NCBI GenBank assembly: GCA_009784335.1
Contig: WRBX01000038.1
Coordinates: forward strand, 1-6,628
Origin: Oscillospiraceae bacterium
GTDB taxonomy: Bacteria > Bacillota_A > Clostridia > Monoglobales > WRBX01
Direction: 5' to 3'
DNA length: 6,628 nt
The translations under genes and the position numbers were made by a program. The notes beneath the pieces were generated by a model. That model made no database searches, was not told the DNA's origin, and was given only the letters and a program-made list of their open reading frames with translations. This document shows, piece after piece, positions 1 through 6,628 of the stretch. The first letter of the stretch is position 1. Each line of letters begins with the position of its first letter.

Positions 1-1046
1 CTCTCGAAATCGGTGTGGATTTTGCCGGCGGCGGCGGGGGCTTTGGTGCCCTCGGGAATAGTCCAGGCGCGCACTTCGGGCTTGCCGGCGGTGAGGTAGG
101 AGATTAGGCCGAGGAGGCTGTAGCCGGCGGAAATCATTTGGTCGAGGCCCGATTTTTCGATGCCGAGCTCGGCGAGGAATTCGGCTTTTTCGGCGCCATC
201 GAGGGCGGCGAGCTCTTCTTCGATGCGTGCGGAGATGATGACGGTTTCGGCGTTTTGGGAGTGGGCGAATTGAGATAGGTCATCGACATATTTGTTATTG
301 AACGCGGATGACGCGGATTGACGCGGATTTTGACTATTCTTCGAAGACGGGACGCCGAGGGCGGCGTCCCCTACGGTGCTACCCTGGCGCGCCCCTACGC
401 TTGCAGGGGAACCGATATCTTCTTCAGAAACATTGGCGACATAGATGACGGGCTTGAGGGTGAGGAGGTTGAAATCTTTGATAACTGCGAGCTCTTTATC
501 GGATAAATCGAGGCTTCGGGCATCGTTGCCGGCCTCAAGGGCGGTTTTGATTTTACCCGCGACATCGAGGTTGAATTGGTATTTTTTATCGGCTTTGAGC
601 ATTTTTTCATTCTTATCTATTATTTTTCCAATAGTTTCCAAATCGGCGAAAATCAGCTCAAGGCGGATGGTTTCGATATCGCGGAGTGGATCGGCGCTGC
701 CTTCGACATGGACGACATTGGGATCGTCGAAACACCGCACGACATGGGCGATTGCATCGACCTCGCGAATGTGCGAGAGGAATTTATTGCCCAGGCCCTC
801 GCCCTTGGATGCGCCCTTAACAAGCCCTGCGATATCGACAAATTCGATGATTGCATGGGTGATTTTATCGGGGAAGAACATTTCGGCGAGCTTATCGATG
901 CGCGAATCGGGCACCGTTGCTACGCCGATATTTGGCTCGATGGTGCAGAAAGGGTAGTTGGCCGCTTCGGCTGCACCCGATTTGGTTATTGCGTTGAACA
1001 ATGTTGATTTGCCTACATTGGGTAGGCCGACTATGCCGATTTTCAT
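1..1046 (-). CDS. ychF: YchF/OLA1-family ATPase, 3' end cut by window edge
   Basis: YchF is a ribosome-associated P-loop NTPase of the Obg/TRAFAC group that prefers ATP and is linked to translation and stress responses. Of the protein, 348 residues are visible. G1 is GLPNVGKST (residues 7-15), G2 lies around FCTIEPN (33-39), G3 is DIAG (71-74), and the G4 position is NVSE (205-208), the NxxE variant that marks the ATP-preferring YchF/OLA1 branch. The conserved stretch TAGKPEVRAWTIPEG and the start of the TGS domain (AAGKIHTDFE) follow, and roughly the last 50 residues lie beyond the left edge. The ATG is preceded by AGAAGGAA. It is oddly long because residues about 212-249 are an extra Gly/Ala/Ser-rich segment encoded by repeat DNA, directly after G4. 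The frame stays open throughout. The gene lies 18 bp downstream of the small membrane protein gene, so co-transcription is likely. Family assignment is near certain. Confidence 0.95.
   Translation of the reverse strand, partial: MKIGIVGLPNVGKSTLFNAITKSGAAEAANYPFCTIEPNIGVATVPDSRIDKLAEMFFPDKITHAIIEFVDIAGLVKGASKGEGLGNKFLSHIREVDAIAHVVRCFDDPNVVHVEGSADPLRDIETIRLELIFADLETIGKIIDKNEKMLKADKKYQFNLDVAGKIKTALEAGNDARSLDLSDKELAVIKDFNLLTLKPVIYVANVSEEDIGSPASVGARQGSTVGDAALGVPSSKNSQNPRQSASSAFNNKYVDDLSQFAHSQNAETVIISARIEEELAALDGAEKAEFLAELGIEKSGLDQMISAGYSLLGLISYLTAGKPEVRAWTIPEGTKAPAAAGKIHTDFE
302..328. repeat. Triple ACGCGGAT direct repeat in ychF
   Basis: The unit ACGCGGAT occurs at 302-309, 311-318 and 321-328, at spacings of 9 and 10 bases. 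On the coding strand it reads as repeated ATCCGCGT units and encodes part of the Ser/Gln/Arg-rich end of the YchF insertion. The spacing is not a multiple of three, so the units are read in different frames. This argues against a protein-level repeat and for a DNA repeat. Confidence 0.75.
349..374 (-). repeat. REP-like palindrome d, inside ychF
   Basis: On the minus strand this reads GTAG (374-371), arm GGGACGCC, loop GCCCTC, arm GGCGTCCC (356-349), followed by GT. The 8-bp stem is perfect. It matches the layout of the three copies around the transposase gene but with different, still complementary, stem bases. It is translated within ychF (about residues 224-232). Confidence 0.8.
386..409 (-). 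repeat. Degenerate REP-like half element in ychF
   Basis: On the minus strand GTAG (398-395) is followed by GGGCGCGCC, the expected left arm of the same family. The matching right arm is not present; instead the sequence runs into the next GTAG element after about 20 bases. A separate 5-bp hairpin (CCCCT at 392-396 with AGGGG at 405-409) overlaps it. It probably represents a decayed or truncated copy. Confidence 0.45.
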
Positions 1047-1064
1047 TGTAATTCCTTCTGCAAA

Positions 1065-1340
1065 TTAATTGTTACGAGCTTTATAGTACTGAATTCCATT
1101 GACAAGCGCCAAAATAAATGTTGTTGGCACCAATAACCACCACAGAGGTATGTAGAAAAATCCATAGTTAAAGAAAATATCAAGAGTGCCAACCGTGTCT
1201 ATATCACTTGTTAAAGCCTTGAATATGCATCCGCAAATTATCAAAAGCAAATGAAGAATAGCATATATAGCGAACTTTCTTTTTTTGATATTTAAGTAAC
1301 CTTCTGATTTTTTATACTCTTCTTTCCACTTATTGCTCAT
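1065..1340 (-). CDS. Small two-helix membrane protein, unknown function
   Basis: This is a 91-residue protein that I do not recognise. The N-terminal 22 residues are hydrophilic and Lys-rich (ending KKRK). A hydrophobic helix spans about 23-42 and a second, with FFYIPLWWLLVP, about 62-83; the tail YYKARNN is basic. By the positive-inside rule both ends should be cytoplasmic, with a short outer loop holding several acidic residues (SDIDT). There is no cleavable signal peptide. The ATG has a clear AGAAAGGAGA site that overlaps the end of the transposase gene 14 bp upstream, and ychF follows 18 bp downstream. Codon use is AT-rich, like the transposase and unlike ychF. It could belong with the transposase as cargo or be an unrelated local gene. 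Confidence 0.75.
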   Translation of the reverse strand: MSNKWKEEYKKSEGYLNIKKRKFAIYAILHLLLIICGCIFKALTSDIDTVGTLDIFFNYGFFYIPLWWLLVPTTFILALVNGIQYYKARNN

Positions 1341-1354
1341 TTTTTTCTCCTTTC

Positions 1355-1903
1355 TTATTCATTATAGAATTGCTTTATATCCCAATTGTGTGGGTTGTAT
1401 TCGATATACTCCCAAATGCGCACTAGATTTTTTTCATCTCGCACAACATGGTCATAAAACCCTCTTTGAAACACTTTTCCCATAGTAATGCCCTTTTTCT
1501 TGAATTCCTTCAACCATGCATTAGCTACCAAAGATTTATATGTGCCGACGATTTTTGCCATCGTAGGGGCGACCCTTGCGGTCGCCCGTTCATTATCTAC
1601 AGAGTATAGAATATGAATATGATTTGGCATAATAATGTGGTTAACTATTTCGATATTAAATCTTTCGCTTATAATTTCTATGTGTTCTTCGCAAATTTTA
1701 CCTAAGGGAGTTAGTGCAATAATAGGGCGTTCGTCTGTTTGCGGGCGAGGGCAAGCCTCGCCCCTACGAACTTCACCGAACATGCTTCTCATTTTGTCGG
1801 TGCATATCGTTACGAAATATGCTCCATTTTGCGAATAATCATAATCCGGAATTCTATTCGGTTTGCGCTTGGGGAGTTTGGGTGTAGCTTGTTCTTCAAT
1901 CAT
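1355..1903 (-). CDS. REP-associated tyrosine transposase (RAYT, Y1/HUH family)
   Basis: This is a 182-residue single-strand DNA nickase-type transposase related to IS200/IS605 TnpA. RAYTs are domesticated single-copy relatives thought to process or spread REP palindromes. The N-terminus has the typical opening NRIPDYDYSQNGAYFVTICT (residues 16-35). The metal-binding HUH motif is H95-I96-H97 in NHIIMPNHIHIL. The distal part has FQRGFYDHVVRDEKNLVRIWEYIEYNP, where Y166 is the likely nucleophile. Two GTAG palindromes are translated in frame, at residues 46-54 (RRGEACPRP) and 106-114 (RATARVAPT), both in variable segments outside the catalytic motifs. The gene looks intact. The ATG follows AAGAAGAGAG. 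It begins 60 bp after the mreB stop on the same strand, with a third palindrome between them, so it may be read from the mreB transcript. Confidence 0.9.
   Translation of the reverse strand: MIEEQATPKLPKRKPNRIPDYDYSQNGAYFVTICTDKMRSMFGEVRRGEACPRPQTDERPIIALTPLGKICEEHIEIISERFNIEIVNHIIMPNHIHILYSVDNERATARVAPTMAKIVGTYKSLVANAWLKEFKKKGITMGKVFQRGFYDHVVRDEKNLVRIWEYIEYNPHNWDIKQFYNE
1563..1587 (+). repeat. REP-like palindrome a, inside the RAYT gene
   Basis: On the plus strand: GTAG (1563-1566), arm GGGCGACC (1567-1574), loop CTTGC, arm GGTCGCCC (1580-1587), then GTT. The 8-bp stem is perfect. RAYT-associated REPs are known for a GTAG or GGAG tetranucleotide 5' of the hairpin, which fits. It is antisense to the gene and encodes residues 106-114. 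Confidence 0.88.
1743..1767 (-). repeat. REP-like palindrome b, inside the RAYT gene
   Basis: On the minus strand: GTAG (1767-1764), arm GGGCGAGG, loop CTTGC, arm CCTCGCCC (1750-1743), then GC. It has the same loop as copy a, but two adjacent stem pairs are switched on both arms, so pairing is preserved. It is in the sense orientation of the RAYT gene and encodes residues 46-54. Confidence 0.88.
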
Positions 1904-1935
1904 TGTTGGCTCTCTTCTTTTTGATTGTGTCGCAC

Positions 1936-1960
1936 GGGCGACCGCAAGGGTCGCCCCTAC
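1936..1960 (-). repeat. REP-like palindrome c, between mreB and RAYT
   Basis: On the minus strand: GTAG (1960-1957), arm GGGCGACC, loop CTTGC, arm GGTCGCCC (1943-1936), then GTG. It is identical over 29 bases (1934-1962) to the inverted copy at 1561-1589. It lies 3 bases past the mreB stop codon and 32 bases before the RAYT ATG, so it sits in the 3' end of the mreB message and the leader of the RAYT message. No T-run follows on the minus strand, so it is not a classical intrinsic terminator. Confidence 0.88.
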
Positions 1961-1963
1961 GAG

Positions 1964-3004
1964 CTACCCCTCGTAATTCGTCGTGCTTTTCTTATATACT
2001 CCGCTGGTTTTAAGGGCGTCGATATTATCGAGGGCTTTGCCGATGCCGATGGCGACGCAAGAGATTGCGTCGTCGGCGACGAAAGCGTTGATGCCGGTTT
2101 CCTTGGTGATAAGGCGATCGAGGCCCCAGGTGAGCGAGCCGCCGCCGGTCATCACTATGCCGTTTGCCGAGATATCGCCGATGAGCTCGGGCGGGGTGAT
2201 TTCCAGCAGATTGCGCACAGCCTCGGTGATGGCATTGGCATTTTCCTCAAGCGCTTCGAGCATTTCGTCGGATGTAACCGTAATCACTTTTGGCAGACCG
2301 GTGAGCAGGCAGCGGCCGCGAACATCCATCTTGAGAGTTTCCGGCTTGCCCATCTCGTTTTCGCGCTTAGCCACGCAACCGATTTCCATTTTAATTTCCT
2401 CGGCGGTGCGCTCGCCAACCACCACATTATGCTTTTTGCGGATGTATTTTATAATCGAATCATCGAATTTATCGCCGGCGATTTTAATCGAGGCGCTCTC
2501 CACAACGCCGCCGAGCGAAATCACAGCGATATCGGTTGTGCCGCCGCCGACATCTACCACCATGCAGCCATATGGCTTGGCGATGTCGATATTTGCGCCG
2601 ATCGCAGCGGCAACGGGCTCTTCGATGAGGTAGGCCTTGGAAGCACCCGATTGCTGAGCGGCATCGATAACAGCGCGCTCTTCAACTTCGGTAACGCCGC
2701 TGGGGACGCAGATAATCACGCGCGGCTTGAAGAAAGCGCGACGAGTGACGCGCTCGAGGAAATACTTTAGCATGCGCTCCGTCATTTGATAATTGGAGAT
2801 AACGCCCTCTTTAAGCGGGCGAATTGCGGCGATGTTGCCGGGGGTGCGGCCGAGCATGCGCTGCGCCTCGGCGCCTACTGCGAGGATGCGATTGGTGGTG
2901 GTGTCCACCGCTACTACTGATGGTTCTTTGAGGATTATGCCTTTTCCTTTGATGTAGACTAGGACGGATGAGGTGCCTAGGTCGATTCCGATATCTTGTG
3001 CCAT
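1964..3004 (-). CDS. mreB: Rod-shape-determining actin homologue MreB/Mbl
   Basis: MreB is a bacterial actin that forms membrane-associated filaments and directs lateral cell-wall synthesis. The 346 residues match the family's usual length. Phosphate-1 loop is DIGIDLGTSS (4-13), the MreB hallmark GRTPGNIAAIRPLKEGVI follows (52-69), phosphate-2 is DVGGGTTDIAVIS (151-163), and the adenosine motif is GIVMTGGGS (282-290). The opening KGKGIILKEPSVVAVD resembles the Mbl branch of Gram-positives, so it could equally be called mbl. No mreC or mreD lies in the window, as for a stand-alone paralogue. The ATG has AAGGGAG 8 bases upstream. The last residues (STTNYEG) look unconserved and end against a repeat at the TAG stop. 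The gene is GC-rich compared with the SDR upstream and the RAYT downstream. Confidence 0.95.
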   Translation of the reverse strand: MAQDIGIDLGTSSVLVYIKGKGIILKEPSVVAVDTTTNRILAVGAEAQRMLGRTPGNIAAIRPLKEGVISNYQMTERMLKYFLERVTRRAFFKPRVIICVPSGVTEVEERAVIDAAQQSGASKAYLIEEPVAAAIGANIDIAKPYGCMVVDVGGGTTDIAVISLGGVVESASIKIAGDKFDDSIIKYIRKKHNVVVGERTAEEIKMEIGCVAKRENEMGKPETLKMDVRGRCLLTGLPKVITVTSDEMLEALEENANAITEAVRNLLEITPPELIGDISANGIVMTGGGSLTWGLDRLITKETGINAFVADDAISCVAIGIGKALDNIDALKTSGVYKKSTTNYEG

Positions 3005-3028
3005 TATATAACTCCCTTCGGTCGTTAA

Positions 3029-3059
3029 ACGAATAACTAAAAACGAATAACGAATAACT
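3029..3059. repeat. Heptamer tandem array upstream of mreB
   Basis: ACGAATA occurs at 3029-3035, 3043-3049 and 3050-3056. The intervening heptamer 3036-3042 (ACTAAAA) is a degenerate unit and ACT follows at the end, so the period is 7. It lies 25-55 bases upstream of the mreB ATG, within the expected leader or promoter region. I see no convincing sigma-70 promoter here. Confidence 0.65.
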
Positions 3060-3065
3060 ATTGTG

Positions 3066-3084
3066 GAATTTGCTTTGCAAATTC
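3066..3084. repeat. Perfect 8-bp AT-rich hairpin in SDR-mreB gap
   Basis: GAATTTGC (3066-3073), loop TTT, GCAAATTC (3077-3084). It lies between the SDR stop and mreB, so it could be a weak 3' processing or termination site for the metK operon. On the minus strand, which is the direction of transcription, it is followed by CCACAATAG with no T-run. A weaker 5-bp hairpin (3102-3116, TCGGC/GCCGA) lies closer to the SDR stop. Function is unclear. Confidence 0.5.
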
Positions 3085-3140
3085 ATTTGATTTTATTGCA
3101 GTCGGCTCATCGCCGAGGGGCTTGGGTTATGGTGCTAAGC

Positions 3141-3821
3141 TTATGTTAGTCTTCTTCCTTTGCGGTTGATTGTTATTTCTGAAACCTCTATTTGTTTTGG
3201 TAAATTCAATAAATATAGTATCACTTCTGCTATGTCTGATGGGTTCATCCATGCGTCTGGGTCTTCGATAATTGCGCCATAATCTTTGAAATGCATTTTG
3301 GTATTCATTCCGCCACAGTGGACATAAATCATTCTGGATTTTGTTTTTTTAAGCTCCATCCCGATATTATATGAGCCACCTTTTAGCCCATGTTTTGTTG
3401 AGGTGTAGGCAAGTTGTTCTGGGAAGCCTGGTGTTAAATCTGCTGTTGTGCCGATTTGCAATATATCTGCCTCGTTCTGAACTATTTGGTCGAATAGTAG
3501 CGACAACAAAAATAGCGGACCAATGGTGTTCACTTTCCAAGCGCGCTCGAATTTTTCGTAGGTGATTTCGTTAATCTTTTCAAGTGCGACAATAGCAGCA
3601 CAATTGATTATCGCATTGAAATCTGCGAAGTTTTCTTTGATATATTTAGCGACATTTTCTAAATCTTTTTCGCTTACCAAATCGCAAGCGAGATTTTGAA
3701 CGCCCTTAATATCGCAAGGGGTGCGGCTTAGGTTTAGCACTTCCATTCCATTATTGATGCAGAGATTTGCGGTTGCTTTGCCCAGCCCATCGCTTCCGCC
3801 TACTATTATCACTTTTTTCAT
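3141..3821 (-). CDS. Short-chain dehydrogenase/reductase (SDR)
   Basis: This is a 226-residue classical SDR, a soluble NAD(P)-dependent oxidoreductase of unknown substrate. The Rossmann glycine motif is GGSDGLG (8-14), the NNAG equivalent is NCAA (73-76), the structural Asn is N98 (KVNTIG), and the catalytic YxxxK is Y139-TST-K143. Thr126 occupies the usual catalytic Ser position, 13 residues before Tyr139. The length is a little short for the family (about 250). I chose the ATG at 3821 because it follows AGGAAAGGAA (3836-3827) and starts directly with the Rossmann strand MKKVIIVGG. The longer in-frame start at 3893 adds 24 basic residues that merely overlap the upstream gene. The start overlaps the upstream stop as ATGA, which suggests translational coupling. 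It is the last gene of the metK operon and is AT-rich. Confidence 0.88.
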   Translation of the reverse strand: MKKVIIVGGSDGLGKATANLCINNGMEVLNLSRTPCDIKGVQNLACDLVSEKDLENVAKYIKENFADFNAIINCAAIVALEKINEITYEKFERAWKVNTIGPLFLLSLLFDQIVQNEADILQIGTTADLTPGFPEQLAYTSTKHGLKGGSYNIGMELKKTKSRMIYVHCGGMNTKMHFKDYGAIIEDPDAWMNPSDIAEVILYLLNLPKQIEVSEITINRKGRRLT

Positions 3822-4102
3822 GTTAATTCCTTTCCTACTCTGAGGATATGTTCTTTTAAGTCTTCGTTTTGGATTGAATCGAAATAGAGGCAATCGAATT
3901 TGTAGGGGGTGGGGAGTTCGTCGAGCTCGGAGGCGAGCTTGGCGGCGACATCGCTTGGTGCCCAGATTGCGATGTCGATATCTGAATTTGGCTTGAAATT
4001 GCCTTTTGCGCGCGAACCAAAGATAGCGGCTTTTTCAATACCAAGCTTTTTGATTTCATCTCGAATTAGTTTTAAATGCTCGCTTGAAAGGCCAAAATCC
4101 AT
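3818..4102 (-). CDS. MntA-like minimal nucleotidyltransferase (MNT domain)
   Basis: This is a 94-residue minimal nucleotidyltransferase of the DNA polymerase beta superfamily, the size typical of HI0073/MntA proteins. The catalytic signature is complete: G29-S30, ten residues, then D41-I-D43 (the GSX10DXD motif), with D70 in KFDCLYFD as the probable third metal-binding carboxylate. In HepT/MntA systems the MNT protein adds AMP units to a Tyr on its HEPN partner and so neutralises it; in HI0073/HI0074 pairs the substrate is not established. The ATG follows AAGGGAG at 8 bases and overlaps the partner's stop as TAATG, while its own TGA overlaps the SDR start as ATGA. An antitoxin-type role is inference from the partner's motif. 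Confidence 0.88.
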   Translation of the reverse strand: MDFGLSSEHLKLIRDEIKKLGIEKAAIFGSRAKGNFKPNSDIDIAIWAPSDVAAKLASELDELPTPYKFDCLYFDSIQNEDLKEHILRVGKELT

Positions 4103-4506
4103 TATAGTTGCTCCCTTAGATAATCACATAGTTTGCTGATAACGGGCTGGTATTCGTTTTTAATCTTAGCAAATATTTCATTGAATTTTTCTTCATCATA
4201 AAGGTGCGACATTGTGTTTCTGCTTTCCAACATATCAATGAAAACTTGGCCGCCCTCAATAACTCCTGCCGAAAATGCCTCTTTGACAACTGAGCGAGGA
4301 GTTATCGTAGGGATATTATTACCTAAATAATCTAAGAAATCTTTTAAGGTTTTCCAAGCTAATTCAAAAGTAACTTCAAAGCGTTGGATAAATCCTTCTC
4401 TCTCTAGTTTGGGAGAGTTCTCATCAAAATCAACTATTTCTGCCAATAGCTTTTCAGCTTTTTCTAAATTTTGAAAGCGTTGCTTCCAGCGGATATCTTT
4501 TTCCAT
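4102..4506 (-). CDS. HI0074/HepT-like nucleotidyltransferase partner (HEPN-type helical protein)
   Basis: This is a 134-residue all-helical protein of the nucleotidyltransferase substrate-binding family (HI0074 type). The family hallmark FEVTFELAWKTLKDFLDYLG is at residues 43-62. R96-NTMS-H101-L-Y103 gives the RX4HXY motif (bases 4221-4198) seen in HEPN RNases such as HepT, in which the Arg and His are needed for RNA cleavage and the Tyr is AMPylated by the MNT partner. I chose the ATG at 4506, which has AAAGGA 7 bases upstream; the ATG at 4524 (six more residues) overlaps that site. The start overlaps the metK stop (TAATG), and the stop overlaps the nucleotidyltransferase start (TAATG). It may be an RNase toxin, or only a substrate-presenting subunit. 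Codon use is AT-rich compared with metK. Confidence 0.85.
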   Translation of the reverse strand: MEKDIRWKQRFQNLEKAEKLLAEIVDFDENSPKLEREGFIQRFEVTFELAWKTLKDFLDYLGNNIPTITPRSVVKEAFSAGVIEGGQVFIDMLESRNTMSHLYDEEKFNEIFAKIKNEYQPVISKLCDYLREQL

Positions 4507-5615
4507 TATACTATCCTTTCCCATGTGAATTCTTCGCGGCCGAAGTGGCCGTAGGTGGCGGTGGATTTGTAGATTGGGTTTAGCAGGTCGAGGGTGGCGA
4601 TTATTCCGCGGGGGGAGAGGTCGAATGTGGTGCGAATATATTTCTCGATTTCTGGGAGGGGGATTTTTTCGGTGCCGTCGGTTTCAATCATCATAGAAAC
4701 GGGTTCGGAGATGCCGATTGCGTAGGCCAGTTGCAGCTCACATTCATCTGCCATGCCTTGCGCCACGATGTTTTTGGCGATAAAGCGCGCCATATATGCA
4801 GCTGAGCGATCGACCTTGGTTGGATCCTTGCCGGAAAATGCGCCGCCGCCGTGGCAGGCATATCCGCCGTATGTATCAACGATGATTTTGCGCCCGGTGA
4901 GGCCGCAATCGGCAGCCGGGCCGCCTCGCACAAACGCACCGGTGGGGTTGGTGATAATCTTGGTGTTTTGCATAAGGTTTTCAGGAATGACGGGGTTTAT
5001 CACTTCTTTTATAATATCTTCGCGGATTTCATCTTGGGTGGCTTTTGGCGAGTGCTGAGTTGAGACAACGATTGTGTCCACCCGAACAGGAGTTTTGCCG
5101 TTATATTCAACTGAAACTTGGGTTTTTCCATCGGGGCGCAGATATTCCAAAGTGCCATCTTTGCGCACATCTGCCAGCTGCTTTGCCAGCTTATGCGCCA
5201 GGCTAATCGGCAGCGGCATAAGCTCGGGAGTTTGATTACAGGCATAGCCGAACATCATGCCCTGATCGCCCGCGCCGCCTCGCGTATCATTAGTGCCTAG
5301 GGCGATATCAGGCGATTGCTCATTGATTGCGGTTAGCACCGAGCAGCTTTCGCCGTCGAAGCCATATTTAGCGCGATTATAGCCGATATCCAGGATAGTT
5401 TGGCGGGTTATTTTGGGGATATCTACATACGCATCGGTGGTGACCTCGCCCATAACAAGCACAAGGCCGGTGGAAACTGCGGCCTCCACAGCCACGCGCG
5501 CCGATTTATCCTCGGCGATAATGGCATCGAGGATGCTATCGGAAATTTGATCGCAGATTTTATCGGGGTGCCCTTCGGTGACTGATTCGGATGTGAAAAT
5601 ATAGTTTTGGTTCAT
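4506..5615 (-). CDS. metK: S-adenosylmethionine synthetase
   Basis: MetK makes S-adenosylmethionine from methionine and ATP in the cytoplasm and works as a tetramer. The 369 residues carry GHPDK (15-19), the GAGDQG loop (114-119), TQHSP, the Gly-rich ATP signature GGGAFSGKD (256-264) and KVDRSAAY. It is somewhat shorter than typical family members of about 385-400, because the segment before GAGDQG is short (LGTNDTRG) and the C-terminus ends soon after YGHFGR. The start at 5615 gives the standard opening [20 protein letters not shown] longer in-frame ATG at 5726 would translate the promoter and a hairpin repeat and is rejected. There is no Shine-Dalgarno site before 5615; a TATATT box ends 6 bases upstream of the ATG. 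No SAM riboswitch fits in the leader. It is the first gene of an operon with three overlapping downstream genes. Confidence 0.96.
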
Positions 5616-5621
5616 GAAAAT

Positions 5622-5650
5622 AATATATATAGTTTTATAGAAAAATGCAA
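5622..5650 (-). promoter_or_regulatory. Predicted metK promoter, possibly leaderless
   Basis: On the minus strand TTGCAT (5650-5645) is followed by 17 bases and TATATT (5627-5622). The expected start point, about 7 bases after the -10 box, falls on or next to the A of the metK ATG (5615). The -35 matches consensus at three of six positions, the -10 at five of six. The -10 hexamer is the same as that of the divergent promoter. Confidence 0.55.
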
Positions 5651-5666
5651 CTTTTGGAAAAGCGAA

Positions 5667-5716
5667 CCCCTCCGTCACGCCTGCGGCGTGCCACCTCCCC
5701 TTAACAGGGGAGGCCT
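5667..5716. repeat. Double-hairpin GC-rich repeat between divergent promoters
   Basis: Hairpin 1 is CACGCC (5676-5681), loop TGC, GGCGTG (5685-5690). Hairpin 2 is CCTCCCC (5694-5700), loop TTAACA, GGGGAGG (5707-5713). The two-stem layout beginning CCCCTCCGTCACG and ending GGGGAGGC resembles multicopy intergenic repeats I know from gut Clostridia genomes; copy number cannot be seen here. No T-run follows either stem, so intrinsic termination is unlikely. It is much more GC-rich than the AT-rich DNA on both sides. Confidence 0.75.
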
Positions 5717-5739
5717 GTGAATGCAAAAATGCAAGAAAT

Positions 5740-5768
5740 TTGACATTCTAAATTTAAAATGCTATATT
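5740..5768 (+). promoter_or_regulatory. Near-consensus sigma-70/sigma-A promoter of orphan gene
   Basis: TTGACA (5740-5745, perfect -35), 17-base spacer, TATATT (5763-5768, five of six), with TG at 5760-5761 giving an extended -10. Transcription should begin near 5775, leaving a leader of only about 14 bases that still holds the ribosome binding site GGGGTGA (5777-5783). Confidence 0.8.
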
Positions 5769-5788
5769 TTGATTGTGGGGTGAGTTAT

Positions 5789-6352
5789 ATGAATAATCAA
5801 GATATGAGAGAAATCGCAAGAGTTAAGGCTGAATATGATGTTACGGATATAAGGGAGGCCTTACCCGATTTCAATTCAGCTCCGCTTCATCAGCTTTTTG
5901 CCAGTGTTAAGCTGAGCATGCAAAGCGATGTTTTCCCTGAAATGAAAAACAAGATTTTTGATGAAGCAATCGGCATTATTGATGAGAACATAATGCCCGG
6001 GATGAATGAACTATTGAGCAAGTTTGATGATTTGGAAAAAATAGCAGTGCATAATAGTAAAATCATATCTGAATTTACTGATGATTTTGCTGCTTTTTTT
6101 GGAGCAGATAGGAAAAAATATTCAGATTTATTGGCAAAGTTTGTTGCCGGTAAAAATGTGCTGCCTAAGAATCGTGATGATTTTAGGAGCTCTTTGATTA
6201 ATATGCCTTTTGAGGCGCTTGCGGATTTTGAGCGAGTAAAGAGAGCATATTTGCCATTACTAGAAGAATCGCTCTATTTGCGGAATTTTCAAGAAATTTA
6301 TGTTAATAAACAGCAAAATAGAGGGACGAATGAATTGGGCTTGAGATTTTAG
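5789..6352 (+). CDS. Orphan hypothetical protein, 187 aa, cytoplasmic helical
   Basis: I do not recognise this protein. It has 187 residues with no signal peptide or membrane segment, is rich in charged residues, and probably is largely alpha-helical, with long amphipathic stretches (for example around FDEAIGIIDENIMPGMNELL and FDDLEKIAVHNSKIISEF) and a basic, Asn/Gln-rich tail (VNKQQNRGTNELGLRF). There are no Cys residues and no catalytic motif I can name. I chose the ATG at 5789, which sits 5 bases after GGGGTGA. The ATG at 5759 lies upstream of the predicted transcription start, overlapping the promoter, so it cannot be used from it. The gene is the only one on the plus strand, is AT-rich, is divergent from metK, and its TAG overlaps the htpX stop from the other strand. 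Helical scaffold, regulator or phage-derived origin are all possible. Confidence 0.8.
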   Translation: MNNQDMREIARVKAEYDVTDIREALPDFNSAPLHQLFASVKLSMQSDVFPEMKNKIFDEAIGIIDENIMPGMNELLSKFDDLEKIAVHNSKIISEFTDDFAAFFGADRKKYSDLLAKFVAGKNVLPKNRDDFRSSLINMPFEALADFERVKRAYLPLLEESLYLRNFQEIYVNKQQNRGTNELGLRF

Positions 6353-6628
6353 GCGGAGATATTTCGGATTGCGGCGACGCGCTGCTCGATAGGTGGATGG
6401 GTTGAAAACCAGCCGCCTTTTTTGTGACCTTTTGCGGATGCGTGGGGGGATGCGATAAATAGCGAGGCGGTGGCGGGATCGGCATGCTCAACGATGCTAT
6501 CCTGCGAGATTGCCTCGAGCGCGGTGGCGAGGGCTTCGGGGTTGCGCGTAAATTCCACGCCGGTTGAATCGGCTAAGTATTCGCGGTTGCGGGAAAGCGC
6601 CATTTTAAGAAGCTGGCCGAAAAGGGGA
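6349..6628 (-). CDS. htpX: HtpX-like M48 zinc metalloprotease, C-terminal part only
   Basis: HtpX is a membrane-bound zinc endoprotease for quality control of misfolded membrane proteins. Only the last 92 residues are in the window; the N-terminal membrane helices and the HExxH zinc motif lie past the right edge. Visible are the conserved MALSRNREYLADSTG segment, whose Glu is the expected third zinc ligand, then NPEALATALEAIS, and the C-terminal FSTHPPIEQRVAAI motif. A His/Lys/Gly-rich piece (SPHASAKGHKKGGW) sits just before THPP. Codon use is GC-rich, as in metK. The TAA stop (6351-6349) overlaps the TAG of the convergent orphan gene, and I see no terminator between them. M48 membership is firm; HtpX over another M48 subgroup is likely but not proven without the N-terminus. 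Confidence 0.85.
   Translation of the reverse strand, partial: PLFGQLLKMALSRNREYLADSTGVEFTRNPEALATALEAISQDSIVEHADPATASLFIASPHASAKGHKKGGWFSTHPPIEQRVAAIRNISA

Follow-up and report, generated by a model that had tools for sequence, protein, structure and literature searches.

The stretch of DNA analysed here (the window, 6,628 nucleotides) carries on its minus strand, at positions 1355 to 1903, a reading frame of 182 amino acids without internal stops, and the evidence of the ORF, Pfam, NCBIfam, profile comparison, an AlphaFold2 model and Foldseek identifies it as a RAYT/TnpA_REP-like Y1 gene. The HUH motif lies within PNHIHI and the presumed catalytic tyrosine within WEYIEYNP. A preliminary description had already called this a RAYT gene of the HUH/Y1 type, and the call is borne out by the match to Pfam Y1_Tnp (1.8e-8) and by the top PDB sequence match by profile, 4er8, the TnpA_REP of E. 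coli (E 1.1e-9). The score against the NCBIfam model REP_Tyr_transpos is 66.1 bits, below a curated cutoff of 80 that is the threshold of one model and does not define the RAYT family. The AlphaFold2 model has a mean pLDDT of 83.9, and a Foldseek search with it placed the TnpA proteins of IS608 and ISDra2 at the top and 4er8 at rank 27. In a 46-row alignment of relatives H94, H96, Y165 and N169 are unvarying. The residues conserved across the REP-linked TnpA_REP subclasses are W94, Q95, E100, H101 and R104 in E. coli numbering; by eye, in the profile alignment, Q95, H101 and R104 are retained, W94 is replaced by F and E100 by D. The signature of class 2, Y---NP (Quentin et al. 2018, PMC6006769), is present as YIEYNP. 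As a RAYT, the enzyme would be expected to cleave its cognate single-stranded REP. Elsewhere in the window, the MreB sequence comes closest, among 25 genomes compared, to that of Flavonifractor sp. An10 (68% identity), and the host probably belongs to Clostridia; positions 3818 to 4524 hold two overlapping ORFs which we take to resemble a small nucleotidyltransferase (MNT) and a HEPN-like partner, the MNT/HEPN pair being a known toxin-antitoxin type.

Three GTAG-headed palindromes at the RAYT locus had been described at 1563-1587, 1743-1767 and 1936-1960, and their coordinates and frames were verified. Two of them are indeed translated within the intact ORF, as residues 46-54 and 106-114 and without a stop, and a candidate substrate does lie, with the frame kept, inside the enzyme's own coding sequence. 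The loop 1 REP (1743 to 1767, minus strand, residues 46-54) has its GTAG head 5' on the coding strand and falls between strand 1 and helix A; the loop 2 REP (1563 to 1587, plus strand, residues 106-114) is inverted with respect to it and follows the HUH strand; and the upstream REP (1936 to 1960, minus strand) is oriented as the loop 1 REP and lies outside the ORF, with the ATG 33 nt away. Over 29 nt (1561-1589 and 1934-1962) the upstream REP repeats the loop 2 REP in inverted orientation without a mismatch, and loop 1 matches loop 2 at 86% over 28 nt, the difference within the 25-nt REP amounting to two swapped stem base pairs. The stem opens with three G-C pairs (GTAGGGGC...GCCC). Single-strand DNA folds of the three palindromes, on both strands, gave z values of -2.6 to -3.8. 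The whole window contains four GTAG-headed hairpins; 500 dinucleotide shuffles of it gave 0.148 on average and never more than 2.

The fourth hairpin, at 349 to 374 on the minus strand, was missed by the preliminary description. It is of another REP type and is translated in frame, as VGDAALGVP, within an extra segment of ychF (300 to 419, minus strand, residues about 210-249) that is absent from H. influenzae YchF 1jal: in the alignment, residues 209 to 250 of the query stand opposite residues 211 to 215 of the 1jal chain, leaving about 37 extra residues. A short direct repeat, acgcggat, also occurs three times in this segment, at 302-328. The idea that such elements insert into coding DNA with the frame preserved is thus supported, both by ychF and by Di Nocera et al. 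2013 (PMC3733652), who found REPs inside many genes. As in ychF, their intragenic GTAG REPs are translated in frame in ordinary genes; the portions of that paper drawn on here differ in leaving RAYT genes unmentioned as hosts of inner REPs. Some extra segments of housekeeping proteins, and likewise the variable loops of the RAYT family, would then be translated REP DNA.

Inverted REPs in the coding sequences of relatives

A protein search returned 5422 relatives, 120 of which were aligned. In many of these 120 the REP-coded segments fall, by eye, at the same two places, and the two loops carry such peptide pairs as RRGDPCGRP with RATARVAPT, VGQGLAPAE with AGASPCPT and VGDGSPVPK with GTGNPSPT. 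GTDB genomes contained 488 relatives, and DNA was taken for the best 80 of these. Scored against the reverse-complemented loop 2, loop 1 reached 16.3 when both came from the same gene and 7.6 when they came from different genes (81 genes), the maximum of 2000 permutations being 9.0. A profile search of the collected loci then yielded 101 distinct full-length genes, the full-length rule having dropped eight of 80 named loci, among them several whose REP-coded loops are long.

The hairpin scan covered the genes and their flanks and required GTAG together with a stem of 8 bp or more, in which one mismatch was allowed. There were 148 such hairpins in 49.7 kb of RAYT coding sequence (2.98 per kb) and 118 in the 574 kb of the loci more than 600 nt away (0.21 per kb); the 250-nt stretches next to the genes held 59 in 25.3 kb upstream and 42 in 25.0 kb downstream. 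The number of hairpins per gene was 1.47 in the 101 real sequences and 0.008 after shuffling. The order and orientation of the inner hairpins was +- in 59 of the 101 genes, - alone in 11, +-- in three, -+ in three, + in two and ++ in one, with none in 22. The pair spans loops 1 and 2 in 56 of the 62 genes with +- or +--, lying entirely in loop 2 in five and entirely in loop 1 in one (L059). A second sample, drawn from 61 genomes of the family of G017 (itself included), 16 of which gave a match, added 22 full-length genes, 17 of them with +-, three with none, one with - and one with +. Over both samples, 73 of 123 genes carry two REPs in inverted orientation, with the GTAG heads pointing outward, in two fixed loops between which the HUH codons lie; since the search profile was built from loop-bearing relatives and many genes share genomes, in both samples, these shares do not represent RAYTs at large. 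Clostridia account for 47 of the 73 named genes among the 123, and for 32 of the 35 named genes with a pair in loops 1 and 2. Several REP units may occupy one loop, five in loop 1 of L051 (1271-1909) and three in loop 2 of L052 (5001-5600), as units or half units and in frame. In three other genes (L073, L075, L076) two inverted REPs are found in loop 2 only, and loop 1 is short.

It had been proposed that the palindromes would lose their significance if homologues encoded the same residues without them. Mostly the opposite was found, in that many homologues keep palindromes at the same loops and change the residues; yet 22 of the 101 genes lack inner ones. That the palindromes originate at the protein level was likewise rejected: residues vary, palindromes persist. 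The description of the arrangement as unusual did not hold within this family. According to Quentin et al. 2018 (PMC6006769), tnpA_REP genes of subclass 2.4 hold REPs with the frame unbroken, generally between HUH and Y, as a "unique feature" of the subclass, so that the basic oddity was already known. The genes studied here resemble subclass 2.4, or RAYT group 4, in their in-frame inner REPs, in stems that start with three G-C pairs, and in the occurrence in some relatives of double-foot REPs (GTAG...CTAC; here in L050, L056, L062 and L065); the window gene itself shows both the inner REPs in an unbroken frame and the three G-C start. Subclass 2.4 is described as abundant in Cyanobacteria and Bacteroidetes, whereas the named genes here are largely from Clostridia.

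Likeness of the two copies within a gene

Matching was assessed in the 74 genes in which a REP in loop 1 has an inverted partner, one of these pairs lying wholly in loop 1. The mean identity of the two REPs of a gene was 0.948, against 0.607 for REPs of different genes, and the maximum of 10,000 permutations was 0.672; 33 of the 74 pairs are identical and 63 reach at least 0.9. The likeness exceeds that between near relatives. When each gene was compared with its nearest relative by core protein, the mean identity of its own pair (0.948) was higher than that of the REPs in the same loop of the two genes (0.826), own identity being above in 42 of the 74 genes, equal in 18 and below in 14 (Wilcoxon 1.7e-6, the rows not being independent). 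The difference was large, 0.934 against 0.672, where core identity to the nearest relative is 45-60% (25 genes), and smaller, 0.956 against 0.904, where it is at least 60% (49 genes).

Among 40 pairs of equal length that are not identical, 28 stem positions had changed on both sides with pairing intact, 20 were one-sided, two were two-sided but unpaired, and 12 differences fell in head or loop positions. Unlike REPs (0.70-0.77) are found in L007, L027, L030, L086, L129 and L163, and matching is therefore not obligatory. L129 and L163 are related and have nearly the same unlike pair, so a difference between the REPs of the two loops can persist for a while.

There are 54 distinct loop 1 REPs among the 74 genes, and the minimum number of changes on the core tree is 54, where the floor is 53; these counts are rough, as the tree has 132 columns and 57 of its 120 inner branches are open. 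Genes with more similar cores tend to have more similar REPs, but the trend is weak (Spearman, in a Mantel test, 0.15; maximum of 999 permutations 0.12). With 54 types, 54 changes and types that mostly arose once and follow the gene, frequent replacement of the inner REPs by unrelated genomic REPs was dropped as an explanation. The two positions thus persist, a REP is for the most part inherited with its gene, and the copies of a pair change without losing their resemblance to each other.

Flanking and dispersed REPs

RAYT genes have been reported to be flanked by inverted REPs (Nunvar et al. 2010, PMC2817692). Under a rule that asked for at least 0.7 identity, with relaxed heads and the HUH codons in between, 92 of the 123 genes have a matched inverted pair and 31 have none; the threshold is also reached by 18% of pairs in which the two REPs come from different genes. 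The 92 pairs comprise 71 in loops 1 and 2, 11 with an upstream copy and one in loop 2 (the window gene among them), eight with an upstream and a downstream copy, and two with one copy in loop 1 and one downstream. Of 61 genes that hold an inner pair, 16 have a GTAG hairpin of any type within 250 nt; of 35 genes with a single inner hairpin or none, 27 do (Fisher 1.7e-6, the flanking REP type being free to differ). With kinship taken into account, nine independent pairs remain, of which on average 0.5 go the same way and 5.6 opposite (median p 0.0625), a result in the same direction as the uncorrected count. Inner pairs thus tend to replace flanking REPs, the tendency being borderline once kinship is considered.

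Copies elsewhere in the hosts were counted for five REP types, hand-picked from carriers and the window, in 24 host genomes, with in-gene copies subtracted. At least three copies outside the genes were present in 13 of 16 combinations of genome and type in which a full-length RAYT of the genome carries the type, and in 11 of 104 in which none does (Fisher 1.2e-8, types and genomes not being independent). The three carriers below this number are G001, for one type, and G008 and G023, for another. Host genomes usually, but not always, hold dispersed copies of the REP of their own RAYT. The type shared by L034 and L058 was confined to their two genomes of the 24 (27 and 8 copies), and all 24 listed copies (of 55) in G017 share the single-base variant present in its own RAYT. 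The window type, sought in 32 genomes, occurs in G002 (14 copies), G089 (23), G012 (3), G086 (2) and G090 (1). The RAYT of G002, L081, bears it twice; in G089 a RAYT with this REP was expected and was not found, its two full-length RAYTs carrying other types. The 11 further combinations noted above likewise have REPs without a matching full-length RAYT. In G089, G011 and G019 there are many REPs of a type without such a gene, which may reflect a lost gene, an incomplete assembly or shared use.

Origin and possible role of the inner pair

On balance, it is probable that the cognate REP pair of these RAYTs, whose activity on it is a prediction, has shifted from a flanking position to one within the coding sequence, where it has been kept matched. 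This reading draws on what is directly observed, namely the position and orientation of the copies, their match within a gene beyond that with near relatives, the two-sided stem changes and the partial exchange with the flanks. One REP would have settled between strand 1 and helix A and its inverted partner after the HUH strand, the window retaining a third copy upstream, and these two loops would have been used because peptide inserts are tolerated there. The arrangement may be compared with the classical REPtron of E. coli, Stenotrophomonas and Pseudomonas, which likewise has one RAYT, inverted cognate REPs and dispersed copies, but in which the pair forms the flanks, whereas here it is coding sequence. 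A REPIN or BIME also consists of two inverted REPs with heads outward; the spacer of the inner pair, in contrast, has a median of about 145 nt and encodes HUH, and the likeness is one of arrangement. The RAYTs of subclass 2.1 have been called REP-free.

Appreciable, though minority, weight has to be given to neutral tolerance, an account close to that of Quentin et al., under which REPs insert throughout the genome, only in-frame inserts in flexible loops survive, and the inner REPs have no function, the RAYT gene being struck more often since the enzyme acts near its own gene. Both loops are indeed lower-confidence segments of the AlphaFold2 model, REPs are known from other genes (PMC3733652), including ychF in the window, and loops with arrays of several units exist (L051, L052). 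From independent hits, however, one would not expect a fixed inverted order with heads outward, nor matching, two-sided stem changes and replacement of the flanks; conversion between copies could yield the matching, but not the fixed order.

We think it unlikely that the REPs serve to keep expression of the gene low, through putative self-nicking or through message hairpins that slow translation. Such a role would suit the presence of a recognisable REP on each strand, with the HUH codons in between, and TnpA_REP is known to cut single-stranded REPs beside the hairpin in vitro (Corneloup et al. 2021, PMC8266576). Against it stand the eight of 123 genes that have an upstream and a downstream copy, outside the coding sequence, which imply that the in-gene position is not needed.

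It is far less probable still that the REP-coded loop peptides form a code that reads the cognate REP. The peptides do vary with REP type, but the REPs are read in varied phases: the GTAG of loop 1 is in phase 0 in 70 of 74 genes, in phase 1 in four and in phase 2, where TAG is a stop, in none, and 13 of the 74 loop 2 REPs are off the majority phase. Mainly on account of these different phases the peptide code was rejected; in addition, the published model of subclass 2.4 puts the variable region away from the DNA (PMC6006769), and 22 of 101 genes lack an inner GTAG hairpin. Chance palindromes from GC-rich codons, for which no supporting point was found, have virtually no prospect of being the explanation and were rejected by the shuffles and by uniform synonymous recoding (codon usage unmatched), in which the match within a gene fell to 0.629 and the loop 1 stem survived in 3%.

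If the cognate pair has indeed moved inward from the flanks, each strand of the gene would present one REP, bindable when single-stranded, as is the case for REPINs and for RAYT genes with flanking REPs, and the enzyme would thereby stay tied to a working substrate. The copies may be kept alike by conversion of one by the other, or by conversion with genomic copies; alternatively, both may have to track the shifting specificity of the enzyme. Processing of single-stranded REPs in vitro has been described, and co-evolution of enzyme and REP argued, by Corneloup et al. 2021 (PMC8266576), where REP dissemination is said not to be understood. It is tempting, if more speculative, to suggest that the inner pair is a selected, heritable copy of the substrate, that a RAYT which moves brings seed REPs to its new host, and that inner copies and genomic REPs change together; this is a possibility we hold only tentatively. 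It agrees with the finding that gene and REP mostly share their descent. The presence of the pair at the same two spots in many related genes suggests joint inheritance of enzyme and target. The gene would then be a self-contained unit of enzyme plus template, in which the substrate could be lost only together with the core. The matched inner pair would also name the likely cognate REP from the RAYT gene alone, and inner pairs would supply many RAYT-REP combinations for tests of specificity; the hairpins can be recoded away with the protein unchanged, and a clean experiment is possible.

As far as the literature examined goes, in passages of main text, REPs within the gene are known, and a matched and oriented pair that replaces the flanking pair is undescribed. 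The main-text passages of Quentin et al. (PMC6006769) drawn on here mention neither a matched inverted pair at two loops, nor matching within a gene, nor exchange with the flanks. A search of titles and the beginnings of abstracts found no other paper that describes inner loops occupied by two matching REPs in inverted orientation.

In one of the host genomes, G018 (L132-L136), the REP of the RAYT recurs as five inverted pairs, 49 nt from start to start, in a REPIN-like arrangement.
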